From: Flaviramulus multivorans
Lineage (GTDB): Bacteria; Bacteroidota; Bacteroidia; Flavobacteriales; Flavobacteriaceae
Reading direction: 5' to 3'
NCBI RefSeq assembly: GCF_021728415.1
Contig: NZ_JAKKDV010000001.1
Span: 477,977 to 541,976, forward strand
Length of the DNA: 64,000 nucleotides
Position numbers and translations under genes: made by a program. The notes below the pieces were generated by a model. It saw only the letters and a program-made list of their open reading frames with translations. It had not been told where the DNA came from and did no database searches. Of this stretch, positions 1 to 64,000 are shown in pieces; position 1 is the stretch's first letter, and each line of letters opens with the position of its first letter.

Positions 1-1
1 T

Positions 2-2242
2 CCAGAACCAGCAGCGTCTAATTTAAAAAAACAACTAAAATTTGACGTATTAGATGAAGCCAAATCGGCTAAAAAAAGTAATAAAGCTCGAAACCCCAAT
101 GCACAAAAAGTAAATGAAATACTTCCAGACCCTTTTGGGCAAGTCTTTATTGTTAATGCAGAAAAAGTAATCTTGAATAGAGTTGACACTATAGGTCAAA
201 CCAATTTATTTGAAGATGAAGAGGATAAAAAAGCTAATGAATTACGAGCGTTAATTGGTAAAATTCCAAACTTATCTATTTTGATAGATGAAGTGCATCA
301 CGCTGCAAAATCTGATATTAAATTAAGACAAGTTGTAAATAGATGGAACGATAGAGGTAGCATAACAACAGTACTTGGTTTTTCTGGTACACCTTACCTG
401 TCAACAGCAGAAAAAATTCAGCTTACAGAGGATGATACTTTAAGAATTTCAGAAATTACAAATACAGTCTATTATTATCCGCTTACTAATGCTATAGAAG
501 ATTTCTTAAAAAATCCAACAGTTAAAATAACTGATAACCTTACACATTTACAAATAGTAAAAGAAGGTATTAAGGACTTTAACAAAACTTATGATGGCTT
601 AACTTATGCTAACGGAACAATTCCAAAAGTTGCTATTTATTGTAGTAACATTGAAATGTTAGAAGAAGAAGTTTATCCATTTCTTCAAAGTGATTTAAAA
701 ATCCATCCTGACGAAATATTAAGATTTCATGGTGGTAATAAAATCTACAGTTTACCAAAGGAAAATGAATTGCAGTTTAAATCATTAGACACTACAATTT
801 CAAAAAAGAAATACATTTTGCTAGTAGCTATTGGTAAAGAAGGTTGGGATTGTAAAAGTTTGACATCTGTAATATTACCTCAAAAAAGTAAAAGTGCTTC
901 TATAAATGCCATTATTCAAACAACATGTAGGTGTTTAAGACAAGTTGTAAAAGGCCATGATGAAACCGCTTTAATTTGGTTGAACAGAGAAAATGCAACA
1001 ATACTCAATAAAGCATTAGAAAAAGAACAAAACACCTCTATTGAAGAATTAAATAATTTAGACAAAAACAAAGGTACTGATTTAGTTGAACGACATTCAA
1101 GAATGGAATTTCTTAAACTTCCAAAAATTGACTACTACCAATTAAAAGTAAAATATCAATCTATTGAGGAAGAAGAAAAGCCAAATACTAAAATTAAATT
1201 AGAAGAGCTTTTTAAAAACATAAACGATTACAAAGCTAATTATGCTATAACAACTAAAGGGTTAGACTTTTTAGACGAAGGCGAATTGTCCTTTTTAAAC
1301 AGTTCTGGTTTCCAGTTGGCTAATTACAATCATTGGATTGCGCATATCGCAAAAGACAGTTTCAGTACAATTTCTGCAAAAGAATTGCATCAGTTCAATG
1401 AACAATTAAAACCCATTTTTCAAGCAATTATTTTAAACAGTGAAGGCAATCTTTTTTTTAATGAACAATTTGATACTTATAAAATAGAATCGAAAATCAG
1501 AGTAGCTTTTAGCATTAAAAGAGATTTAACAACCGAAGAAGAAATAATTCCGAAAGAAGCCAACTTACTTATTTTAGACAAGCTAAAATCCATTCCAAAG
1601 CATAAAAACTTATATCCTAACCAAGAGGTTACAAAACAAATTTTACAATTTGATAAAAAGCCTCAATCAGAACAAGAGTTTGAAGATTATAAAAAGAATA
1701 AGATGATTGAATTAATCACACAAGGCAAAACAGATGAAGCAGTTGTACTTGGTCAATCAAAAATATATTCTGAAACAAAACAAAAAGACAAATCATTTCA
1801 TCTATTGCCATATAATTTCGATAGTGGTTTTGAAAGTCAGTTTTTGAATGAAATACTAAAGTTAAAAGACTTTAAAGAAAATAATTTAGAAATCTACTTT
1901 AATGGCGAACGAGGCACTACAGAATTTGTAATTAACTGTTTTGCTAAAAAAGGAAAGCGTTGGAACAAAGTAGGCAAATACACAACCGACTTTCTAGTTA
2001 TCAAACGCAATTCAAAGGACGCTATACACAAAGCTTTAATTATTGAAACTAAAGGAGAAGGCTATTCTAATGATAAAGATTTTATTAAGAAAAAGAACTT
2101 TATTGAAACAGATTTCTTAAAACATAATGAAGACAAATTTGGTTACAAAAAATTCGACTTTCTGTATTTAGAAGATAGTAACAGGCTTTTAGAAAATATT
2201 GCAGAAGTAAATCAGCGTATCAATCAATTTTTCAAAGACTAA
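2..2242 (+). CDS. Type III restriction endonuclease Res-like subunit (5' truncated by window edge)
   Basis: ATP-dependent DNA translocase/endonuclease subunit expected to work with the methyltransferase encoded next. The frame is open from base 2, so the N-terminus and the Walker A motif lie outside the window; the TTG at 173 is internal. Visible are helicase motif II (DEVH, nt 287-298), a GKEGWD motif (nt 834-851), an arginine-rich motif VI (QTTCRCLRQV, near nt 920) and a C-terminal PD-(D/E)XK site: D (nt 1988), then ETK (nt 2045-2053). That domain order is typical of type III Res. It stands before mod, 8 bp apart, which reverses the usual mod-res order. It belongs to the accessory island. 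Confidence 0.88.
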   Translation, partial: PEPAASNLKKQLKFDVLDEAKSAKKSNKARNPNAQKVNEILPDPFGQVFIVNAEKVILNRVDTIGQTNLFEDEEDKKANELRALIGKIPNLSILIDEVHHAAKSDIKLRQVVNRWNDRGSITTVLGFSGTPYLSTAEKIQLTEDDTLRISEITNTVYYYPLTNAIEDFLKNPTVKITDNLTHLQIVKEGIKDFNKTYDGLTYANGTIPKVAIYCSNIEMLEEEVYPFLQSDLKIHPDEILRFHGGNKIYSLPKENELQFKSLDTTISKKKYILLVAIGKEGWDCKSLTSVILPQKSKSASINAIIQTTCRCLRQVVKGHDETALIWLNRENATILNKALEKEQNTSIEELNNLDKNKGTDLVERHSRMEFLKLPKIDYYQLKVKYQSIEEEEKPNTKIKLEELFKNINDYKANYAITTKGLDFLDEGELSFLNSSGFQLANYNHWIAHIAKDSFSTISAKELHQFNEQLKPIFQAIILNSEGNLFFNEQFDTYKIESKIRVAFSIKRDLTTEEEIIPKEANLLILDKLKSIPKHKNLYPNQEVTKQILQFDKKPQSEQEFEDYKKNKMIELITQGKTDEAVVLGQSKIYSETKQKDKSFHLLPYNFDSGFESQFLNEILKLKDFKENNLEIYFNGERGTTEFVINCFAKKGKRWNKVGKYTTDFLVIKRNSKDAIHKALIIETKGEGYSNDKDFIKKKNFIETDFLKHNEDKFGYKKFDFLYLEDSNRLLENIAEVNQRINQFFKD

Positions 2243-2250
2243 TTATAACT

Positions 2251-4155
2251 ATGCCAATAAAATATATTCCATACACACCAAATACCATTGAAGGTCAAGC
2301 AGTATTAGACAACATAACACGTACAAAGAGAGTGTTACGTTATCGTGAAAATAATGAAGTGTACAATCGTTTAGAACGTGGTATGCCATATTACGAAGTA
2401 GAAACAATTGAACAAGTTGGTGAATCTTCTGAAAATTTAATAATACGTGGCGAATGTATTTCTAACTGTGCCTATTTAAAAGAGCAAGGTATAAAAGTAG
2501 ATTTAGTGTACATAGACCCACCTTTTGCAAGTGGCGTAGATTATGCTAAAAAAGTGTATATCCGGAGAAATCCAAAGTTAGCAGCTAAAGTAAAAAAAGC
2601 TGAAAAATCTTTGAAAGGCGATGAACTTCGCACTTTTGAAGAAAAAATGTATGGTGATATTTGGCAAAAAGAAGACTATTTAAATTGGTTATATGAAAAT
2701 TTACAAGCTATTAAAACTATACTAAATGAAAATGGTTCTATTTATCTTCATTTAGATTGGCATATCTCTCATTACGCTAAAATATTAATGGATGAAGTTT
2801 TTGGAGAAGAGAATTTTATCAATGAAATTATCTGGTGGTATCCAAGTGGCTCTGACCCATCCAAAAACTTCAATAGAAAGCACGATACTATTTTTTGGTA
2901 CGCCAAAAATAAAGAATCTGATTATGTTTATAATTTTGACGATGTTGCTATCCCTTATACTGAAAAACAAAAATCCAGATTTAAAGAATGGGATGAAGAA
3001 AAACAAAAACGATTTTATTGGAATAAGAACCCAAGAGGTGAAACAGTTAAAACCTATATGAAAAGTGGTGTAGGCGAATATGATGTGTGGAATATTGGTA
3101 TTGATGCAACGGGTAATAAAGAAATTGGATATGCTACTTCAAAACCACCAAAGTTATTAGAACGCATTATTAAAGCGAGTAGTAATAAAAATATGGTTGT
3201 TGCAGACTTTTTTGGTGGTAGTGGTGTAACCGCAAAAGTAGCCAATAAATTGGGTAGAAAATTTATTCATTGTGATGTAGGTATAAATTCTATTCAGACA
3301 GTTAGAGACCGTTTGATAGCAGAAAAAGCAAACTTTACAATAAAAGAAATTAAAGATGGCGTAAATCTATTCAGGAACCCACAACAAACTATGGATAAGT
3401 TAGCAATGCTGCTTACAGGTTTGCAAACAAAAGTAGATGGTGTTTCTAATTTTTGGTTAGGTGCTATAAACGATAGTAAATTAGGCACTGTCCCTGTTTA
3501 TGTTCCAGACCTTATAGATAGTCAACAAAAGTTGTTAGATATCCCAACGATTAATCGTATTATAAATCAAGAAATACAAAATCTCTCAATTACTGCTAAA
3601 AAAATAATTGTTTACTACATTGATATTGATGATGAAAAAGAATTGAAGAAATTCATCAAAGAAAATAATGCAACAACAACAGATGTTGAGTTAAAAGATT
3701 TAAAGAATCTATTGCACGAAACAGTAGTGAATGATGCATTAGAATTTACTTGTAGCAAAGTTAAAAACAAGAATAAAGACCTTTTTGATTCAGAAGAAGT
3801 TTACGAAGTAGAAACAACAAAATTTTCAAGCGACAGATTAGTGCAGAAAATAAATGAATTTAATGAAAAAGGAAATTTACAAGCTATAAACAGAGGGAAA
3901 AAATTCATTCCAATAGATATAAGTGAAGAAGGGCTGGAATTAATTGAATTTATCTCTTTAGATTGTGAGAACAATCAAGGAAAATGGTTTAGCTCTGCTG
4001 AAATTAAAATTGACAATAAAGGTTTTGTAATTCTAAACGGTGTAAAAACAAAAGAATTTTGGAACGGTAAGATCGTTTGTGACAAAAAACCTTTGCGCAT
4101 AAAAGTTAGAAGTATAAGTGGTGATGAAACTATCCTATTAACGAATATAGAATAA
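2251..4155 (+). CDS. Type III-like site-specific DNA methyltransferase (Mod subunit)
   Basis: Probable N6-adenine (beta-class) methyltransferase that also supplies target recognition for the Res protein upstream. Motif IV DPPF is at residues 89-92 and the SAM-binding FGGSG is at 321-325. Motif IV before motif I defines the beta class found in type III Mod proteins. The region between them (about 105-300) and the long C-terminal part (about 350-634) would hold target recognition and Res contacts. The ATG lies 8 bp after the res stop, and the next gene starts immediately after this stop, so the three are one operon. The recognition sequence cannot be read from the sequence. Confidence 0.9.
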   Translation: MPIKYIPYTPNTIEGQAVLDNITRTKRVLRYRENNEVYNRLERGMPYYEVETIEQVGESSENLIIRGECISNCAYLKEQGIKVDLVYIDPPFASGVDYAKKVYIRRNPKLAAKVKKAEKSLKGDELRTFEEKMYGDIWQKEDYLNWLYENLQAIKTILNENGSIYLHLDWHISHYAKILMDEVFGEENFINEIIWWYPSGSDPSKNFNRKHDTIFWYAKNKESDYVYNFDDVAIPYTEKQKSRFKEWDEEKQKRFYWNKNPRGETVKTYMKSGVGEYDVWNIGIDATGNKEIGYATSKPPKLLERIIKASSNKNMVVADFFGGSGVTAKVANKLGRKFIHCDVGINSIQTVRDRLIAEKANFTIKEIKDGVNLFRNPQQTMDKLAMLLTGLQTKVDGVSNFWLGAINDSKLGTVPVYVPDLIDSQQKLLDIPTINRIINQEIQNLSITAKKIIVYYIDIDDEKELKKFIKENNATTTDVELKDLKNLLHETVVNDALEFTCSKVKNKNKDLFDSEEVYEVETTKFSSDRLVQKINEFNEKGNLQAINRGKKFIPIDISEEGLELIEFISLDCENNQGKWFSSAEIKIDNKGFVILNGVKTKEFWNGKIVCDKKPLRIKVRSISGDETILLTNIE

Positions 4156-4863
4156 ATGGTTACTAAAAATGATATTATTAAAATTAAAATACTCGATATC
4201 GCTAATGAAGTAAACTTTGCGTTTATAACCTCTTATAAAAAGAGTAATAAAGAAAATACAGCAAACACCTGGCAACCTAAACGCTCGCCATTCAAAAAAT
4301 TCACCGATTTATTCCCAGGAGATTTAGCTAAAAACATTGTAAGATTCCTTTTAGAACAAAAAAATTTAATTATACAAGACTACGATAAGATTAGAACAGA
4401 TAATTTTCGATTTAATGATAAATTCGACTTAAAGTTTAATAACAAAGAAATCGAAGTTAAATCATCCATTGAAAAATACTCAAATGATATTCAAAATTTA
4501 ATAGTTAATCGCAGGTACATTGTTTATCCTAATAGAAATATTTCTGACTTGATTTTTCAAGTATTTTATATTTTTGAGAACCAAAATGGCAAGGAATTTT
4601 TTAATGATATGGAACAATTGGATGAAAAGTCTTTTATTAGTAAATATTCTTTGTCTTCTAAAAAGGTTTTTGTTCAAAAATTTGTTGAATTTTCACCTTG
4701 TGCTTATGTAATGGGTTTTATTACGAAATCAATGGCTTTACAGAAAAAAAATGATGTTTTTGTATATTCAAATGATTCAATTAAGGAGGATAATAACAGA
4801 AGTTATATTGATTTTTTTATTAACGAAGGTTTATCTTTTTCTGTAATAAAAGAATATTTATAA
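4156..4863 (+). CDS. Third gene of the R-M operon, putative PD-(D/E)XK nuclease-like protein
   Basis: Unrecognised 235-residue protein whose ATG directly abuts the mod stop codon, so it is almost certainly co-translated with the R-M genes. It contains D91, then E100 and K102 (FDLKFNNKEIEVKSS), the spacing of a PD-(D/E)XK nuclease core; an upstream GD (55-56) sits in a helix-rich segment. It has no signal peptide or membrane helix. It could be an accessory nuclease, a specificity or inhibitor protein, or a partner that completes cleavage. The nuclease reading is inference from a short motif. Confidence 0.6.
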   Translation: MVTKNDIIKIKILDIANEVNFAFITSYKKSNKENTANTWQPKRSPFKKFTDLFPGDLAKNIVRFLLEQKNLIIQDYDKIRTDNFRFNDKFDLKFNNKEIEVKSSIEKYSNDIQNLIVNRRYIVYPNRNISDLIFQVFYIFENQNGKEFFNDMEQLDEKSFISKYSLSSKKVFVQKFVEFSPCAYVMGFITKSMALQKKNDVFVYSNDSIKEDNNRSYIDFFINEGLSFSVIKEYL

Positions 4864-5221
4864 TTATCCCGCAACCCTAAGCCAGTTTTTTCGTACCTCA
4901 AAATCCTCTGTCTTTTGTGTTATTAAGCACTCCTAACAAGGTTTTTAAAATGCAAGAATAATATATTACCTTGTTAGACAATTTGTCTGCAATATTCAGA
5001 TTGACTAAACTTCAAACATAAGAAAGCCTAACCGAATTAATTAAAGTGGATAACTTTTTATGTTATATACCATAATTTATAATATTATGATTAGGCTTTA
5101 ATATGTAAGCAATACTCAGAGTATATTTTCTCAGTGGTTTTATGTTTATAGAGCTAAAACCGTCTCAGAAAATGTTCCTTTTTCAAGGAACCAAAAGATA
5201 CAGCATAATGCTCTTTCTAAC
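4864..5221. other. Intergenic region with two inverted repeats, no gene seen
   Basis: A 358-bp stretch between the convergent R-M operon and the leftward DUF3871 cluster. I see no coding frame. It contains a 9-bp perfect inverted repeat CTAACAAGG/CCTTGTTAG (4933-4977, 27-nt spacer) and a 7-bp hairpin GTTCCTT/AAGGAAC (5174-5191) about 30 bp past the stop of the leftward gene, where it may act as a terminator. Confidence 0.5.
5174..5191 (-). terminator. Hairpin downstream of the leftward 83-aa gene
   Basis: Perfect 7-bp stem GTTCCTT-gaaa-AAGGAAC, followed on the minus strand by ATTTTCT, about 30 bp after the stop at 5222. The short T-run makes it a weak intrinsic terminator candidate. Confidence 0.4.
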
Positions 5222-5473
5222 TTATTTTGTTAGAATGTCAAAATAGTAGGTGTGGTAGTTTTTACCATCTATACAGAATACAATCTTGCCCTCATTGGTG
5301 ATTTTCAATTCTTCACAGGAAACAGTTTGGTCTTTAAATAAACCGCCAACATCCTGCAATACCATCAACTTAAAAGGGGTTTGCAACTTGATAATTCTAT
5401 TTTGACCATTAACCACATAAATGATGTGCGGTGAGCAATGTTTTAAAAGCTCTATAAGTTCTTTATTGCTCAT
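5222..5473 (-). CDS. Hypothetical protein, 83 aa, island-borne
   Basis: Small soluble protein without signal peptide or recognised motif, beginning MSNKELIELLKHCSPH. The first part is amphipathic helix, and the rest alternates hydrophobic and polar residues as in a small beta-rich fold (INEGKIVFCIDGKNYHTYYF-like end). It is the last gene of a leftward cluster after the DUF3871 gene (41 bp away). That cluster looks like a recombination or replication module of a Bacteroidota mobile element, so a role there is possible but unsupported by motif. Confidence 0.6.
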   Translation of the reverse strand: MSNKELIELLKHCSPHIIYVVNGQNRIIKLQTPFKLMVLQDVGGLFKDQTVSCEELKITNEGKIVFCIDGKNYHTYYFDILTK

Positions 5474-5514
5474 TTTTAATATAATAAATTATTCCAGGGA
5501 CATATATCAATTGA

Positions 5515-6477
5515 TCATACATCGAATTTGTGCAGGAAGAAATTATCTTCTTGGTTTTTGATGGAATCCCCAAGTTGGTTTGCAAACTCATATGTGTTGC
5601 AGTTCCTACTTAGAAAATTATCAATGTAATTGCTCTTTACACTCTCCGTAAATAAGTTATACAAATTCCACAGATTGATATAGCCATCATTATCTGCCCT
5701 AAAATTATTATCATCAACATAGTTTTTAATAATCGTGTTGATTTGTGAATCTGTTGTCAGTAACTCAAACAGCCCTTGCTTTTGTTCTTTATCTAAGTGA
5801 TTAAAGAGTTTCATTTTACCTACCAAATGGGCAAACTGTTCCTGATTTATGGTGTAATCTGTCAGCCGCCGCATACCATTAACATGGGTTTCTTGATTAT
5901 AGCTTAAAAACAACTCTCTGGTCTTTGATTTGAGCTCTTCAACACTACTCACCCTTAAATCATCTTTCAGTCCGTCTGTAGCAATACATAGATTACAGCA
6001 CACCATATTTTTATAGCCAATAAAAACCTTGAATTTCTCAATGCTCTTCTTAGAAAATAGATTTTGCTCAGAATAGGAACGTACACCACCAACGGTTAGA
6101 TTGAGCTTTTGGTTATTAATGTAAGCATGGACATGTGGTATCTCAATCATGAAAGCCATACGCTCATAATAAATAGTTTTCTCATTTTCCAATAACTCTT
6201 TAGCTGGTTTACCTATGGCAGAAGGTATGCGCCCCTTTATAATATGACTTGTTCTAATGTTAGGCATCATAACCGTTCCTTCTGGAAACAACTGTTGTGC
6301 TGTAGTTCTTACGGCATCTATGAATTCAAAATGCGGTATGGTGGTTTCGTTATCCTTTGCAAAAACAGGAATCGTACAATCCTGTTTGAGATGTGAAAGA
6401 CTAACCTGCTGTGTGTTGGCTTCTATAAATTTGTTGTTATTTGAGATAGCTGAAGATTCTATCTCGTGGTTACTCAT
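5515..6477 (-). CDS. DUF3871-family protein
   Basis: Matches from memory the DUF3871 family, proteins of about 330 residues found mainly in Bacteroidota mobile elements. The function is unknown. Features: central MMPNIRTSHIIKGRIPSA and GGVRSYSEQNL blocks, a paired-cysteine CCNLC segment, and a helical C-terminus. The frame opens at 6513, but the ATG at 6477 overlaps the stop of the upstream ATPase gene as ATGAGTAA, which suggests translational coupling, so I prefer it; the longer form adds 12 residues. Co-transcription with the RecA-like ATPase suggests a DNA-processing partner role (inference). Confidence 0.75.
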   Translation of the reverse strand: MSNHEIESSAISNNNKFIEANTQQVSLSHLKQDCTIPVFAKDNETTIPHFEFIDAVRTTAQQLFPEGTVMMPNIRTSHIIKGRIPSAIGKPAKELLENEKTIYYERMAFMIEIPHVHAYINNQKLNLTVGGVRSYSEQNLFSKKSIEKFKVFIGYKNMVCCNLCIATDGLKDDLRVSSVEELKSKTRELFLSYNQETHVNGMRRLTDYTINQEQFAHLVGKMKLFNHLDKEQKQGLFELLTTDSQINTIIKNYVDDNNFRADNDGYINLWNLYNLFTESVKSNYIDNFLSRNCNTYEFANQLGDSIKNQEDNFFLHKFDV

Positions 6478-7384
6478 CACTTCTATTTGATGTGTTGCTG
6501 CTGATAATTCCATTGTTTTCTATTGTTTTTGGGTTAATGATTTGTTTGCTGTCTACAATCTGAGTGGTGTTCAGTATTTCAGATTTTCTCTCTAGTATAA
6601 AAGGCAATATTTGCTTTTTTAAAGCACCATGCTTGTGAAACAAATGTCTCAAGCCTTCTACAGTTGTGGTGGCTTTTATTTCTTGCAATACATTCTCCAG
6701 AGAAACTCCTTGATGGCACCAGGCCTTTAATTGTTTACCTACATCAGCGGTGATGATGAATTCTGGTTTTCCCTGGAAAAGGTTCGTCCGGTCTTTACTG
6801 ACCTTACACAAATGATTTTCGTTAATGAGCTCAAAGTTTACAGATAGTTCGTACTCAAAGCCCTCAGAGGTAATTTCTTTAGTACCATGTTTTACCACTT
6901 TAGATTTACCATTAGAACTAACATCTAGTGAATAATCTGTTTTACGTCTGGTGGTAGCGATGATGTGGCATTTGGATTGAAGGATGGCATCAATAAATTT
7001 CTGGTGTCTGGGTTTTAAGCTTGCCCAATCTTGGAACCTGCCGCCCAATTGTTCGTGAATCTGTAAACAGCCACCCTCACCCTGCCATTCATGGGTTATG
7101 GAATCAATGATTATCACTTCCATATTAGCTTTTTCACAGGTGTGTATAGCTTCTATGTAACGCTCTGGGCTGTATGACGGGTTTAGGTTCAATACGTTAA
7201 AGTTGCCTAAATCTGAATATAGGCTGGCTGATGCATTTTCTGTATCGATTACAGCTATTTTTGACCAATCACTGGTCATACCATAGGCTAATTGTAAGGC
7301 AGAATAGGTCTTCCCGAAGCCACTAGCTCCAGATATCCCTAAACGCAGTTTTACGTTGTGCCTCTGTGTTTGTTGTAATTTCAT
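6470..7384 (-). CDS. RecA-like AAA family ATPase (AAA_24/Sak4-like)
   Basis: P-loop ATPase with Walker A GASGFGKT about 18 residues after the proposed start and Walker B VIIIDS, followed by an ITHEWQGEGG segment and IIATTRRKTDY. This layout is that of phage-type AAA_24 proteins, which include Sak4 single-strand annealing proteins. It likely binds single-stranded DNA and promotes annealing or recombination (inference). The frame is open to 7444, but that start lies inside an intrinsic terminator hairpin (7434-7458). The ATG at 7384 (MKLQQTQRHN) is preferred, with 7408 as an alternative. It overlaps the DUF3871 gene by 8 bp. Confidence 0.78.
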   Translation of the reverse strand: MKLQQTQRHNVKLRLGISGASGFGKTYSALQLAYGMTSDWSKIAVIDTENASASLYSDLGNFNVLNLNPSYSPERYIEAIHTCEKANMEVIIIDSITHEWQGEGGCLQIHEQLGGRFQDWASLKPRHQKFIDAILQSKCHIIATTRRKTDYSLDVSSNGKSKVVKHGTKEITSEGFEYELSVNFELINENHLCKVSKDRTNLFQGKPEFIITADVGKQLKAWCHQGVSLENVLQEIKATTTVEGLRHLFHKHGALKKQILPFILERKSEILNTTQIVDSKQIINPKTIENNGIISSNTSNRSDE

Positions 7385-7425
7385 GATGTATTTTCTTTGT
7401 TTAAACATATAATTGTTGTTTTTAG

Positions 7426-7458
7426 AAAAAAAAGAGCTTACCATCTTACAGTAAGCTC
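7426..7458 (-). terminator. Intrinsic terminator between the 114-aa gene and the RecA-like ATPase gene
   Basis: On the minus strand, stem GAGCTTAC (7458-7451), 9-nt loop, GTAAGCTC (7441-7434), then eight T (7433-7426). It is a textbook Rho-independent terminator 28 bp after the stop of the 114-aa gene. It could partly uncouple the ATPase-DUF3871 pair from that gene. Confidence 0.8.
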
Positions 7459-7485
7459 ACTTTAATAGGGATGTAAATCTCATTC

Positions 7486-7830
7486 TTAAATCACAGCAGC
7501 TTCTTCAACCACTTGTTCATCAATAATGTCCAAAACTGGGTCAACATACTCCCAACGATGTGAAAGGGTTATAATCTCTCCTGTTTCCTCAATAGTGTAA
7601 TCATAAGGCTCTGTTTGCACCCTTTTAATGGTGCCCTCAAACTCTGTCCCTATGAGAGATGTTGCTGTTTGTTCATCAAATGTTGTTGCTACGAAAGCAG
7701 TCTTTGCTGTGAAATACAATCTTCCTGTTTTCTTACTTTTGACAGGAACCGCGCCCGATTGAACGATTAAGCCAAAAAATACTTCTCCTTTAGAATTTTC
7801 AGCCTTCTTAATTTCTTTTACAGTTACCAT
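7486..7830 (-). CDS. Small conserved island protein, possibly OB-fold/SSB-like
   Basis: A 114-residue acidic protein beginning MVTVKEIKKAENSKGEVFFGLIVQSG. It has alternating beta-type segments (GRLYFTAKTAFVATTF, EFEGTIKRVQTEPYDYTI) and an acidic tail ending DEQVVEEAAVI. A small beta-rich body plus acidic tail resembles single-strand-binding proteins, and its position ahead of a RecA-like ATPase would suit such a role. This is inference: I do not recognise the family. A strong terminator follows it. Confidence 0.6.
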   Translation of the reverse strand: MVTVKEIKKAENSKGEVFFGLIVQSGAVPVKSKKTGRLYFTAKTAFVATTFDEQTATSLIGTEFEGTIKRVQTEPYDYTIEETGEIITLSHRWEYVDPVLDIIDEQVVEEAAVI

Positions 7831-8043
7831 AATAAAATAATTTTAGTTAATGCAGTTATATTTAAGCGGGATAATCCCACACCTGCAGAAAATGGGTGGG
7901 GTTGATGTTAGAAGGGGACTTTTATTTTTGATATAAAAAGTGATAAAAAAATAAAAAAGTAATTTTTGAGTTAAGAAATAAATTAAGAATTACTACATAC
8001 CCAAGCAACACTATTTCGTCCACGGTCCTAACTTTGTATTGTT

Positions 8044-8319
8044 ATGAAATACACAAAGTACTTTAGCGGCGTTTTAAGAAATCAAGGGGTTCCAAACCTG
8101 AATGTGGAGCAATACGCTAGAATTATGAATATAGTTTCCTTAGAGGGCAGATTACAAGAGCTGCTGGACTTAAAAGCAACTATTCTAAATCGTGAAGAGT
8201 ATTATAAATACGATTTGCGAATAAATAGAATCACAAATAAAATTAAAGAGTTATCATTAAATGCTCTTCCCAAGGAGCTTATGCAAATCATGATTTTCAA
8301 TTCAAATAAAGAGCACTGA
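8044..8319 (+). CDS. Hypothetical protein, 91 aa
   Basis: Small, mostly helical protein (MKYTKYFSGVLRNQG start; charged helices LEGRLQELLDLK and INRITNKIKELS) without recognised motif. It is divergent from the DUF3871/ATPase cluster. A TAACTTTG box (8029-8036) matches the Bacteroidota -7 consensus TAnnTTTG and ends only 7 bp before the ATG, so the transcript would be nearly leaderless; no good -33 element is visible. Possible small regulator or accessory protein of the mobile element. Confidence 0.55.
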   Translation: MKYTKYFSGVLRNQGVPNLNVEQYARIMNIVSLEGRLQELLDLKATILNREEYYKYDLRINRITNKIKELSLNALPKELMQIMIFNSNKEH

Positions 8320-8639
8320 AAACATTGTTATTGTATTCTGATTATATGATAACTTACCTAGATAGTAATGGTAAAGTTGTTGAAAAGCGAATTAGTTTAA
8401 AAACGGAGAGGTTGAAGGCAAGTGGTTAGCTTCCCTTTTTATCTTATAAAACTGGCTATGTCAGCGGTGTGCAATAAACTACCGATACAGGCTTTTGCAA
8501 TCGCTAAATCAGGGATACCATACAAAAAGAATTTCTTTTCAAAATTAGCCAAAAAAGACTTGTTTTTTAACTCAGTTCTTTGTTACCACCAGTTTTTTTA
8601 GTTTATACATTCTCTATAGTTATCAATAATGGAAGTTTT
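8320..8639. other. Gap between convergent genes; only a 27-codon ORF seen
   Basis: A 320-bp stretch between the rightward 91-aa gene and the end of the leftward helicase gene. It holds a 27-codon frame at 8346-8429 (MITYLDSNGK...) with no supporting features. I see no convincing gene or strong hairpin. Confidence 0.4.
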
Positions 8640-9983
8640 TCAAAATTTTTCAATTTCATCTATACCTCTGGTCACCGCTGTATATTGCCATTTAAGAGAA
8701 GGGATACCCATTGTGTTGATATATACTTTTTTCCATTCTCCACCTTGTGCTTTGTTACAGGTTATTGCATTACCATATGTTAGTCTTAAGGCGCCCACAT
8801 ATCTATCATCACTAGGCATATTACTTTCTCGGAAGATCTTATTTTTAATATACCGTTGCTTTCTTAGTTCGTTTTCAAGTTTTCCATCTAAAATACCACC
8901 AGGGGTTAGTACCGTCTCGAGTATCACATAGTCTTCTATTATTGTTTCAGATTCACTAAACAGGACCTTAATCTCAACCGCAACAAAATGTAATCCTGCC
9001 ACTTGTTCTTGTAAATTCCAGTCAATCGATAGCAATTGAACATGATCACCGTTGTATAATTGGGTGCCATTTCGATACCAATTTTGAGTAACCATTAGCA
9101 AGTCACGAGGTTCAAGTATTCTTTTTGCTTTGCCAAAAATCCTCTCTCTAATCAAATCATTAAAAAATTTATTGGCTTTATGCGATACACCTATTGCAAC
9201 TTGATTTTCAAGTCCATCTTTTTCTATTTCACGAGCATATTTATCAGCAGCAGCATAAATGTTTCTGTTTTGATTTCCATCTAATGGATGCGATTTCTCT
9301 CCACTATCAATTGCTTTCCTTATCTCAGTTGCGTTCTCTAAAATATAACTACCATCTTCTTGCCTTTTGATTTCAGTCAATAAATAGGAGTGACCTTTAA
9401 GGTTGAAAGTTTTTTCAAGGAAATCTTTATTTAAGGCGTATGATTCTATTTCATCAATGGGGGGGAGTTGGTATCGATCGCCTAAGAATATGATTTTATT
9501 GTCGTTGTTGGCTTTCTTGATGTAATGTATTAAGTCAAAAATAAGACCCTTTTCTACATGAAAGATATTCTGTTGTTTGTCTATGGTCTTAGGTATCATT
9601 GATGCTTCGTCAATGATATAAATTGTTGGATTTGAATTATGACCTGATTTAAGTTTGAAAGTTACTTTCCCTGTTTCATTGTCAGATTTAGGAGTATAGA
9701 TCATTGAATGAATAGTTGATGTAGTTGTTTTAGCTTTTCTGCCTAATATACGTGCCGCCCTTCCTGTTGGAGCTGCAATTTTGTATGTTGTTCCCATTTC
9801 ATTTAAATGACCTATTAAAGCCGCAGTAATTGATGTTTTACCCGTTCCAGCTGCACCACACAAGACCATAAAGTCATATGGATTTCTCTTGTTCACAAAT
9901 TGCTCCATAGCTTTGAGCACTGTTTCTTGTTCTTTTGTGGGTCTAGAAAAGTGCAAATGGTTAAGTATGTTTTTTTTCGTCAC
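8640..9983 (-). CDS. SF1 ATP-dependent helicase, RecD/Pif1-like
   Basis: A 447-residue SF1B-type DNA helicase. Motif I GAAGTGKT is at residues 43-50, motif II IIDEAS at 123-128, motif III GDRYQLPP at 168-175, a KRQ motif near 206, and C-terminal motifs V/VI (TYGNAITCNKAQGGEW, YTAVTRG) of the UvrD_C_2/RecD2 type. It lacks the extra N-terminal domain of cellular RecD2, so it is a compact stand-alone form. It starts at GTG, 8 bp after the preceding gene, as the third gene of an operon with the broken NACHT protein. It may be the nucleic-acid-acting member of a defence system (inference). Confidence 0.85.
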   Translation of the reverse strand: MTKKNILNHLHFSRPTKEQETVLKAMEQFVNKRNPYDFMVLCGAAGTGKTSITAALIGHLNEMGTTYKIAAPTGRAARILGRKAKTTTSTIHSMIYTPKSDNETGKVTFKLKSGHNSNPTIYIIDEASMIPKTIDKQQNIFHVEKGLIFDLIHYIKKANNDNKIIFLGDRYQLPPIDEIESYALNKDFLEKTFNLKGHSYLLTEIKRQEDGSYILENATEIRKAIDSGEKSHPLDGNQNRNIYAAADKYAREIEKDGLENQVAIGVSHKANKFFNDLIRERIFGKAKRILEPRDLLMVTQNWYRNGTQLYNGDHVQLLSIDWNLQEQVAGLHFVAVEIKVLFSESETIIEDYVILETVLTPGGILDGKLENELRKQRYIKNKIFRESNMPSDDRYVGALRLTYGNAITCNKAQGGEWKKVYINTMGIPSLKWQYTAVTRGIDEIEKF

Positions 9984-9991
9984 TACTCTAA

Positions 9992-10735
9992 TTATTTGAA
10001 AAATCCTGATGAATTTAATTTTTTGAACTGCTTATTTTTTAAGGTTAGTGCTTCTTCAATTTTAATACGATCGAAGTTTTTAAGTTTATGTTTTTTTATT
10101 ATTCGTAGAGCCATTTGGAAAGCATCTTTTCTATGTTCATTTATGAGAAATTTAACGAAATCGTCTAAACATGTGGATTTCTGATTTAATAAAAGGTGTA
10201 CTTCAAAGGCATGGTTATAGTATTTATTTCGAAATAATCTGTTAAACGCCTTTTGTAGATAAAATATTGAAGAGTCATCTATTAGGTGTTTCGACATAAA
10301 TGGGACTAACCATAAAAGAAATGTGATTTTTTGAAATTTTGTAACGTAGTCTAAATATGAAAGGTATTGCTTATGACTCAAGCTTTCTGCTAGTTTATCA
10401 AACATGGCTTTATCCCTTTTACCATATGGCTGTCTAAATGTATTCTTGCTAGACAAAAAGAGCCTGTCAACATCATTTAATTCAAGCAATGCTGATACAG
10501 ATGCCTCTGGGTTCTTTTCAAAATTTTTAAATGCTGTCTCTTTTAAATTAGACTCTAATTTTGAGTTTTCAACTGCGGAAGATGTTGCACACTCTGATGC
10601 CAGATGAATCTCGTTTCTTGCTAGGTCAATAATGAATTTTTCTCTTTCTATTTCTTCATCGAAAAGTCCAGAATATAACTTTATTACTTCTGACCAAGAT
10701 TCACTTTTTTTATATTTATCCAGATTTATCTTCAA
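9992..10735 (-). CDS. C-terminal part of a NACHT protein in a shifted frame (helical sensor-like region)
   Basis: A 247-residue helical protein with only a TTG start. Its opening (LDKYKKSESWSEVIKLYSGL) is what normally follows the YQEYYAA segment of one-piece NACHT ATPases, and it lies 5 bp after the NACHT stop in the -1 frame. Reading one extra A in the AAAA run at 10747-10750 would join both parts into a protein of about 820 residues. It therefore looks like the C-terminal sensor arm of the upstream gene, separated by a frameshift. Alternatives are a truly split two-subunit NACHT or programmed -1 frameshifting. No catalytic motif is seen. Confidence 0.7.
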   Translation of the reverse strand: MKINLDKYKKSESWSEVIKLYSGLFDEEIEREKFIIDLARNEIHLASECATSSAVENSKLESNLKETAFKNFEKNPEASVSALLELNDVDRLFLSSKNTFRQPYGKRDKAMFDKLAESLSHKQYLSYLDYVTKFQKITFLLWLVPFMSKHLIDDSSIFYLQKAFNRLFRNKYYNHAFEVHLLLNQKSTCLDDFVKFLINEHRKDAFQMALRIIKKHKLKNFDRIKIEEALTLKNKQFKKLNSSGFFK

Positions 10736-10740
10736 AATAG

Positions 10741-12453
10741 CTATCCTTTTATTGCTTGATGAAGAAACTCCGCAGCATAATATTCTTGGTACAATTCATG
10801 ACTAAAACTGAACTGATTGCTATCATTAACAAGAATATTTAAATCAATAGCTTTTCTGAGAAAACTCAGTAAGTTAATGTCTAATCCAAGTTCACTTTTC
10901 CTTTCTTGAAGTATTGGGATGATATACTCGTCTCTATCTAAACTTGAATTAGAGCCAGAAAGGTCTCTAGTTTGGAAACCTAAGTAACATAATAGCAAGT
11001 GAAAACGATCAATATCAAAATCTATAATCTGCCTTTGTTCTCTATCATAAAGACTGAACATAAAGGCTCTTATTATCTTACCTTTCTCATTAGGGACATT
11101 ACCATTTTTCAACACAACTCCAATGAGCATTGTCAACATTAAAGGATTTTGGACTATTCTTTTCAGTCTTTCCTTTTTATTAATTTCTTGTAGAATATAG
11201 TCCTTTACTTTTCTTCCATTTTTTGTAAGGAATTCCTCTATTTGCCTGTCGACCATTTTTTGGAGGGTAAAAACTGGAATTTTTCTTTGGTTTATACTGC
11301 TATCAAATTCTCTATTATAATGTTGTGGTCTGCTTGTGATTAGATAAAAGTTATCAGGATAGTTGTCAATCAGGTTATTGATTTGACTAAAAACGGAAAC
11401 TTTTATTTTATTTTCAATTTCATTTAGTCCGTCCAAGAATAAATTGATTCTTCCTGTTTTGAATATTGTCTCGGCAACATCATCATCAATATTCAACTTA
11501 GACTTTAATTTTTGAAATAGATTGTCCTTTTCTGTTAATGTTTTTAATTCAAGGTATATTGGGATGTTCCTACTGCTATCAGCAATAGCAGATTGGGCGT
11601 CCAGAAGATGCAAGAAAAGTATCGTGGTGCTCTTGCCCATTCCCACATCACCTAGTATTATCATTTTCTTTTCCTTGATTGTATTTCTCAAACTATCAAT
11701 TGTCCCTTCTCGAATATTTTGAGCCTCACCAATGTTTAATTCGTCTTCATCATTTATTAGCAGCTCTCGAGCATACAAATCAATATCATTCAATTCTTCC
11801 TTACCGTCAATATGGACAAATCGAGACTTGAGAACTTTAATTCTTTGGATTTCTGCCGCTAGGTACTTTGATAAATCAAATGGATTGATAGCTACTTTTA
11901 ATTCTCTTTTATGCTTAAAGGTTGTATATAAGTAGATTACTAGGACACTTCTGAGTTCATCATAGAGTTTGGCGTTTGTCCATTCGGTGCAATTATGCCC
12001 TTCTAAATTTCTTAAATTATATACTTTAATCAGGTGCTCAGAGAAATGAGATTTTTGGTTGGTTGAAAGATTTGTCGATGAATAATCAACTTTATTTATA
12101 TTTAAGCCTAATAATGAGATTAAAGCACTAAGGGCTTTCTTTTTGTCATTTTTTATTGACGCGTAAACAGAGGGCTTAACAAGAAATAAAACCTTTCTAA
12201 GAAAAGGTTCTATCTGTCCCGCTTCAGGGAAATATGCGTTTTTATCCACTCTAGATATCGGTTTGAGTAGAATCATTTCAAGCGCATTGGGTAAACGAGT
12301 TTCAATACCATTTATGGCTTTATCATCTACACTGAACCTCAGAACTGCAATGAAAAGGGCAGTTATTTCGTCAATGTTGATTTTTTTATCAACGGATAGT
12401 ACTTCTTTCGTTTCCGCAATAATTTCTTTCTTTATTTGATTCCAGTCCATCAT
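10741..12453 (-). CDS. NACHT-domain STAND NTPase, N-terminal part, with HEPN-like motif
   Basis: Signal-transduction ATPase of the kind used in bacterial antiphage defence. The NACHT core has Walker A GDVGMGKST (268-276), Walker B LFLDGLNE (338-345), ITSRP (372-376) and the terminal FSHELYQEYYAA (549-560). The helical N-terminal domain (about 1-190) contains RNLEGH (148-153), the R-x4-H arrangement of HEPN ribonucleases, so it may be the effector (inference). The protein stops right after the NACHT module where a C-terminal sensor is expected. That part is encoded next in the -1 frame. It is the first gene of an operon with the helicase and is preceded by an attC-like repeat. Confidence 0.85.
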   Translation of the reverse strand: MMDWNQIKKEIIAETKEVLSVDKKINIDEITALFIAVLRFSVDDKAINGIETRLPNALEMILLKPISRVDKNAYFPEAGQIEPFLRKVLFLVKPSVYASIKNDKKKALSALISLLGLNINKVDYSSTNLSTNQKSHFSEHLIKVYNLRNLEGHNCTEWTNAKLYDELRSVLVIYLYTTFKHKRELKVAINPFDLSKYLAAEIQRIKVLKSRFVHIDGKEELNDIDLYARELLINDEDELNIGEAQNIREGTIDSLRNTIKEKKMIILGDVGMGKSTTILFLHLLDAQSAIADSSRNIPIYLELKTLTEKDNLFQKLKSKLNIDDDVAETIFKTGRINLFLDGLNEIENKIKVSVFSQINNLIDNYPDNFYLITSRPQHYNREFDSSINQRKIPVFTLQKMVDRQIEEFLTKNGRKVKDYILQEINKKERLKRIVQNPLMLTMLIGVVLKNGNVPNEKGKIIRAFMFSLYDREQRQIIDFDIDRFHLLLCYLGFQTRDLSGSNSSLDRDEYIIPILQERKSELGLDINLLSFLRKAIDLNILVNDSNQFSFSHELYQEYYAAEFLHQAIKG

Positions 12454-12474
12454 TATATCCTTTGAAACTTTTTT

Positions 12475-12614
12475 ATTGGTGGTAACGTTTATGTGTAAGG
12501 AACGTTGAGTGTTTGAGTGCGAGGATTTTCCTAAGGAAAATCAGAAGCTAGCAAACAAAGCAAAGACCAAACGATTGAACTAAAATAAGCAATGTTTTTT
12601 ACACGATGTTGTAC
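12475..12614. repeat. Imperfect inverted repeat, attC-like element
   Basis: About 140 bp that can fold into one long imperfect hairpin. The centre is GATTTTCC-taa-GGAAAATC (12524-12542), flanked by GTTTG/CAAAC (12511-12515, 12552-12556), GTGTAA/TTACAC (12493-12498, 12599-12604) and GTAAC/GTTGTAC at the outer ends. It overlaps the last codons of the leftward gene ending at 12599. The layout, with mispaired bases and terminal GTTGTAC-like boxes, recalls integron attC sites and an intergenic repeat common in Bacteroidota. No integron integrase lies in the window. Confidence 0.6.
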
Positions 12615-13189
12615 ACTGGCTTTTTAATTTCAATAAGATAGAACTTAAAATCTTTTATTAAATCAGCCCAAACTATTTTATAAGAATTTGAGATTGAAAT
12701 CAGTTTCCCTTTATCTTTTCCCGTTGGACATTCAATAATTCCATTGATTTGTTTTTTATTCTCACCTCTAAAAAAGGCATATATTCCCTCTTTTTTAGTT
12801 TTTGATTTATAAAAATCATCTGAATTAACCACAACTAAGGAGTAAGCACTTTCAAATTTTCCATCTAGTAATTTTTCAAGAAAGCAAATGTCTTTACAAA
12901 ATTCAAATAGTTGTAAAGGAACTTGCCCATTTGTTGAAACTTTGATTTCAATTGCTGTTTTTAAAGTGTTTTCTCTATATACACAAATGTCAATCTCTTT
13001 TTTAGGAATACAAATGTTCTTTTTAATACCAAAATGATTAATTGGTCTTTCAAGTTCTATTTTATAATCTTCAAGTTCTATTGAGTTTCTTAAAAAAAGC
13101 GCTAGTTCAAATTGAAGTCCGAATTCGTTATATAAGTCAATTTCACTTTTTTTTATTTTTTCTATAAATCTATTTAAGAGTTCGTTCAT
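12599..13189 (-). CDS. Putative PD-(D/E)XK nuclease-like cassette protein
   Basis: A 196-residue soluble protein with a restriction-endonuclease-like core: E28 in an FELALFLR helix, D67 (KKEIDICVY), E81 and K83 (AIEIKV), that is E...D-x13-E-x-K. The fold assignment is motif-based inference. The frame is open to 13261, but I choose the ATG at 13189: the upstream codons cross a GTACAAC box (13197-13203) that matches the repeat end at the gene's 3' side (12608-12614). This gives a cassette layout: box, gene, imperfect hairpin. It lies upstream of the NACHT operon on the same strand and may be an independent defence cassette. Confidence 0.65.
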   Translation of the reverse strand: MNELLNRFIEKIKKSEIDLYNEFGLQFELALFLRNSIELEDYKIELERPINHFGIKKNICIPKKEIDICVYRENTLKTAIEIKVSTNGQVPLQLFEFCKDICFLEKLLDGKFESAYSLVVVNSDDFYKSKTKKEGIYAFFRGENKKQINGIIECPTGKDKGKLISISNSYKIVWADLIKDFKFYLIEIKKPVYNIV

Positions 13190-13338
13190 AGCTTGTGTAC
13201 AACAATTGGAAATAGTGAATATATTTCTACCGAATGTAAGAAAATGTTTTAAATCATCCATTCTTCAAGTTATCAATAATTTGATTTAAATTAAAGTAGT
13301 TTAAGATATTATGACCTATATTTAAGTTTTAAACTGCG

Positions 13339-14349
13339 ATGCTAATAGAAAACAAAATCACCAAAATAACCGTAACAACGCTTCAAGCACTATATTCAAG
13401 CAGCCTTTCATCCACCTTGGATGGAAAGCTGTTAATATTGGAAGGGTTCTATTTCCATAGAAATGGAAGGCTCTACAATAAATACTATTACGATGAAATA
13501 GTAAGCAAGGACAAGCAGAATAAAATCACTGCTCAGATAACCCCAAGTTTAAGAAAGCAACTAGTGGAAGGTGAATATTTCCAGTATGAAGGTTTTGTAA
13601 ATAAAACTCAGGGTTTATCTAAAGATTCCACCTTAAATGTGTTATTTACGGTATCTAAGATTGTAAAACATGAAGAAGAAGTTCAGCTTATTTCTAAAGT
13701 TGAATATGATGTTTTTCAAGCAAGATATGAACGTGATATTCCCTTGATAACGGATTTGCTTCTGGAAAAAATACAGTCTGGAAAAAAACCCATATTGGAT
13801 GTAATTACAGGGGTTCAATCAACATCAAAGGATGATTATTTAGCACAACTACCAGATTTTATTTATTATGAGATTAGGCACCATAAGTGTAGTTTGTCTT
13901 CAAAGGCTGATTTAATAAGGTTGATGAAATCTTATGATTTTAAAGGCTCAGATTTAGTGGTAATACTAAGAGGTGGTGGCAGTGGACTGGAAGTATTCAA
14001 TGAAATAGACCTATGCAAGAAAGCTTTAGAGTTGCCTGTGCCATTCATAACAGGAATAGGTCATGATGCTGACAAAACCTTATTGGAAAAGGTTGCTGAT
14101 AGGGGGTTTTCCACACCAACGGCAGTTGGGGCGTTTTTACAGCAAACCATTAATGTATACAAGAATAGACTAAAATCAATAAAAGCCAAAGATGATGAAC
14201 TTATTCAGTTAAAAAAACAAGCTGAAAATGAAAAGCTGTTATTATCAAACCAAATTACATCACAGAAAAGGAATCTAAACGTCATTTGGATAGTATTAAT
14301 AGCATTGATTGTAATTATTGGGGCACTATTATTTAAAATAATTGCTTAG
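13339..14349 (+). CDS. Exonuclease VII large subunit (XseA)-like protein with C-terminal membrane anchor
   Basis: Resembles the catalytic domain of XseA: SKDDYLAQL (near 163-171), RGGGSG (211-216), GIGHDAD with H242 and D245, and STPTAVGA (258-265), the positions of the family's active-site Asp, Arg, His and Asp. Residues 1-115 could form the OB-fold. Unlike cellular XseA (about 400-450 residues with a long coiled coil that binds XseB), it has a short charged helix (about 275-312) and ends in a membrane helix (314-335). No xseB lies nearby. It may be a membrane-tethered DNA nuclease, possibly defensive (inference). It overlaps the next gene by one base. Confidence 0.75.
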   Translation: MLIENKITKITVTTLQALYSSSLSSTLDGKLLILEGFYFHRNGRLYNKYYYDEIVSKDKQNKITAQITPSLRKQLVEGEYFQYEGFVNKTQGLSKDSTLNVLFTVSKIVKHEEEVQLISKVEYDVFQARYERDIPLITDLLLEKIQSGKKPILDVITGVQSTSKDDYLAQLPDFIYYEIRHHKCSLSSKADLIRLMKSYDFKGSDLVVILRGGGSGLEVFNEIDLCKKALELPVPFITGIGHDADKTLLEKVADRGFSTPTAVGAFLQQTINVYKNRLKSIKAKDDELIQLKKQAENEKLLLSNQITSQKRNLNVIWIVLIALIVIIGALLFKIIA

Positions 14350-14585
14350 TGACACTAAAAGAATTTAATAACTTAAATTTTGATGAAAAACTATTTACAG
14401 TTGTAGATAGGGGTACATTTTTGGATAATTATGTTACCACAGAAATACGCCTAAATCTTTATGCCGTTGATAAATTCTATGTTGAACTATCTTATGATGG
14501 TAAACAAAATAAGGTTGTAGAAGTTAGGAGTTATAAATCTGGTATCCATCTAGATAAATACACTAGCCATTTAGATTTAAAATAA
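14349..14585 (+). CDS. Hypothetical protein, 78 aa, coupled to the XseA-like gene
   Basis: Small soluble protein beginning MTLKEFNNLNFDEKLFTVVDRG, with no recognised family. The GTG start shares its first base with the last base of the upstream TAG, so translation is probably coupled and the product may be a partner of the membrane-anchored XseA-like nuclease. Its length (78) is close to that of XseB, but it lacks the obvious two-helix coiled-coil pattern of XseB. The beta-rich end (FYVELSYDGKQNKVVEVRSY) suggests another fold. Confidence 0.6.
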   Translation: MTLKEFNNLNFDEKLFTVVDRGTFLDNYVTTEIRLNLYAVDKFYVELSYDGKQNKVVEVRSYKSGIHLDKYTSHLDLK

Positions 14586-14708
14586 ACCCATTGCTCTAAT
14601 TCCTTTAATAATTTCTTTTTATTCAAAGCTTTATAATATTAGTTTTAACTAAAAACAGCATCCGAGCTAAATTGAAAGCTCTAGGATATGCACTTTTAGA
14701 ATAAAAGC

Positions 14709-15548
14709 TTATAAATTATCTGAATAAATGCAAGAACCGCCTTCTGCATATTCAGCAATTAATTTATCAATGAATTCGGTATTTAATAATTTAAGACTAA
14801 TATCTACTTTTCTGAATTTTGAAGAAATGTCTTGCATAACATGTTGTGTTTTGCTTTGATTAAAACCAATATCTGAATAATTATCCGAAAAATTTTCACT
14901 AGTGAATAAAACATTATCATTAATATCAAGATAATTAACATAAATCTTATATGAATAAGCAGGTATAGTAAATCGTGAATAATTTTTTATTGTGATATTC
15001 CCAAATGCGTAATAATTACCAAATCCTCCTTTCTTTATTTCTAATGCGTGACTTTCAAGCCTAGTTTTTTCTTCAATTTCATATTTTATTGAACTAACTA
15101 TTCTTTTGAATTCATCCTCTTTGTTATTACATATTCTGCTCATTTCTATGTCAGATTCAGTTATCCCAATACAACCAATATTTTTACAATATTTGTAGAT
15201 ATTTGAATTGGAATAACTAGATATTCCTTTAGATTTAACAACCATGTAAGTGTCATCCATTTTTTTTAAAAGAAAGAATAATTGATCATCATTATTTGAC
15301 GTTGCAAAGATTTCAACAGTTCCATCATCTTTTAAAATAGTAGAAGTAATATCAAGTATTTTGTGCTTCCAGTACTTGCCCTTCAAATTTCTGAATGTTG
15401 GATAATATTTAAAAACAGATTCGTAATTATCTATCTGAATATTTGAAATTAATTCTTGTACTACCTCTTTAGCTTTTTGCTTTTTTTGTTCTTCTGATTC
15501 ACATCCGAAGAGCACTATTATTATTAAAATATAAAGTAGGTTTTTCAT
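14709..15548 (-). CDS. Hypothetical lipoprotein, 279 aa
   Basis: The N-terminus MKNLLYILIIIVLFGC is a lipoprotein signal with Cys16 as the lipidated residue, followed by ESEEQKKQK and a helical segment. The middle part (about 60-110) is beta-rich, and the region around 175-230 (NITIKNYSRFTIPAYSYKIYVNYLD) looks like an Ig-like or FxLYD-type beta-sandwich (inference). It diverges from the HTH regulator gene at 15646 and shares with it a 97-bp promoter region that contains two operator-like palindromes, so it could be a target of that regulator. The function is unknown. Confidence 0.7.
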   Translation of the reverse strand: MKNLLYILIIIVLFGCESEEQKKQKAKEVVQELISNIQIDNYESVFKYYPTFRNLKGKYWKHKILDITSTILKDDGTVEIFATSNNDDQLFFLLKKMDDTYMVVKSKGISSYSNSNIYKYCKNIGCIGITESDIEMSRICNNKEDEFKRIVSSIKYEIEEKTRLESHALEIKKGGFGNYYAFGNITIKNYSRFTIPAYSYKIYVNYLDINDNVLFTSENFSDNYSDIGFNQSKTQHVMQDISSKFRKVDISLKLLNTEFIDKLIAEYAEGGSCIYSDNL

Positions 15549-15595
15549 AAAAAATTAAAGGTTTAATGTTCTAAATATAAGTAAACTTAATTAGC

Positions 15596-15645
15596 AGGAC
15601 ATATATGTTCTGTTGTTTTTTATTCGAATAGGGCAAATTTGTTCT
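15596..15645. promoter_or_regulatory. Two operator-like imperfect palindromes before the HTH gene
   Basis: AGGACATATATGTTCT (15596-15611) and AGGGCAAATTTGTTCT (15630-15645) share the pattern AGGrCAnATnTGTTCT. Each is close to an inverted repeat, and they are 34 bp apart centre to centre. The second ends on the base before the ATG at 15646. They are likely binding sites of the HTH protein, for autoregulation and control of the divergent lipoprotein (inference). Confidence 0.6.
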
Positions 15646-15888
15646 ATGGCTAAAAGACCAACAAATAAAGTTGAAAATGAAACTATTATTAGATTGGGTA
15701 GGCGTATCAAGTTGTTACGTAATGAAAAAAACATGACCCAAATGGATGTAGCCGCATTAGTTAATATAGACCCCTCAGCCGTAAGAAGATATGAAAAAGG
15801 TAGGGTTGAAATGGGCTTTACAACACTAATGAAATTTGCTGAAGCTTTAGAAGTTTCAGTTAATGACCTGATTTATTCGGAAGAGTAA
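15646..15888 (+). CDS. XRE-family helix-turn-helix transcriptional regulator
   Basis: An 80-residue single-domain Cro/C1-type DNA-binding protein: IIRLGRRIKLLRNEKNMTQ, VAALVNIDPSAVRRYEKGR (helix-turn-helix) and TLMKFAEALEVSVNDL are the classic five-helix pattern. The ATG at 15646 (MAKRPTNK) is chosen over the upstream ATG at 15613 because the latter lies between two operator-like palindromes. It probably represses its own promoter and perhaps the divergent lipoprotein gene. In this setting it may be a control gene of the mobile element or of an island function. Confidence 0.85.
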   Translation: MAKRPTNKVENETIIRLGRRIKLLRNEKNMTQMDVAALVNIDPSAVRRYEKGRVEMGFTTLMKFAEALEVSVNDLIYSEE

Positions 15889-16248
15889 ATTTTATATAAA
15901 TATGCCTAAATAGATTATATGTTGAAGTTATTGCTATAAATATTAATGACCTCAATTTTTAAGTCCTGCAAAAAGTACCAAAAGTGGTGCTATATGACTA
16001 CCTATCGTTTATCACTTACAAAGTTATTTTGGCATTTTATATGTTATGCTTTAAATAGCAACTAAGAACTACAGGTTTTTATGCTGCCCCATGAACAACA
16101 ATGAAAAAATAAAAAATTTGCACTAATACTCGTTCATAAATCAAAATGTTTTTGATCCGATTAAAATATTCTGGTGCACTATCAACATTATTGACACTTT
16201 AAAATGCTGAAAGTGTCAATAATGCAAAGTGATTTATTAGTTATTCGG
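15889..16248. other. AT-rich intergenic region ending in a strong inverted repeat
   Basis: A 360-bp stretch between the HTH gene and the end of the leftward DUF3987 gene. I find no coding frame of note. Its clearest structure is the 15-bp perfect inverted repeat at 16186-16224. Confidence 0.5.
16186..16224. repeat. 15-bp perfect inverted repeat
   Basis: CATTATTGACACTTT (16186-16200), 9-nt spacer, AAAGTGTCAATAATG (16210-16224). It lies 24 bp past the stop of the leftward DUF3987 gene. It could be a transcript-end hairpin, though no T-run follows on either strand, or a protein- or relaxase-binding site of the element. Confidence 0.75.
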
Positions 16249-17574
16249 TTATGATTTTATCTTCTTTTCGTAATTACCATGTTTAATTTTCCTAAATAAT
16301 AAATGGTCATTTAGAAATGTTTTTAATCTTCGTTCTTGAAAATCAAATGTTTCCCCTAATTCAATGGCCTCTGCAGTAGTGAACTTGTCTGGAAGTTCAT
16401 TATAAAAATGCTTTTTATTGTCTGGTAATTGGTTTAGGTGATTTAATGGATTCTGAATTTTAGCCAATACCTTAAAGGCACAATTCAAATAATACTTACA
16501 TAGTGCATTCGCTCCCCTAACTGCGCTTATTCCAATTTCAGTACTCTCTGGGTCTTCCATCATCTGCAAAATCAATGATAGCCTTATAAAATGATTGTCG
16601 AATTTGGCAATTATCTCTCCTTTAATGGTGTCTTGATTTTCATTAACCAAAACACAATTTTTAGTTTGCCAATCATAAAAATAATCTTTCGCTCCTTTTG
16701 TCCAGCCTAACTCTCTTGTCTTTGTTTTCCCAGTAGTGTCTTTTATGTAATTAGTTATAAAGTTTGAGTATTCCTCATAAATTTTAGCATCCAACACATT
16801 ATCATTTATCGGCTCTTTTTTCATCTCCTGAGGAAAAGCAAATAAGAATCGTTGAAAAAAACCACTATCTAATTTTCGAGAATGAAATACCTTACTGAGC
16901 ATCCTAGGCTGTAAACCTCCTATTATAGACAGAAATGGCGTATTGATAAGTAATGGTACAGGTTTACTCACTCTGTCAATTGTAGTAGCTTGATTACTCC
17001 AAAAAGAGAGGTAATAACTTGAATTATCAGCTTTGGAATAGTTATTCATACCTTCAAAAAAAGATGCGAGTTCATCCGTTAGTACGGTGCATCCCCTAGG
17101 GTTGTCATTCAATCTTTTGCTCAAGGCTTCAGGCGTATAATTTGACAGAATTAATTTTGTTAAAATAGGCTCGGGTACCGGAACCATAATTTGTCTTTCT
17201 CTTGCCGGTGTCTTTTGGTAGGTCTCATACTCTTTATATTTTTTAACGAAAACATCATGTGTTTCTTTATCAATTGCTTTAAGAGCTTTAAAGACTGTTG
17301 ATATGGGATGTGTTTTATTTGCTCCTGCATTTCCTATGATGCAGGTAAAAAGCGATGCGAATTCATACCATTTATCTTTAACTTTAACTTTTGCGGTGGT
17401 ACCAATAGCTGTAGCAATAGCAACTAAAATAGCTGTCCCTGTGTAATCTATTGGGAATTTCAAAGATTCATTTAACCCTTTAACTAAATTTCTAAAAGTA
17501 GCGGGCAATACATGAACAGGAAATAAGTTCTTATTGGCTATTTCAGATGTCATGTCTTTGACTTTATCTTGCAT
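16249..17574 (-). CDS. DUF3987-domain protein, mobile-element primase/helicase-like
   Basis: P-loop protein with GNAGANKT (81-88 from the chosen start) and CTVLTDELASFF as Walker B, the layout of DUF3987 proteins found beside excisionase and integrase genes in Bacteroidota integrative elements, where a replication-helicase role is suspected. The frame opens at a TTG at 17601 inside the preceding gene. The ATG at 17574 (MQDKVKDMTSE), two bases after that gene's stop, is more likely. The C-terminal part (about 380-440) resembles a winged-helix DNA-binding segment. Order integrase, hypothetical, excisionase, DUF3987 is standard for such elements. Confidence 0.8.
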   Translation of the reverse strand: MQDKVKDMTSEIANKNLFPVHVLPATFRNLVKGLNESLKFPIDYTGTAILVAIATAIGTTAKVKVKDKWYEFASLFTCIIGNAGANKTHPISTVFKALKAIDKETHDVFVKKYKEYETYQKTPARERQIMVPVPEPILTKLILSNYTPEALSKRLNDNPRGCTVLTDELASFFEGMNNYSKADNSSYYLSFWSNQATTIDRVSKPVPLLINTPFLSIIGGLQPRMLSKVFHSRKLDSGFFQRFLFAFPQEMKKEPINDNVLDAKIYEEYSNFITNYIKDTTGKTKTRELGWTKGAKDYFYDWQTKNCVLVNENQDTIKGEIIAKFDNHFIRLSLILQMMEDPESTEIGISAVRGANALCKYYLNCAFKVLAKIQNPLNHLNQLPDNKKHFYNELPDKFTTAEAIELGETFDFQERRLKTFLNDHLLFRKIKHGNYEKKIKS

Positions 17575-17576
17575 GA

Positions 17577-17861
17577 CTATTTCTTTAATAGGGAGAGACA
17601 ATCTAACAATTCACTTCGCTTATAATAACGTCGGGCTCCAATCCCATACGCACGGACTTTACCTTTGTTTGTCCAACTCCACAATGTACTTGAATCGATT
17701 TTTAAGAAGTTGCAAGTTTCTTCTCTCGTGAGTAGTTCTTCTGTAAATTTTTTGGCTTGTATCTCTTGTTGTAGCTCGGCTACGTTTTTCTTAACTGTTG
17801 AGCCTATCAGTTCTTGTAGTTCTTCTACTGATAGGTCTTGTAGAATTATAGAATTTTTCAT
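17577..17861 (-). CDS. Excisionase-type helix-turn-helix protein
   Basis: A 94-residue protein whose C-terminal half is a MerR-like HTH_17 domain: LLTREETCNFLKIDSSTLWSWTNKG, then VRAYGIGARRYYKRSELLDCL, with the typical wing arginines and tyrosines. The N-terminal half (LSVEELQELIGSTVKKNVAELQQEIQAKK) is a coiled-coil-like helix. This family directs excision by the neighbouring tyrosine recombinase and may also regulate transcription. It lies immediately upstream of the DUF3987 gene and probably forms an operon with it. Confidence 0.85.
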   Translation of the reverse strand: MKNSIILQDLSVEELQELIGSTVKKNVAELQQEIQAKKFTEELLTREETCNFLKIDSSTLWSWTNKGKVRAYGIGARRYYKRSELLDCLSLLKK

Positions 17862-17918
17862 GATTCATAAAGTTTATGTTATGAACCAAAATTCTACATA
17901 AAGTCTCGGTACGGCCTT

Positions 17919-17949
17919 TAGTACTGGTACTACTTCAGTACTATTTTTT
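17919..17949 (+). repeat. Hairpin between the integrase cluster and the excisionase gene
   Basis: TAGTACTG (17919-17926), 9-nt loop, CAGTACTA (17936-17943), followed on the plus strand by TTTTTT. On the minus strand, the direction of the genes, no T-run follows. It could be an operator or attenuator ahead of the excisionase gene (start 17861) rather than a terminator. Confidence 0.5.
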
Positions 17950-17958
17950 GGATAGATT

Positions 17959-18615
17959 TTATTCAGATGGTAAACGATCTGTAAAATTGGATATTACAGA
18001 AATTCCTTTTTCTTTACAATGTTCTATTATTTTTGTCATTTTATCACGTGAATTGAAAATGTTTTTACTAGCATTTGTATTTTTTAGGCTATAATTTCTT
18101 AATGTCGCTAATACAACCTTTTCATACTTCTTATCTCCTAATTCTTCAGCAACAATTGGTGCGGTATAGCTATTCTTTAACAGCATTATACCATCCGAAC
18201 TGATAGTATAATATTTAACCATTTTACCAGATGCCAACAATACCCCAACTTTAAACCAAACTTCGTCTTTATATGTATCTTCTTTTTGTGCTTTCCCAGG
18301 AATTATAGATTCTTGCTTGTGCTTTATAAAATCTAGAATGCTGTTTATACTTGCAATATGGTTATCTACTTTGTCAAGATCAAATCCTGAATTTTTAAGT
18401 ATTGAAATATCTAAATGTTCTTTTAGTGTTTGAAATCCAAAAGATTTAGAATTTGTTTTGTAGGTGTTTAAAATTTCTAGCGTTTCATTTGAAGAATCAA
18501 GCTCCTTTTGAAGGAAAAGAGATTCTGTATTATCTTCATAGTCATCTAAATATTTAGCTAATCTACTTATATAGGTGTTTTTATAATTTTTTAGGGTATT
18601 GCTAAGTTCTCCCAT
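17959..18615 (-). CDS. Hypothetical protein, 218 aa, integrase partner
   Basis: Helical, charged, soluble protein (MGELSNTLKNYKNTYISRLAKYLDDYED start) without recognised family. Predicted coiled-coil-like helices cover about 1-110, and a more compact C-terminal part (EVWFKVGVLLASGKMVKYY onward) follows. Its ATG lies 2 bp after the integrase stop, so it is co-expressed with it. Proteins of this kind are often found between integrase and excisionase genes of flavobacterial elements, and a recombination-accessory role is possible but unproven. Confidence 0.65.
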   Translation of the reverse strand: MGELSNTLKNYKNTYISRLAKYLDDYEDNTESLFLQKELDSSNETLEILNTYKTNSKSFGFQTLKEHLDISILKNSGFDLDKVDNHIASINSILDFIKHKQESIIPGKAQKEDTYKDEVWFKVGVLLASGKMVKYYTISSDGIMLLKNSYTAPIVAEELGDKKYEKVVLATLRNYSLKNTNASKNIFNSRDKMTKIIEHCKEKGISVISNFTDRLPSE

Positions 18616-18617
18616 TT

Positions 18618-19874
18618 TTAAAAATATTTAGTTAATTCTAAAGCAATGTCCTTGTTACCTTTTCCTATATAGTTTAAGAACATTTGCTCTGTTTTATGTC
18701 CTGTAACGTATATTAGGAACGATGTAGGTATTTCTCCATAAAAATTAGAAGAAAATGATCTTCTTCCAATATGGCTGGTTACAAGTTCCCATTTTTCATA
18801 TTCACCAGCTTGCTTTCTATACGGAAATTTAGAACTATCATCAATTTTTTCAAGTTTACTGCCTTTTACTTTCTTTTTAATTTTAGCCTTTTTGCATACC
18901 TTTTTTATGTAGGCATTGTATTTCTGGCTTGAAATGGGCCTAGGGAACTCACCGCCTCTCTTCTCAAGTATCTTCAAAATTTTGGAGTGCAAAGGTATTG
19001 TCATGTTTTTACCTGTTTTCTTTTGGGTAAATTCAATAAGATGTTTACCTTTTTCAATTCTAATTTTCTCTTTAGTAAAACGCATAAATTCGCTTACGCG
19101 AGAGGCTGTGAAACAGCTTATTATTAGCCAGTCCCTTGCGTTTAATAAGCTCTCGTTAAGTTTTTTATCGTCGAGTTTTTCAATCGCCTCTAGCTCCTTA
19201 ATGGTCAGGTATATTATGTCACCCTTAACTTCTTTTAGTTTTATCCTTTCTAATTGAGGGCTTATTTCTATACCATTGTACATTGCATGTTTGCAGACTG
19301 CTTTTATAGTGTGTATAGCTCTGGAAATTGTATTGATAGCATAACCTTTTTTCAGGCAGAAAGCCTCAAAGTTGGTTTTAAATATACTATCTATATCAAT
19401 TATATTAATATTCTTACTTATACTGCTTTCGTATTTTTCAATTAAACTTCTAACAACTTTATAGTTTTTAAGTGTTTGTTCAGCAAGTTCGTTATTACGT
19501 TGCCTTAGATAAAAATCAAAATAAGGAAGAAGCCCCTTTGGTAAGGCTTTAGCTTTTTTAGGTGGGTTATAGTATAGATCTAATTGTTTTGATAGCCATG
19601 CTTTATCTATTCTGTCTGGAATAGTATCATTAAAGGCTTTTAGAATATGATTTTCAATTTTGTTAAGTTCAGCATTAACTTCAACTTGCTGATTCTTAAT
19701 ATCTATATCTTTTGGGCTTTTTTGAAAGTGATATTTATCCCAATAGAGCTTGGAGACCTCCAATTTGGTTTTACCACCAATAACGTGATTTGTATTATTG
19801 TAGGTGAAAAGCAGTCTTAAATTTAAAAATGCCTTTTCCTTTAGGGAACGATATAAGTAGTTTACAGCTGCCAT
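18618..19874 (-). CDS. Tyrosine-type site-specific recombinase (integrase)
   Basis: Catalyses integration and excision of the island. Its 418 residues have the Bacteroidota layout: N-terminal arm-binding domain (1-105), SAM-like core-binding domain (about 110-200) and C-terminal catalytic domain. The active-site set is complete: R259 (ASRVSEF), K286 (QKKTGK), H368 and R371 (SHIGR), H393 (TGHKTE) and Y402 (FLNYI). It is transcribed away from the island end at about 20,065, followed by the 218-aa, excisionase and DUF3987 genes. Being intact, it could still mobilise the element. Confidence 0.93.
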   Translation of the reverse strand: MAAVNYLYRSLKEKAFLNLRLLFTYNNTNHVIGGKTKLEVSKLYWDKYHFQKSPKDIDIKNQQVEVNAELNKIENHILKAFNDTIPDRIDKAWLSKQLDLYYNPPKKAKALPKGLLPYFDFYLRQRNNELAEQTLKNYKVVRSLIEKYESSISKNINIIDIDSIFKTNFEAFCLKKGYAINTISRAIHTIKAVCKHAMYNGIEISPQLERIKLKEVKGDIIYLTIKELEAIEKLDDKKLNESLLNARDWLIISCFTASRVSEFMRFTKEKIRIEKGKHLIEFTQKKTGKNMTIPLHSKILKILEKRGGEFPRPISSQKYNAYIKKVCKKAKIKKKVKGSKLEKIDDSSKFPYRKQAGEYEKWELVTSHIGRRSFSSNFYGEIPTSFLIYVTGHKTEQMFLNYIGKGNKDIALELTKYF

Positions 19875-20048
19875 ATAGATATTAAAATATTTGTACGATT
19901 ATTGTACGATTAAATCAAATATTATACAAAAGTATGCAAACCAAATCAAAAAAAGAAATTATATAAAATGATTAAAAGCATTGATTTTAGTGATATTACA
20001 TCAGTTCTATAGACATTTAAGCCATGTAGCATTTTTGGATAATAGTAC

Positions 20049-20068
20049 TTCCACCTTGAGTACAAAAG
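20049..20068. other. Possible att site (tRNA 3'-end-like sequence)
   Basis: TTCCACCTTGAGTACAAAAG lies between the integrase gene and a strong terminator. It resembles the last T-stem and acceptor bases of a tRNA followed by the tRNA's own terminator, the usual scar of tRNA-targeted integration. The matching tRNA would be at the other island end, outside the window. Low certainty: the T-loop is not present. Confidence 0.3.
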
Positions 20069-20096
20069 CTTTATCGTTTTTTGATAAGGCTTTTTT
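20064..20096 (+). terminator. Intrinsic terminator at the island/chromosome boundary
   Basis: AAAAGCTTTATC, T-rich loop, GATAAGGCTTTTTT: an 8-bp stem with one G-U pair, extended by A/T pairs and followed by a T-run on the plus strand. It also serves the leftward gene ending at 20114 poorly, so it probably belonged to a rightward RNA gene now displaced by the island. Confidence 0.7.
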
Positions 20097-20113
20097 GTTG
20101 TTTAAATTTTAAG

Positions 20114-21211
20114 TTAATCTACCAACATTTCTAGTGTAGCCACCGTTCTAAACCCTATATGTTCTGCCGATGAATCTATACTAGTTCCCATTCTGGCAGA
20201 TATTCTATAACTAGCACAATAAGAATCACTACACAAAAAAGACCCACCTTTTAGAATCTTCTCCTGCAAATAAGGGTTGTTTGGGTTGTATGCTTTACTT
20301 GCTCCTTTTGGGTTCTCTATCGGTTTTTCATGTTTAGCAAGTTCATTATAATAATTAACATTATACCAGTCTGAAGTAAATTCCCAAACATTGCCCGCCA
20401 TATCGTACAAACCAAAATCATTTGGTGGATACGATTTTACTGGTGCTGTTCTTTCAAAACCATCTTCAAGGGTATTACTAACTGGAAACTCTCCTTCCCA
20501 ACTATTAACCATTTTTGATAGTTGCGCTTTGTCATCACCCCAAAAAAATGTTGCCTCCGTTTTATTCCCCCTAGCAGCAAACTCCCATTCCGCTTCAGTA
20601 GGCAGACGTCTATTAGCCCATTTGCAATAGGCTTGGGCATCTTCAAAACTAATATGTACAACGGGATGATTTTCTTTACCCTCTATCGTGCTTTCTGGCC
20701 CACTTGGATGTTTCCAATTTACACCAATAGACCATTGCCACCATTGTGAAAAATCAAATAAATTAGGAAGTGAAGATTTTGCTTTTTTAAACATTAAAGA
20801 CCCTGGTTGCAATATGCTATCATGTGGTTTTGGAGTGCCTTCAGGTAATTGCTTTTTCATTACCTCCCAATCAATTTCACGTTCTGCAACGGTAACATAA
20901 CCTGTTGCTTCAACAAATTTTGAAAATTCTGAATTGGTAACTTCTGCTATATCCATAAAAAATCCATCAACTGTTACTTGGTGTTGTGGTTTTTCGTGTT
21001 TCATCGCCATTTGGTCTTGTGGTACTGCACCTTGTAAAAATGTCCCACCAGGAATCCAAACCATGCCATCAGGCGGATTAGCTATTAAGCTATCCGTCTT
21101 AATTTTTGAAATGGTTTCGTTAGCATTTATTTGTTCTTTACCTCTTTCTTTACAAGTATAAACAATGAGTAAGCTAAATATGGTAAAAACTATTTGCTTT
21201 ATAAGCTTCAT
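20114..21211 (-). CDS. Formylglycine-generating-enzyme-family lipoprotein
   Basis: SUMF1/FGE-fold protein of 365 residues. Signal: an N-terminal hydrophobic segment followed by YTC, a plausible but not ideal lipobox. FGE hallmarks: MVWIPGGTFLQGA, VDGFFMDIAEVTNSEF, RLPTEAEWEFAARG, NDFGLYDMAGNVWEFTSDWY and KGGSFLCSDSYCASYRISAR. The last carries both cysteines at the spacing of the catalytic pair of true FGE, which many family members lack, so sulfatase activation is possible. No sulfatase gene is in the window. It would act at the periplasmic side of a membrane. It is the first chromosomal gene past the island. Confidence 0.87.
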   Translation of the reverse strand: MKLIKQIVFTIFSLLIVYTCKERGKEQINANETISKIKTDSLIANPPDGMVWIPGGTFLQGAVPQDQMAMKHEKPQHQVTVDGFFMDIAEVTNSEFSKFVEATGYVTVAEREIDWEVMKKQLPEGTPKPHDSILQPGSLMFKKAKSSLPNLFDFSQWWQWSIGVNWKHPSGPESTIEGKENHPVVHISFEDAQAYCKWANRRLPTEAEWEFAARGNKTEATFFWGDDKAQLSKMVNSWEGEFPVSNTLEDGFERTAPVKSYPPNDFGLYDMAGNVWEFTSDWYNVNYYNELAKHEKPIENPKGASKAYNPNNPYLQEKILKGGSFLCSDSYCASYRISARMGTSIDSSAEHIGFRTVATLEMLVD

Positions 21212-21322
21212 AAGTATTTTTAAAAGTACTATTAGGTAAACAAAAGTATTTATTTTTATTATTTATTTTATGGTTTGTGATAGTTGTTTTTGCGTTAGGG
21301 ATTGTAGTGGAAATCGTTTTTT

Positions 21323-21370
21323 ATGCTGAACTTGTTTCAGCATCATAAGATTCTGAACTAAATTCAGAAT
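21323..21370. repeat. Paired-hairpin REP-like repeat
   Basis: ATGCTGAA-cttgt-TTCAGCAT (21323-21343) and ATTCTGAA-ctaaa-TTCAGAAT (21350-21370), two 8-bp perfect hairpins 6 bp apart. Same architecture as the repeats near 30,061 and 57,571. Confidence 0.7.
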
Positions 21371-21400
21371 AAAAAAAGATTATAACGAAAAACCCGACCC

Positions 21401-21430
21401 TTGTGGTAACGCCCAAATAAATTACCTTTG
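21401..21430 (+). promoter_or_regulatory. Bacteroidota-type promoter of yicC
   Basis: TTG (21401-21403), 19-bp spacer, TACCTTTG (21423-21430). This matches the TTG/TAnnTTTG consensus of the Bacteroidota primary sigma factor, 21 bp before the yicC ATG. It probably drives yicC-gmk-nadD. Confidence 0.7.
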
Positions 21431-21451
21431 TGTAACTTAATATATGTATGT

Positions 21452-22309
21452 ATGATATATTCAATGACAGGTTATGGGAAATCTGTTTTACAATTGCCAA
21501 CAAAAAAAATAACCATTGAGATTAAATCTTTAAATAGTAAAAGTTTAGATTTAAATACTCGAATGCCCTCAATTTACAGAGAAAAAGAACTTGCTATTAG
21601 AAAGATTCTTGCTGATAAATTGGTACGTGGGAAGGTTGATTTTTCTATATATGTTGAAGCCACAGCTGAAGACACCTCTACTCAAATTAACACTCCGGTT
21701 GTTAAGCAATATATTGAGCAATTAAGACAAGTGGTTGATGGTGACGAAATGGATTTATTAAAAATGGCAGTTCGGTTTCCTGATGCCTTAAATACGGTAC
21801 GTGAAGAAATTGACGAAACGGAATGGCAAGCAATTGAAAAAGAAATTAATACTGCCATTAATGATTTAGTGAATCATAGGTTGAATGAAGGTAAGGTGCT
21901 CGAGAAAGACTTTAACAAGCGTGTAATTGCCATTAGCAATATATTGGATGATGTAATTAAAATGGATCCTGAACGTATTGAAGGTGTGCGCGAACGATTG
22001 CTAAAAGGGGTTGAAGAGTTAAGAGATAAATATGATGAAAACCGTTTTGAACAAGAACTGGTTTATTATATTGAAAAGTTTGATATTACTGAAGAAAAAG
22101 TGCGATTGACAAACCATTTAAATTATTTTACCGAATCTATAAACTCTAAAGATTCTAACGGTAAAAAATTAGGTTTTATAAGTCAGGAAATGGGTCGAGA
22201 GATAAATACTATCGGTTCTAAAAGTAACTACGCGCCTATGCAACAATTGGTAGTACAAATGAAAGATGAATTGGAAAAAATTAAGGAACAATTGTTGAAT
22301 GTTCTTTAA
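21452..22309 (+). CDS. yicC: YicC-family endoribonuclease
   Basis: A 285-residue YicC/YloC protein, a family with endoribonuclease activity linked to RNA decay. The N-terminal signature MIYSMTGYGKS and the C-terminal KLGFISQEMGREINTIGSKSN (DUF1732) are both present and the length is normal. The ATG at 21452 is chosen because the family begins with M(x)xSMTGYG; the upstream ATG at 21428 would add 8 residues and overlap the -7 box. It is first in an operon with gmk (18 bp) and nadD. Confidence 0.92.
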   Translation: MIYSMTGYGKSVLQLPTKKITIEIKSLNSKSLDLNTRMPSIYREKELAIRKILADKLVRGKVDFSIYVEATAEDTSTQINTPVVKQYIEQLRQVVDGDEMDLLKMAVRFPDALNTVREEIDETEWQAIEKEINTAINDLVNHRLNEGKVLEKDFNKRVIAISNILDDVIKMDPERIEGVRERLLKGVEELRDKYDENRFEQELVYYIEKFDITEEKVRLTNHLNYFTESINSKDSNGKKLGFISQEMGREINTIGSKSNYAPMQQLVVQMKDELEKIKEQLLNVL

Positions 22310-22327
22310 AAAAGCAAGATATTGTTA

Positions 22328-22915
22328 GTGACAAATCAAAAACAAAAACAAGGTAAACTTATTGTATTTTCTGCACCTTCAGGCTCAGGAAAAACGACCA
22401 TAGTAAGGCATTTGCTGGAAGTTGAAGCGCTAAATTTAGAATTCTCCATTTCTGCAACATCAAGAGAAAAAAGAGGAAAAGAAGTAAACGGGAAAGATTA
22501 TTACTTTTTAAGTTCAAAAGAGTTTAAAAACAAAATAAAAAACGACGAGTTTCTTGAATGGGAAGAAGTATATCGTGATAATTTTTACGGGACTTTAAAA
22601 ACCGAAGTAGAACGTATTTGGGCAAAAGGCAAAAATGTTATTTTTGATATTGATGTTTCTGGTGGGTTACGAATAAAGCGTAAATATCCTGAGCAAACAT
22701 TAGCCGTTTTTGTTAAGCCTCCTAGTATTGACGAATTAAAAATTCGATTAAAAAAACGTAAAACAGAGAGTGCCGATAAAATTAATATGCGTGTTGCAAA
22801 AGCATCGGCAGAATTAGCTACTTCGCCTTTGTTTGATACTATTATTGTTAATGACAATTTAGATAAAGCTCTTAAAGAAGCTGAAGCTAAAGTTTCCGAT
22901 TTTTTAAACTCTTAA
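22328..22915 (+). CDS. gmk: Guanylate kinase
   Basis: Phosphorylates GMP to GDP with ATP in purine nucleotide synthesis; cytosolic. P-loop FSAPSGSGKTT, GMP-binding SISATSREKRGKEVNGKDYYF, IFDIDVSGGLRIKRKYP and the lid KKRKTESADKINMRVAKA are all present; length about 195 is normal. There is no ATG: GTG at 22328 (VTNQKQKQGKL) is the most plausible start, with TTG at 22322 as an alternative. The yicC-gmk-nadD order is common in Bacteroidota. Confidence 0.93.
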   Translation: MTNQKQKQGKLIVFSAPSGSGKTTIVRHLLEVEALNLEFSISATSREKRGKEVNGKDYYFLSSKEFKNKIKNDEFLEWEEVYRDNFYGTLKTEVERIWAKGKNVIFDIDVSGGLRIKRKYPEQTLAVFVKPPSIDELKIRLKKRKTESADKINMRVAKASAELATSPLFDTIIVNDNLDKALKEAEAKVSDFLNS

Positions 22916-22922
22916 AACCGCT

Positions 22923-23501
22923 ATGAAAGTAGGATTGTATTTTGGCTCTTTCAACCCCATACATGTTGGGCATTTGGTAATTGCCAATTACATTGCAGAA
23001 TATAGCGACCTAGACCAAGTTTGGTTTGTAGTTACACCTCATAATCCGTTTAAAAAGAAAAGTAGCTTGCTCGATAATTACCAACGCTTAGAAATGGTTT
23101 ATCGCGCCACAAAAGACTATACTAAACTTAAACCAAGTGATATTGAGTTTAATTTACCTCAGCCCAATTATACTATAAATACGCTGGCATATATACAGGA
23201 AAAATATCCTAATCATGAGTTTTGTTTGATTATGGGCGAAGACAATTTAAAAAGTTTTCATAAGTGGAAAAACTATGAATTAATATTAGAAAACCACGAC
23301 ATTTATGTGTACCCAAGAATACCCAAACAACAGGTAGAAACAGCATTTGATACTCATAAAAACATTCATTTTGTTGATGCCCCAGTTATGGAAATATCTT
23401 CAACCTTTATTAGAAAAGCCATTAAAGCAGGTAAAAATGTAAAGCCTATGCTACCAGAATTTGTTTGGGAGTATTTGGATGAGATGAATTTTTATAAGTA
23501 A
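22923..23501 (+). CDS. nadD: Nicotinate-nucleotide adenylyltransferase
   Basis: Adenylates nicotinate mononucleotide to NaAD in NAD synthesis; cytosolic. Nucleotidyltransferase motif GSFNPIHVGHL (residues 8-18) and the second motif ISSTFIRKAIKAGK (about 159-172) are intact. TPHNPFKKK matches the substrate-binding loop. The 192-residue length is normal. It starts 7 bp after gmk and is the last gene of the yicC operon. Confidence 0.93.
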   Translation: MKVGLYFGSFNPIHVGHLVIANYIAEYSDLDQVWFVVTPHNPFKKKSSLLDNYQRLEMVYRATKDYTKLKPSDIEFNLPQPNYTINTLAYIQEKYPNHEFCLIMGEDNLKSFHKWKNYELILENHDIYVYPRIPKQQVETAFDTHKNIHFVDAPVMEISSTFIRKAIKAGKNVKPMLPEFVWEYLDEMNFYK

Positions 23502-23638
23502 AAATTGCCTTCTTGATTTTGTCAGGAAAAAACGATAACTTCGTTTAGATGTGCTTAACTTAGTTCACTAACTCTTGATATAAAACATTGAACATTCCAT
23601 CTCCAATTATTGTGCTCATTATAACCAACCAATAACAC

Positions 23639-24406
23639 ATGATAAAATTCTTCCGTAAAATCCGCCAGCGATTACTCACCGAAAACAAATTCAGTAAATA
23701 TCTAATTTATGCCATTGGTGAGATTATCCTTGTCGTAATTGGGATTTTAATTGCGTTGCAAATCAATAACCTGAACGAAGCAAAAAAGACCAGAGCTAAA
23801 GAAGTGGCTTACTTAACCAATATAAAGAGTGATTTAGAAGTAACTAATGCAGAAATTGATCAATATGTTGCCTCAAGAGCAAAACGTGCAATGGCCGCCA
23901 GTAGTGTTGTTGAACATTATAATGGAAAGCCAGTAACCGATTGGAATGAATTTAACAAACACACCATAGATGTATACACTTGGCAAAGGTTTTATCAAAT
24001 AGATAATACATTTCAAGAACTAATGAATTCTGGTAATTTTGCAATTATTTCAAATGATTCCATAAAAAGTAAATTGCTTACCGTAGATAAGCTTTACAAA
24101 AAACTAAAATATTCAGAAGACCATTTTAGATATGATGCAGAAATAACACTGTACGAGCCTTCATATGAAATGACTGATATTCATTCGTTATCTAATAATT
24201 ACTTCTATCAAAATTCCGACGGAAAAAATGGTTTTTTGGGTAATTTAAGTGAAGATGATTTTCGAGAAATGCTAAAAGACCAAAAACAAAAAAATGGATT
24301 TGTATTTGCTGCAATGTACTTCAAGGGTATGAATACTATGCTATTAAACATAAAAGAAAAAAACAAAAATATAATATCGTTAATAGACAGCGAATTAAAA
24401 AAATAA
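23639..24406 (+). CDS. DUF6090-family membrane protein
   Basis: A 255-residue protein with the family's typical opening MIKFFRKIRQRLLTENKFSKYLIYAIGE, a single membrane helix (about 25-45, IILVVIGILIALQIN) and a mostly helical extracytoplasmic domain. The family is widespread and multicopy in Flavobacteriia, and its function is unknown. It has an independent position with 137 bp upstream. No catalytic motif is recognised. Confidence 0.8.
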   Translation: MIKFFRKIRQRLLTENKFSKYLIYAIGEIILVVIGILIALQINNLNEAKKTRAKEVAYLTNIKSDLEVTNAEIDQYVASRAKRAMAASSVVEHYNGKPVTDWNEFNKHTIDVYTWQRFYQIDNTFQELMNSGNFAIISNDSIKSKLLTVDKLYKKLKYSEDHFRYDAEITLYEPSYEMTDIHSLSNNYFYQNSDGKNGFLGNLSEDDFREMLKDQKQKNGFVFAAMYFKGMNTMLLNIKEKNKNIISLIDSELKK

Positions 24407-24460
24407 CAAAAGCACCAACCACAAACTAAATTCATTACTTTATGAATCAATAAAAAAATC

Positions 24461-25306
24461 ATGGAAACCATAAAAAAATTCTTAGAATTTGAACTTATTA
24501 CCATAGGTGAAAACACCTTACAAGTGTATTCTATTTTTGCCATATTGATCATTTTTATTATCACAAAAGCATTATTATGGCTCATTAAAAGAGCGCTATA
24601 CCGCAAACGGATATCCAACAAAATTGACGTTAAAGATTCCTATGCTTTATATCAAATCATTAAATATCTCATTTGGGTGATTGCCATAGGTTTTATCCTT
24701 GAGGCTTTAGGGGTAAAAGTTACTTTATTATTGGCAGGATCTGCGGCCTTATTGGTTGGTATAGGATTGGGACTGCAGCAAACTTTTAATGATATTATTT
24801 CGGGTATCATCCTCCTTTCCGAAAAATCGATACGAGTAGATGATGTTTTGGATATTGATGGTATTGTAGTAAAAATTCAAAGTATTGGGTTACGAACTTC
24901 TAAAGGGATTAACACGGATGATATTTCTATGATTATTCCTAATTCGTTAATTACCACCAATAAAGTTATTAATTGGAGCCACCAATCGGAAAAAGCACGT
25001 TTTAGAGTCGATGTAGGTGTTGCCTACGGTAGCGATGTAGATAAGGTGATAAAAATACTAGAGGAAAGCCTTTTAGAACACCCCGATATTTATGATAAAA
25101 AATTAATTGAGGTACGGCTTACTGATTTTGGAGCCTCTTCTTTAGATTTTCAAGTGCTATTCTTTAGTGAAAACATTTTTAGTATAGGAAGAGTAAAAAG
25201 CGATATTAGAAAAAACATTCATAAAAACTTAGCAAAAAACAATATTACTATTCCCTTCCCGCAACTCGATTTACATATAAAAAACACGAAGTCAGAAATT
25301 TCATAA
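24461..25306 (+). CDS. Small-conductance mechanosensitive channel (MscS family)
   Basis: Inner-membrane osmotic safety valve. Membrane helices lie at about 20-42, 62-84 and 88-115. The last is the pore-lining helix, rich in Gly and Ala (LLLAGSAALLVGIGLGLQQTFNDIISG). It is followed by the MscS beta domain (SIRVDDVLDIDGIVVKIQSIGLRTS; IPNSLITTNKVINWS) and a ferredoxin-like C-terminal domain. The length of 281 residues is that of the short MscS class. It follows the DUF6090 gene by 54 bp on the same strand. Confidence 0.92.
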   Translation: METIKKFLEFELITIGENTLQVYSIFAILIIFIITKALLWLIKRALYRKRISNKIDVKDSYALYQIIKYLIWVIAIGFILEALGVKVTLLLAGSAALLVGIGLGLQQTFNDIISGIILLSEKSIRVDDVLDIDGIVVKIQSIGLRTSKGINTDDISMIIPNSLITTNKVINWSHQSEKARFRVDVGVAYGSDVDKVIKILEESLLEHPDIYDKKLIEVRLTDFGASSLDFQVLFFSENIFSIGRVKSDIRKNIHKNLAKNNITIPFPQLDLHIKNTKSEIS

Positions 25307-25367
25307 CATCCTTTTTCCTTGCATAATATGTTTTATTATTTTTAATTCCAATCAATTTTATTTAACA

Positions 25368-25838
25368 ATGAAAACTACATTTTCTATCACAGCATTTCTA
25401 ACCATCGTTTTAATTATGATTGGATGCAAATCTGAAAAATCGGAATACGAAAATATGATCGAATTTGGACAAAAATATACCGATGCTTGGAATAGTAAAC
25501 AACCGGAAAAAATGGCTTCGTTTTATGCAGAAGATGGTATGTTGACTGTAAATAATGGAAATCCAGCAATCGGGAGAAAACAATTAGCTGAAACGGCTCA
25601 ATCGTATATGGAAGCGTTTCCCGATATGGAATTGACAATGGATAGTCTGACAAAGGGAAAAGACACCTACCGATATTACTGGACTTTTAAAGGCACCAAT
25701 ACTGGATTGAAGGGGACCGGAAATAAAGTTGATTTTAGTGGATTTGAAGAATGGACCATGAACAATCAAGGGCTCGTGCAAAAATCAATCGGAACGTACG
25801 ATGCCGAAGATTATAAACGACAATTAAACGCGAATTAA
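25368..25838 (+). CDS. SnoaL-like (NTF2-fold) lipoprotein
   Basis: Lipoprotein signal ending LIMIGC, then a SnoaL/NTF2-like domain: YTDAWNSKQPEKMASFYAEDGMLTVN, AIGRKQLAETAQSYMEAFPDMELTMDSL and WTFKGTNTGLKGTGNKVDFSGFEEW follow the polyketide-cyclase-like pattern. The substrate is unknown. Lipidation suggests a location on the periplasmic or outer membrane face. Its length of 156 residues is normal for the fold. It is separated from a leftward lipoprotein gene by a terminator-like hairpin. Confidence 0.8.
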   Translation: MKTTFSITAFLTIVLIMIGCKSEKSEYENMIEFGQKYTDAWNSKQPEKMASFYAEDGMLTVNNGNPAIGRKQLAETAQSYMEAFPDMELTMDSLTKGKDTYRYYWTFKGTNTGLKGTGNKVDFSGFEEWTMNNQGLVQKSIGTYDAEDYKRQLNAN

Positions 25839-25856
25839 GAAAGGGTATTTATAATA

Positions 25857-25896
25857 AAAAAGAAACCGCCTAAAACAAGATGCTTTAAACGGCTTC
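25857..25896 (-). terminator. Terminator-like hairpin, copy 1 of a duplicated block
   Basis: On the minus strand, GAAGCCG, 21-nt loop, CGGTTTC, then a T-run. It lies about 45 bp past the stop of the leftward gene at 25940. A stretch of about 36 bases including it is repeated near-identically at 26694-26733. This copy has one stem mismatch. Confidence 0.65.
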
Positions 25897-25939
25897 AAAC
25901 TATATAACCAACCAAAGTTATAAGCAAAAATTAATTTTT

Positions 25940-26533
25940 TTATCCATAGCCTAAGCCACCTCCATTGCAATCGCTTAACTCCGCTTCAACATACATAGCC
26001 CAACTTTTACCACCAAAGTCTTTACCTTCTCCCCAGGCTGTTTCTCCACCTGTTGGTCCTGTAACTTCGGCATGTGCTGCAAAACAATAATTTTCACTGA
26101 CTTCATCAAGTGGAATCGTATAGACTACTTCATGAACACCATCTTGAAAAGTATCATGATATTCAAACTGCCCAATTTTAGGATTTCCCGCATTGGTCAT
26201 TGGAAAGCTTTCGGTACTGCAATCTATTATACTTAGATGAGTCGCATTAATAGTCCAGTCGTCATTTGTTGAGTAGGTTATGATAAGATTTTGCCCATCA
26301 TTATCTACAGTAATAATACCTGCCTCATAATGCTGACCTGCCATTAAACGAACTACTTCGCAATATGTACCATCATTTAGATTATCATTGTCATCTGTTG
26401 GTAGATCGCTATTATCTTCTTTGATAGGCTTTTTAGCCAATTGACTAGATTCAAGGTCACTTATTGGTTCTACATTACAACTCGTAAATGCGATAACTAA
26501 AAACGACCCTAATAAAAGAGTAAAGTTTTTCAT
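25940..26533 (-). CDS. Hypothetical secreted lipoprotein, 197 aa
   Basis: Signal peptide with lipobox ending AFTSC (Cys19), then an acidic, Asp/Asn-rich linker (about 35-55) and a beta-rich domain with QHYEAGIITVDNDGQNLIITYSTNDDWTINATHLSI, a pattern seen in many Flavobacteriia secreted proteins. CFAAHAEV and several GG turns occur near the end, which is C-terminally glycine-rich. It is probably anchored to the outer membrane; its function is unknown. It is followed by a terminator nearly identical to that of the next leftward gene. Confidence 0.72.
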   Translation of the reverse strand: MKNFTLLLGSFLVIAFTSCNVEPISDLESSQLAKKPIKEDNSDLPTDDNDNLNDGTYCEVVRLMAGQHYEAGIITVDNDGQNLIITYSTNDDWTINATHLSIIDCSTESFPMTNAGNPKIGQFEYHDTFQDGVHEVVYTIPLDEVSENYCFAAHAEVTGPTGGETAWGEGKDFGGKSWAMYVEAELSDCNGGGLGYG

Positions 26534-26693
26534 AACATGATATTAAGTAGGTTTATAAAATAAAGATAAACCAGTCTAAATAAATAGAGCAATTTATTCG
26601 ATGTGTAACTCCAAGACCGTGTGTTTCATCTATATTATTTCATAATTTGTAAGAAAAGGTTAGTTATTTTGTCATAATCAGAAAAATAAACAA

Positions 26694-26733
26694 AAAAAGA
26701 AACCGCCTAAAACAAGATGCTTTAAACGGTTTC
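26694..26733 (-). terminator. Terminator hairpin, copy 2 of a duplicated block
   Basis: On the minus strand, GAAACCG (26733-26727), 21-nt loop, CGGTTTC (26705-26699), then seven T. It lies about 25 bp past the stop at 26759. The surrounding block (including the AACCAACCAAA flank) matches 25857-25915. Confidence 0.75.
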
Positions 26734-26758
26734 TAAACTAAATAACCAACCAAAATTT

Positions 26759-27709
26759 TTATGAAGTTCTAGTATTTTCTCTAGGATTTGCTACTTTATC
26801 TTTTCTATATTTACGTTTTTTCTCAACGTTTGGATTTTTTAAATCGCCTTTAATATTCCCTGTTTTTAAGTATTGTATATATCCTCGTCCTGTAAACTCA
26901 TAAACCGTTTCCGAATTTGGATGATACAATTCTATCTTTCCATCATTAATAACGTTCAATTCAAAATATTCATTGCCTAAATAATCATAATCTAATGTTA
27001 AAGTTTTTAGGTACATATTCCCAGTTACATCACCTACACCATAAACCCCTGTATAATCCCAGTAAAGGTTGCTATAGTTTGAACCTGTAGCGTCTTGCGA
27101 GCTTCTAAATTCTGAATCGTTTCCACCTGCTAAAAACTGTAAATAGTTTTCGTTATCAAACTCGTTAATCGCTCCAAAATCGCTGGTATATGTTTTTTCC
27201 CAAGCTTCATATTCCTGTAAGAAATAATGAATATTGTCATAGAATACAAAGTCGTAATCAAAATTACTACGTTGATAACCATCTAAAAAATATGAAGTAT
27301 CATTATTTGGGTTGTAAAGTTCTATGGTATTATTATCTATTTGGTAAACATCAAAGGTTGAAAACCCATCAATATCATGATACACATCTAAAATCATGTT
27401 GTAAGCATCGTAATCGCCAACAGCAATACCAAATCCATTACCATTACTTCCCAAACCAACTATATTGTTGTTTGCAAACACAACACCGTTTCTAAACGAT
27501 ATTGTAAACGCCTTTTGTAAAAAAGGTGTTTCTCCATAACCTGAAGTTGAATTAATATCTACATACCATAACTCGTGTGAGCTTAATAATTGATTTATAT
27601 TTATTCCTGGTTCAGCAAAATCATCAACAACAACTTCAGTATAACACGAAGTAAATAGCGTTATGGTTAGAGCAAAGCTTAAAAGTAATTTTATAGTCTT
27701 CATAATCAT
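26759..27709 (-). CDS. Hypothetical lipoprotein, 316 aa
   Basis: Lipoprotein signal (lipobox LFTSC, Cys22 from the chosen Met), then a long beta-rich region, strongly acidic and rich in Asn, Tyr and Asp (SSHELWYVDINSTSGYGETPFLQ; NTIELYNPNNDTSYFLDG). Two similar halves are visible, each with an IELY(N/H)PN(N/S) block (about 147-160 and 254-265), which suggests an internal duplication. The C-terminal tail (about 290-316) is basic. It is conserved in Flavobacteriia with no established function. A start two codons downstream (MKTIKL) is equally possible. Confidence 0.72.
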   Translation of the reverse strand: MIMKTIKLLLSFALTITLFTSCYTEVVVDDFAEPGININQLLSSHELWYVDINSTSGYGETPFLQKAFTISFRNGVVFANNNIVGLGSNGNGFGIAVGDYDAYNMILDVYHDIDGFSTFDVYQIDNNTIELYNPNNDTSYFLDGYQRSNFDYDFVFYDNIHYFLQEYEAWEKTYTSDFGAINEFDNENYLQFLAGGNDSEFRSSQDATGSNYSNLYWDYTGVYGVGDVTGNMYLKTLTLDYDYLGNEYFELNVINDGKIELYHPNSETVYEFTGRGYIQYLKTGNIKGDLKNPNVEKKRKYRKDKVANPRENTRTS

Positions 27710-27826
27710 TCATTTTTAGGGTTCTTGCTTATAGAGTTTCAAAAGATGTGCCAAAAAAAGAAATGGGTATATTTTACATGCTAAATAATGATTAATATTT
27801 TATGTATTTTTGAAGTATAAATCATT

Positions 27827-28837
27827 ATGTCGTTTATGGGAAAACCTTTAAAATATGCGGTTTTTGGCGCTGGAAGTTGGGCTACTGCTATTGTAAAAAT
27901 GCTTTGCGAAAATTTAGAAGAAGTTGGGTGGTATATGCGAAGTGTTTATACCAAAGAACATTTATTAAGAGAACAACACAACCCCAATTATTTAAGTTCG
28001 GTTGAATTTCATTTAGAGCGATTAAAACTAAGCAACGATATAAATGAAATAGCTGATTATGTTGATGTTTTAATTTTTGCTATCCCTTCGGCGTTTATGC
28101 ATAGCGAGCTACAAAAACTAAAGGTTGATATCTCCAATAAAATAATAGTATCTGCCGTAAAAGGTATCATGCCCGAATCTGGATTGTTGGTAGGAGAGCA
28201 TTTTCATGATATATATAAAGTCCCTTTTGATAACATTGCAGTTATTGCAGGTCCTTGCCATGCCGAAGAAGTGGCTTTAGAGCGTTTATCATATTTAACT
28301 ATTTCGTGTTCGGATGCTGAAAAAGCAAAAGCCATAGCTAAAAACTTATCGAGTGAATACATAAAAACGAAAATTAGCGATGATATTATTGGTATTGAAT
28401 ATGCAGTTATGCTAAAAAATATTTATGCTATTGCTGCTGGAATAGCCCATGGTTTGGGTTATGGCGATAATTTCCAGAGTGTGTTAATGAGTAACTCCAT
28501 TCGAGAAATGAAACGCTTTATTAAAAAAATGCATAAAATGAAGCGTAACATTAATAATTCGGCATATTTAGGTGATTTATTAGTAACAGGTTACTCCGTT
28601 TTTTCTCGTAACCGCATGTTTGGAAACATGATTGGTAAAGGCTATACAGTAAAATCGGCTCAAATGGAAATGAGCATGGTTGCAGAAGGTTATTACGCCA
28701 CAAAAAGCGCTCATTTGCTAAATGAAAAAAACAAAAAGAAAACACGCCTACCCATTATAAATGCGGTCTATGAGATTTTATACGAAAATAAAAATCCGAA
28801 AAAAGTATTTAAGAAATTAACTGAAAAGTTGGATTAA
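27827..28837 (+). CDS. gpsA: NAD(P)H-dependent glycerol-3-phosphate dehydrogenase
   Basis: Reduces dihydroxyacetone phosphate to sn-glycerol-3-phosphate for phospholipid synthesis; cytosolic. Rossmann motif AVFGAGSWATA (12-22), VLIFAIPSAFM, VSAVKGIMPESG, VIAGPCHAEEVA and the catalytic lysine region YAVMLKNIYAIAAGIAHGLGYGDN are present. Length 336 is normal. A TATTTTTG box (27805-27812) fits the -7 consensus 14 bp before the ATG. A start at the second ATG (MGKPLKYA) is possible. It is monocistronic. Confidence 0.92.
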   Translation: MSFMGKPLKYAVFGAGSWATAIVKMLCENLEEVGWYMRSVYTKEHLLREQHNPNYLSSVEFHLERLKLSNDINEIADYVDVLIFAIPSAFMHSELQKLKVDISNKIIVSAVKGIMPESGLLVGEHFHDIYKVPFDNIAVIAGPCHAEEVALERLSYLTISCSDAEKAKAIAKNLSSEYIKTKISDDIIGIEYAVMLKNIYAIAAGIAHGLGYGDNFQSVLMSNSIREMKRFIKKMHKMKRNINNSAYLGDLLVTGYSVFSRNRMFGNMIGKGYTVKSAQMEMSMVAEGYYATKSAHLLNEKNKKKTRLPIINAVYEILYENKNPKKVFKKLTEKLD

Positions 28838-28908
28838 ACCGCTTTATCGTTTGACACTATATTTAGAATCTGTTTTATGAAATCCTAAACCAAGTTCAAG
28901 ACGAATAA

Positions 28909-29304
28909 TCACTTCTCCAAAACACCTTTAGCATCCATTAAAGGAATGGACTGCATCGCCTTTAAATTAATAGTATTTTTTCTGAATAAATAGGTTTTAT
29001 CAAACATCGTATTCCCTTCAAAAAAAGAGACTTTAAAGATATTGTTTAATGCAAACAAGTCTTCTTGCATAAGCTCAATTTTAGCATAGCTTTTTTTCGG
29101 AAGTACATCAATCTTCTTTCTAAAAACTGATGTTGTCTTATCATTAGAATAACCACTGGTAACAATAATCACCATTTCCAAATCAACGGCTTTATTATTG
29201 ATAATGTATGCGTTCCAATCTTGAGTTTTATAAACATCATTATACTCATTAACCACCGCTATATAAACGTCTTCAACTTTTGGGATATGGATGTCTTTTT
29301 TCAT
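28909..29304 (-). CDS. Hypothetical protein, 131 aa
   Basis: Soluble protein without signal, beginning MKKDIHIPKVEDVYIAVVNEYN, beta-rich (LEMVIIVTSGYSNDKTTSVFRKKIDVLPKKSYAKIELM) and ending PLMDAKGVLEK. The pattern is that of an immunoglobulin-like or jelly-roll small domain (inference). It is apparently conserved in Flavobacteriia; its function is not known. It stands alone between gpsA and a rightward secreted-protein gene. Confidence 0.7.
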   Translation of the reverse strand: MKKDIHIPKVEDVYIAVVNEYNDVYKTQDWNAYIINNKAVDLEMVIIVTSGYSNDKTTSVFRKKIDVLPKKSYAKIELMQEDLFALNNIFKVSFFEGNTMFDKTYLFRKNTINLKAMQSIPLMDAKGVLEK

Positions 29305-29426
29305 TTCTTTTAAAAGAATTCAGAATATCAACAAAAATAATCGATTGAGTTTTAATAAGCGTAATTTTTGCCTTTGTTATAAATAAAATCTAAATTCGTT
29401 ATAGTTATAACCTTTTTAAATATTAT

Positions 29427-30038
29427 ATGAAAAACACAATTATCGCCATTTTGTTTTTAATGACTGGGTATTCTTTTGCTCAAAACGACTACTTTTTGCA
29501 AGTTAATGACTCTATTCTTGAAGTAGCACTAGATAAGGAATATAAAATAAACATAAACGGAAAAGAAGTCAATTTTAAAGTAAGCGTAAAAGACATTTTA
29601 TTATATGATGATGATTTGTTCAGTTTTCAATATTCAAAAGATTATAAAATTACTAAGACAAAAATAGATGAAGGAATAGAGCAAATCATGATAATGACAG
29701 CAGAGGGTTCTGGAATTATGATTCAGAAATATTCAAGCTTTAACCCTACAATGCTTAATGAAATGATGCTGAACGAAATTACAAAAGAAAGCATCAGTTA
29801 TGGGTATAAATTAAATAGGGAAGACTACGTGAGAAGTTTAAAATCTGGCAAAAAAATTGAAGTAGACAAAGCGGTCTTAACATATAAAGGAGAAAAGAAC
29901 GTTTATGAGATTTCATCCATAGGGAATAAGGATGAAGGCATAATGATTATGACCATGGATATGATTATGGATAATAAAGTAAATGAACAAGGGCAAAAAT
30001 TAATTAATTTAATGTGGGACTCTTTAAATTATAAATAA
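29427..30038 (+). CDS. Hypothetical secreted protein, 203 aa
   Basis: Cleavable signal peptide (MKNTIIAILFLMTGYSFAQ, cut after FA-Q) and a soluble alpha/beta domain of about 185 residues, with Met-rich stretches (IMIMTAEGSGIMIQKY; NKDEGIMIMTMDMIMDN). No family is recognised. It is probably periplasmic and monocistronic, and it is followed by a paired-hairpin repeat. Confidence 0.7.
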   Translation: MKNTIIAILFLMTGYSFAQNDYFLQVNDSILEVALDKEYKININGKEVNFKVSVKDILLYDDDLFSFQYSKDYKITKTKIDEGIEQIMIMTAEGSGIMIQKYSSFNPTMLNEMMLNEITKESISYGYKLNREDYVRSLKSGKKIEVDKAVLTYKGEKNVYEISSIGNKDEGIMIMTMDMIMDNKVNEQGQKLINLMWDSLNYK

Positions 30039-30060
30039 CATTTAAGTTGATTCATGCTCT

Positions 30061-30132
30061 GTTATTCCTGCGAAGGCAGGAGTCTTTTTAATTTAAGTTC
30101 CAAAGTGGATTCCGCATCAGGTGCGGAATGAC
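30061..30132. repeat. Paired-hairpin REP-like repeat
   Basis: Two hairpins, TCCTGC/GCAGGA (from 30066) and ATTCCGCA/TGCGGAAT (30109-30129), bounded by GTTATTC and GAATGAC as outer arms. Same architecture as 57571-57637. It separates convergent genes. Confidence 0.75.
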
Positions 30133-30141
30133 AAGATTATT

Positions 30142-31161
30142 CTAAAGCGCTGATTTAAACTGCTCTAAAAAACGTACATCGTTTTCACTTAACAAACGTA
30201 TATCACCTATTTGATGTAATAACATGGCTATACGGTCTATACCCATACCAAATGCAAACCCTGAGTATTCTTTGGAGTCGATACCGCAGTTTTCCAACAC
30301 ATTAGGGTCTACCATACCACAACCCATAATTTCTAACCAACCTGTTCCTTTTGTAATGCGGTAATCAATCTCGGTTTCTAAACCCCAATAAACATCAACC
30401 TCAGCACTTGGTTCCGTAAATGGGAAATATGACGGGCGCAAACGTATTTTACTTTTGCCAAACATTTCGGTGGTGAAGTGTTGAAGCGTTTGCTTTAAAT
30501 CGGCAAAACTTACATCTTTATCAATATACAAGCCTTCTACTTGATGAAAAAAACAGTGCGAACGTGCCGAAATAGCTTCGTTTCTGTAAACTCTACCTGG
30601 AGATATGGTTCTTATAGGCGGTTTGTTATTTTCCATATAACGCACTTGCACTGAACTGGTATGCGTACGTAATAGAATATCTGGATTCGTTTGTATAAAA
30701 AAAGTATCCTGCATATCGCGAGCTGGATGATATTCAGGAAGGTTTAAAGCCGTAAAGTTGTGCCAATCATCTTCAATTTCTGGTCCTTCACTTACATTAA
30801 AACCAATACGCGAAAAAATATCAATAATTTGATTTTTTACGATTGAAATTGGATGACGTGCCCCTATTTGAATTGGCTCACCAGGGCGTGATAAATCGCC
30901 GTAAACACCTTTTACTTCTTCTTTGCTTTCTAACTCTTCCTTTAAGGCATTAACTTTATCTTCAGCCGTTTTTTTAAGTTTATTAATGGTCTGGCCGAAT
31001 TCTTTTTTCTGGTCGTTTGCTACATTTTTAAACTCTGCAAAAAACTCGTTTAATAATCCTTTTTTACCTAAGTATTTTATACGAAATGCCTCAACTTCTT
31101 CTTTTGATTGTGCTTTAAAAGCTTCTGCTTCGGCTATAAGTTCTTTTATCTTATCTATCAT
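30142..31161 (-). CDS. pheS: Phenylalanine-tRNA ligase alpha subunit
   Basis: Charges tRNA-Phe as part of the alpha2-beta2 enzyme; cytosolic. N-terminal coiled-coil tRNA-binding arm (1-90), then the class II core: motif 2 region GRVYRNEAISARSHCFFHQVEGLYID, FTEPSAEVDVYW and motif 3 GFAFGMGIDRIAMLLH. The length of 339 residues is normal. pheT is not adjacent, as is usual in Bacteroidota. It ends just before the paired-hairpin repeat. Confidence 0.95.
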   Translation of the reverse strand: MIDKIKELIAEAEAFKAQSKEEVEAFRIKYLGKKGLLNEFFAEFKNVANDQKKEFGQTINKLKKTAEDKVNALKEELESKEEVKGVYGDLSRPGEPIQIGARHPISIVKNQIIDIFSRIGFNVSEGPEIEDDWHNFTALNLPEYHPARDMQDTFFIQTNPDILLRTHTSSVQVRYMENNKPPIRTISPGRVYRNEAISARSHCFFHQVEGLYIDKDVSFADLKQTLQHFTTEMFGKSKIRLRPSYFPFTEPSAEVDVYWGLETEIDYRITKGTGWLEIMGCGMVDPNVLENCGIDSKEYSGFAFGMGIDRIAMLLHQIGDIRLLSENDVRFLEQFKSAL

Positions 31162-31195
31162 GATATCATTAAAATGACTGCAAATTTAATAATTT

Positions 31196-31552
31196 CTAGT
31201 CTATATACTCGGTTTCTAAGAAGTAGTTTACAATGGCCTCCTTCATCAAAACACTCTGTTCTCCTGCTTTTAAATGCGGTAAACTTTCAATTACCTTATA
31301 ATGTGGCCATCCCTCATCATCTACAAAATCAAGTTCGTAGTAGCCATAAGGCGTTAGCAGTTTACAAATAGCAATGTGCATCAAGTCCAGTTTTTGGTCT
31401 TTTTTAAAGGTTCTTGCTAACTGTCCAAGCTCCTGAACACCAATAAGATAAATAATTCCATCGAGATCCATAGGGTCTCCATCTGCAAATTGGCTGGATA
31501 GTTTTTTAACTACCAACTCCCAGCGTTCTTTTAACTGTTCGTCTCTAGACAT
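31196..31552 (-). CDS. Conserved hypothetical protein, 118 aa
   Basis: Soluble helical protein beginning MSRDEQLKERWELVVKKLSSQFADGDPMDLDGIIYLIGVQELGQ. It recurs in Flavobacteriia (from memory) and has no assigned role. Conserved-looking blocks are GDPMDLDGIIYLIG and YGYYELDFVDDEGWPHYK. It lies 34 bp upstream of pheS on the same strand, so the two may be co-transcribed. It is divergent from cvpA. Confidence 0.75.
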   Translation of the reverse strand: MSRDEQLKERWELVVKKLSSQFADGDPMDLDGIIYLIGVQELGQLARTFKKDQKLDLMHIAICKLLTPYGYYELDFVDDEGWPHYKVIESLPHLKAGEQSVLMKEAIVNYFLETEYID

Positions 31553-31627
31553 AATAAATTCAAAGTAGCAAAGTTAATAAACCATATTGTTACTATTATT
31601 TTATATTTGTTGAAATTGCAATTTATT

Positions 31628-32146
31628 ATGGGTGTGATAGATATTGTTTTAGGTGCTTTAATCTTATTTGGTCTTGTTAGAGGTTTTATGAAAGGGCTTT
31701 TTGTTGAAGTTGCCTCATTAGTGGCTTTGGTTGCAGGGGTTTATGGAGCCATCCATTTTAGTAATTTTGCTGCCGAATTTTTACAAACTAAAACCGAATG
31801 GAACGAAAAAACTATTAATATTACTGCGTTTGCAATAACCTTTGTTGTTATAGTTTTAGCTATTGCACTTGCCGGAAAAGCGCTTACTAAATTAGCTGAT
31901 TTTGCTGCTTTAGGTATTATAAATAAACTTGCTGGTGGTGTTTTTGGGGCGTTAAAAATTGCTCTTATTTTAAGTGTGGTTTTAAATATTTTTGATAAAA
32001 TGAACAGTACAATAACTTTTATTGATGAAGATGAAATTGATGAAACTGTACTTTATAAACCGGTAAAAGGTTTAGTGCCTATGATTTTCCCTAATATAAT
32101 GAATCCAAAGGAAGAAGATACTGATACTCTTGAAAATGAACCATAA
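31628..32146 (+). CDS. CvpA-family membrane protein
   Basis: A 172-residue inner-membrane protein with four helices (about 5-22, 28-45, 62-85 and 100-120) and the family's MGVIDIVLGALILFGLVRGFMKGLFVEV opening. CvpA proteins were first linked to colicin V production and are now associated with envelope homeostasis. The acidic C-terminal tail is cytoplasmic or periplasmic. The ATG at 31628 is chosen; the upstream start at 31607 overlaps the likely -7 box TATATTTG (31602-31609). It is followed by a strong terminator. Confidence 0.88.
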   Translation: MGVIDIVLGALILFGLVRGFMKGLFVEVASLVALVAGVYGAIHFSNFAAEFLQTKTEWNEKTINITAFAITFVVIVLAIALAGKALTKLADFAALGIINKLAGGVFGALKIALILSVVLNIFDKMNSTITFIDEDEIDETVLYKPVKGLVPMIFPNIMNPKEEDTDTLENEP

Positions 32147-32174
32147 AAAACCACTCTTTTTGAGTGGTTTTTTT
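32145..32174. terminator. Bidirectional intrinsic terminator
   Basis: AAAAAACCACTC, T-rich loop, GAGTGGTTTTTTT. It sits at the convergent ends of the cvpA gene (stop 32146) and the leftward SulP gene (stop 32199) and has T-runs on both strands. Confidence 0.88.
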
Positions 32175-32198
32175 ATTTAATCTAATGTAAAAATTTAA

Positions 32199-34061
32199 TT
32201 AATGTACGTTTTTAACATTATTCTTAATCCATTTCATACATTGTTTAAACGATTCAAAAATATGTTCCCGAGGAATTAAATCTGGAATAATATCAATTCG
32301 CTCCATCATATATTTTGGTTGTTTTAGAAGACCGACAAATAGGACTTGAATATTCTTTTTGCTTAATTCTTGAAGCATATCCTCCATAGCATAAAGCCCC
32401 GATTGATCCATATATTGCATACGCCCCAATCGAATAACAACAGTACTTGCCGTATCTGGGATTTGAGCTGTTAATTGTTGAAAATCGCTGGTAGAACCAA
32501 AAAACAAAGGTCCTTTTATATGCTTAATAAAAACTTCTTCTTTAAAGGCCTCTGGGAAACCTGCTTCATCTGCCCAAGCTTCTTCTTTAAGTGGTTTAAC
32601 ATCGCTTCGCTCTGCCGTTAAATCACCTATTTTTTTCATAAACATTAAAGAGGCTATTATTAACCCAATTCCAACTGCGTAAACTAAATTCCAAAAGGTA
32701 GAAAGAAATAAAACTACAAGCATTATTAGTACTTCCGAACTCATTTTAAAGGGTCCTATTTTCATATCTCGAGGTAAACTAGGAATGGCTTTTAACCCTT
32801 TATAATCCATAACTCCTATACCTACAGTAATTAATATTCCCGCTAAAACTGCTGCTGGTATTTTTGATGCTACAGGACCTAAGCCTAAAAGAATTATAAA
32901 CAACAAAATTCCAGCAATCATACCAGAAAGTTTCGTTTTACCACCAGAGGTGATGTTTACTACAGTACGGATAGTTGCTCCAGCTCCTGGAATCCCTCCA
33001 AAAATAGCTGCAATACTATTACCTATACCTTGCCCTACTAACTCTTGATTAGGTTTGTGTTTGGTTTTAGTCATGTTATCTGCAACAACACTGGTTAATA
33101 AAGAGTCGATGGCTCCTAACAGTGCTAAAGTTAGCGCTGTAAAAATATAAGGCGTTATGCTGCTTAATTTAAAACTAGTGAAAATTTCTAAGTTAGGAAT
33201 AGGTAAGCCGCTAGGAATTTCTTCAATTGGTCGATATTCTAAACCAAATCCAACCGCAATTCCAGACATAACTATTAAGGCGACTAATGTACTAGGTACC
33301 GCCTTTGTAATACGTTTGAAGCCATATATTATAAAAATGGTTCCTAAGGCTAATATCAATTCTAACCAATTAATGTTCTGCAGAGCTTTTGGTAATGCCT
33401 TAATAGCACCTAAAGCACCTGAGGCTTCTTTGGCTGCTAAGGTTTGAGATTCTTTTAAAATATCCGCCTCAGTAATTTTTTCAGCTCTACTAATAGTTTC
33501 TTTAAAATCTTCGAGTACTAAAATGCCCTCTCCAGCCTCTTCTTTTAAAATATTTTCAAGAATAACTTCTTCGGCTTGCACTTTAAAAGTATCTACAAAC
33601 TCCAAGTCTTCTTTTGGATAATATCCTAAAGATGGTAATATTTGAGTAAGTAAAATTATAACCCCTATGGCGGTCATAAAACCAGAAACTACTGGATATG
33701 GAATGTACCTTATGTATTTTCCTAGACCTAAAGCGCCCAGTCCAATTTGCATTAATCCAGCAAGTAAAAATACCGTTAAAATAACGGGTAATGCTTTATT
33801 AACATCGCCATCGTTAACCGCAATAATACTCGCAATAATAACCATACTTACCGCCGTCATTGGCGCAGTAGGTCCTGAAATTTGCGTATTTGTTCCCCCA
33901 AAAAGGGCGGCAAAAAAGCTTATAAAAATGGCACCGTATAATCCAGCAGTCGGTCCTAAACCTGATGACACCCCGAATGCTAATGCTAACGGCAATGCTA
34001 CAATACCTGCTGTGATGCCTCCAAAAGCATCCCCTTTAATGTTTGAGAACAAATTTTTCAT
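32199..34061 (-). CDS. SulP-family inorganic anion transporter with STAS domain
   Basis: Inner-membrane SLC26/SulP carrier of 620 residues, probably for bicarbonate or sulfate. A membrane domain (about 10-480, with SGLGPTAGLYGAIF and PTAPMTA) and a C-terminal STAS domain (about 510-615; VVIRLGRMQYMDQSGLYAMEDML) are present. It has an unusual acidic insert of some 65 residues at about 150-215 (FVDTFKVQAEEVILEN onward), not expected in short SulP loops. It is separated from the DUF2490 gene by a terminator, so it may be expressed apart from the carbonic anhydrase genes although it points the same way. Bicarbonate as substrate is inferred from context. Confidence 0.87.
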   Translation of the reverse strand: MKNLFSNIKGDAFGGITAGIVALPLALAFGVSSGLGPTAGLYGAIFISFFAALFGGTNTQISGPTAPMTAVSMVIIASIIAVNDGDVNKALPVILTVFLLAGLMQIGLGALGLGKYIRYIPYPVVSGFMTAIGVIILLTQILPSLGYYPKEDLEFVDTFKVQAEEVILENILKEEAGEGILVLEDFKETISRAEKITEADILKESQTLAAKEASGALGAIKALPKALQNINWLELILALGTIFIIYGFKRITKAVPSTLVALIVMSGIAVGFGLEYRPIEEIPSGLPIPNLEIFTSFKLSSITPYIFTALTLALLGAIDSLLTSVVADNMTKTKHKPNQELVGQGIGNSIAAIFGGIPGAGATIRTVVNITSGGKTKLSGMIAGILLFIILLGLGPVASKIPAAVLAGILITVGIGVMDYKGLKAIPSLPRDMKIGPFKMSSEVLIMLVVLFLSTFWNLVYAVGIGLIIASLMFMKKIGDLTAERSDVKPLKEEAWADEAGFPEAFKEEVFIKHIKGPLFFGSTSDFQQLTAQIPDTASTVVIRLGRMQYMDQSGLYAMEDMLQELSKKNIQVLFVGLLKQPKYMMERIDIIPDLIPREHIFESFKQCMKWIKNNVKNVH

Positions 34062-34103
34062 TTTTTCTTATTTTAAAATATTAATATAATACTTCTTATT
34101 TAA

Positions 34104-34135
34104 AAAACGCTAATATCAAATGATATTAGCGTTTT
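34104..34135. terminator. Intrinsic terminator between DUF2490 and SulP genes
   Basis: Perfect 14-bp stem AAAACGCTAATATC, loop AAAT, GATATTAGCGTTTT, about 17 bp past the DUF2490 stop (34152). On the minus strand it continues as TTTTTTAAAT. It divides the anion-transport cluster into two transcription units or attenuates the second. Confidence 0.85.
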
Positions 34136-34151
34136 AAATTTAATTGTTTTT

Positions 34152-34820
34152 CTAGAAGTTGACAAATGTTAGTATGTTCAACTGGTCTCTACTCGTGGTT
34201 TCAAAAAACTGATTCATGTAACCAAGCTCTACCCTTATATTTTGGTTGACGTTATATCCAATACCTCCATACAATCGGTTTCTATCAAAAATAGCTGTTT
34301 TGGTATTTAGGAATATCTCATTGTATGCCGATAGATAAAATTTACTCATATTGTCTTCTTTAACACAAAGCGGAATGTTTGCTGATAAAAAATATCTAAA
34401 TCTCAGTTTGAAATCGGATTCTACGAAACGTTGCTCAAATCTATAACGGTGGCCTAATTTAACACTTCCAATTTTTTGATTTAATACAAGTTGCTGAAAA
34501 ATTCGATGCTCATTTACAGACACTTTTTCGTCTGTACTGCCTACATAGTTTTCAGATAAAATATACCCGTAACCCAACAAAATATTGTTTTTGTTGTCAT
34601 TAAAACTATATCCTAAACCTGTTCTTAATAGTAACTGTTCTAAATCGCCAATAGCATTATAATTACGATACTGAACCTCGTTATGCAAATTCCACTTAGA
34701 ATTTAATTTTTTATTACCAATGTAAATAAGCCAATTACCAAAATTACTATCTTGAGATTGAGCAAATATTGGCAGCAGTAACAGTAAAGTTAATGCTGCC
34801 AAACTTATTTTCTTTTTCAT
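34152..34820 (-). CDS. DUF2490-family outer-membrane beta-barrel-like protein
   Basis: Signal peptide (MKKKISLAALTLLLLLPIFAQSQ), then a 200-residue amphipathic beta-strand series rich in aromatic ends (FGNWLIYIGNKKLNSKWNLHNEVQYRNYN; GIGYNVNQNIRVELGYMNQF) and a terminal FVNF, as in outer-membrane barrels. The DUF2490 function is unknown. Its position between carbonic anhydrase and SulP genes suggests a pore for anions or a cluster-specific outer-membrane protein (inference). Confidence 0.82.
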   Translation of the reverse strand: MKKKISLAALTLLLLLPIFAQSQDSNFGNWLIYIGNKKLNSKWNLHNEVQYRNYNAIGDLEQLLLRTGLGYSFNDNKNNILLGYGYILSENYVGSTDEKVSVNEHRIFQQLVLNQKIGSVKLGHRYRFEQRFVESDFKLRFRYFLSANIPLCVKEDNMSKFYLSAYNEIFLNTKTAIFDRNRLYGGIGYNVNQNIRVELGYMNQFFETTSRDQLNILTFVNF

Positions 34821-34937
34821 CTGTTTACATTTTTATTGATTTTATCTGTCAGATGTAATTCGCCAATAATCATTTCGTGTGGTATCAACTTTTTGTTATG
34901 GCTCATTTCAAATTTATTTTTTCCATTTACGGTGTTT

Positions 34938-35567
34938 TTAATCATAAAACTCAACAGCTCCTGAATTAATATCGTACATGGCGCCAATAATTTTAATTTC
35001 ACCCTTTTTTTCCATTTCAGAAAGTATTGGACTTTCTTGATGAATTCTTTGAATTGTTAATTCGACATTCTTTTTTGCAACAGAATCAACAAACTCTAAA
35101 TTTTTTGAATTTCTTAAACTCGCATCTTTAGGTTCGGAAGTAGCGTTTACTGCAGGAGTAATCTTCTCAATAAGCTTTGTTAAGTTCCCCATTTTAGCAT
35201 CATCGCAGGCGCCTTTTACCGCTCCACAGCTAGTATGACCTAAAACAACTATAAGCTTTGTGCCTGCAAGTTTACAAGCAAACTCCATACTTCCTAAAAT
35301 ATCTTCGTTTACAAAATTACCCGCAATCCTTACACTAAAAATGTCTCCTAGCCCTTGGTCAAAAACCAATTCTGCTGATACTCTAGAATCAATACAACTT
35401 AATATAGTAGCGAATGGAAATTGCCCTTCGCTGGTATCGTTTACTTGTTCTAATAAGTTTCTGTTAGCTTTTAAATTGTTTTGAAATCTAACATTTCCTT
35501 CTTTTAAGAATTCTATCGCCTTTTTTGGCGTCATGGTTGCTTGTGTTTCTCTTGTATGTGCTTTCAT
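34938..35567 (-). CDS. Beta-class carbonic anhydrase
   Basis: Interconverts CO2 and bicarbonate. Zinc ligands: Cys and Asp of SCIDSR (near residue 58), and His and Cys of GHTSCGAVKGA (near 110-113). LVFDQGLGDIFSVRIAGNFV is also typical. The 209 residues are normal, and no export signal is evident, so it is cytosolic. It lies 31 bp after the SulP gene ending at 35599, on the same strand. The pairing suggests uptake and conversion of bicarbonate or CO2, a common anaplerotic aid in marine Bacteroidota. Confidence 0.94.
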   Translation of the reverse strand: MKAHTRETQATMTPKKAIEFLKEGNVRFQNNLKANRNLLEQVNDTSEGQFPFATILSCIDSRVSAELVFDQGLGDIFSVRIAGNFVNEDILGSMEFACKLAGTKLIVVLGHTSCGAVKGACDDAKMGNLTKLIEKITPAVNATSEPKDASLRNSKNLEFVDSVAKKNVELTIQRIHQESPILSEMEKKGEIKIIGAMYDINSGAVEFYD

Positions 35568-35598
35568 AATGTATTATTTAATTTATATTGTTAAAATT

Positions 35599-37170
35599 TT
35601 AAGCTGACTTTGGTCTTAATTTAAAAAATTCTATAAAACTGTCTGGATTTTCAACGGTTCCACGTTCAGAGATTAACTGAATATCTATATTTCTCTCTTT
35701 TGCTTTAAAAGCGAAATCATCTAATATTTCTATAATATCGTTATCTAGATACCTTGTTTTTCGAACGTCCAATTCTAAATAAGTATCTTTTGGTAAACTA
35801 TCTAATTCTTTTAATATCGCTCCTTTATTAAAAAATGTTACTTCTTCTGCTAGTGTCATTTTAATTTTATGCTTACCATTACTCTTATCTTCGATATGTA
35901 AAAAGTGAGAATTTTGATAACTTTTGATAAGAATTACAACAATGCCTACTAATAATCCTAAGCCTATTCCCCACAATAAATCTATGAAAATAATTCCTAA
36001 CACTGTAACATTAAAAGGTACCCATTGCTTCCACCCTAAATCGTACATTTTTTTGAATAATGCAGGTTTGGCTAATTTGTAACCCACAATTAATAATATA
36101 GCTGCTAAAACAGATAATGGAATCATGTTTAGTAATCTAGGAATCAAAATTATTGAGGTTAAAAGGAAAAAGCCGTGAATAATAGCAGATGCCTTACTAC
36201 GTCCTCCTGATTGAATATTTGCCGAACTTCGAACAATTACTTGAGTTATTGGCAAACCACCTATCATCCCAGAAATAATGTTACCCGTTCCTTGAGCGAG
36301 TAATTCTCTGTTTGTAGGTGTTACGTTTTTATGTGGGTCTAATTTATCAGTAGCCTCAACACATAATAAGGTTTCTAAACTGGCAACAAGTGCTATTGTA
36401 AACGCTACTATCCAAACATCGGGATTAGTAATTACTGAAAAGTTTGGAAAACTAAACTGTTGTAAAAAGGAGTTTGTATCTTCTGGTACAGGAACACTAA
36501 CTAAATGAGATTGTGTAATGGCCAATGTTTCATTTGAGCTTGTTATGACATAAAAAATAATGCCAACTACAACAGCTACAAGTGGCCCTTGTATTAACTG
36601 AAATATTTTACCCTTTTTTGATAATACTTTATCCCATAGCAACAAAATTGCTAAACCAATTACACCGACTATTGTTGATCCTAATTGAATATGATCGAAG
36701 ATATTTAGTATTTGGGAAACAGTGCCTTCACCTCCTTCAGTTTTAAAAAAGGTAAATGCTTTATCATAACCAAAAAAGTGAGGAATTTGTTTAAGAATAA
36801 TAATAATCCCTATACCAGTTAGCATCCCTTTGATGACTGATGATGGGAAATAGTATCCGATAATACCTGCCCTTAAAACACCAAATAATAATTGAATAAT
36901 CCCGCCTAATACAACCGCGACCAGAAAGTTTTCATAACTTCCTAATGTTGCTATCGCAGCCAAAACAATAGCGGCTAATCCAGCAGCTGGACCACTAACC
37001 CCAATTTTGGAGCCACTTAAACTCCCTACAACAATACCTCCAACAATACCTGCAATTAATCCTGAAAATAGTGGTGCACCACTTGCAAGTGCTATACCTA
37101 AACATAATGGTAAAGCAACAAAAAATACGACTATACTCGCTGGTAAGTCATTTTTAATAGTTTTAAACAT
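35599..37170 (-). CDS. SulP-family anion transporter, probably bicarbonate
   Basis: SLC26/SulP carrier of 523 residues, the shorter of two in this cluster. The membrane domain has about 11-13 helices with FKTIKNDLPASIVVFFVALPLCLGIALASGAPLFSGL, GLAAIVLAAIATLG and ISGMIGGLPITQVIVRSSANIQSGGRS. A short C-terminal STAS-like domain follows (about 435-520; LELDVRKTRYLDNDIIEILDDF). Being directly upstream of the carbonic anhydrase gene (31 bp), it probably imports bicarbonate (inference from the BicA analogy), although some SulP proteins carry sulfate. It is the first gene of the operon. Confidence 0.88.
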   Translation of the reverse strand: MFKTIKNDLPASIVVFFVALPLCLGIALASGAPLFSGLIAGIVGGIVVGSLSGSKIGVSGPAAGLAAIVLAAIATLGSYENFLVAVVLGGIIQLLFGVLRAGIIGYYFPSSVIKGMLTGIGIIIILKQIPHFFGYDKAFTFFKTEGGEGTVSQILNIFDHIQLGSTIVGVIGLAILLLWDKVLSKKGKIFQLIQGPLVAVVVGIIFYVITSSNETLAITQSHLVSVPVPEDTNSFLQQFSFPNFSVITNPDVWIVAFTIALVASLETLLCVEATDKLDPHKNVTPTNRELLAQGTGNIISGMIGGLPITQVIVRSSANIQSGGRSKASAIIHGFFLLTSIILIPRLLNMIPLSVLAAILLIVGYKLAKPALFKKMYDLGWKQWVPFNVTVLGIIFIDLLWGIGLGLLVGIVVILIKSYQNSHFLHIEDKSNGKHKIKMTLAEEVTFFNKGAILKELDSLPKDTYLELDVRKTRYLDNDIIEILDDFAFKAKERNIDIQLISERGTVENPDSFIEFFKLRPKSA

Positions 37171-37262
37171 AAATAAAATTCATTTTTAGCTTATAAGAAA
37201 ACTCTAAGCTGATTCATTAATAATTTCTTGTAAACAAACGATTGTCTGATTCTAAAAAAATA

Positions 37263-37547
37263 TTAAGAAATGAATTCGGGAGGAGGAGAAATTAGATTAA
37301 GGTGCGGTTTTGGATAGTTTTTAAAATAATATCCTAAATGCTTATTTGATTCAATTTTAAATATCTTAACGAACTCATTAAAGTTGTTATCCGGAAATGG
37401 TAACTTAAGGTTTTCGTTTTCTTCTTCAGCAATACTATAAAAAATAGAAATATCAACAGAATCATCTATTGCAGAAACAATCGTAGGCGCTGTTATGAGT
37501 GCGCCAAATAAGATAGAAAAGAAAATTGCAATAGCTCTTTTATTCAT
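37263..37547 (-). CDS. Small exported or membrane protein, 94 aa
   Basis: Starts MNKRAIAIFFSILFGALITAPTIVSAID, a signal peptide or single membrane helix, followed by an acidic, helical periplasmic part with SIAEEENENLKLPFPDNNFNEFVKI. I do not recognise the family. The frame opens 13 codons earlier (37586), but that segment is unlike an N-terminus. It sits between the SulP operon and the Bat operon on the same strand, 57 bp past batE's neighbour side and 92 bp before the SulP start, with no clear link to either. Confidence 0.6.
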   Translation of the reverse strand: MNKRAIAIFFSILFGALITAPTIVSAIDDSVDISIFYSIAEEENENLKLPFPDNNFNEFVKIFKIESNKHLGYYFKNYPKPHLNLISPPPEFIS

Positions 37548-37604
37548 ATAAAAAATTGAGTTGCAAATATAATACTTCAACACCATTTAATTGTTAAAAA
37601 TGTT

Positions 37605-38363
37605 TTAAAAATCCTTTAACAACTTAATATCATCTGCAACAACCCAACCTGTTTTTCCATCTGCAAGTTTAACTTCTTTCCAATTATCATACTCCTGTAA
37701 AACCTGTACTTTAGTCCCTTCGTGTAATCTAAAAGATTCTTCACTTCGATTATTAGGGTCGCTTTTCACTTTGCTCTCTTGAACAAAAACGATAGCTGGA
37801 TTGTCGTTTTTATCTAAATTATGCTTATGAAAGGCAAAGGTTAAAGTAACGCATACCAAAACTAAAGATGTTAAACTTCCTATAAACGCTAAACGCTTTT
37901 TACCTGTTGAATAAGAAAAATAATAGAGTAAAAATAACATTACAAACACAAATACTAAAACTACTGATGTTTTAGCCCAAGCATCAAAAGATAATTTATT
38001 GGTAATAGTTTTTATAAGTTTTGCAATGCCTGCATCTGGAATAATATCAATGGCATCAATAGTCATGTTTTGGGCAAAAGCCAAATTATTTTTTATATCC
38101 GAATCGTTAGGAGCTAACTGCAATGCTTTTTCATAAAAATAAATACTTGGAGCAATATTATTCAGTTTATAGTGTGCATTTGCTATATTAAAGTAAACAT
38201 CGGCAGAATGCACACCAGAATCTAATATAGCTTTGTAATTATCTATAGACTCGGCATATTTTCCCTCATTGTATAAGGCATTGGCTTTGTCAAATAAATC
38301 TTGGTTTTGACAAAATACATTTAAACTTAACAAAAACAAGAGTATGTGAAAAACGTATTTCAT
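37605..38363 (-). CDS. batE: BatE, tetratricopeptide-repeat and SH3-like protein of the Bat operon
   Basis: Last gene of the aerotolerance operon. Signal peptide, TPR units (about 25-90; LFDKANALYNEGKYAESIDNYKAIL and VYFNIANAHYKLNNIAPSIYFYEKAL), two membrane helices (about 130-150 and 158-178), then a bacterial SH3-like domain (about 190-250; RLHEGTKVQVLQEYDNWKEVKLADGKTGWV) for periplasmic binding. The ATG at 38363 lies just after the batD stop; the longer frame start at 38384 would overlap batD by 20 bp. Biochemical role unknown; the locus is linked to oxidative-stress survival. Confidence 0.88.
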   Translation of the reverse strand: MKYVFHILLFLLSLNVFCQNQDLFDKANALYNEGKYAESIDNYKAILDSGVHSADVYFNIANAHYKLNNIAPSIYFYEKALQLAPNDSDIKNNLAFAQNMTIDAIDIIPDAGIAKLIKTITNKLSFDAWAKTSVVLVFVFVMLFLLYYFSYSTGKKRLAFIGSLTSLVLVCVTLTFAFHKHNLDKNDNPAIVFVQESKVKSDPNNRSEESFRLHEGTKVQVLQEYDNWKEVKLADGKTGWVVADDIKLLKDF

Positions 38364-38364
38364 C

Positions 38365-40134
38365 TTAACGTATTTGTTTATCAATTAAAGAAATGGTTTT
38401 TGCAGCTTTATCATAGTCTTCTTGCATCGTCACAATATCCATTGGGGTATAACGCGCTAACTCACAGCTTTCCAAAATACTAACAAAATCCTTAATTACT
38501 TCATCTTCAACTTCCTTTTCTGATAGCAAATTTTGAATTTTATCTTTACTTAAATCACTAGTTTCAATATGTAATTTTGCCTTTAAGTAGTTGTGTAATG
38601 CTTTCTCAAGTGCAATGTAAAAAGCTTCTTTTTTTCCTAGAGATTTTTTGGCATTGCTTAAATACTTTCTTGCTAATTTATCGGCTTTTCTTATTCTGTT
38701 ACCATACACATCAGCATCTCTACTGGCCTTCTTGTTTCTAACAACAATCGCCAATGGAATTGCTAAAAACGGTAATAACAATAAACTCCAAAATAACTTG
38801 GTCTTGAAAAAATATTCTTGCTTAATAGCTGAAAAACTCGTTTTGGTTTTAATAAATGCAAACTGATCATTATTAAAAACAACCGCTTGTTTGTTAGTAT
38901 TTGCTGTAGCATTATTTGAGCTACTTCCACTAGTTGGTCCGTTAATAACATCAATTATAATTTCATCGGAAGATAGTCGTTTGTAAGTTTCCGTTTTTAA
39001 ATCGAAATATGAAAAAGAAATACTTGGAATTGGGTATTTGCCTTTATACTGTGGTACAATCGTGTAACTATCTGAAATACTGCCTTGCATTCCTGATAAA
39101 TTAGTATTAACATTTTCGTTATGTTCAGGTTCGTAAACTTCCAGAGAGCTTGGTAAAGATACTTTTGGGAGTTTAAACAGTTTTAAATTACCGTTACCTC
39201 TAACATTTACTTTTAGCTGAAAGGACTCGGTTGCATCCAAAGAGGTTTTTGAAGGTGTTACATCAAAATTAAAATCTCCAACAGCTCCAGTAAAATCAAC
39301 AGGTTTACCAACTTCAGGTAATGGTTTTACATTTATAGTGTTGTTACCAGCTGAAACAGTTCTATTGACTCGGGTCATTAGAACACTGCCAAAAATATCC
39401 CTTCTATTTGTAGGCACTCGCAAGGCAATATCTAAACTTAAAGGTTCAATATTTAGCTTGCCTGTTTTTTGTGGATATAACACTGTTTTTCGTAAAACAA
39501 GAAATCTGTAATCTTCTCCATTAAATGTTCCGTTTTGGACTTTTTGCCCTTGTGTATTTATATTTTGACTCCAAAAATCATTATATCGTGGACTATCAAT
39601 TTCATTCCAGTTATCCACAGCAATTTTTGGAGATACATAAAGCTTATACACCACGGTTATTGCTTCGTTTAAATACGGATTGGTTTTTGATACTTCGGCT
39701 ACTAAGTGAATGTTTTCTGATGCCAAATATGTTGGGTCGTTAGGATCTTTTGGAATATCAACTGCAGCTGTAACTTCTATTCTTATTGGGGTTGTTTTAT
39801 AAGTTTCCCCATCAATAGTTATAGAGGCTTGTGCAATTGTAAAATTACCTCGTTGTTTTGGTGCTAAAAAATAGCTATACGTTTTTTTGTATGTACGAAC
39901 CCCATTTATCCAAGAATTACTAACAGATTGATTTGGACCACCAATAACCGTAAAATTTGCAAAATCTGGCGGATTAAAATTATCTCCATCTTGATTCATT
40001 TCAAAATCTACACGTAAACGCTCATTAATTCCTAGTTGCTGCTTACTTACTTTTGCTTCAAATTTTACTTGAGCAAATGCTATAGTTGAGGTAACTAAAA
40101 ATAATATAACAAATATGTGTTTTATACGTCTCAT
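38365..40134 (-). CDS. batD: BatD, oxygen-tolerance-family exported protein
   Basis: A 589-residue protein with a signal peptide (MRRIKHIFVILFLVTSTIAFAQ), several Ig-like beta domains (VKFEAKVSKQQLGINERLRVDFEM; FNFDVTPSKTSLDATESFQLKVNVRGNGNLKLFKLP) typical of BatD, one membrane helix near 445-465 and a cytoplasmic helical tail (about 470-589) with a DUF-like KALHNYLKAKLHIETSDLSKDKI. It would act in the periplasm, anchored by its single helix, as part of the Bat complex. batE starts 1 bp after its stop. Confidence 0.9.
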   Translation of the reverse strand: MRRIKHIFVILFLVTSTIAFAQVKFEAKVSKQQLGINERLRVDFEMNQDGDNFNPPDFANFTVIGGPNQSVSNSWINGVRTYKKTYSYFLAPKQRGNFTIAQASITIDGETYKTTPIRIEVTAAVDIPKDPNDPTYLASENIHLVAEVSKTNPYLNEAITVVYKLYVSPKIAVDNWNEIDSPRYNDFWSQNINTQGQKVQNGTFNGEDYRFLVLRKTVLYPQKTGKLNIEPLSLDIALRVPTNRRDIFGSVLMTRVNRTVSAGNNTINVKPLPEVGKPVDFTGAVGDFNFDVTPSKTSLDATESFQLKVNVRGNGNLKLFKLPKVSLPSSLEVYEPEHNENVNTNLSGMQGSISDSYTIVPQYKGKYPIPSISFSYFDLKTETYKRLSSDEIIIDVINGPTSGSSSNNATANTNKQAVVFNNDQFAFIKTKTSFSAIKQEYFFKTKLFWSLLLLPFLAIPLAIVVRNKKASRDADVYGNRIRKADKLARKYLSNAKKSLGKKEAFYIALEKALHNYLKAKLHIETSDLSKDKIQNLLSEKEVEDEVIKDFVSILESCELARYTPMDIVTMQEDYDKAAKTISLIDKQIR

Positions 40135-40185
40135 TCTTCTTCAAAATGGATTGAAACTTCAGCTTTTTTTAAGCTTTAAAATTCT

Positions 40186-41025
40186 TTACCAGTCTTTCTC
40201 CGTTTTTACTTTTACACCTTTTTGCTTCTCAGCATTAATTTTTTCTTGAACTTTTTGCTCTTGGTTATTCATGGCTTCTAATAAGTTCTTTATTTGTTGA
40301 GGTGATAATTGCCCAGGTTGGGGTTTAGGTTTTTGCTGATCCTTTTTCTCTTCATCAGGCTTACCTTTGTCTTCTTTTTCATCTTTAGGTTTACCTTCAT
40401 CATCTTTTTCGTCTTCACCTTCCTTTTTCTCTTGGTCGCCTTCGTCCTTTTTATCCTCTTTATTATCGCCTTCTTTATCCTTATTTTCTTCGTTCTTTTT
40501 TTGGTCTTGGTTCTCTTTGTTTTCGTCTTTTTTATCCTCGTCCTTGTTTTGATCTTGTTGGTCTTGCTGCTGTTCCGCACAAATTTTAGCTAAGCCCAAA
40601 TTATACCTCGTTTCATCATCGGTTGGATCGTTTCGCAAAGCGTTTTTATAAGCTTCAACCGCTTCTTTACACTTTTTATTTTGCATTAAAATATTACCAA
40701 TATTATGAAATGCTTTATGTTTTTCTGGTTTTGAAGTTGCCGCTTGAGCCGCTTGTTGGTGACGATACAAGGCTTCTTCAAAATTTCCGCTAGTGTAATA
40801 AGCATTTCCCAAATTATATGTGCCAGCCACCGTTGAAGGTTTTTCTGAAATGGCTTTTCTGTACTCCATTTCAGCTGAAATAAAATCGTCTTTATTTATT
40901 AAAGTATTAGCTTCATAAACATAGTTATTTGATTTTTTTAAGGCCAATAACTGCTGCTTATCTACCTCTTGTGAAAAAGCGACTATAGAAATTAATACTG
41001 TTATAAAAGTTATTATTCTTTTCAT
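40186..41025 (-). CDS. batC: BatC, TPR protein with a long charged low-complexity tail
   Basis: Signal peptide (MKRIITFITVLISIVAFSQ), three TPR units (about 30-150; AGTYNLGNAYYTSGNFEEALYRHQQAA, AFHNIGNILMQNKKCKEAVEAYKNAL), then a repeat tract of about 90 residues made almost only of K, D, E, Q, N and G (about 152-240). The end is QIKNLLEAMNNQEQKVQEKINAEKQKG. The tract is presumably disordered and periplasmic. Repeat-driven length variation is likely. batD starts 52 bp downstream. Confidence 0.88.
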   Translation of the reverse strand: MKRIITFITVLISIVAFSQEVDKQQLLALKKSNNYVYEANTLINKDDFISAEMEYRKAISEKPSTVAGTYNLGNAYYTSGNFEEALYRHQQAAQAATSKPEKHKAFHNIGNILMQNKKCKEAVEAYKNALRNDPTDDETRYNLGLAKICAEQQQDQQDQNKDEDKKDENKENQDQKKNEENKDKEGDNKEDKKDEGDQEKKEGEDEKDDEGKPKDEKEDKGKPDEEKKDQQKPKPQPGQLSPQQIKNLLEAMNNQEQKVQEKINAEKQKGVKVKTEKDW

Positions 41026-41127
41026 TTTAAGCTGATTTCAACTTTGTTTTTATTCTAAAATTATAAAACCTAATGGTCTTTGTTCGTTAAAAAAAATATA
41101 AATCTTATTTAGTTACCCTCTTTATAG

Positions 41128-42165
41128 CTAAAAGTTTTCGTTAAATAAATTTAACTTTTTTAACCACGCTGTTTTTCGTTCAAGCAAGAAAATATCTAAT
41201 AATAAAAAGAAAATACCAAAGGCTAAAAACCATTGAAACTGGTCTTTAAAATCTGCAAATTGTTTTGCTTCAAACTCAGTTTTATCCATGGTGTTTAAAA
41301 TTTCTCGAATACTTTCTACAACATCAGATGTGTTCTTACCATTAATGTAAGCTCCATTAGCTTGTTGTGCTATATTTTTAAGTGTTTCCTCATTTAGTTT
41401 GGTAATCACTGTTTCTCCTTGATTGTCTTTTTTATAGTTTAAAACAACACCGTTTCTTTTCTCTGGAATAGGTCCACCTTTTTCATCTCCAACGCCTATA
41501 GTAAAGATTCTTATTCCTTCTTCATGTGCCAATTCTGCGACATCAGCAGCTTCTTCACCGTGGTCTTCTCCATCCGAAATAATAATAAGCACTCTATTCG
41601 TTTGCTCTTCGTCGTCAAAATAAGTGGTTGCCAACTTAATAGCTTCGCTTATAGCAGTTCCCTGTGATGACAACATATCGGTATTCATACTTTGTAAAAA
41701 CATTTTAGCCGAAGCATAATCTGTTGTTATTGGTAATTGCGGAAATGCTTTTGCGGCATAAGCGATAATACCAACACGATCACTCGCCAAATTATTAATA
41801 ATTTGAGTTACCAGTTGTTTAGATTTTTCCAATCGGTTTGGAGCTATATCCTCCGCCAGCATACTTTTGGAAACATCGATAGCAAATACTATATCTACGC
41901 CTTCCCGTTTTACGGTTTCAAGTTTTGTGCCAATTTTTGGGTTTACCATAGCAACCGTTAAACATAAAAAAGCCATACTTAAAACAATGATTTTCAAAAC
42001 TGATTTAAATATTGATTTATTTGGACTTAGTTTTTTTAATAGTTCCTTATCGGCAAACTTACTTTGCGCTTTATATTTCCAAAATTGAAGCACCAAGAAA
42101 AACAGCATTATTACTGGAATAATTACTAAACCCCAAAACCATATTTTCTCTTCTAATTGATACAT
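41128..42165 (-). CDS. batB: BatB, von Willebrand factor A domain membrane protein
   Basis: VWA protein of 345 residues. Two N-terminal membrane helices (about 7-27 and 55-75), then a periplasmic VWA domain with MIDAS AIDVSKSM (residues near 93-100) and T/D positions in QSMNTDMLSSQGTAISEA and LIIISDGEDHGE. A membrane helix lies near the C-terminus (about 308-328). It is paralogous to BatA and probably interacts with it. It is one gene of the moxR-batE operon. Confidence 0.92.
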   Translation of the reverse strand: MYQLEEKIWFWGLVIIPVIMLFFLVLQFWKYKAQSKFADKELLKKLSPNKSIFKSVLKIIVLSMAFLCLTVAMVNPKIGTKLETVKREGVDIVFAIDVSKSMLAEDIAPNRLEKSKQLVTQIINNLASDRVGIIAYAAKAFPQLPITTDYASAKMFLQSMNTDMLSSQGTAISEAIKLATTYFDDEEQTNRVLIIISDGEDHGEEAADVAELAHEEGIRIFTIGVGDEKGGPIPEKRNGVVLNYKKDNQGETVITKLNEETLKNIAQQANGAYINGKNTSDVVESIREILNTMDKTEFEAKQFADFKDQFQWFLAFGIFFLLLDIFLLERKTAWLKKLNLFNENF

Positions 42166-42249
42166 TATTCTTATTTGTTTTTCGTGGATTTGCTTCTTTG
42201 TTTACCACGAATTCACTAATTATCTTTTTCTCTTCTTTTTTTGACCTAT

Positions 42250-43254
42250 TTAAACAAAACTTCTAAAAACAGTGTAACGCAATAATAACTCTATAAGGAG
42301 TAAAAGCCCCGCTAAAAGTACTAATGATCGATACTTTTCTTCGTAATTATAAAACTTAAACTCTTCAATTTCTGTTTTTTCAAGTTTATTAATTTCATCG
42401 TAAATTTCTTCAAGTTTCTTATTGTTGGTTGCTCTAAAGTATTTACCTCCTGTTACATCTGCTATTTCTTTGAGTAAATCTTCGTCAATTTCAACTTGAC
42501 TTCGCCCGTATTGAAACTGACCGTTAGGTAAAATACCTATTGGCGTTAATGCCATCCCATTAGTTCCTAGTCCTATTGTATAAACTTTTATACCATATTC
42601 TACAGCTAATTCGCTGGCTATTTTAGGATCAATAAACCCCGAGTTATTCACCCCATCTGTTAGCAAAATAATAACTTTACTAGTTGCTTTACTATCTTTT
42701 AATCTATTTACCGAAGTGGCTAATCCCATGCCTATTGCGGTGCCTCCTTCTATAATAGTATTGTATCTAATGCTGTTTAATGAGCGTAAAACAATGGCTT
42801 TATCACTTGTAATAGGGGTTTTTGTATAGCTTTCGCCAGCGTATTCAACCAACCCAATTCTGTCATTAGGTCTACCTTTAATAAAATCTGCGGCTACTTC
42901 TTTTAATGCTTCTAATCGGTTTGGTGACAAATCTTTAGCTAACATACTTGCAGAAACATCAATAGACATTACTATATCAATTCCTCTTGTTGTTTTTGTT
43001 TTTGTTGAAACATCAACAGATTGGGGTCTTGCAAGTGCTGTTATTAATAAAGCCAGAGCCAAAAGGCGAAATACAAACAATACATGTTTTAACTTTGGTA
43101 ACCATGAGTTAGTAATTTTAAAGCCTTTTAAACTTGATATTTTCAGTTCTGCTGTTTGCTTTTTGTTCTTAAAAATATACCACAGCGTTGCTAATGGCAA
43201 TGCTAACAGCAACCAGAAAAACTCCTTATTTAAAAACTCAATCCCCTCAAACAT
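42250..43254 (-). CDS. batA: BatA, von Willebrand factor A domain membrane protein
   Basis: A 334-residue VWA protein. Membrane helices lie near 12-30, 58-78 and 308-327. The MIDAS motif VMSIDVSASML is at about 94-104, with further metal-site residues in IEGGTAIGMGLATS and ILLTDGVNNSG. It shares its layout with BatB. The ATG overlaps the stop of the preceding gene as TAATG (1 bp), so translation is coupled. It is part of the aerotolerance operon. Confidence 0.92.
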   Translation of the reverse strand: MFEGIEFLNKEFFWLLLALPLATLWYIFKNKKQTAELKISSLKGFKITNSWLPKLKHVLFVFRLLALALLITALARPQSVDVSTKTKTTRGIDIVMSIDVSASMLAKDLSPNRLEALKEVAADFIKGRPNDRIGLVEYAGESYTKTPITSDKAIVLRSLNSIRYNTIIEGGTAIGMGLATSVNRLKDSKATSKVIILLTDGVNNSGFIDPKIASELAVEYGIKVYTIGLGTNGMALTPIGILPNGQFQYGRSQVEIDEDLLKEIADVTGGKYFRATNNKKLEEIYDEINKLEKTEIEEFKFYNYEEKYRSLVLLAGLLLLIELLLRYTVFRSFV

Positions 43255-44918
43255 TATTCTTCAGCTTTTTTAAGTTCAACAGAATTCAAAATACGATTTA
43301 CAATCTGGTCTGCATAAGTATCATCTTTTGGGTACGTTATCATTATTTGCTGTAACACACTCTCCGATGTAAAATGAAGCATGATATAATTGGCTTCTTC
43401 AAAATTGCCTGTTTTAAGAGCATCAAACTTCAAGGTACCGTATGTTTTAACTCCTTCAGCGCCATTTGGTGTTGTAAACTTGTCTCTTAAGGTTACAATA
43501 TCTTTTGCTCCTTGGTTTTCAATCCCTTTTATACTACCATCTATGGCTTTTTCAAGGTCTATCCCTCCTTCAGGAGCTTGATTCAAAGTGGTTGTATTTA
43601 CAACAACACTAAACATATCCAACAAGGTTCCGTAACCAAAAACAGTCATCTTCATTTGTTGCTTTAATTCCTCTGGAAGTGGCGCTTCCATCCTTTTTAA
43701 AACCTTAGGTGTTGATATCGTAACTGGTGGAAATCCGTATTCACTTGTTACCCAATCTCCTTCTAAAAGTTCTTTGCTATCATGACCAATAATAGTATCT
43801 TTTACATAATTGAACCCATATTTTATTGAGAATCCCGTTAAGGTTGCTAAAAGCAAAAAGACACTTACCCCTACAGTTAGCCATACTTTTTTACGTTTCC
43901 TTTTACGTTCAAGTTCTTCTCTATATTTCTCATCTAAAAGCTTTTCCTCTTCGGTGGGTTCTGGCAAAGCTTCTTTTACGTGGTCTATCTCAACATCAAT
44001 AGTATCGCGATCAATTTTAGCTAGTTCAATGTCTGGTGTAGATTTAGCAAATTTTACTAAATCGGCACGTTTTAAGATATTTTCTAAATTCTTTATATCT
44101 TCTTTACTTATTTCTATTTGGTTGCCTTCTTTTAGTAAATTAAGCCTTCGAATAAGTTCGTCTGTCGTGCTTTCTAAAGCGCGATCGTAGACTTTTTCAT
44201 CCAGATACTTCCTAATAATAAAGGTTAAATCGGAGTAATAATCTTTTAAATTATTCTCTTCCAAATAATGGCTTTCATCTAACTTTTTAAGTGCTAATTT
44301 AGCTCTATCGTATGGTGGTAGTAAAGCTATTTGTTCTTCTTCTGTTAATGGTTTTTTTCTCCAAATAAACCAAAATAATAAAAAGGCAACAACGCCTATT
44401 ATTAATAATGTTAGCAGCAAGTACTTCCACCAATCACTTCCACTTTTTTTAACAGAAATAATAGGTTTTATATCGTATAGCCCTTGTTTAGTAGTATCAA
44501 TAATGACATTTTTTACTTCAACTTTTAACGAATCGGTAAAAAAGGTTTTATCGCCAATAATTATTTTTTGCCTTGGAATGGTATATACGCCTGAATCAAA
44601 TTGTGTTAAAGCATATTTTTTTAGCAGATTATATCTATCCTTATTCTTTATGGTATCAATATCGTAAGACTCAATCACCTCAAGCGGCAAAAACGTTTGC
44701 CCTTCGGGAAAAACAACTAGGTTAGTTGAATCTGCTTCAACGTTTATTTTGTATGTTATTTGAGATCCAATTTTTATGGTGGTAGAATCGATTGAAGATG
44801 TTACTTGACCGAAAGAGAAGAAAGACAGCAAGATAAAGACAGAAGTCAGTAGTAAACTTCTTTTAAAGCTTACTACCACTTTCGATATATAATTTATAAA
44901 TCTAAAATCGATACTCAT
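43254..44918 (-). CDS. Bat-operon BatD-like/DUF4381-like membrane protein with C-terminal extension
   Basis: A 554-residue protein between the DUF58 and batA genes. Signal or anchor (20-37), periplasmic beta domain (about 38-160, VTSSIDSTTIKIGSQITYKINVEADS, resembling BatD Ig units), membrane helix (165-187), charged cytoplasmic helical region (190-345), a second membrane helix (346-366) and an extra domain of about 180 residues (LEGDWVTSEYGFPPVTISTPKVLKRM onward). The position fits the short DUF4381-like gene of other Bat operons, but that family normally ends soon after the first cytoplasmic part. The C-terminal domain is unrecognised. Confidence 0.72.
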   Translation of the reverse strand: MSIDFRFINYISKVVVSFKRSLLLTSVFILLSFFSFGQVTSSIDSTTIKIGSQITYKINVEADSTNLVVFPEGQTFLPLEVIESYDIDTIKNKDRYNLLKKYALTQFDSGVYTIPRQKIIIGDKTFFTDSLKVEVKNVIIDTTKQGLYDIKPIISVKKSGSDWWKYLLLTLLIIGVVAFLLFWFIWRKKPLTEEEQIALLPPYDRAKLALKKLDESHYLEENNLKDYYSDLTFIIRKYLDEKVYDRALESTTDELIRRLNLLKEGNQIEISKEDIKNLENILKRADLVKFAKSTPDIELAKIDRDTIDVEIDHVKEALPEPTEEEKLLDEKYREELERKRKRKKVWLTVGVSVFLLLATLTGFSIKYGFNYVKDTIIGHDSKELLEGDWVTSEYGFPPVTISTPKVLKRMEAPLPEELKQQMKMTVFGYGTLLDMFSVVVNTTTLNQAPEGGIDLEKAIDGSIKGIENQGAKDIVTLRDKFTTPNGAEGVKTYGTLKFDALKTGNFEEANYIMLHFTSESVLQQIMITYPKDDTYADQIVNRILNSVELKKAEE

Positions 44919-44925
44919 AAGTATA

Positions 44926-45792
44926 TTACCCTCTTCTTTTAAAATAGCCTAACAATTTCTTTACATAACTTTCGTCAACACGACAATCAATACTTCCAGC
45001 ACCTGATTTATTGAAACTTTCTTTATAATAATCAACCTTTTCATGATAAAATTTACCATAATTAAGGCGCACTTTTTTGGATGAAGTGTTAACCAACATT
45101 AGCTCACCCGTTTCTTCATCTAGCATTTGCACCATTCCTAAATTAGGTATCTCTTCTTCACGCTTATCGTATACTCTAATACCAGTTACATCATGTTTGC
45201 CAGAAACAATTTTCATTGTTTGATGATAATCATCTGCAATAAAATCAGATAACACAAACACAATGGCCTTTTTCTTCATCACGTTTTGCATGAATTTTAA
45301 AGCTTCGGCTATATTGGTTTGTTTGCTTTCTGGCTGAAACTCAATAAGTTCCCTAATAATTCGAAGTACGTGAGAACGTCCTTTTTTGGGAGGAATGTAT
45401 AATTCTACTTTATCTGAAAATAAAATAAGTCCTATTTTATCATTGTTTTGAGTTGCCGAAAACGCTAATGTTGCGGCTATTTCAGTGACTACTTCATTTT
45501 TAAATTGCTGACTTGTCCCGAACATTTCAGAACCTGAAACATCTACCATAAGCATCATGGTAAGTTCACGTTCTTCCTCAAAAACTTTTATATAAGGTTC
45601 GCTATAACGAGCTGTAACATTCCAATCTATATTTCTAACATCATCCCCGTATTGATACTGACGCACTTCACTAAAAGTCATACCACGCCCTTTAAAGGTA
45701 GAATGATATTCGCCTCCAAATATGTGATCAGACAACCGTCGTGTCTTAATCTCAATTTTTCGTACTTTCTTTAGTAAATCTTTAGTATCCAT
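44926..45792 (-). CDS. DUF58-family protein of the Bat operon
   Basis: A 288-residue soluble protein with the DUF58 signature RNIDWNVTARYSEPYIKVFEEERELTMMLMVDVSGSEMF. VDVSGS is the start of a VWA-like fold with a MIDAS-type DxSxS. Such proteins are commonly encoded next to MoxR ATPases and thought to be their clients or adaptors. It lies 41 bp after moxR and 7 bp before the next gene. It is cytosolic. Confidence 0.9.
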   Translation of the reverse strand: MDTKDLLKKVRKIEIKTRRLSDHIFGGEYHSTFKGRGMTFSEVRQYQYGDDVRNIDWNVTARYSEPYIKVFEEERELTMMLMVDVSGSEMFGTSQQFKNEVVTEIAATLAFSATQNNDKIGLILFSDKVELYIPPKKGRSHVLRIIRELIEFQPESKQTNIAEALKFMQNVMKKKAIVFVLSDFIADDYHQTMKIVSGKHDVTGIRVYDKREEEIPNLGMVQMLDEETGELMLVNTSSKKVRLNYGKFYHEKVDYYKESFNKSGAGSIDCRVDESYVKKLLGYFKRRG

Positions 45793-45833
45793 TTTTCAAT
45801 CATCATTAATAAACAAGCAAGAGTTAGTATTTA

Positions 45834-46838
45834 CTATGGCACTTCTATTTCGTTTACTATTTTATTGATGATGTCTTCTGAAGTTACATTTTCGGCTTCA
45901 GCTTCGTAAGTAATGCCTATTCTATGGCGTAATACATCATGAACCACCGCTCTTACATCTTCAGGAATTACATAACCTCTACGTTTTATAAAAGCATAGC
46001 ATTTAGCGGCAGAAGCTAAATTAATACTACCACGAGGTGAAGCTCCAAATGATATAAGTGGTTTTAAATCGGCAAGTTTATATTTTTCTGGATATCGTGT
46101 AGCAAAAATGATATCAAGGATATATTTTTCTATTTTTTCATCCATGTAAACCTCTCTAACCGCTTTTTGAGCATTTAAGATTGTCTTTGTAGTAACAACT
46201 GGATTAACTTTTTCCCAAGCACTTTTCATGTTGGCTCTCATAATCAATTGTTCTTCTGCAATCTTTGGATAATCAATAACTGTTTTTAGCATAAAACGGT
46301 CAACTTGGGCTTCAGGTAATGGGTATGTTCCTTCTTGCTCAACAGGGTTTTGTGTTGCCATAACCAAAAATGGTTTATCTAAAACAAATGTTTCATCACC
46401 AATAGTTACTTGCTTTTCCTGCATCGCTTCTAATAATGCGGACTGTACTTTTGCTGGCGCTCTGTTAATCTCATCAGCCAAAACAAAGTTGGCGAAAATA
46501 GGCCCTTTTTTTATTGAGAAATCATTCGCCTTCATGTTATAGATTAATGTTCCAGTAACATCGGCTGGTAATAAATCTGGTGTAAATTGAATTCTGCTAA
46601 AACTTCCGTCAACTGCTTGCGCTAAGGTATTAATAGCTAAGGTTTTTGCCAACCCTGGCACTCCTTCTAGTAAAATATGTCCTTGTCCTAACAATCCGAT
46701 AAGCAAACGTTCTACCATGTGTTTTTGCCCCACGATGACTTTATTCATCTCCAGCATTAGTAAATCGACAAAAGCACTTTCTTTTTCAATTTTCTCGTTA
46801 ATGGTCTTAATATCAATTGTACCTGTTTCTTCCATCAT
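45834..46838 (-). CDS. MoxR-family AAA+ ATPase of the Bat operon
   Basis: A 334-residue AAA_3/MoxR chaperone-like ATPase, the first gene of the aerotolerance operon. Walker A GVPGLAKT (about 59-66), Walker B LADEINRAPAKVQSALLEAMQE (about 123-143), sensor 1 FLVMATQNPVEQEGTYPLPEAQVDRF and the C-terminal lid domain (RHRIGITYEAEAENV) are intact. It probably activates or assembles the VWA proteins BatA and BatB by ATP hydrolysis (family-level inference). Confidence 0.94.
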   Translation of the reverse strand: MMEETGTIDIKTINEKIEKESAFVDLLMLEMNKVIVGQKHMVERLLIGLLGQGHILLEGVPGLAKTLAINTLAQAVDGSFSRIQFTPDLLPADVTGTLIYNMKANDFSIKKGPIFANFVLADEINRAPAKVQSALLEAMQEKQVTIGDETFVLDKPFLVMATQNPVEQEGTYPLPEAQVDRFMLKTVIDYPKIAEEQLIMRANMKSAWEKVNPVVTTKTILNAQKAVREVYMDEKIEKYILDIIFATRYPEKYKLADLKPLISFGASPRGSINLASAAKCYAFIKRRGYVIPEDVRAVVHDVLRHRIGITYEAEAENVTSEDIINKIVNEIEVP

Positions 46839-47094
46839 TTTTTATTTAATTAAAAGCCCTAATATAGCGCCCTTATTTGAGCAGTGCAAATTGTTAAAAT
46901 TTTTCGTTAGTCCTTGTTAAAAAATGGTTAAAAAAACTAGCTTAATGCCTTTATTTACAGGTTTAACGAATAATTAAGATAAGTAAATCCTAAAAAATAC
47001 TTTTTAAAATATTTTATCTTTTAAATAACTCCTATTCAAACTTTTTCCATATTATAGTTTTAAGTATTTTTATAGATGAATAACAATTTTAAGG

Positions 47095-47847
47095 ATGACA
47101 AAAATAGCCCTAATAACAGGAGCAACAAGCGGCATAGGTGAAGCAACTGCCTACGAATTTGCAAAACATGGAATTGACTTAATACTTTGTGGAAGACGGT
47201 TAGAGCGATTGCAGACCATTCAAAAAGCATTGGAGCGGTTAACCGATGTGCATATTCTGAATTTTGACGTTAGAGATAAAAAAGCCACTAAAGATGCTAT
47301 AGAGTCTCTTCCAGAAAATTTTAAAAAGATTGATATTCTTATAAATAACGCTGGAAATGCTCATGGGTTAGACCCTATAGATTGCGGAAGTCTTGATGAT
47401 TGGGATGCTATGATGGATATAAACGTTAAGGGGTTACTATATGTTAGCAAAGCTATAATTCCGCAAATGACCGAGCGTAATTCTGGGCACATCATAAACA
47501 TTGGCTCATCAGCAGGTAAAGAAGTGTATCCAAAAGGCAATGTGTATTGCGCAAGTAAACATGCGGTTTTAGCTATTACGGAAGGTATGCGTATTGATTT
47601 AAATCCTTACGGGATAAAAGTAGGCGCCATTAACCCTGGTTTAGTAGAAACTGAATTCTCTCAAGTGCGTTTTAAAGGCGATGCCATTGCAAACTCAGTT
47701 TACAAAGGTTTTAAAGCGCTACAAGCCAAAGACATTGCGGAGATTATTTATTTTGTTGTTTCAAGACCACCTCATGTTAACATCGCCGACTTGTTAGTAT
47801 TTCCAACCGCTCAAGCAAATAGTGTTACTGTAAAAAAAGAATTTTAA
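47095..47847 (+). CDS. SDR-family NAD(P)-dependent oxidoreductase
   Basis: Classical short-chain dehydrogenase of 250 residues. NAD(P)-binding TGATSGIG (8-15), NNAG (about 83-86), catalytic Ser in IGSSAGKE, YCASK (Tyr and Lys, about 152-156) and PG after the active site. The RRLERL segment after the second strand suggests NADP preference, as in YdfG-like serine dehydrogenases. The substrate is not predictable. It is followed 29 bp later by an AlbA_2-type gene. Confidence 0.92.
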   Translation: MTKIALITGATSGIGEATAYEFAKHGIDLILCGRRLERLQTIQKALERLTDVHILNFDVRDKKATKDAIESLPENFKKIDILINNAGNAHGLDPIDCGSLDDWDAMMDINVKGLLYVSKAIIPQMTERNSGHIINIGSSAGKEVYPKGNVYCASKHAVLAITEGMRIDLNPYGIKVGAINPGLVETEFSQVRFKGDAIANSVYKGFKALQAKDIAEIIYFVVSRPPHVNIADLLVFPTAQANSVTVKKEF

Positions 47848-47876
47848 AAAAATCCTGCGTTTACAGGAATAAAGCT

Positions 47877-49010
47877 ATGATTAACAAACGCCTACTTATT
47901 AAGCATCTTTTGGCTCATAATGATGAGAATAGTTTTTATGATAAAAAACGAAAGATTGATATTAGCCACAAAGAAGGAAAGGCAAAGTTTTTAAAACACA
48001 TTTGTGCGTTATCAAATAGCAACCCAAAAAACAACTCTTATATTGTTATAGGTGTTGACGATGAAGACAATAACATAATTGGTGTTGACTTTTTTGATGA
48101 TAGTAAAATACAAAACCTTATAAATGCCTATTTAACTAGCCCGCCAATTGTTCAATATGAAAACATTCCCTTTCCACATTTGCCCGATGATAAAGTTGTT
48201 GGTTTAGTAACTATTAGAGCCACAGGCAAAATTACTTCTCTAAGGAAAAACATCTGGAAATACTATGGAGGCTCGGTGTTTTTTAGAGATGGTAGTATGA
48301 GCATGCCAAAGGTTTTTGATATTGAAATTAAAGATGTGAATTCTAAAATTGTTGAAGCCATTGAAAATAATGCGCAAAACAACATAGAGCACACACTTAA
48401 TGGCGTTATTGATTTTATGAATAAACGCAAAGACTATAACGCCCAATATAAGGTGTTTAAAGAGTATTTTGTGGTTTGTTGGGCGGGGCAAAAAAAACTT
48501 GTTAAAGACGAAATGTTTTTTTCAAGAGTGGATATTGAATTGATAAACGAACAGGTTCGATTATTTTTTTCAGCACTAGATGAAGTTTCTATTGCAATTG
48601 ATGATGATAGTTTTAAAATTGTTGAATACGTGAGTTTAGGGCTTCAAGGTTCTAACAAGTATTATCAGCTTGAAGAAACAATCATTCAATTTGAAAACAA
48701 TGCTAATTATAATATTGAAACTAAACTTCTATTTGAACCACCTCAGTTTGATAAAAAAGTTTTATACCATATTTACAACGCAAGTAATTCAATACTTGAA
48801 AAGCTAAAAAAAGGTTTAACACTTACAAAGCGTGAGGAGGCGGACTTAAAAAACTTACCAGCTACCTATTTAATATGTTACCTTAATTTGTTTCATGAAG
48901 CTGTTGATAAACTCCATGAAGCTAAGCCTTTTTTAAAAGCACACAGCGAGGAATTATACAATTTGCATAAAGAAACATTACGAATTTTACGAAAAGTTAA
49001 GTACAGTTAA
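47877..49010 (+). CDS. AlbA_2/Schlafen-like ATP-binding-domain protein
   Basis: A 377-residue cytosolic protein. The N-terminal part (about 18-150) matches the AlbA_2/Schlafen AAA_4 fold: FYDKKRKIDISHKEGKAKFLKHICALSNSNPKNNSYIVIGVDDEDNNIIGV, then RKNIWKYYGGSVFFRDGSMSMP. The helical C-terminal part (about 160-377) is unrecognised. Some members are DNA-binding regulators or nucleases, and others occur in defence loci; here the neighbours are ordinary. It probably shares a transcript with the SDR gene. Confidence 0.72.
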   Translation: MINKRLLIKHLLAHNDENSFYDKKRKIDISHKEGKAKFLKHICALSNSNPKNNSYIVIGVDDEDNNIIGVDFFDDSKIQNLINAYLTSPPIVQYENIPFPHLPDDKVVGLVTIRATGKITSLRKNIWKYYGGSVFFRDGSMSMPKVFDIEIKDVNSKIVEAIENNAQNNIEHTLNGVIDFMNKRKDYNAQYKVFKEYFVVCWAGQKKLVKDEMFFSRVDIELINEQVRLFFSALDEVSIAIDDDSFKIVEYVSLGLQGSNKYYQLEETIIQFENNANYNIETKLLFEPPQFDKKVLYHIYNASNSILEKLKKGLTLTKREEADLKNLPATYLICYLNLFHEAVDKLHEAKPFLKAHSEELYNLHKETLRILRKVKYS

Positions 49011-49144
49011 ATTCATAAAGATTTAACCTTTATTTAATTTTGAAACTTTGAAAAATGTAATTAATTTCCGATGTTTGCAGTGCTATTAATCTTTTAATTA
49101 AACCTTGTGCTCCAAATCGTTTTGAAATAAGAGTCAAGGTTTTT

Positions 49145-50698
49145 TTATAAATCAAACTTAATACCTTGCGCTAACGGAAGCTCTGTTGTATAGTTAATTG
49201 TGTTGGTTTGTCGGCGCATATAAATTTTCCATGCATCACTACCAGACTCTCTTCCTCCTCCAGTTTCTTTTTCACCACCAAAGGCACCACCAATCTCTGC
49301 ACCAGAGGTTCCAATATTTACATTAGCAATTCCGCAATCTGATCCTTGGACAGAAAGAAAACGTTCAGCTTCACGTAAGTTATTTGTCATAATTGCTGAA
49401 GATAATCCTTGAGCTACATTATTTTGAATTTCAATAGCATTTTCAACATCACCTGAATATTTCAATAAATATAATACAGGTGCAAATGTTTCATGCTGAA
49501 CAATTTTATAATCTGGTTTTGCTTCTGCAATAGCTGGTTTTACATAACAACCAGATTCATAGCCTTCACCAATTAATACACCTCCTTCAACTACAATATT
49601 ACCACCTTCTTCTACAACCTGTGTTAGTGCTTTCTGATACATTCCAACGGCATCTTTATCAATCAAAGGCCCTACATGATTATTTTCATCTAGCGGATTT
49701 CCTATACGTAGTTGTTTATAAGCATCGGCTACAGCTTCTTTTACTTTATCATATACACTTTCGTGAATTATCAAACGCCGCGTAGAAGTACAACGTTGCC
49801 CACAAGTACCAACGGCACCAAAAACGGCACCAATCACAGTCATTTTAATATCAGCATCTGGTGTTACTATTATAGCATTGTTTCCTCCTAATTCTAATAG
49901 GCTTTTCCCTAAACGAGCCGCCACTTCTTGTGCTACAATTTTACCCATTCTAGTACTTCCCGTTGCAGAAACTAAAGGTACACGAGTATCTTTGGTCATC
50001 ATCTCACCAACCTTATAATCACCATTAATCAAACACGAAATACCTTCAGGTAAATTATTGGCTTTAAAAACTTCAGCGGCAATATTTTGACAAGCCACGC
50101 CACAAATAGGTGTTTTCTCGCTCGGTTTCCAAACGCATACATCTCCACAAATCCAAGCTAAAGCCGTATTCCACGCCCAAACAGCAACTGGAAAATTAAA
50201 TGCTGAAATAATTCCAACCACCCCAAGCGGATGGTATTGCTCATACATTCTGTGTCCTGGTCGTTCACTATGCATGGTTAATCCATGAAGCTGACGTGAT
50301 AGCCCTACTGCAAAATCGCAGATGTCAATCATTTCTTGAACTTCTCCCAAACCTTCCTGTAAACTTTTACCCATTTCATAAGATACAAGTATTCCTAGGG
50401 CTTCTTTTTTCTCGCGGAGTTTTTCACCAAACTGACGAACAATTTCTCCACGTTGAGGTGCTGGTATTGTGCGCCAAGTTTTAAAAGCCGTTGTTGCTGC
50501 TTGCATTACCTTTTCATAATCCTCTTTTGACGTAGTTTTTACTTTACCTATTAATTGTCCATCAACTGGTGAGTAGCTTTCAATTATTTCACCATTTGAA
50601 AAGCTATTTGACCCTGTTGAAGTTCCATCATTTACTTCATTTATACCTAAAACGTTAAGTGCATTTTCTACGCCAAAATCAGTTAAAACTTCTTTCAT
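49145..50698 (-). CDS. ALDH7-family aldehyde dehydrogenase (aminoadipate-semialdehyde dehydrogenase type)
   Basis: NAD-dependent aldehyde dehydrogenase, 517 residues, closest in appearance to antiquitin/AmaB: GISAFNFPVAVWAWNTALAWICGD, SATGSTRMG, catalytic Glu in LLELGGNNA, catalytic Cys in GTCGQRCTSTRR and the C-terminal EKETGGGRESGSDAWKIYMRRQT. In that family the enzyme oxidises alpha-aminoadipate semialdehyde/piperideine-6-carboxylate in lysine breakdown. The neighbours do not confirm the pathway. It is monocistronic. Confidence 0.9.
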   Translation of the reverse strand: MKEVLTDFGVENALNVLGINEVNDGTSTGSNSFSNGEIIESYSPVDGQLIGKVKTTSKEDYEKVMQAATTAFKTWRTIPAPQRGEIVRQFGEKLREKKEALGILVSYEMGKSLQEGLGEVQEMIDICDFAVGLSRQLHGLTMHSERPGHRMYEQYHPLGVVGIISAFNFPVAVWAWNTALAWICGDVCVWKPSEKTPICGVACQNIAAEVFKANNLPEGISCLINGDYKVGEMMTKDTRVPLVSATGSTRMGKIVAQEVAARLGKSLLELGGNNAIIVTPDADIKMTVIGAVFGAVGTCGQRCTSTRRLIIHESVYDKVKEAVADAYKQLRIGNPLDENNHVGPLIDKDAVGMYQKALTQVVEEGGNIVVEGGVLIGEGYESGCYVKPAIAEAKPDYKIVQHETFAPVLYLLKYSGDVENAIEIQNNVAQGLSSAIMTNNLREAERFLSVQGSDCGIANVNIGTSGAEIGGAFGGEKETGGGRESGSDAWKIYMRRQTNTINYTTELPLAQGIKFDL

Positions 50699-50819
50699 TA
50701 ATTATTGATTTGTTAATTATATTTAATTTGTTTGCGAATATACTAATAAAAAGTCGTTTTTATTAAAGTTTAGTAATGATAAATCCATTAACTTTATAGC
50801 TAGAACAAATATCATTTTT

Positions 50820-51878
50820 ATGAAAAATATCTTTTTATCATTAGCTGCTTTAGTCGTTATTACTTCGTGTAAAAATGATTCTAAATTAAATGTTCAAGCC
50901 TCAAAAGTCGAAACTGAAAAAGCTCAATTTTCTATAGTTATACATGGAGGTGCAGGAACTATTTTGAAAACAAACATGACACCTGAAAAAGAAGCTGCTT
51001 ACCAAGCTAAACTTGAAGAAGCGATAAAAGTTGGATATGACATTTTAAAAAATGGAGGAAGTAGTCTCGATGCTGTTGAAAAAACAATAAACGTCATGGA
51101 GGATTCTCCACTTTTTAATGCAGGAAAAGGCGCTGTGTTTACCAATGCAGAAACTAATGAACTCGATGCGTCTATCATGGATGGAAAGACATTGAATGCA
51201 GGAGCTTCGGCCGGAACTACAACTGTAAAAAACCCTATAAATTTAGCAAGAGCAGTCATGGAAAAATCCCCACACGTAATGCTTTCAGGAAAAGGGGCTG
51301 AGACTTTTGCCGAAGAGCAAGGTTTGACAATTGTTGAACCTGATTATTTCTTTACTGAAAATAGATTTCAAGCTCTTAAAAAAATTAAAGATTCAGAAAA
51401 AATAGAACTAGATCACAATGACAAGCAAGCCTTTTATGACCACGAAATTAAAGACTCTAAATTTGGAACTGTTGGCTGTGTGGCTTTAGATAAAAATGGC
51501 AATTTAGCTGCAGGAACCTCAACCGGGGGCATGACCAATAAACGTTATGGTCGCATAGGTGATGCTCCAATTATTGGAGCTGGTACTTATGCCAACAACA
51601 ATACTTGTGCAGTTTCGAGTACTGGTTGGGGTGAGTTTTTTATTCGTGCAATGGTGGCTCATGATATTTCGGCTTTAATGGAATACAAAGGCTTAACATT
51701 ACAGGAAGCAGCAAAAGAAGTGATTCAGAAAAAAGTACCAGAGCTTGGTGGCGATGGGGGTATCATAGCCATTGATAAAAATGGAAATATGGTTATGGAA
51801 TTTAATACTGCTGGCATGTACAGAGCAAGTATGAATGATAAAGGCGAGCTTTTCTTGGGAATTTATAAAGATGAATAA
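50820..51878 (+). CDS. Isoaspartyl peptidase/L-asparaginase (Ntn hydrolase), lipoprotein
   Basis: Type 2 asparaginase, 352 residues. The lipoprotein signal ends ALVVITSC (Cys17), so it is exported. FSIVIHGGAGTI and the self-cleavage site in DSKFGTVGCVALDKNGNLAAGTSTGGMTNKRYGRIGDAP are both present; the threonine of GTVG is the catalytic nucleophile freed by autoprocessing. It removes isoaspartyl residues from peptides and hydrolyses asparagine. A separate promoter is expected; it is divergent from the ALDH gene. Confidence 0.92.
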   Translation: MKNIFLSLAALVVITSCKNDSKLNVQASKVETEKAQFSIVIHGGAGTILKTNMTPEKEAAYQAKLEEAIKVGYDILKNGGSSLDAVEKTINVMEDSPLFNAGKGAVFTNAETNELDASIMDGKTLNAGASAGTTTVKNPINLARAVMEKSPHVMLSGKGAETFAEEQGLTIVEPDYFFTENRFQALKKIKDSEKIELDHNDKQAFYDHEIKDSKFGTVGCVALDKNGNLAAGTSTGGMTNKRYGRIGDAPIIGAGTYANNNTCAVSSTGWGEFFIRAMVAHDISALMEYKGLTLQEAAKEVIQKKVPELGGDGGIIAIDKNGNMVMEFNTAGMYRASMNDKGELFLGIYKDE

Positions 51879-51997
51879 CTTTAAGAGCAATTTAACAAAG
51901 CCAAAAGACCATACCTTAAATTTTGAACGTAATTAATTTAACAAGGAATCACCTACGCTTCTTTTAATTAAGTTCAATTTAATAAAATCATCAATCT

Positions 51998-54900
51998 ATG
52001 CCATTAAGAAAACTTTTGGCTATCGTAGCGATACTTACGTTAGCAACTTCATGTAAAAAGAAGGAAGTAGAAACTGATAACCTGTTTAAATTTAGAGATT
52101 ATATAAGTTACACAACTTCAGGTTTAACTTCTGTTGTTGACCCTATTCAAATTAATTTGGCAAATGATGTTGAAGGTTGGGAAATGGGACAGGAAATCAC
52201 CGATAAGATTGTTTCCATTTCACCACACGTACAAGGAAAACTAGCAGTAGCTAATAAACACACACTGCTTTTTACTCCAGATGAACCACTGGAACCTGCT
52301 ACAGAATATACCGTTACCGTCAAACTTGATAAAATATACAAAACCATTCCTGATGGTTTTGACAACTATACGTTTCAGTTTAAAACCATCACTCCAAACT
52401 TCAATATTGTCACCAATAATTTACAATCCTACAGCAAAAACTGGCAGTATTTAGAATCGGTTTTACGGTCTGCCGATGTAATTTCAATTAAGGAAGCCAA
52501 ACAATTAGTTGAAGCTTCTCAAAGTGGAAAAAAATTATCCATTGTTTTTAATGAAACGAGTGAGCGTGCAAAAGTTTTTGAGTTTAAAATAGATAGTATC
52601 AACCGCAAAATTGATGACAGCGAAATTTTAGTAAAATGGAATGGAAAAGCCATTAAAGCAGATAATGAAGGTAAAAACAAAGTGCTTATTCCAGGTATTA
52701 ATAATTTCACTATTGTAGATGTTGATGTCATTCAATCGCCAGAACAACATCTTTCCATCAACTTTTCAGACCCTCTAAAAAAGCAACAAAACTTTGATGG
52801 TTTGGTTACAATTCAAAATATAAAAAATCCTAAATATATAGTGGATAGTAACGTGCTAAAAGTGTATCCAGACAGTAAATTGGTTGGCAATATTCAGGTA
52901 GATGTGTTTCAAGGTATTTCAAATGAAGAAGGCTATAAACTCAAAAAACCATTTTCTGAAAGTGTTCCTTTTGAAGAGTTAAAACCACAAGTTCGTTTAA
53001 TCAGTAACGGAACCATTTTGCCAAATTCTCAAGAATTAAAATTCAATTTTGAAGCTGTAAATATTAAAGCCGTTGATGTTCGCGTGATTAAGATTTTTCA
53101 AGATAATATTTTGCAATTTCTTCAAGATAATAACCTAAACAGCAATAACGAATACAACATTAAAAAAGTAGGTCGTCGCATTGCCAAACAAACCATTCAG
53201 CTTCAAACCGAATCTGAAAACACAGGAAAATGGAAAGCCTACAGCATCGATTTATCCAAATATTTTAAAGCGGATGCTGGAGCAATTTATCGTGTAGAGT
53301 TGAGTTTTAACAAAAACTATTCACTGTATAATTGTACTGCAAATACTTTGGTTACTAATGCAGAAGATGATGAATACGATGATTATTACTACGAAGAAGA
53401 TTACTATTACGAAGGCGATTACAATGAAACGTTTACTGAAGACGAAGAGCTAAAAGAAGAGGAATATTGGGACAATCTCACGTATAGATACCGAAATTAC
53501 GCCTATAATTGGCGCGAACGCGAAAATCCTTGTCATGATGCCTATTACAATGAAAACCGAATTGTTTCTCAAAATTTATTGGCTTCCAACCTTGGTGTTA
53601 TTACAAAACAAGGCACGAATAACTCATACTATTTTGCGATTACTGATATTTTAACCACCAATCCAGAAGCCAATGCATCAGTGGTTTTGTATAATTTTCA
53701 GCAACAAGAAATCGCATCACTTTTTACTGACAAAGATGGACTGGTAACCATTGATGCCGATAAACATGCCGCTTTTGCAATTGTCAGCAAAGGACAAAAT
53801 AAAACCTATGTAAAACTTGCCGATGGAAACTCGCTATCCTTAAGTAAATTTGATGTTTCAGGTAATAAATTACAACGTGGACTCAAAGGCTACATTTATG
53901 GTGAACGCGGTGTTTGGCGACCTGGAGATACGCTACATTTAACGTTTTTGTTGAATGATTTAGCCAATAAACTCCCTAAAGGACATCCTGTAAAATTGGA
54001 AATTACAGACCCTAACGGAAAACTGGTGTATAAAAATGTAACAGCAGATAACCTCAACAACTTTTACAAATTCACAGTCCCTACTTCTACAGAAGATAAA
54101 ACAGGAACTTACAATACCAAAGTTTCGGTTGGTGGCGCAACATTCCATAAAGGATTAAAAATTGAAACCGTAAAACCTAACCGTTTAAAAATTAAAGTTG
54201 ATTTTGAAAACGACATTCTTACGAGCAACGAACCGTTAGATGGAACGTTAGATGTAAAATGGCTTCATGGTGCAGTTGGAAAAAACTTAAAAGCAGAAAT
54301 TAAGGCGAAATTCAGCACTTCTTATTCTGGGTTTAGTAATTATAAAGGCTACACCTTTACAGACCCAACGCGTCAATTCACCACCGAAGAAATTAATGTG
54401 TTTGAAGGGAATGTAGATGCTGAAGGTTTAGCTAAAATTAATAACAAGTTAGAAGTTGGTAAAAATGCTCCAGGAATGCTAAACGTTCAGTTTTTAGTAC
54501 GTGCGTTTGAAAATGGTGGCGATTTCTCAATGGATGCGTTTACCAAACAATATGCGCCTTACGAGTCGTTTGTTGGTTTGCGTTCTCCTGAAGGAAATGC
54601 CTATGGTTCATTCTTCACAGACGAAAACCAAACCTTTGATGTCGTTGTGGTTGATAAAGACGGGAAACCTATTCAGCGTGAAAATCTCGAAGTAAAAATC
54701 TATAAAATTCAATGGCGTTGGTGGTGGAATTCATCGTACGACAACTTATCTAGCTATGTGTCGAGCACCTACCACAGACCGTATTTAGACACCAAAGTCA
54801 ATACAGATGCCAACGGAAAAGGCAGCTTCAATATTAAAATTCCTAATAACGAACGTGGTCGTTACCTCATTCGAGTGGTTGACCCAAAAAGCGGTCATGC

Positions 54901-57568
54901 TACTGGACGAACAGCCTATTTTTACAAAAACTGGTATGCGCCTCCAGGAGATAAAGAAGCGGCCAAAATGCTGGTGTTTTCAGCGGATAAAGAACAGTAT
55001 AACGTTGGTGAAACTGCAAAAATCACCTTCAATTCTGGTAACGAAGGACGTGCATTGGTCAGTATTGAAAACGGAACAGAAGTTCTCGATTACAAATGGG
55101 TAAAAACCCAACAAGGTGAAACGGTTGTTGATATTCCTATAACGTCTTTAATGGCTCCAAATGTGTTCGTTAATATTTCTTTATTGCAACCACATGCTAT
55201 TTCAGCTAACGATTTACCAATTCGTTTGTATGGCGTCATTCCTTTAATGGTTGAAGACCCAAATACCAAACTGGAACCACAACTAAAAATGCCTGATGTA
55301 TTGAAACCAGAGCAAGAATTTCAAGTTTCGGTTTCAGAAAAAAACAAAAAACCAATGACCTATACCATTGCTTTGGTTGAAGAAGGCTTATTGGATTTAA
55401 CACGATTTAAAACACCTAATGCTTGGGACGAATTTTACAAACGTGAAGCTTTAGGTGTAAAAACTTGGGATGTTTTTGATGATGTCATTGGTGCCTATTC
55501 TGGAAGCATTGACCAAGTATTTGCTATTGGTGGAGACGGAAATGCAGCCGCTGGGAAAAACAAAAAAGCCAACCGTTTTAAACCTGTAGTGACCTATTTA
55601 GGGCCTTTTGAATTGAAAGCAGGCGAAAACAAAACGCACACTATTAAACTTCCAAATTATATTGGTTCGGTTCGAACAATGGTTGTTGCAGGAAACAACA
55701 AAACCGATGCTTACGGAAGTACCGACAAATCAGTTCAGGTTAAAAAACCACTAATGATATTGGCTTCGCTTCCACGGAAATTAAGTCCTGGTGAAAAAGT
55801 AACATTGCCTGTGACCGTTTTTGCTATGGAAAACAAAGTAAAAAGCGTCAATATCAGTTTAAAATTAAGTGATGGTATTTCAGTAGTTGGTGACAACACC
55901 AAAACTTTATCTTTTACAAAACCTGATGAACAAATGACGTATTTTGAATTGGATGTAAGCAAGGCGAAAGGCATCAACACGGTTGAAGTCATAGCGACCG
56001 GAAATGGTGAAAAATCGACCTATAAAGTGGAATTGGACGTGGTAAATCCAAATCCAATCACATCAAAATCTATAGACAAAACATTAGAAGCCAATGCAAC
56101 ACAAACCTTGGATTTTTCAACCTTTGGTGTTACAGGAACTAACAGTGCAACGGTTGAATTTTCGACCATGCCTCCAATGGATTTTTCACGCAGACTGCAA
56201 TACTTAATCCAATATCCTCATGGTTGTTTGGAGCAAACGACATCTAGTGTGTTTCCGCAGTTATTTTTACGCGATATTTTCGATTTAACCTATGATAAAA
56301 AACAAAGTATCCAGTCAAATATTGAAAATGGTATTAAGCGATTAGCACATTTCCAGCAACCCAATGGTGGCATGAGTTATTGGATGGGAGAAAACACTGC
56401 TAATGATTGGTCTACAAGCTATGCAGGACATTTCATGATTGAAGCCGAAAAGAAAGGTTTTGTGTTACCATTAACTTTTAAAAGCAACTGGTTGAAATAC
56501 CAAAAACAAGCTGCTAGAGATTGGCGACCAAGTTACAGAACATATAATTCCGATTTAGCGCAGGCTTACCGATTATATACCTTGGCATTAGCTGGAGAAC
56601 CTAATTTAGCCTCTATGAATCGATTACGAGAATTTTCAGAAATTTCTAATGAAGCCAAATGGCGTTTGGCAGCAGCTTACGCTTTAGCAGGACAAAAAGA
56701 AGCGAGTAATCAAATTTCGCAACGTGCAAACATAGATTTCCAACCTCCAAAACATAACTATTACACCTATGGTTCGGTAGATAGAAATAGAGCCATGGCT
56801 TTGGAAACTATGGTCTTGACGAAAAATCCTAAAACTAGAGAATTAGCACAATACATTGCTAAAGATTTATCGAGCAACCAATGGATGAGCACACAAACCA
56901 CAGCATATAGTTTATTGGCTATGGCTAAAATGGTAGAAGCCAATGGCGGAAAAGCTTTAAATTTAAACTATACTATAAACGGAAAAACGGAAACTATAGA
57001 CTCTAAAAGCGCGATTGCGCAACGCGAATTGAAAGTTCTGGATGGCAATAATACGTTATCGTTTACCAATAACCTTGATAATGTGGTGTATGTACGTGTG
57101 TTGAATTCTGGGAAATTGCCTTTAGGTCAGGAATTGACAGAACAACGTGGATTAAGTGTTTCGGTGCAATACAAAGATTTAAAAGGCAATACTATTGATG
57201 TTTCAAAATTACAACAAGGACAAGATTTTGTTGCAACAGTAAGTGTAAGTAATCTTAAAAATGAAAATGTGAATGATGTGGCTTTGACACAAATTTTCCC
57301 GTCAGGTTGGGAAATTGTCAACACACGTTTTACCGATTTTGGAGATACCACCACAAGTCAAGCACGTTTTACCGATATTAGAGATGATCGCGTGAATTTC
57401 TATTTCGATTTAAGTAAAAAAGGAAAACATGGTACTAAAACTTTTAATGTCATGTTGAATGCATCCTATTTAGGAACTTATTACTTACCAGGAATTCAAG
57501 CCGAAGCGATGTATGATAATGAGTATTTGGTTAGAACTAAAGGGAAATGGGTTGAAGTTGAGAAGTAA
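51998..57568 (+). CDS. Bacterial alpha-2-macroglobulin family lipoprotein
   Basis: A 1856-residue protease trap of the periplasm. Lipobox ATSC (Cys19), then a chain of macroglobulin-like beta domains; NQKTYVKLADGNSLSLSKFDV, GYIYGERGVWRPGDTLHL and an ANG domain precede the thioester motif CLEQ (1410-1413, within YPHGCLEQTTS) and the alpha/alpha thioester domain. It probably covalently captures invading proteases and protects the wall. A Tyr/Asp/Glu-rich segment occurs at about 454-500. Three genes later is pbpC, its common partner. The length is typical of the large class. Confidence 0.94.
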   Translation: MPLRKLLAIVAILTLATSCKKKEVETDNLFKFRDYISYTTSGLTSVVDPIQINLANDVEGWEMGQEITDKIVSISPHVQGKLAVANKHTLLFTPDEPLEPATEYTVTVKLDKIYKTIPDGFDNYTFQFKTITPNFNIVTNNLQSYSKNWQYLESVLRSADVISIKEAKQLVEASQSGKKLSIVFNETSERAKVFEFKIDSINRKIDDSEILVKWNGKAIKADNEGKNKVLIPGINNFTIVDVDVIQSPEQHLSINFSDPLKKQQNFDGLVTIQNIKNPKYIVDSNVLKVYPDSKLVGNIQVDVFQGISNEEGYKLKKPFSESVPFEELKPQVRLISNGTILPNSQELKFNFEAVNIKAVDVRVIKIFQDNILQFLQDNNLNSNNEYNIKKVGRRIAKQTIQLQTESENTGKWKAYSIDLSKYFKADAGAIYRVELSFNKNYSLYNCTANTLVTNAEDDEYDDYYYEEDYYYEGDYNETFTEDEELKEEEYWDNLTYRYRNYAYNWRERENPCHDAYYNENRIVSQNLLASNLGVITKQGTNNSYYFAITDILTTNPEANASVVLYNFQQQEIASLFTDKDGLVTIDADKHAAFAIVSKGQNKTYVKLADGNSLSLSKFDVSGNKLQRGLKGYIYGERGVWRPGDTLHLTFLLNDLANKLPKGHPVKLEITDPNGKLVYKNVTADNLNNFYKFTVPTSTEDKTGTYNTKVSVGGATFHKGLKIETVKPNRLKIKVDFENDILTSNEPLDGTLDVKWLHGAVGKNLKAEIKAKFSTSYSGFSNYKGYTFTDPTRQFTTEEINVFEGNVDAEGLAKINNKLEVGKNAPGMLNVQFLVRAFENGGDFSMDAFTKQYAPYESFVGLRSPEGNAYGSFFTDENQTFDVVVVDKDGKPIQRENLEVKIYKIQWRWWWNSSYDNLSSYVSSTYHRPYLDTKVNTDANGKGSFNIKIPNNERGRYLIRVVDPKSGHATGRTAYFYKNWYAPPGDKEAAKMLVFSADKEQYNVGETAKITFNSGNEGRALVSIENGTEVLDYKWVKTQQGETVVDIPITSLMAPNVFVNISLLQPHAISANDLPIRLYGVIPLMVEDPNTKLEPQLKMPDVLKPEQEFQVSVSEKNKKPMTYTIALVEEGLLDLTRFKTPNAWDEFYKREALGVKTWDVFDDVIGAYSGSIDQVFAIGGDGNAAAGKNKKANRFKPVVTYLGPFELKAGENKTHTIKLPNYIGSVRTMVVAGNNKTDAYGSTDKSVQVKKPLMILASLPRKLSPGEKVTLPVTVFAMENKVKSVNISLKLSDGISVVGDNTKTLSFTKPDEQMTYFELDVSKAKGINTVEVIATGNGEKSTYKVELDVVNPNPITSKSIDKTLEANATQTLDFSTFGVTGTNSATVEFSTMPPMDFSRRLQYLIQYPHGCLEQTTSSVFPQLFLRDIFDLTYDKKQSIQSNIENGIKRLAHFQQPNGGMSYWMGENTANDWSTSYAGHFMIEAEKKGFVLPLTFKSNWLKYQKQAARDWRPSYRTYNSDLAQAYRLYTLALAGEPNLASMNRLREFSEISNEAKWRLAAAYALAGQKEASNQISQRANIDFQPPKHNYYTYGSVDRNRAMALETMVLTKNPKTRELAQYIAKDLSSNQWMSTQTTAYSLLAMAKMVEANGGKALNLNYTINGKTETIDSKSAIAQRELKVLDGNNTLSFTNNLDNVVYVRVLNSGKLPLGQELTEQRGLSVSVQYKDLKGNTIDVSKLQQGQDFVATVSVSNLKNENVNDVALTQIFPSGWEIVNTRFTDFGDTTTSQARFTDIRDDRVNFYFDLSKKGKHGTKTFNVMLNASYLGTYYLPGIQAEAMYDNEYLVRTKGKWVEVEK

Positions 57569-57570
57569 TT

Positions 57571-57637
57571 GTCATTCCGCACTTGATGCGGAATCCATAG
57601 TTATTAAATTGGATTCTGCGTCGTAGCGCAGAATGAC
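57571..57637. repeat. Paired-hairpin REP-like repeat
   Basis: ATTCCGCA-cttga-TGCGGAAT (57574-57594) and ATTCTGCG-tcgtag-CGCAGAAT (57613-57634), enclosed by GTCATTC and GAATGAC. The second arm overlaps the frame upstream of the next gene, so that gene's start lies downstream of it. Confidence 0.8.
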
Positions 57638-57656
57638 AAAATTGAATTTTAATTTA

Positions 57657-58094
57657 ATGAAAAAAATAAGGTTTTGTTTAACGTTCCTTGTAAGCACTTT
57701 AGTTTTATTTACTTGTAAAACTGATAATGTTGATGGAATCGTTATAGGTCAAACATTATATGCTCATCAAAGTCTAAAAAGAAATAGTGAAATGAGAAAA
57801 TTAATTAAAAAATCTCTAAACAAAGATGTAAAAGCAATAATTAGCTTGAAGAATTTTCCAAATGGAGGCGCTGCAAGTAGTTACGATCTAGGCTTTGTTA
57901 TAACACAAATTATTTACAGACTAGGTGAGGAGGAATTTATAAGTTTAGTTAAAAAATTTCCTAAAAACGAACAAAATTTTGAAGGATTAATTGATGTAGG
58001 ATTAGAGTATGGAGATAATGATTATGATGGTAAAATGGATGATAAACGTTTTATAGATGAATTCCCGAAGTTGTATAATTTTATAAATAATTAA
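57657..58094 (+). CDS. Hypothetical lipoprotein, 145 aa
   Basis: Lipoprotein signal MKKIRFCLTFLVSTLVLFTC, then a helical, basic domain (LKRNSEMRKLIKKSLNKDVKAIISLKNFPNGGAASSYDLGFVI). The ATG at 57657 is chosen because the frame start at 57633 lies in a repeat hairpin. No family is recognised. It stands between the alpha-2-macroglobulin gene and the DUF2071-ABM-pbpC operon; its position alone does not assign a role. Confidence 0.65.
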   Translation: MKKIRFCLTFLVSTLVLFTCKTDNVDGIVIGQTLYAHQSLKRNSEMRKLIKKSLNKDVKAIISLKNFPNGGAASSYDLGFVITQIIYRLGEEEFISLVKKFPKNEQNFEGLIDVGLEYGDNDYDGKMDDKRFIDEFPKLYNFINN

Positions 58095-58101
58095 TCTTGT
58101 T

Positions 58102-58824
58102 TTGAAAGCAAAAGAAATATTAAAACATACCAAGCACAGACCTTTTGAAATTCCAGAACGTTCTTGGAAATTTTATCAGGAATGGAACAAAGCTATTTTT
58201 TTGCATTGGGAAGTAGAGCCTGAAGCCATAAAACCATTGCTTCCAAAAGAGATTGAATTAGATACCATTAACGGGAAAACTTGGTTGAGTTTGGTTGCTT
58301 TTGATATGAATCATATTGGGATTAGGAGTTTGCCAAAAGTGCCTCATATATCAGATTTTCATGAGATAAACATTAGAGTATATATCACTTGCAATGGCAA
58401 ACCAAGTGTTTACTTTTTAAGTATGGAAGGCAGTAAACGCTCGTCGTGTAAAGTGTTAAAAACCATTTCTAAATTTCCGTATTACCATTCTAAAATGAAA
58501 CGAACGGATTTTAGCTATTCATCAAAAAATGACCTTTATAATAATTCGTTTTACACCGAATACAGATTAGGAAGTGACCCAATAATTAAAGATGAAACGG
58601 ATGTTTGGTTAACCGAACGCTATGCTGTTTTTCAGGATTACAAAAATCAAATTATTGAGTATGATGTTCACCATGTGGAATGGCCAATGCAAACTATTTC
58701 TATCAAAAAATTAGAGTTGGATTACCCTAAATTCAACCATTTAATAGATAACAATCCTGATAGAATTCATTATTCAAAAGGTATCCAAGTTTTAACTTGG
58801 GATAAAAAGAAATATCAAATATGA
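58102..58824 (+). CDS. DUF2071 (YqjF-like) protein
   Basis: A 240-residue soluble protein of the DUF2071/YqjF family, with FLHWEVEPEAIKPLLPKEIELDTINGKTWLSLVAF and EINIRVYITCNGKPSVYFLSMEGSKR, a fold resembling acetoacetate decarboxylase. Its biochemical function is not established. It starts with TTG, no ATG being suitable, and its stop overlaps the next gene by 4 bp (ATGA). Confidence 0.83.
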   Translation: MKAKEILKHTKHRPFEIPERSWKFYQEWNKAIFLHWEVEPEAIKPLLPKEIELDTINGKTWLSLVAFDMNHIGIRSLPKVPHISDFHEINIRVYITCNGKPSVYFLSMEGSKRSSCKVLKTISKFPYYHSKMKRTDFSYSSKNDLYNNSFYTEYRLGSDPIIKDETDVWLTERYAVFQDYKNQIIEYDVHHVEWPMQTISIKKLELDYPKFNHLIDNNPDRIHYSKGIQVLTWDKKKYQI

Positions 58825-59132
58825 ACAAAGATTTCAAACCCTATTATGCAGTCATTTTCACTTCAACTCAAAAAGAAAATGTTGAAGGCTATGCTGAAAT
58901 GGCAGCTCGAATGGAAGAACTTGCAAAGCAGCAACCTGGTTATTTGGGAATTGATAGTGCTAGAAATGAGGTTGGAATTACTGTTAGTTATTGGGAAAGT
59001 CTTGATGCCATAAAAAACTGGAAAAAACAAAGTGAACATCTTGCAGCACAATTAAAAGGTAGACAAGATTGGTATAGATGGTATAATGTGAGGATTTGCA
59101 AAGTAGAACGTGAGTATGAGTTTAATTCGTGA
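58821..59132 (+). CDS. Antibiotic biosynthesis monooxygenase (ABM)-domain protein
   Basis: Short dimeric ferredoxin-like alpha/beta protein of 103 residues: YYAVIFTSTQKENVEGYAEMAARMEELAKQQPGYLGIDSARNEVGITVSYWESLDAIKNWKKQSEH matches the ABM family, a group of small oxygenases or heme/quinol-binding proteins. No cofactor site can be named. It overlaps the DUF2071 gene (ATGA) and the pbpC gene (GTGA), each by 4 bp, so the three are translationally coupled. Confidence 0.85.
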   Translation: MNKDFKPYYAVIFTSTQKENVEGYAEMAARMEELAKQQPGYLGIDSARNEVGITVSYWESLDAIKNWKKQSEHLAAQLKGRQDWYRWYNVRICKVEREYEFNS

Positions 59133-61480
59133 ACAAAGTAATAACCTACATAAAACGCAACAAAATTAAATCGGCAACTATTGCTGTGCTTTTAATTGTC
59201 TATTATTTCTGTTTACCAAGACAACTTTTTAAAGACCCAACTGCTACAGTTATTACAAGTAAAAATAACGAGTTGCTTGGAGCACAAATTGCTAAAGATG
59301 GCCAATGGCGATTTCCGCATAACGATAGTATTCCAGAAAAATTTAAAACTTGCATTATTCAATTTGAGGACGAATATTTTTACAAACATCCTGGTTTTAA
59401 TCCTGTTTCAATTTTCAAAGCCTTACGTGAGAAGTTAAAATCTGATGGTATAAAACGTGGCGGAAGCACCTTAACGCAACAAGTTATTCGCTTATCCAGA
59501 AAAGGAAAGAATAGAACTTATTTTGAAAAAGTCATTGAAATTATCCTAGCCACACGACTAGAGTTTAGAGCTTCAAAAGACCATATTTTATCTTATTACA
59601 GCAGTAATGCTCCTTTTGGCGGTAATGTTGTTGGGCTAGACGCAGCTTCATGGCGTTATTTTAATATAAATGCCAACGAACTCTCTTGGGCAGAAAGTGC
59701 AACACTCGCGGTTTTACCTAATGCGCCTAGTTTAATTTATCCTGGGAAAAATCAAGAACGTTTACTTGAAAAACGTAATCGCCTTTTAAAAAAATTACTA
59801 GAAAATGAAGTTATTGACTCGTTAACCTATAAACTTTCTATTGTTGAAGGATTACCTCAAAAACCGCATCCTTTACCACGAGTTGCTCCTCATTTGCTAC
59901 AAAAAGTAGCACAAAACTATTCAGGAGAGCGTATTCAAACCACTATCGATACACGGTTACAACAACAAGTTAATCGTATTATAAAAACACATTACAATCA
60001 ATTAAGTCAGAATAAAATTTACAATGCAGCCGTTTTGGTTTTAGATGTAAAAACGAGGCAAGTAATGGCTTATGTTGGAAATTCTCCAACTGATAAAGCG
60101 CATCAAAAAGATGTAGATGTTATTGACAAACCCAGAAGTACAGGCAGTATTTTAAAACCCTTTTTATATACGGCCATGTTGGATGCTGGCGACATGCTCC
60201 CCAATACTTTGGTAGCCGATGTGCCCACGCAGTTTGGGAGTTATAATCCTGAAAATTACAACAAAACCTATGATGGTGCAGTACCAGCAAGCAGAGCCTT
60301 ATCGCGTTCGTTAAATGTGCCATCCGTAAGAATGCTTCAGAAGTTTGGATTGGATAGATTTCACCATTATTTAAAAACACTTCAGCTTAAAGATTTAAAA
60401 TACAACGCCAATCATTATGGACTATCGCTCATTTTAGGAGGCGCAGAAAGCAACCTTTGGGATTTATGTAAAAGCTATGCAGCATTGTCTTCAACATTAA
60501 ATCATTTTTCTGAAACTTCTAGTGAATATTATGCCAATGAATTTTGCGAACCTACTTTTTTAGCTTCAGAAACCATTGACTTCGGAAAAAAAACATCAGG
60601 CAAAACTTTGTTTGATGCAGCTTCGATTTATTTGACATACGAAAGTTTAAAAGAAGTAAACAGACCTGAAGGTGACGAAAGCTGGGAGTTTTTTGATGGC
60701 TCCAAACAAATTGCTTGGAAAACAGGTACCAGTTTTGGCTTTCGCGATGCTTGGGCCATTGGAACTACAAAAGATTACGTAGTTGGCGTTTGGGTTGGAA
60801 ATGCTGATGGCGAAGGTAGACCTGGTTTGGTTGGTGTGCAAGCTGCTGCACCTATTTTGTTCGATGTATTTGATGTGTTACCAAATAGCGAGTGGTTTGC
60901 AAAACCGTTTGATGAAATGCAAGAGGTCTCCATCTGTAAAAAAAGTGGTCATCGTGCGTCACCAAATTGTGATGACACTGAAGATAAATTCATTCAATTA
61001 AGCGGATTAAAAACGAAACCTTGTCCGTATCATGTGCTGGTGCATTTAGATAAAACAGAAACGTATCAAGTTAATTCGTCTTGTGAAGACTTAAATAATA
61101 TAACACATAAATCTTGGTTTACTTTACCGCCTTTAATGGCTTATTACTACAAAACCAATAACCCTTTTTACAAACCATTGCCCAAATTTAGAAATGATTG
61201 CTTAGGCGAAAGTACAATTACAATGGAATTTATTTATCCTAAGGAAAACAACACTATTTTTTTACCAAAAGATTTTGACGGAACAACGAATGATTTAGTG
61301 TTAAAAATAGCGCATTCTAAACCTGAATCTAAATTATTCTGGTATGTTGATGATACTTATATTGGCAGCACAAAAGATATTCATGAATTGGCAATAATCC
61401 CAAAAGAAGGAAAACATATTATAACCGTTGTTGATGAATTTGGAAATGAAGCAAAACGATATTTTACAATTTCAAATTAA
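59129..61480 (+). CDS. pbpC: Penicillin-binding protein 1C
   Basis: Bifunctional class A PBP, 783 residues, anchored by one membrane helix (about 15-30). The glycosyltransferase 51 domain has the catalytic Glu in FEDEYFYKHPG and RGGSTLTQQV. The transpeptidase has SILK (SxxK, within RSTGSILKP), SLN (SRSLNVPSV) and KTG (WKTGTSFGF). The C-terminal BiPBP_C domain follows (about 690-783). PBP1C is often encoded near alpha-2-macroglobulin and presumed to repair the cell wall together with it. It starts with GTG overlapping the ABM gene. Confidence 0.93.
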   Translation: MNKVITYIKRNKIKSATIAVLLIVYYFCLPRQLFKDPTATVITSKNNELLGAQIAKDGQWRFPHNDSIPEKFKTCIIQFEDEYFYKHPGFNPVSIFKALREKLKSDGIKRGGSTLTQQVIRLSRKGKNRTYFEKVIEIILATRLEFRASKDHILSYYSSNAPFGGNVVGLDAASWRYFNINANELSWAESATLAVLPNAPSLIYPGKNQERLLEKRNRLLKKLLENEVIDSLTYKLSIVEGLPQKPHPLPRVAPHLLQKVAQNYSGERIQTTIDTRLQQQVNRIIKTHYNQLSQNKIYNAAVLVLDVKTRQVMAYVGNSPTDKAHQKDVDVIDKPRSTGSILKPFLYTAMLDAGDMLPNTLVADVPTQFGSYNPENYNKTYDGAVPASRALSRSLNVPSVRMLQKFGLDRFHHYLKTLQLKDLKYNANHYGLSLILGGAESNLWDLCKSYAALSSTLNHFSETSSEYYANEFCEPTFLASETIDFGKKTSGKTLFDAASIYLTYESLKEVNRPEGDESWEFFDGSKQIAWKTGTSFGFRDAWAIGTTKDYVVGVWVGNADGEGRPGLVGVQAAAPILFDVFDVLPNSEWFAKPFDEMQEVSICKKSGHRASPNCDDTEDKFIQLSGLKTKPCPYHVLVHLDKTETYQVNSSCEDLNNITHKSWFTLPPLMAYYYKTNNPFYKPLPKFRNDCLGESTITMEFIYPKENNTIFLPKDFDGTTNDLVLKIAHSKPESKLFWYVDDTYIGSTKDIHELAIIPKEGKHIITVVDEFGNEAKRYFTISN

Positions 61481-62358
61481 GGCTGCTTTCTAACATAAGT
61501 TTTAATCATACTATGGTCGGATTTAAAGGTGCTTATTTTTTCTGTTTTCAGAATTTTTAAGTCTTTAGAAACCCAAATATGATCTAAGGAAAGTAAAGGG
61601 ATATTCCAAAACCAAGTTTCCCTAAAACCGTTACCCTTTTTATTGAAAGCATGTTGAAAATTGCTCTTAATTTTTTTTAAGTATTTAGACTCATATGGCA
61701 CATTAAAATCGCCTAAAAGAATGGTGTTTTCATCTTTTATTACAACAGAATCAACAAAAGTTAATTCCCATTCGCGTGGAACATCTGTACTTCCCGAAAC
61801 ATCAATAGCATAAAAATTTATTTCATTAGTTTCAAAATTTATCACAGTAGATTTGTGCTTTGATGGCACTTCACTTTTTATAATTATAGGCGTTTTAGAA
61901 AAAATACTAATATCACTTTCAGATTGATAAAAATGATAGTTGGGATATTCTTGAGTAAGATTTTTTATGTTATATGCTCTGCTATATTCAACTAATACTA
62001 AAACATCTGGCACTATTCCGTTATTTTCTTGAAAAGCTTCAACAAATCCCCGTTCATGTGCAGCATTCCAAAAAACTACCTCCATGTCCGATTCCTTTAA
62101 ATCTTCTGAAAAATGTATTTTAAAACTACGCCCCAGCCAAAGGATTAGTAAGATGCCCGCTAAAATTAAGTTATACTTTCTTTGTTTTAAGAACACGGAT
62201 AGAAGTAAAACTATAAGTATAATTATAGGTAACGGAAAAAGATAAAAGTATAGCGAATCTTGATAGGTTCGTTCTTTAAAAACAAAATGAATTAACAATA
62301 AACTTAAAACAATTACAATGTTTATAAACTGTAAAACAAATTGTAAAATTTTAAGCAT
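61477..62358 (-). CDS. Endonuclease/exonuclease/phosphatase (EEP)-family membrane protein
   Basis: Three N-terminal membrane helices (about 5-25, 35-55 and 65-85), then an EEP-fold domain: MEVVFWNAAHERG, catalytic-type Glu in VLVLVEYSR, GDFNVP and the final LDHIWVSKDL...KSDHSMI, as in metal-dependent phosphodiesterases. It could act on nucleic acid, phospholipid or another phosphoester on the far side of the membrane. The ATG at 62358 overlaps the YciI-like stop (TAATG). The end overlaps the convergent pbpC stop by 4 bp. Confidence 0.85.
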   Translation of the reverse strand: MLKILQFVLQFINIVIVLSLLLIHFVFKERTYQDSLYFYLFPLPIIILIVLLLSVFLKQRKYNLILAGILLILWLGRSFKIHFSEDLKESDMEVVFWNAAHERGFVEAFQENNGIVPDVLVLVEYSRAYNIKNLTQEYPNYHFYQSESDISIFSKTPIIIKSEVPSKHKSTVINFETNEINFYAIDVSGSTDVPREWELTFVDSVVIKDENTILLGDFNVPYESKYLKKIKSNFQHAFNKKGNGFRETWFWNIPLLSLDHIWVSKDLKILKTEKISTFKSDHSMIKTYVRKQP

Positions 62359-62903
62359 TACCTTAACGGAAATCCTTTTGCTGCCCACCATGGATGTATT
62401 TCAATTTCTAAACGACCTGCTTTAACCATTGGGTCTGCATTGGCTAAACTATCAGCCATTTTCTGGGTTGGCACATTGTAAATAGTAATACCTCTAATAT
62501 CACCGTCATCTCCAAAAGGCCCAGAAATATCGGCATAACCCAAGTCATACATTTTAGCAAGATATGCTAAATGCTCTTTCTGAAGTTCAGCAGCTTCCTC
62601 TTCATTCTGCCCTCTAATCGGCCCTCGTTTTAAAAATGCTATAAAATACTGTTGCATTAAAATCGTGTCTTGGGTTTTGTCATCAATATAATCAAAGGTT
62701 TTAAACCCTTTTGATGTTAGTTCTTCTTTAATCTGTTTTGTGGATTTTGTTATAGGCGTTTCAATAACTTCAATTATAGAATCAACCGCTGGTTTCGTGT
62801 TTTCAATGTCATCTTTAATATCATTCATCGATGCTTTGGTTTCATCTTTACACGCCATAATTGTTATTCCAATAACGATTATAACTAAGAGTTTTCTAAT
62901 CAT
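62358..62903 (-). CDS. YciI-like domain lipoprotein
   Basis: Lipoprotein (MIRKLLVIIVIGITIMAC) with a charged linker and a YCII-type domain (QYFIAFLKRGPIRGQNEEEAAELQKEHLAYLAKMYDLGYADISGPFGDDGDIRGITIYN), including His and Asp at the positions usual for YCII. Location is periplasmic or outer membrane; activity unknown. The ATG at 62903 overlaps the CYTH stop as ATGA; the frame ATG at 62909 adds two residues. It forms an operon with the CYTH and EEP genes. Confidence 0.83.
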   Translation of the reverse strand: MIRKLLVIIVIGITIMACKDETKASMNDIKDDIENTKPAVDSIIEVIETPITKSTKQIKEELTSKGFKTFDYIDDKTQDTILMQQYFIAFLKRGPIRGQNEEEAAELQKEHLAYLAKMYDLGYADISGPFGDDGDIRGITIYNVPTQKMADSLANADPMVKAGRLEIEIHPWWAAKGFPLR

Positions 62904-63370
62904 TTCCATGATTTATAAGGTGTTTTACTTAATTGTGAATTGTAATATTTTATATTTCCTGTGACTTCCTCACCCAACCAATTTGGTTTTTCAAATGCTT
63001 CGTTTTCGCTCTCTAATTCAACCTCTGCAATCACTAAACCTTGATTGTCTCCAAAAAATTCATCTACTTCAAAAGTATGATTTTTAACAGTGACTTCATA
63101 ACGCGTTTTGTCAATTATCGTTGGTTCGCAAAGATTTAACAAAACTTCGGCGTCCTGCTTTGTAATTTCCTTTTCCCATTCAAATCGTGATAATCCATTT
63201 TTAGATGATAATCCCTTTATGGTTAAAAAACCCGTTTCTTCTTTTATTCTTACTCGCACAGTACGTTGTTTGTCTGAATTTAAAAAACCTTGAATAATCC
63301 TAGTTTTTTTAAAAGCGTCCGTTTTAAAAACATCCGATTTGACTAAAAATTTCCGTTCTATTTCAATCAT
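62900..63370 (-). CDS. CYTH-domain protein (class IV adenylate cyclase/triphosphatase fold)
   Basis: A 156-residue triphosphate tunnel metalloenzyme. IEIERKFLV is the EXEXK signature at residues 2-9; tunnel residues include TRIIQGFL, TVRVRIKEETGFLTIKG and YEVTVKNHTFEVDEFFGDNQGLVIAEVELESE. Members hydrolyse inorganic or nucleoside triphosphates; the substrate here is not known. It starts the leftward CYTH-YciI-EEP operon, upstream of dinB in the opposite direction. Confidence 0.9.
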   Translation of the reverse strand: MIEIERKFLVKSDVFKTDAFKKTRIIQGFLNSDKQRTVRVRIKEETGFLTIKGLSSKNGLSRFEWEKEITKQDAEVLLNLCEPTIIDKTRYEVTVKNHTFEVDEFFGDNQGLVIAEVELESENEAFEKPNWLGEEVTGNIKYYNSQLSKTPYKSWK

Positions 63371-63383
63371 AACTATTTTAAAG

Positions 63384-63420
63384 TTCTCGATACATCCCGA
63401 TAAAAAATCGGGACACTCGA
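63384..63420. repeat. Inverted repeat between the CYTH and dinB genes
   Basis: TCCCGAT-aaaa-ATCGGGA core within outer GTTCTCGA/TCGAAC arms. It lies between divergent genes and is another palindromic intergenic repeat of the chromosome, smaller than the paired hairpins. Confidence 0.6.
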
Positions 63421-63453
63421 ACTGACATTCGTATTAATGTCTAAATTTACACT

Positions 63454-64000
63454 ATGTCTGAGGATTTACCAATACGAAAAATTATTCATGTTGATATGGA
63501 TGCATTTTATGCTTCCGTTGAGCAAATGGATAATCCTGATTTAAAAGGAAAACCTATTGCTGTTGGTGGCGGTGGCAAGCGTGGTGTGGTAAATGCTGCA
63601 AGTTATGAAGCCCGGAAATTTGGGGTTAAAAGTGCCATGGCTGGAAATTTGGCTGCCAAACTTTGCCCTGGTTTAATTTTTGTAAGACCCAATTTTGAAC
63701 GCTATACAGAAATTTCAAAAAAAATTAGAGCCATTTTTTATGAATATACCGATTTGGTAGAACCGCTATCACTTGATGAAGCTTATTTAGATGTAACGAA
63801 TAATAAAAAAGGAAACCCAAGTGCATCGTTAATTGCTAAAGACATTCGGGAACGCATTTTTAACGAAATTGGTTTAACGGCTTCTGCGGGAATTTCAATT
63901 AATAAATTTATTGCGAAAGTTGCGAGTGATTATAATAAACCTAACGGACAAAAAACCGTAAACCCTGAAGAAGTTACTAACTTTTTAGAGCAACTAGATA
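63454..64000 (+). CDS. dinB: DNA polymerase IV (5' part, cut by window end)
   Basis: Y-family error-prone polymerase, about 182 residues visible. Metal-binding HVDMDAFYASVEQ (Asp of DMD at about 14), VNAASYEARKFGVKSAM and PLSLDEAYLDV (second metal carboxylates) are intact; SAGISINKFIAKVASDYNKPNGQ is the helix-hairpin-helix edge. It is used in translesion synthesis and stress mutagenesis. The ATG at 63454 gives the expected family start. The remaining part is outside the window. Confidence 0.95.
   Translation, partial: MSEDLPIRKIIHVDMDAFYASVEQMDNPDLKGKPIAVGGGGKRGVVNAASYEARKFGVKSAMAGNLAAKLCPGLIFVRPNFERYTEISKKIRAIFYEYTDLVEPLSLDEAYLDVTNNKKGNPSASLIAKDIRERIFNEIGLTASAGISINKFIAKVASDYNKPNGQKTVNPEEVTNFLEQLD

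Follow-up and report, generated by a model that had tools for sequence, protein, structure and literature searches.

The window analysed here, a stretch of 64,000 nucleotides from Flaviramulus multivorans, carries on its forward strand a gene for a 336-amino-acid XseA-like protein (positions 13,339 to 14,349, stop included), recognized as an open reading frame and by Pfam (PF02601), Foldseek and VIA-align. From the N- to the C-terminus, the protein was characterized by an OB-type domain (residues about 32–111; 13,432 to 13,671), identified from the strands of the AlphaFold model and from Z scores of about 11 with OB-containing chains; an alpha/beta catalytic core (residues about 150–258; 13,786 to 14,112), delimited from the model and an HH alignment with canonical XseA; a helical stalk replacing the XseB-binding arm (residues 260–315; 14,116 to 14,283); and a transmembrane segment (residues about 316–336; 14,284 to 14,346). 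The gene was followed on the same strand by one encoding a 78-amino-acid alpha/beta protein (14,349 to 14,585), the GTG start of which shares one base, its G, with the TAG stop of the nuclease gene. A tyrosine integrase gene on the reverse strand (18,618 to 19,874; PF00589/PF13102), mentioned as context, probably belongs to the element that carries these two genes.

Exonuclease VII is usually treated as an XseA–XseB complex organized around an XseB-decorated arm. The match of the window nuclease to PF02601 (Exonuc_VII_L; E = 6.5e-21) involved only positions 61–179 of the 315 in the profile, over residues 193–307. It was the sole Pfam match of the protein, in which the RmuC domain (PF02646) was absent, and the score against the NCBIfam xseA model (TIGR00237) was 75 bits, below the equivalog cut-off of 180. 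The AlphaFold model, computed from 31 family sequences with rows from plasmid records left out, had a mean pLDDT of 86 and showed the OB domain (32–111), the alpha/beta core (about 152–257) and a single helix from residue 260 to 335. Its best match among solved structures by Foldseek was E. coli exonuclease VII (8TXR, E = 8e-15), to which VIA-align superposed 261 residues with a Z score of 17.1 and an rmsd of 13.9, a value that probably reflects a different placement of the domains. The structural match ended near residue 306 of the 456 in the E. coli protein. An earlier sequence-only reading of this locus had described the XseB-binding coiled coil as cut down; it is indeed shortened, but the loss is larger, as the whole second half of XseA, comprising the return of the arm and the C-terminus, is missing.

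The same reading had considered the active-site motifs of XseA to be kept, and the alignments agreed. Residues D166 (13,834 to 13,836), R211, located in an RGGG motif (13,969 to 13,971), and H242 and D245 (14,062 to 14,073) aligned with D155, R205, H238 and D241 of E. coli XseA, both in the 8TXR alignment and in a profile of 40 canonical XseA sequences. We take these four E. coli residues to be catalytic; the 8TXR entry is titled ExoVII(H238A) and thus shows H238 mutated, and no other of the four. In the 31-row family alignment, D166, R211 and H242 were invariant and D245 was at least 90% conserved. Substitutions were found in the most divergent plasmid members, with N in place of the acid at the D241 position, and in a Fusobacterium member, with K in place of the catalytic R.

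The C-terminal membrane helix proposed from the sequence is also predicted by hydropathy, and it extends well beyond this locus. The final 19 residues of the window nuclease had a mean Kyte-Doolittle hydropathy of 3.1. With a C-terminal segment of mean hydropathy of at least 1.6 as the criterion, a strong membrane segment was present in 64 of the 69 family members in the tree versus none of the 59 canonical XseA proteins retrieved by the profiles used for the family, an excess that far exceeds chance. Among the five members that failed this criterion, one had a borderline tail in which a membrane segment is nonetheless evident (L042), two were frameshifted genes with the tail encoded in the next open reading frame (L106 and L177), one was a shortened plasmid gene (L040), and in the Fusobacterium protein the membrane segment was internal rather than terminal. 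The predicted tail-anchored architecture is a conserved family trait and not a local oddity.

No N-terminal hydrophobic signal was detected in the window nuclease, and Lys/Arg residues averaged 2.1 just before the membrane segment versus 0.3 after it. Moreover, a Fusobacterium varium plasmid member had a near-threshold match to PG_binding_1 beyond its membrane segment (22.6 bits for a cut-off of 23). Because of these three observations, the nuclease domain is predicted to lie in the cytoplasm, anchored to the inner membrane in a putative N-in/C-out orientation with the C-terminus outside, and the degradation of DNA at the cell surface, as first suggested, is not what they point to. The Fusobacterium protein (L195, 3,905 to 5,443) combined an exonuclease VII-like core with K for R, a coiled coil, the membrane segment and the probable peptidoglycan-binding domain.

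The absence of an XseB partner was confirmed at the genome level, since no XseB (PF02609) was found in the 99.99% complete genome of the organism, which excludes a canonical XseA with an overlooked xseB. No second xseA was found there either, the window nuclease being the only PF02601 match. Among 60 sampled relatives, nine had any PF02601 match, counting the window gene and one other tail-anchored member.

The 78-amino-acid protein was modelled as an alpha-alpha-beta4-alpha fold (pLDDT 81) and had no match in Pfam, NCBIfam, PADLOC or PHROGs. As the sequence-only reading had assumed, it is not XseB, because its model is a four-stranded alpha/beta fold, and the lack of a Pfam match is in agreement. 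A resemblance of this model to the anti-CRISPR AcrF1 fold (E = 0.03, TM 0.49) was too weak to be used. The protein accompanied the nuclease at three other loci, with 42–76% identity, and its dN/dS at nuclease loci was 0.07–0.16; near the third nuclease copy of another Flavobacteriaceae genome (G072), a decayed relic of the gene was observed. The pair that was first proposed is a loose one: the 78-amino-acid family was found in 27 of the 229 sampled Flavobacteriaceae genomes, of which just two (G000 and G072) are known to have the tail-anchored XseA. We therefore rejected an obligate partnership, as the small protein usually occurs without the nuclease. Members of this small family were also found on five Bacteroidota plasmids. 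The small gene lay between UmuC and SRAP genes in one genome (G222) and close to SRAP on two plasmids, and we read its product as an independent small protein drawn from the same mobile/SOS gene pool. Overall, this small family (window 14,349 to 14,585, L190-L194 and L210-L219) was one of Flavobacteriaceae and Hymenobacteraceae, often plasmid-borne near JAB-domain or SRAP genes.

In profile searches of Bacteroidota genomes, full-length relatives of the window nuclease scored above 118 bits, versus about 81 bits or less for canonical XseA, decayed fragments excepted. In a maximum-likelihood tree, a single branch (SH-aLRT 100) separated the family from canonical XseA; plasmid members from other phyla had very long branches, and their exact positions are unsure. 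Tail-less homologues were thus not equally common, since canonical XseA is uncommon in this bacterial family and falls in a separate clade. The dN/dS ratio was 0.04–0.20 in close family pairs and 0.11–0.13 in two more distant pairs (L010-L031 and window-L032), with dS saturated for window-L010 and window-L031. The nuclease gene is under purifying selection, which is strong in close pairs, and this, together with the conserved residues, is not the pattern of an inactive gene.

The family had a patchy distribution on mobile elements, with as many as three intact copies as well as pseudogenes. Among Flavobacteriaceae, a protein search of 397 genomes detected it only in the genome studied here and in one other (G072), which had three intact copies, while a third genome contained decayed pieces; an uncultured Flavobacteriaceae also had a 66% identical copy with the 78-amino-acid gene alongside. 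Among Weeksellaceae, matches with E values of 1e-20 or lower were present in 57 of 296 genomes; several were decayed, and one, at 76 bits, is probably a canonical XseA. Other members were located on plasmids of Prevotella, Bacteroides, Thermus, Allomeiothermus, Sulfuricystis and Fusobacterium. A phage origin was rejected, as scans of viral contigs with three family proteins gave no match; one uncharacterised gut contig labelled as phage carried a family member, the sole such case. No description of a membrane-anchored XseA was found by full-text and in-paper searches, which covered the literature outside subscription papers. These exonuclease VII-related, XseB-less proteins with a predicted membrane anchor constitute an undescribed family.

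The neighbours of the tailed homologues include SOS genes, defence genes and integrases. A Y-family polymerase and/or a DnaE-type polymerase was encoded within 6 kb of 25 of the 69 members, a distribution that the tree explains with 10 changes. Within Weeksellaceae, the genes most often found nearby encoded a 265-amino-acid HTH regulator and an AlkB-like protein (each at 25 loci, with one AlkB-like gene outside Weeksellaceae); a divergent Y-family polymerase was present at 23 loci (one in Flavobacteriaceae) and a DnaE-type polymerase at 12 (two outside Weeksellaceae). At one locus (L106), DnaE, Y-polymerase, HTH regulator and AlkB genes all adjoined the nuclease, and Pfam confirmed the IMS, DnaE, HTH and 2OG-FeII dioxygenase domains. 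In G072 (L033, 6,854 to 10,297), umuC, an umuD-like S24 peptidase gene, SRAP and the nuclease followed one another in one operon, in which the SRAP stop overlapped the nuclease start. In a further genome (G857), a Y-polymerase, DnaE and an ExoIII-ligase fusion preceded the nuclease. Upstream of a family member (L110, 7,183 to 10,107), a 974-amino-acid protein was judged by eye to resemble exonuclease III in its first part and an ATP-dependent DNA ligase thereafter.

The SOS signal is in part due to shared descent within Weeksellaceae, because clustering left a Y-polymerase neighbour in 4 of 30 clusters at 80% identity (P about 4e-4) and in 2 of 21 at 70% (P about 0.02), these P values resting on a rough null of our own, 1.2% per locus, derived from two to six such genes per genome. 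Many members lacked a nearby SOS gene, including that of the window, which lies neither within nor beside the Bacteroidota translesion cassettes (UmuDC-SRAP, or Y-polymerase/DnaE with HTH regulator and AlkB) that many other members occupy. No regulatory box shared by the upstream regions of family genes and umuC genes was found. To our knowledge, no membrane-anchored nuclease has been described in Bacteroidota translesion cassettes.

In the window itself, the neighbours were a NACHT protein, a DUF3987 protein, an HTH_17 protein and the tyrosine integrase. The NACHT-domain gene (10,741 to 12,453; PF05729, E = 5e-8), which adjoins the nuclease and has a weak EruA-like NCBIfam match, is possibly an uncatalogued defence gene. 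Related integrases were found 0.3–4.3 kb from seven family members, and no convincing tRNA or att repeats were detected as island borders. Elsewhere in the family, defence genes were near the nuclease at several loci, including a type I methyltransferase with TOTE domains (L175), a type III-like restriction enzyme with a NERD-UvrD helicase (L171), and Septu PtuA/PtuB (L031). At a further locus (L174, 4,430 to 13,944), the nuclease was directly downstream of a full-length Druantia DruE (DruE3, PADLOC 1-1946), with ShosA/ShosT-like genes on the other flank. None of the four genes scanned was recognized as DruH, with which DruE is usually paired in type III. The window nuclease is not a member of a catalogued anti-phage family, as it had no match in PADLOC 2.0. 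Other members gave weak PADLOC matches only, mostly over coiled coils and none to the conserved core, and those resembling ZorA were judged to be compositional.

The anatomy of the protein is well supported, since fold, conserved active site, family-wide tail, XseB absence, purifying selection and neighbourhoods were all computed. Its biological role, which we infer from neighbours, is split between damage tolerance and defence. We consider it an even call that the protein is a tail-anchored, cytoplasm-facing and XseB-independent catalytic half of exonuclease VII, which processes single-stranded DNA in DNA damage or in conflicts with mobile DNA. The OB domain and the alpha/beta core would represent the retained catalytic half; a self-associating coiled-coil stalk, presumably oligomeric, would lead to a single C-terminal membrane helix, replacing the return half of the arm and the XseA C-terminus; and the nuclease would work without XseB. 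Single strands at the inner membrane, such as gaps, flaps, and displaced or entering strands, would most likely be degraded or trimmed, assuming a specificity for single-stranded DNA. The gene may be carried as cargo by mobile elements, defence islands and inducible translesion-synthesis cassettes. A role against incoming DNA, as suggested in the sequence-only reading, is possible given the defence islands and mobile elements, and a DNA-damage/SOS role is backed by neighbours elsewhere in the family at least as well. A broader proposal is more tentative: that exonuclease VII-type proteins with a tail anchor make up a separate, widespread nuclease family, which works at the inner membrane without XseB, processes single strands for both inducible mutagenesis cassettes and mobile-DNA conflict systems, and thereby connects damage tolerance with defence.

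Less probable than the preferred reading is a primarily anti-invader (anti-phage or anti-plasmid) nuclease, the tether of which would hold the enzyme away from the chromosome and at the site of entry of foreign or rolling-circle single strands, a purpose that has been proposed for the anchor of Shield ShdA. The DruE, ShosA/T-like, Septu, type I and III restriction, TOTE and NACHT neighbours are consistent with it, as are the sporadic distribution and the decayed copies. So is the precedent of ShdA of the Shield system, a membrane-bound cytoplasmic nuclease that is toxic without its anchor, truncated forms being uncloneable, and that reduces transformation (PMC10270631). Like ShdA, the window nuclease would present a DNase domain, predicted to be cytoplasmic, on one inner-membrane helix and near defence genes; however, ShdA has an RmuC (PD-(D/E)XK) fold and an N-terminal anchor, that is, an unrelated fold in the reversed orientation. 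Many members, moreover, occur in damage cassettes or beside ordinary genes, the neighbours are variable with no fixed defence operon, and no PADLOC model matches the conserved core.

It seems improbable that catalysis is reduced or lost and that the protein is a DNA tether or sensor recruiting single-stranded DNA or a repair complex to the membrane. The long stalk and the anchor would suit such a function, but the window protein and almost every other member retain all four catalytic positions, and purifying selection on close pairs is strong. We find it still harder to credit that the nuclease replaces a housekeeping exonuclease VII. Although the genome lacks canonical xseA and xseB, and PF02601 is scarce among the sampled relatives (9 of 60), most relatives lack both proteins and hence need no replacement, and the gene is sporadic, mobile-element-borne and multicopy, with pseudogenes. 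A decaying xseA fragment with an accidental hydrophobic tail, to which the missing second half and the decayed copies in several genomes might point, is refuted by conservation across the family, in which 64 of the 69 members have the tail, the clade is distinct and close pairs show a dN/dS of 0.04–0.20; it has next to no probability.

Among the closest known systems, E. coli XseA itself (8TXR; PF02601, TIGR00237) is the best structural match, with a common OB domain, alpha/beta core and D/R/H/D positions. The window nuclease differs from it by the absence of XseB from the genome, the loss of the second half, the predicted C-terminal membrane anchor, the sub-equivalog score and the separate clade. 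If a family has exchanged XseB and half of XseA for a membrane anchor while preserving the active site, the catalytic core would be shown to act alone and in a spatially controlled manner. That these genes recur next to translesion polymerases, DruE, Septu and restriction genes points to a function at the interface of damage tolerance and defence against mobile DNA. It also follows that, on Bacteroidota and Thermus plasmids, many genes with the plain annotation 'exodeoxyribonuclease VII large subunit' encode a different kind of protein.
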